From Clostridia bacterium (lineage in GTDB: Bacteria; Bacillota_A; Clostridia; Christensenellales; Borkfalkiaceae), in NCBI GenBank assembly GCA_017456945.1, contig JAFTIK010000059.1:1-6479 (forward strand): DNA of 6,479 bases. The letters run 5' to 3'. Position 1 is the first letter of the stretch, and each line of letters starts with the position of its first letter. A model generated the notes under the pieces. It worked only from the letters and a program-made list of their open reading frames with translations, had not been told where the DNA came from and searched no databases. Shown here in pieces: positions 1-6,479 of this stretch. The translations under genes were made by a program, and so were the position numbers.

Positions 1-469
1 TAGAGCCAACGAAGTCCGAACAGAAACGCTTTTCCATATACTCGTTAAGCCTATTTAACGCGCCGTTTTTACGAACGTATTCCACCCCGTCTTTAGTCAA
101 TCGCAAAAGATATTTAACCACGTTATCGCTAACCGTGGATATAACGTCGGTCGGCTTTAAGAATATGGATATCGACGGATAGTTATCGTTTAAGTACCTA
201 AAAATCTCGTTGTTAATAAGTTCGTCGTTACTAACTATCTTTTTAACCCCGATTTCCACCGTGGTAAAAGCAGGGTGAGTGATTTTTTCCACTTCCCCTA
301 AAATAGCCTGTTGCAACTGCTCGTCAACCGTGTTATCGCATATAAAGTTGTAACGAATTTTATGTTTCTCGCGCTCTATCTCGATAGAATTTATCCTTAA
401 ATTTTTAAGTCTTGGGTCTAACGAGCGAACGTCTGATATAAACTCCGCGCTAGTCTTTATCGTGTGCAT
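1..469 (-). CDS. polC: DNA polymerase III alpha subunit, PolC type, N-terminal fragment (runs off the window)
   Basis: This reading frame has 156 codons without a stop and continues past base 1, so only the N-terminus is present. The protein starts MHTIKTSAEFISDV and alternates basic strands with acidic helices (LKNLRINSIEIER, then EQLQQAILGEVEKI). This layout resembles the N-terminal non-catalytic region of Bacillota PolC, which precedes the OB-fold, PHP, exonuclease and polymerase domains. None of the catalytic domains lies in the window, so the call rests on this resemblance and on the known ispG-polC gene order of Bacillota. PolC is the main replicative DNA polymerase and would act at the fork with the beta clamp. 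The ATG at 469-467 is the first start possible, because an in-frame TAA lies directly upstream. It overlaps the 3' end of ispG by 13 nt, has only a weak purine-rich site (GCGGAAAT) before it, and is probably translationally coupled to ispG. It could be another protein with a similar N-terminus. Confidence 0.7.
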   Translation of the reverse strand, partial: MHTIKTSAEFISDVRSLDPRLKNLRINSIEIEREKHKIRYNFICDNTVDEQLQQAILGEVEKITHPAFTTVEIGVKKIVSNDELINNEIFRYLNDNYPSISIFLKPTDVISTVSDNVVKYLLRLTKDGVEYVRKNGALNRLNEYMEKRFCSDFVGS

Positions 470-1497
470 TTATCTATTTCCGCAAAAAATTCCTTTTCTA
501 CGTCTTCCTTTTTAACTTTCTTTATTATTTTGCCTTTTAAAAATATCGCGCACTCGTCCTTTGCGCCTGCGATACCTAAATCGGCGTCTTTTGCCTCGCC
601 CGGGCCGTTTACCACGCACCCCATTACGGCTATCTTTAACGGCTTTTTGATATTAGCCGTATAATCTTCTACCTTCTTTGCAAAGCCCATACAATCCCAC
701 TCGCAACGACCGCAAGTCGGGCATGCAACTATCTTTACGCAGTCTTCTTTTAAGTTTAGGGCTGAAAGAATGCTTTTGCCTGCTATAATTTCCCTTACGG
801 GGTCTGCAGAAAGGCTTACCCTTAACGTATCGCCTATACCACGAACTAAAAGCGAGCCTATGCCGATTGCGTTTTTTATTACCCCGTTATATTCCGTGCC
901 GGCTTCGGTAACCCCCAAGTGTAAGGGATAATCGCAACGGCTAGCCACGTATTCGTACGCTTTTACCGACATAGGAACGTCTGACGACTTTACTGACACC
1001 ACGATATTTTCCACGCCGTATTTTTCCAAAATAGCAACCTTTTGCAAAGCGCTTTCGCCAAGTGAAACTTCGTTCTTACCGTACTTTGCCAAAAATTCCT
1101 TTTCCACGCTACCCGTGTTAGAGCCTACGCGAACGGGTAAATTCCTTTCCTTTAAGGCGCTAGCGACCGCGCGAACTTTTTCTTCGCTACCGATATTACC
1201 AGGGTTAATACGAATTTTATCCGCCCCGCCTTCGATTGACTTTAAGGCTAGTTTGTAATCGAAATGAATATCTGCGACCAAGGGCATAGAAAGGTGCTTT
1301 TTTAGTTGACCGAACGCCAACGCATCCTTTTCGTCTAGCACGGAAAAGCGAAGAATATCGCACCCCGCTTGTTCCAAAGCCAAGCCTTGTTTAATTGCGT
1401 TTACACTATCCGCCGTCTTAAAGGTGGACATTGATTGAATTGCTATTTTTTCGCCACCGCCTATGGCGATATTGCCGATACTAACTTTTTTACTCAT
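457..1497 (-). CDS. ispG: 4-hydroxy-3-methylbut-2-en-1-yl diphosphate synthase (IspG/GcpE)
   Basis: This cytosolic iron-sulfur enzyme of the MEP pathway reductively converts 2-C-methyl-D-erythritol 2,4-cyclodiphosphate to HMBPP, the step before IspH. The 346-aa protein has the length of the short bacterial form. Residues 1 to about 240 form the TIM-barrel part (IGGGEKIAIQSMSTFKT at the start, LVADIHFDYKLAL, KIRINPGNIG, RVGSNTGSVEKEFLAKYG, LHLGVTEAGTE). Residues about 250-346 form the cluster domain, with the three cysteine ligands Cys259 and Cys262 (CPTCGRC) and Cys294 (MGCVVNGPGEA), plus Glu301 as the expected fourth ligand. No key residue is missing. The loop usually read VNAGS is SNTGS here, a modest variation. 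The start at 1497 matches the family N-terminus. No Shine-Dalgarno sequence precedes it. Instead a promoter ends 9 nt before the ATG, so a leaderless transcript is inferred. The usual Bacillota neighbour dxr/rseP is not found upstream; phage-type genes are there. Confidence 0.97.
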   Translation of the reverse strand: MSKKVSIGNIAIGGGEKIAIQSMSTFKTADSVNAIKQGLALEQAGCDILRFSVLDEKDALAFGQLKKHLSMPLVADIHFDYKLALKSIEGGADKIRINPGNIGSEEKVRAVASALKERNLPVRVGSNTGSVEKEFLAKYGKNEVSLGESALQKVAILEKYGVENIVVSVKSSDVPMSVKAYEYVASRCDYPLHLGVTEAGTEYNGVIKNAIGIGSLLVRGIGDTLRVSLSADPVREIIAGKSILSALNLKEDCVKIVACPTCGRCEWDCMGFAKKVEDYTANIKKPLKIAVMGCVVNGPGEAKDADLGIAGAKDECAIFLKGKIIKKVKKEDVEKEFFAEIDKCTR

Positions 1498-1506
1498 AGT
1501 AATTTT

Positions 1507-1535
1507 ATTTTAACATAAAAAACTACTTTTGTAAA
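1507..1535 (-). promoter_or_regulatory. Predicted housekeeping-sigma promoter of ispG, giving a near-leaderless mRNA
   Basis: On the minus strand a -35 box TTTACA (1535-1530, five of six matches to TTGACA) is followed after exactly 17 nt by a -10 box TAAAAT (1512-1507, five of six matches to TATAAT). A TGT sits directly before the -10 box, giving an extended -10 element. Only nine bases (AAAATTACT) separate the -10 box from the ispG ATG. The usual start distance therefore puts +1 at about 1500-1498, at most about three bases before the start codon. There is no room for a ribosome binding site. The match is read from sequence; activity is inferred. Confidence 0.72.
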
Positions 1536-1544
1536 GGCTGGAAT

Positions 1545-1571
1545 AAAAAACAATTAACTTGCGTTTAAATT
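1545..1571 (-). terminator. Weak intrinsic-terminator-like hairpin at the end of the phage block
   Basis: On the minus strand AATT-TA-AAC (1571-1563), loop GCAA (1562-1559, a GNRA-type tetraloop) and GTTAATT (1558-1552) can form a seven-pair stem with a two-base bulge. It is followed by G and a run of six T (1550-1545). It overlaps the stop codon of the coiled-coil gene and lies just upstream of the ispG promoter, which is where a transcription boundary would be expected. The stem is almost all A-T pairs, so termination would be partial at best. It may be chance. Confidence 0.3.
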
Positions 1572-2471
1572 ATTTTCCAAAAGGGCGCGCTGTTGATACA
1601 TATAAAGCACTTGCTCGTAAGTGTCGTCGAGATAGATTATAAGTTCTCTATCGTCTTCTACTTGATACGCCGCTTCAAGCGTTGGCAAAGTATCGTAATA
1701 AGAACACACGCAATCTAAAGCCCGCTTATAGTACCCCATATCAACTAGTTCGCTCTTAGTGAATTCTCCGTTGCGAATTTCCATAAATTGTAGTAGCAAG
1801 CGCGCGTTGGCTTCGGTGATAGTGTTCCTATATCTTTGAACCTTTTCATCTACGCCGTTATTGTACTTAAAAGTTTCTCGCTTAAGTTTTTCCTGCTCTT
1901 CTTTAAGTTCAATTTTTTTTGCGTTAATTTTAGCGTTAGCAACCCCGTCGCAATACGCTTTTGCCCCGTTAAGCCGTTCGGTAAGGTTTGATTTTTCCAC
2001 GTTAAGCGCTAGTTCTTGCTCGGTAAAATCTTGCTCTGCCTTTGAAACCTTTGCGTTCTTTTCAAGTTCTAGTTCCGTCCACTTATCCAAGATTATGCTA
2101 GACCCTACTAGCCCGTTCTTTATACCTTTAAGTTCGGCTTGGCGTTGGCTTTCCGAATAAGAGTTTTCTATCTTTTCAATATAATCGCTCTTGTTTTTCG
2201 GCAACGCCGAAAGTTTTGCGTTTACGGCGGTTAACTGCTCGGTTATCTTTTGAATATACCCGCTTTCAAACTGCGTGTTTTCACTTTGAAGAAGTTGGCT
2301 TGCAAGTTCTAGTAGTTGCTCTTCCGTCTTTTCGCTAAATTCCATCTTTTGCAGTTCTAGTTCTTTTAGGTCGGCATCTTTATAGCCTTCCCTACGAATT
2401 CTGTAATAATAGTAAATATCTTGAAGAATTAAAAACATTTCTTCTTTAGTGGTAGGAGTTGCAAATTCCAT
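1554..2471 (-). CDS. Coiled-coil protein of unknown function, last gene of the phage structural block
   Basis: The 305-aa protein is not recognised by family. An N-terminal helical segment rich in tyrosine (residues 8-31, with IYYYYRIRREGY) is followed by long charged helices typical of coiled coil, about residues 35-112 and 128-215. Between them is a glycine-containing hinge (IKNGLVGSSI, residues 117-126), which suggests an antiparallel helical hairpin. The C-terminus (about 235-300) is a separate acidic, tyrosine-rich helical part with Cys254 and Cys256. There is no signal peptide or membrane segment. The ATG is one base past the stop codon of the preceding gene and is preceded by a run of six G (2483-2478) as ribosome binding site, spacing 6 nt. 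Its position after the tail gene suggests a virion part, for instance an internal or ejection protein of the short-tailed phage type, or a tail-tip protein. That is inference from place and shape, not from a recognised domain. A host protein captured next to ispG is the main alternative. Confidence 0.85.
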   Translation of the reverse strand: MEFATPTTKEEMFLILQDIYYYYRIRREGYKDADLKELELQKMEFSEKTEEQLLELASQLLQSENTQFESGYIQKITEQLTAVNAKLSALPKNKSDYIEKIENSYSESQRQAELKGIKNGLVGSSIILDKWTELELEKNAKVSKAEQDFTEQELALNVEKSNLTERLNGAKAYCDGVANAKINAKKIELKEEQEKLKRETFKYNNGVDEKVQRYRNTITEANARLLLQFMEIRNGEFTKSELVDMGYYKRALDCVCSYYDTLPTLEAAYQVEDDRELIIYLDDTYEQVLYMYQQRALLENNLNAS

Positions 2472-2472
2472 A

Positions 2473-3708
2473 TTATTCCCCCCTTATTCTGTATTTTAAT
2501 CTAAAATCTTTTATTCCGACCTTTTCGCCCTTTCCGTAAACGCTTATCTTAAAGGCGTATGACGGGATATTTAAAAAACGTTCGTTGTACCCTTTCTTTA
2601 AGTCTAAAACCTTTTTCATACAATCGCCCGTAATCTCTACTTTTAAATCGCAATTAGCGTAACAACCCAAGTAGCAAAGGGTTTTCTTGCAAGGTACGCC
2701 AAAGTCGATATACTCGCTTTCCCAAAAAACTTCAGCGTTTTGGTCGGCGCTTTCTACCACTTGATAAACCTTGTTGCCGTCGGTTATAAGGTCGGTTGCA
2801 ATATGGCAAATTTCCATATCGATTACCGATTGATTAAGACTTACGGCGTGGCAAACCAAAAGCCCTTTTCTTCCGTTGAAAATATTCCTTACCCTTGCAA
2901 AATATCTAGTTCCGTCAGTACCGCCTTCCCCGTCGTAAACGTAACCTTTGCCGATAAAGTTGCTATTTACGGGGTTTACGTAACCGCTTTCGTAAGCGCA
3001 TATAGCCCCTTGACTTATAAAAATCATCTTTCCGCCCGCAAGATACACGCTACCCTTTTCCGGCTTAACCGAAAAGGTTTGCTTTTTCAATTGATAATCC
3101 GAACGCTCGCCTGTTGGAACAAGTTCGTAAATTGCCCTTTCGGTAAAAATTACTAGCGAGTATTTGGTTGGAATAAGGGCTATTATATCCCCGTCGGTTT
3201 TTTCCGTTTGAATAAAGCCGTTCTGCTCTTTAGCGTTTAATAACGCGCTAAATTTTAAAGTGTTTTCGTCTGCTACAAACAGCATACCCGAATAAAAAGC
3301 GCACGCGTTACCCTTTGGCAGTTCAATAACTACTAGATACCCGTCGTCGCCGATATAATAGTCTTTATTTTCCGTGCCTATAATAGTTCTCATCTTCCCG
3401 TCAATCATACCTTCGCCGACGTACGTATTAACGCCTTGAATTTGTTCAACGAAAATCCAACTACCGTGTAAGTTTACGTAAAAATTGCCGTTAATATCGT
3501 GCAAAAACCACTTGTTGCCAGAGTGGTAAAGGGCGCGAACGTTACAATTTTCAGGTAAGGTTAAACCCGTTTCTTTTAGGCTTTTGCCAACCCTTAAACT
3601 CTCGCCGTCAGCCTTTAGATTATACGCCTTATCCGTTACGCTTGCAAAGTCGGTTAGCGAATAAAGGTAAGTTCTAAACGACGGTTTATTAAGACTTTTT
3701 ATTCTCAT
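2473..3708 (-). CDS. Probable phage tail nozzle/hub protein (beta-propeller-like)
   Basis: This is a long, almost wholly beta-strand protein of 411 aa, with short repeating strand-turn units over residues about 55-250 (for example NKWFLHDINGNFYV, DYYIGDDGYLVVIEL, YSLVIFTERAIYEL, GKMIFISQGAICAYESG). A separate C-terminal beta domain starts near residue 328 (FWESEYIDFG) and runs to the end. Such architecture is known for T7 gp12 and P22 gp10, the proteins that form the short tail tube or hub, and the gene order adaptor then propeller fits those phages. The role is therefore inferred as sealing and extending the portal-adaptor channel. A GTG at 3714 would add two residues, but the ATG at 3708-3706 is preferred: it forms the classic ATGA overlap with the stop codon of the adaptor gene and has AAAAGGG at a sensible 7-nt spacing. 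The protein is much shorter than T7 gp12, so it may be a reduced form. Several cysteines cluster at 341-363, which is unusual for a virion protein. Confidence 0.68.
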   Translation of the reverse strand: MRIKSLNKPSFRTYLYSLTDFASVTDKAYNLKADGESLRVGKSLKETGLTLPENCNVRALYHSGNKWFLHDINGNFYVNLHGSWIFVEQIQGVNTYVGEGMIDGKMRTIIGTENKDYYIGDDGYLVVIELPKGNACAFYSGMLFVADENTLKFSALLNAKEQNGFIQTEKTDGDIIALIPTKYSLVIFTERAIYELVPTGERSDYQLKKQTFSVKPEKGSVYLAGGKMIFISQGAICAYESGYVNPVNSNFIGKGYVYDGEGGTDGTRYFARVRNIFNGRKGLLVCHAVSLNQSVIDMEICHIATDLITDGNKVYQVVESADQNAEVFWESEYIDFGVPCKKTLCYLGCYANCDLKVEITGDCMKKVLDLKKGYNERFLNIPSYAFKISVYGKGEKVGIKDFRLKYRIRGE

Positions 3709-4265
3709 TGCCACACCCTTTTCTTGACCGTTTGATTTTTGGGTTTACAAAGAGTATAAACTGCGTCGGCGTATCTATCGTGCCACATAACGGCGTCTTT
3801 AAAACAACCTTCGCTAATTGCAAACTCGGCGGACAAGCCGTAAGACAACACCCGTTCGGGAATTTGATCGGGCGTGTAACCTATTTCGTCTTCAAGTTGA
3901 TATTTGGGCGGAAAACAAGAATATTCTACCGTTACCCGTTTTTCATTTACGGTTACGAAACGGCTATAAACCTTACCCATAACGTCCTTGCCGTTGCTAT
4001 CGTAAACGGCTAGAATTTCCAAGGGGTTAAAATTTAAGTTTTCGTAATACACCTTGCCGTCTTCAGAGTTTAGCGTTTGAGTTATTCGCATAGGAATAAA
4101 CGAGCAAGCAAGTTCGTTTATGACTAGGTTGCAAAGCCTTAATAGCCTGTCTACGTCTTTAACCGTCTGTTCGCTTGCGCTAGTCGTTTTGCCGTCAAGA
4201 TACTCTACTACGTCTTCTCTACCGATTTGAGTAGCGGAAATTTTAATTATATCTTTTACAGTCAT
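3705..4265 (-). CDS. Probable phage head-tail adaptor (connector) protein
   Basis: The 186-aa protein has helix-strand-helix layout: N-terminal helices (VKDIIKISATQIGREDVVEYL, then residues 31-55), a central beta-rich part (about 60-117, including VYYENLNFNPLEILAVYD and RVTVEYSCFPP), and C-terminal helices (IPERVLSYGLSAEFAISEG and the WHDRYADAV segment). This is the general plan of phage connector proteins that dock under the portal, including the P22 gp4 and T7 gp11 type. Position between the capsid and propeller genes supports the role. The start at 4265 has an AAGGAG site, 5 nt spacing after GGAG. The stop codon overlaps the next ATG by 4 nt (ATGA), indicating coupled translation. The upstream gap holds a strong hairpin that may set its expression relative to the capsid. 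No catalytic motif is seen. The family assignment is by layout and neighbours and would need a profile search. Confidence 0.72.
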   Translation of the reverse strand: MTVKDIIKISATQIGREDVVEYLDGKTTSASEQTVKDVDRLLRLCNLVINELACSFIPMRITQTLNSEDGKVYYENLNFNPLEILAVYDSNGKDVMGKVYSRFVTVNEKRVTVEYSCFPPKYQLEDEIGYTPDQIPERVLSYGLSAEFAISEGCFKDAVMWHDRYADAVYTLCKPKNQTVKKRVWQ

Positions 4266-4283
4266 ATTTTCTCCTTTTTATCA

Positions 4284-4314
4284 ATATTGCCGAGCCTTTT
4301 CGGCTCGGCAATAT
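4284..4314 (-). promoter_or_regulatory. Perfect 13-bp hairpin between capsid and adaptor genes
   Basis: The arms 4284-4296 and 4302-4314 are exact reverse complements (minus-strand 5' arm ATATTGCCGAGCC) around a five-base loop, GAAAA on the transcribed strand. The hairpin begins 9 nt after the capsid stop codon and ends about 9 nt before the GGAG site of the adaptor gene. On the transcribed side it is followed by TGATAAAAAGG, not a T run, so it is not a standard intrinsic terminator in that direction. On the opposite strand it is followed by six T. The likely role is an RNA 3'-end stabiliser for the capsid message, or a partial attenuator that keeps capsid output above that of the tail genes. 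Confidence 0.8.
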
Positions 4315-4323
4315 CTAAATTTT

Positions 4324-5502
4324 TTAGTTTTCTACTATACCCGAAAGCATACCTTGTCCGTTAGGACGGGAACACATAAGTTCAGCGTATTTAACCAAAG
4401 TTGCAGTATAGACGGGTTTACCCGCAACCTGTTTTAACACCTTACCGTCGTCGTCGGAAAGCCATTGCCAGTCGCAAAGTTGATGTAAGGTAAAGTCGTT
4501 AGTATTAAGCAAATACATAGTTGACATAGGACAAAATCTATCTGCTATAATAGGAACGCCGTTATAGGTCATTGCCTTGTAACCGCCCATAAGTTCCATC
4601 ATACCTATCTTGGTGTTATTATTGTTAAAGATTTTTTGCAAACTTCTTCTTACGCCCCAAGAACAGATGATAACGTTTGGCGCGCTACCACTTCTCGCTT
4701 CGATATTATCGAACGCCGTTTGTAAAATCATTTCGTTAAGATTGCCTACCGCATTTTTAACGTATGGTTCCATCCATTTGTTTTCATCACGATACACCCC
4801 GTAAAGGCTTGCGGAGTTGGTGTTGAAAATTGCTTTAAGACCGGTAAGTTCGTTGTTACGGCAACCTTTCATTACGATTTCCGTTCCGCTATCCATTGCT
4901 TCATCTGCAAGCGACGCGCCCGAAACGCGCATAGTATTGCTACTTCTGTCTATGGAAAGAATTTTTCTTCCGCTATGTTCTTCTATCTTATTGCCTTGTT
5001 CGTCGTAGAAATCAACGCACATGCCTTCCATAAGATTTATAGGGGTATCCACGGTAATTTTACCTTCTTCAACGTAAACGATTTTTGCAAGAGTACCCGA
5101 ACCGTCGCCGAATAACATTCTGCCGAAGTTGTACTGGCTGGATTTTACAAGGCTTTCCATCTCTTGATTAAGTAGGTTTACGAACGCGCCCGAGTTGTTT
5201 TCCGAAGCCCTAATCGCCTTGTCGGAAATCTCTATAACGCCGTAAAGGTTTTTAAGCGTGGATACGAACTGCGTGTATTCGGTTGCCTTTGCAGTAGGTA
5301 GTTCGCCGTCTTCCGTGCCTGCGCTTATACCCCCGTTAACGCCGTGCAATGCAAGTTGTTTTACGTCCTTTCCGTAAACGTGATCGGAATTTTTTTCGAT
5401 CATTGCAAGAAAGGGGTTTACGTGGTTGTTAAGTTGTTCGCTAACGGCGTCAAGATAATACGATTTTAGCGCGCCGTCTGCATTAGATAATGTTACTGCC
5501 AT
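4324..5502 (-). CDS. Phage major capsid protein, HK97 fold
   Basis: The 392-aa protein is the shell subunit of the particle. Visible parts, in order: an N-arm (1-40), an E-loop region (about 45-85, with GVNGGISAGTEDGELPTAKA), a strand and the long spine helix (LKNLYGVIEISDKAIRASEN at 83-102, then AFVNLLNQEMESLVKSS at 106-122), and the junction FGDGSGTLAKI at 131-141. An inserted beta-barrel-like segment follows (about 142-213, with INLMEGMCVDFYDEQGN and SSNTMRVSG), then the A-domain region (about 250-345, NVIICSWGVRRSLQKIF, MTYNGVPIIADRFCP) and a C-terminal strand. The segment from FGDGSG through the insert to ELTGL matches the pattern of many Gram-positive phage capsids. There is no N-terminal protease-cleaved delta domain; a separate scaffold gene lies just upstream. 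The start at 5502 has AAGGAG with good spacing and lies 12 nt after the scaffold stop codon. Encapsulin is a possible confusion but is excluded by the portal, scaffold and adaptor neighbours. Confidence 0.9.
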   Translation of the reverse strand: MAVTLSNADGALKSYYLDAVSEQLNNHVNPFLAMIEKNSDHVYGKDVKQLALHGVNGGISAGTEDGELPTAKATEYTQFVSTLKNLYGVIEISDKAIRASENNSGAFVNLLNQEMESLVKSSQYNFGRMLFGDGSGTLAKIVYVEEGKITVDTPINLMEGMCVDFYDEQGNKIEEHSGRKILSIDRSSNTMRVSGASLADEAMDSGTEIVMKGCRNNELTGLKAIFNTNSASLYGVYRDENKWMEPYVKNAVGNLNEMILQTAFDNIEARSGSAPNVIICSWGVRRSLQKIFNNNNTKIGMMELMGGYKAMTYNGVPIIADRFCPMSTMYLLNTNDFTLHQLCDWQWLSDDDGKVLKQVAGKPVYTATLVKYAELMCSRPNGQGMLSGIVEN

Positions 5503-5514
5503 AATTTCTCCTTA

Positions 5515-5937
5515 TTAATTGTTAAAATATTCTTTGGCAAGTTGCCCTGCCTGCTTAAAGGTTTTAGGACGCTCGGTCGGCGTTTTTACGCCCATACCTA
5601 CGCCGTCAAGCACGATTGCCGTTTGTTTCTTTTCAAGTAGTTCTTTAATGTAGTCTTTTAGCACGTCTTGTTTGTCTAGCGTTTGTTCAGGCTTTGCAGT
5701 TTCCGCTTGTGTCGGGGGTTTTTCCTTATCGACGGCGGTTAGCGCGCTTTCCAACTCCTTTATCTTCTGACAACGCTTGGTAAACTCAGATTCTAAGGCG
5801 TTGTAAGCCGTTAACAGCGACTCTGCGTCCTTAAACTTTCCGTATGAGACCTTGTTTGATTGCTCGCCCCCGCTTTCATTTTCAGTTTCAACGGGGTTAG
5901 CCGTATTTTCGGTTTGTTCAACGTTAAGTTTATCCAT
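5515..5937 (-). CDS. Probable capsid scaffolding protein
   Basis: The 140-aa, highly charged protein sits between portal and capsid genes, the standard place for a scaffold that templates capsid assembly and leaves before or during DNA packaging. Residues 1-30 are polar and low in complexity, likely disordered. Residues 34-68 form a helix or coiled coil beginning GKFKDAESLLTAYNALESEF. Residues 69-88 are a proline-, threonine- and glutamine-containing linker. Residues 89-104 form another helix. The C-terminus (107-140) carries a glycine turn and the segment TPTERPKTFKQAGQLAKEYF, which by analogy with known scaffolds may be the coat-binding end. The ATG at 5937 overlaps the portal stop codon by 8 nt and has GGAG with 9 nt spacing. 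No protease motif is seen, so it is not a protease-scaffold fusion. The role is inferred mainly from position, size and composition. Confidence 0.75.
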   Translation of the reverse strand: MDKLNVEQTENTANPVETENESGGEQSNKVSYGKFKDAESLLTAYNALESEFTKRCQKIKELESALTAVDKEKPPTQAETAKPEQTLDKQDVLKDYIKELLEKKQTAIVLDGVGMGVKTPTERPKTFKQAGQLAKEYFNN

Positions 5938-6479
5938 TTAATTTTTCTCCTTTATTTTTTATTCTTTCTCTATGCGCAAAAATATGCGCGTAAATTCTTT
6001 GTTTTTGGTTTTCCGTAAGGCTTGCGTATTCGCTTAGAACGTACCTTACGTGTTCGTCAACGTGAACTTCGTCGTCGTCAATTTCTTCTATTTTCTGCTC
6101 TGCTTTCCGAAGTTCTTCGTTTTCCTTTTGCGCCCTTTCTTCTTGTAGCCTTGCTAGCCCCTTTTGGTAATCTAGGTCTTTATACCCCAAGAGAGAAAGC
6201 ACTTTTTCTTTGGTTGACGGGCGAAGTTTACCATCGTCGTCGTGCAACAATCCACTTTCGTAAAGCCTAAAAATCATATCCTTTTTCTGACTGTTTGAGT
6301 ATAGCAGTTCGTTCTCGTTTTCAAGATAAACGTCGTCAGACTTAAAGGTGTTTTTGTCTGCGTAAAGCACTTTTACTTTATTCTGCTCATCGTTTACCCT
6401 TACGGCTTTTACCCCTGCTAAAAATTGAGCGAACAGTCTTACCGTTTGCTTTGCTACTTCTCGGAACGCACGCCTAATA
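5930..6479 (-). CDS. Phage portal protein, C-terminal part (runs off the window)
   Basis: The frame is open without a stop from base 6478 to the TAA at 5930-5932, giving 182 residues of a larger protein. The GTG at 6370 could be read as a start for a 146-aa protein, but 36 further codons upstream stay open and read sensibly (IRRAFREVAKQTVRLFAQFL), so a 5'-truncated gene is preferred. Portal proteins form the dodecameric DNA entry channel at one capsid vertex. Recognisable here is the C-terminal portal pattern ENELLYSNSQKKDMIF, then ESGLLHDDDGKLRPSTKEKVLSLLG (fragment residues about 55-98). An acidic coiled-coil tail follows (104-135, ending EEIDDDEVHVDEH), then a His-containing helix (DEHVRYVLSEYASL, YAHIFAHRERI). 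Gene order portal-scaffold-capsid supports the call. The clip, stem and wing regions lie outside the window, so completeness cannot be judged. Confidence 0.75.
   Translation of the reverse strand, partial: IRRAFREVAKQTVRLFAQFLAGVKAVRVNDEQNKVKVLYADKNTFKSDDVYLENENELLYSNSQKKDMIFRLYESGLLHDDDGKLRPSTKEKVLSLLGYKDLDYQKGLARLQEERAQKENEELRKAEQKIEEIDDDEVHVDEHVRYVLSEYASLTENQKQRIYAHIFAHRERIKNKGEKLNG

Follow-up and report, generated by a model that had tools for sequence, protein, structure and literature searches.

The block of phage-type structural genes described here is very probably, as far as gene content and comparison with related genomes can tell, the right-hand part of an ancient and vertically inherited gene transfer agent (GTA), i.e. 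a domesticated short-tailed phage head that would have become a core trait of its host. The block lies in a 6,479-nt stretch of DNA (hereafter the window; contig JAFTIK010000059.1, assembly GCA_017456945.1) from a Clostridia bacterium of the family Borkfalkiaceae (Christensenellales). The part visible in the window itself runs from the end of the portal gene to a helical protein, and the whole unit was read from relatives.

Gene content of the window and of the complete unit

All genes of the window lie on the minus strand. The block opens with the C-terminal part of a portal gene (5930-6478; open at the window edge, last 182 aa visible), which shares 44-71% identity with the portals of 17 ispG-linked loci with a portal match, and of which a full-length homologue matched P22_portal (PF16510, E 2e-16) and the portal family phrog_156 (E 3e-37). 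The succeeding gene (5515-5937) was assigned as scaffold-like on the basis of its position between portal and capsid (a slot occupied in all 52 loci with enough sequence to show it) and a weak match to the head scaffolding family phrog_3760 (E 0.028). The major capsid protein (4324-5502) is of podovirus type (phrog_14242, E 6e-55; homologue against NCBIfam NF033394 capsid_maj_Podo, E 1e-75). The head-tail adaptor (3705-4265) had no family match of its own in searches that included PHROG, and was recognised through a homologue matching phrog_2377 (head-tail adaptor Ad1, E 6e-6) and through a gene order conserved among the loci of relatives. The next gene (2473-3714) encodes a beta-propeller that is, by its predicted fold, a short-tail nozzle (P22 gp10 / T7 gp12 fold), while the last one (1554-2471) encodes a DUF7934 protein (PF25588, E 5e-8) modelled as a long helical hairpin (pLDDT 89), for which the fold search returned nothing above helical noise.

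The sequence-only reading had described an intact and co-oriented capsid and short-tail block upstream of ispG, and this description holds, since the frames are open throughout and share one strand. Its additional claim of good ribosome-binding sites and overlaps stands for the overlaps (neighbouring genes overlap or almost touch) and for the scaffold, capsid and adaptor genes (AGGAG upstream of each), but less so for the propeller gene, in which a GTG start is preceded by a weaker AAAAGGG; the helical-protein gene has a GGGGGG run ahead of its start. A spacing of 56 nt (1498-1553) separates the cluster from ispG (GcpE; 457-1497; PF04551, E 2e-136), ahead of which inspection of the window sequence revealed no obvious ribosome-binding motif. 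Together with the gene that follows it (2-469, of which the window holds the N-terminus, i.e. the first 156 aa), ispG represents host flank outside the particle genes. This second flanking gene had been named polC, a label that we revise: in relatives it encodes a protein of ~508 aa resembling the N-terminal half of PolC, with OB and DEDD-exonuclease domains only (in a homologue, the domains over the cut-off include PF01336 and PF00929, and the domain scan found no PHP or polymerase domains above it), and it matches the PolC-type exonuclease 2p1j (E 1e-35).

In Clostridia relatives represented by metagenome-assembled genomes, the block extends upstream into a terminase, which completes a small packaging unit flanked on either side by host genes. 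The unit spans ~8 kb and comprises eight genes: TerL, a short TerS without helix-turn-helix (HTH), a P22-like portal, scaffold, podovirus-type capsid, adaptor, P22 gp10-like nozzle and the helical protein. Every one of the 52 loci with enough sequence contained the six genes from TerL to the adaptor, and 51 of them the nozzle, in a single order and on a single strand; since the best 80 of the 198 capsid relatives in genome contigs were carried forward, this 52-locus count leans towards close relatives. The occurrence of TerL and portal in all 52 loci led us to reject an encapsulin (an HK97-fold shell without terminase or portal). Walker and nuclease motifs, at the positions that we take to be theirs, were unchanged in 7 of 7 TerL sequences. 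All 10 TerS members matched the terminase small-subunit model phrog_309 (in the one member inspected, aligning only to positions 187-240 of 319), and PF03592 was absent from the one member scanned and present in two phage-like relatives (L148 and L149). By sequence, the TerS thus appears to lack a sequence-specific DNA-binding domain. TerL stood apart from the cluster in G252, G272, G307, G333, G345, G535, G586 and G671, in each as a single copy with an open frame; the only TerL of 2 of 10 loci (G631 and G810) belonged to a prophage or was a fragment scoring 47 bits, and in two of 44 genus genomes (G076 and G092) TerL was in two pieces.

Distribution, inheritance and selection

In the family to which one relative belongs, 189 of 201 genomes carried the capsid gene (191 of 201 carried ispG). 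The matched genomes are small (1.0-2.7 Mb), and the capsid gene was nearly always single-copy (two matches in three genomes), with a few fragments among the matches; TerL was present in 43 of 44 genomes of the genus. The capsid was furthermore detected in 173 of 297 genomes at the order level and in 26 of 391 at the class level. The capsid match was missing in 12 of the 201 family genomes, and one capsid from the order (G475) contained an internal TGA; such capsid-less or broken copies represent either loss and decay or incomplete assemblies.

Comparison of the ispG-upstream locus among relatives bore out the linkage in part: ispG lies 23-260 nt downstream of the cluster in 18 of 20 testable loci (a count that leaves out loci without 1 kb of room, and from which L045, L046, L050, L052 and L133 were dropped, these having a weak helical-protein match of 34-68 bits, at least 1 kb of room and no ispG), but it is not the sole site, as the cluster sits at another position in most of the family loci that were retrieved.

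A concatenation of TerL, portal and capsid shared 19 of 24 splits with the rpoB tree (maximum of 3 in 2,000 permutations; quick trees without bootstraps, with G124, G849 and G850 omitted from 30 genomes because of fragmentary or missing rpoB), and within the family its distances correlated with those of rpoB (r 0.92). For the capsid alone the within-family correlation with rpoB was weaker (r 0.52), and exchange of capsids is therefore possible. The GC content of the cluster tracked that of its flanks (r 0.945, 50 loci). The dN/dS analysis that had been proposed for capsid and portal pointed to purifying selection (medians: capsid 0.09, portal 0.11, TerL 0.08, and ispG 0.08), with medians of 0.08-0.24 across the seven cluster families for which usable pairs existed (the helical protein had none); these values derive from independent pairs with 78-99.3% protein identity and dS <2.5, a selection that favours conserved pairs. 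Taken together, the sequence comparisons indicate that the cluster has been inherited vertically with its host.

Prophage, satellite or particle of another use

The sequence-only reading considered a domesticated, GTA-like system and a prophage to fit equally well; the former part of that judgement is upheld, and the latter is not. That the block is the right end of an ordinary prophage abutting ispG by chance would agree with the phage descent of its six genes, with the 16 IMG/VR contigs that match the cluster, and with a resolvase-type recombinase gene less than 5 kb from two family loci (4.4 kb in L079 and 2.4 kb in L038). Nevertheless, the outcome named earlier as the mark of a recent prophage (integrase, replication and lysis genes upstream, and relatives devoid of the block) was sought and not found: when the ORFs of four ispG-linked loci, each 21 kb long, were inspected by eye, none was read as an integrase, replication or lysis gene, and no tyrosine integrase (PF00589, the type covered by the whole-genome search) was present within 10 kb of the cluster in 15 of 15 genomes. 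Moreover, the two longest viral-labelled contigs reach type I restriction genes past the capsid, and the closest phage capsid and TerL among 50,697 phage records were 29-30% identical. As the genes are near-universal, nearly single-copy, congruent with rpoB and under purifying selection, we regard an ordinary prophage as very improbable; the distribution refutes it for the lineage, and the block, which is real, is very unlikely to be a recent prophage. Capsid-forming phage satellites are known to make do with a small set of packaging genes in place of a complete phage genome, which counts in favour of a PICI-like element fixed in the lineage, but the vertical pattern, the lack of a tyrosine integrase within 10 kb of the cluster in the 15 genomes and the position of TerL apart from the rest in eight genomes render this very unlikely.

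A domesticated DNA-packing particle that serves purposes other than gene transfer (DNA disposal or storage, killing, or a release of DNA that serves repair or biofilms) deserves more weight, although we still consider it unlikely. In its favour, TerL, portal and nozzle are kept while no fibre, lysis or receptor-binding genes were recognised in the unit of the window's family. On the other hand, the retention of nozzle (51 of 52) and adaptor (52 of 52) suggests delivery, and sister lineages possess holins (BhlA and Phage_holin_1) and, in one case (L089), a tail protein (phrog_5302, E 2e-32); the sister-lineage holin, a short query, was undetected in 20 family genomes save for one 20-bit match.

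Relation to known gene transfer agents and proposed role

To our knowledge, few GTAs exist outside Alphaproteobacteria. The sequence-only reading took short-tailed versions in Clostridia to be undescribed, a view superseded by FpGTA of Faecalibacterium prausnitzii, reported in January 2026 as the first podovirus-like GTA (PMC12946183). The kind is thus already known. Set against the published description of FpGTA (PMC12946183), the two share a podovirus-like character, an occurrence in gut Clostridia, the lack of replication genes, and a compact operon in which a TerS with no evident DNA-binding domain is joined by TerL, portal, scaffold, capsid and the proteins of a short tail. They differ in that FpGTA operon I spans 10.5 kb with ten ORFs (~8 kb and eight genes here) and is complemented by a second operon with baseplate, fibre and lysis genes, in that TerS precedes TerL in FpGTA and follows it here, and in that operon I was found in 12 of 12 Faecalibacterium genomes and is given as absent from Gemmiger and Subdoligranulum (PMC12946183), whereas the present unit spans an order. 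No Faecalibacterium name occurred among the 120 matches listed of 268.

With alphaproteobacterial GTAs as described (PMC6854486, PMC7947584, PMC9638019, PMC6821227), the present unit has in common an inheritance that is mainly vertical and purifying selection; its TerS resembles RcGTA gp1 (a small terminase without N-terminal HTH), and the sigma-like gene may be a counterpart of the activator GafA, which has sigma-like DNA-binding parts. The tail differs, being a short P22-type nozzle with no long-tail genes recognised. From P22- and T7-like podoviruses, with which it shares the portal family PF16510 and the nozzle fold of P22 gp10 and T7 gp12, the unit is set apart by a capsid and TerL identity of at most ~30% and by replication, integration and spike genes going unrecognised in it.

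As the cluster is nearly universal and inherited like a host gene, we consider it most likely that the host bacteria would use the particle to carry their own DNA from one cell to another. In such a scenario TerL, accompanied by a TerS unable to choose a pac site, would load host DNA, taken nearly at random, into a small capsid built on a scaffold, and portal, adaptor and nozzle would form the short tail. Release would occur on lysis, by lysis genes encoded elsewhere, and production may be turned on by the sigma-region-4-like gene, which most of the examined lineages carry in linkage with TerL and which was present in 24 of 24 genomes. Recipients might import the DNA, possibly via ComEC (24 of 24 genomes; permissive for uptake only), and then recombine it.

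Christensenellaceae (HMG11616, QANA01 as written) account for 3 of 25 GTA-like packaging events in the published faecal data, in a description that names no operon for them (PMC12946183). We lean, by a modest degree, towards the joint proposal that an order-wide core short-tailed GTA, domesticated before the sampled families diverged, relocated several times with its terminase split off but kept, and as widely kept as ispG in one family, may be the source of this packaging. An order-wide vertical gut GTA would, if true, join the RcGTA family as a second example of such extent, in this instance short-tailed and with a P22-like nozzle. The gene set defined here may serve for tracing the source of the host-DNA particles known from faecal viromes, and it is suggested that viral catalogues list such chromosomal clusters as viruses. 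Furthermore, the question of why selection retains genes that probably kill the producing cell when put to use would become testable in a new lineage.

Composition of the packaging unit

The composition of the unit was read from relatives of the window. A capsid scan of genome contigs returned 198 relatives, and the best 80 of these, which were kept, bear the titles Clostridia, Clostridiales, Eubacteriales, Firmicutes, Christensenellaceae and Candidatus Scatosoma. On the longer loci the full unit spans ~8 kb (TerL, a ~98-aa gene, portal, scaffold, capsid, adaptor, nozzle and helical protein), and among the relatives' proteins TerL matched terminase families, the portal P22_portal and the adaptor a head-tail adaptor family. 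Where a locus left room on both sides (52 cases), six genes were always present, namely those for TerL, TerS, portal, scaffold, capsid and adaptor; the nozzle was there in 51. Gene order and strand were the same throughout except at L025, the locus without a proper nozzle match. The ispG-type helical protein was found in 16 of these 52 loci, and a ~160-170 aa gene occupies its position in several other family loci. Host flanks checked against Pfam comprise a MatE transporter (L015), topoisomerase subunit A (L005) and GroEL with a racemase (L131), all other flank names being assigned by eye from ORF lists. One cluster carries two capsid genes in tandem (L136:8035-10379).

A terminase small-subunit model was matched by all 10 TerS members; the single member inspected aligned to model positions 187-240 of 319 only, and the Terminase_2 domain was not found in it. 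Two phage-like relatives (L148 and L149) encode a ~250-aa TerS with a Terminase_2 domain immediately upstream of TerL. In the passages dealing with these proteins, the TerS of RcGTA (the alphaproteobacterial gene transfer agent, GTA) is described as non-specific in DNA binding and without an HTH domain (PMC6854486, PMC7947584), and that of FpGTA (the podovirus-like element of Faecalibacterium prausnitzii) as without an obvious DNA-binding domain (PMC12946183). We infer that the TerS of the element binds DNA without preference.

Distribution, inheritance and selection

The survey took one relative's genome (G001, locus L040) as its starting point and covered its family, genus, order and class. 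The capsid was found in 189 and IspG in 191 of the same 201 family genomes; only G191 was without both, and pieces of TerL were present in it. Two capsid matches occurred in 3 of the 201, a few capsid matches were fragments, and none of the family matches listed had an internal stop. TerL was present in 43/44 genomes of the genus, and the capsid in 173/297 genomes of the order (which we take to be GTDB Christensenellales) and 26/391 of the class; 14 of these 26 had already been drawn in narrower searches, and several of the other 12 resemble, by eye, ordinary phages or prophages.

We read the element as, very probably, a vertically inherited GTA. The concatenated tree of TerL, portal and capsid shared 19 of 24 splits with that of rpoB (27 genomes), the single-gene trees 16 (TerL), 18 (portal) and 17 (capsid), and 2,000 label permutations at most 4. 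Within the family, distances correlated with those of rpoB at 0.92 (concatenation), 0.93 (portal), 0.85 (TerL) and 0.52 (capsid), the weaker last value allowing for some exchange of capsid genes, and the nine ispG-linked genomes (cluster followed directly by ispG) grouped together in the trees of rpoB, of TerL and of the concatenation. Furthermore, cluster GC (33 to 64%) tracks that of the flanks (r 0.945, 50 loci). Median dN/dS was 0.08 for TerL (22 pairs), 0.11 for portal (23), 0.09 for capsid (24), 0.14 for TerS (7), 0.13 for adaptor (3), 0.18 for nozzle (2) and 0.24 for scaffold (5), next to 0.08 for ispG (3); the helical protein, with no usable pair, was left out. The conserved TerL stretches that we take to be its ATPase and nuclease motifs were identical in 7/7 aligned sequences. 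Against this stand the TerL genes of G076 and G092, each split in two, and an internal TGA in one capsid of the order (G475).

Chromosomal place and neighbouring genes

Twenty loci have a complete helical gene followed by 1 kb or more of sequence; in 18 of them, all except L001 and L006, ispG is co-oriented and lies 23-260 nt downstream. The gene after ispG (window 2-469, - strand) had been named polC in the sequence-only reading, a name that the relatives do not bear out: in them it encodes a ~508-aa protein with OB-fold and DEDD-exonuclease domains and no PHP or polymerase part. Of the 17 homologues (L040:15056-16582 and those of 16 further loci), all measure 1,524-1,617 nt except that of L013, which is shorter, and in the loci read rimP-nusA-ylxR-infB-like genes (by eye) come next.

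An open single TerL copy of the element's type was found in 16 of 18 genomes searched, in 8 of the 16 away from the capsid cluster; the TerL match of G631 sits in a prophage-like locus, and G810 yielded only a 47-bit fragment. In the lineage of L130 and L131 a TerL-less cluster has rpsT-, racemase- and groES-groEL-like genes in its vicinity, and an open single TerL remains adjoining the sigma-like and secreted genes described below. The simplest history would be one ancestral site, ispG gained on the right and then a break on the left. A scaffold-capsid-adaptor-nozzle-like cluster adjoins serC/serA-like genes (by eye) at L137, L138 and L140 (L139 by HMM only); no portal or TerL was located in these clusters, and TerL stands alone on a separate contig in 3/4 genomes of this type (L163-L165). 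The 2.3-Mb genome G810 (L143) has a related capsid gene, a propeller-sized gene on the opposite strand and serC-gapA-pgk-like neighbours (by eye), with no portal match at this locus; the locus is perhaps another domesticated remnant.

Three neighbour genes recur at other family loci, encoding a secreted protein of ~850 aa, a ~170-aa product (sigma-region-4-like in L136) and a secreted protein of ~255 aa (with an SH3 domain in L136). Among 39 loci with TerL and room upstream, but without ispG or a full-length helical gene, all three lie within 6 kb of TerL in 34 and the sigma-like one in 37; the ispG-linked loci with room have them in 3/11 only (L010, L014, L032), and seven other ispG-linked genomes carry them together elsewhere, with no TerL within 1.5 kb. 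The sigma-like gene was present in 24/24 genomes, in 15 of them at 1.5 kb or less from TerL. The unit is kept across the order, usually adjoining TerL, and persists by itself in places where the capsid cluster has another position (e.g. L006:1533-5901, L032:2015-6059, L017:1915-6172, L227-L231, L233, L239). The three may be tied to the particle in function, as its regulator and its partners at the surface, or may simply be neighbours of long standing. The sigma-like gene is a candidate activator of the element; GafA of RcGTA, too, is described, in the relevant part of PMC9638019, as having sigma-like DNA-binding parts.

Phage comparison and proposed working

The sequence-only reading had held the right end of an ordinary prophage to fit as well as a domesticated GTA-like block. 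The element is not a phage: a capsid search of 50,697 phage records gave 14 matches (top identity 29%), full-length TerL matches in the same records reached ~30% identity, and no tyrosine integrase was found within 10 kb of the cluster in 15 genomes, the nearest on the same contig being ~20 kb off. Resolvase-family recombinase genes at L079:17350-17949 (- strand, 4.4 kb from the cluster) and L038:15383-15982 (- strand, a homologue 2.4 kb away), the only cases in a one-sequence search of all fetched loci, are probably unrelated insertions. In the viral catalogue IMG/VR, 16 contigs carried the same capsid. On the two longest (L095, L096) the genes after it encode a lipoprotein-like product and type I restriction-modification proteins; although catalogued as viral, each is probably a chromosomal cluster, either interrupted or deprived of its right end.

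For a vertically inherited GTA, gene content suggests that a small scaffolded capsid would be filled with host DNA by TerL and a reduced TerS, without choice of a start site, and that portal, adaptor and nozzle would form a short tail. Particle release would have to rely on genes located elsewhere. Sister lineages have BhlA and Phage_holin_1 holins after the nozzle; the Phage_holin_1 family appeared in 4/24 genomes plus one 20-bit match, with no convincing match in the window's family among those 24. At L089:11968-16660 the genes after the nozzle encode a 796-aa tail protein (phrog_5302, E 2e-32) and a 683-aa product that matched no family; both are candidate fibre or receptor-binding components, of a sort that the lineage of the window lacks. 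As ComEC was present in 24/24 genomes, uptake by recipients would be possible through it. Packaging, release and transfer by the element are inferred from gene content.

The element is similar in kind to FpGTA, as likened by description, and differs from it in gene order, size and reach. The part of PMC12946183 that treats GTA-like packaging events assigns 3 of 25 to Christensenellaceae and names no operon for them; the element described here is a candidate source of these events.
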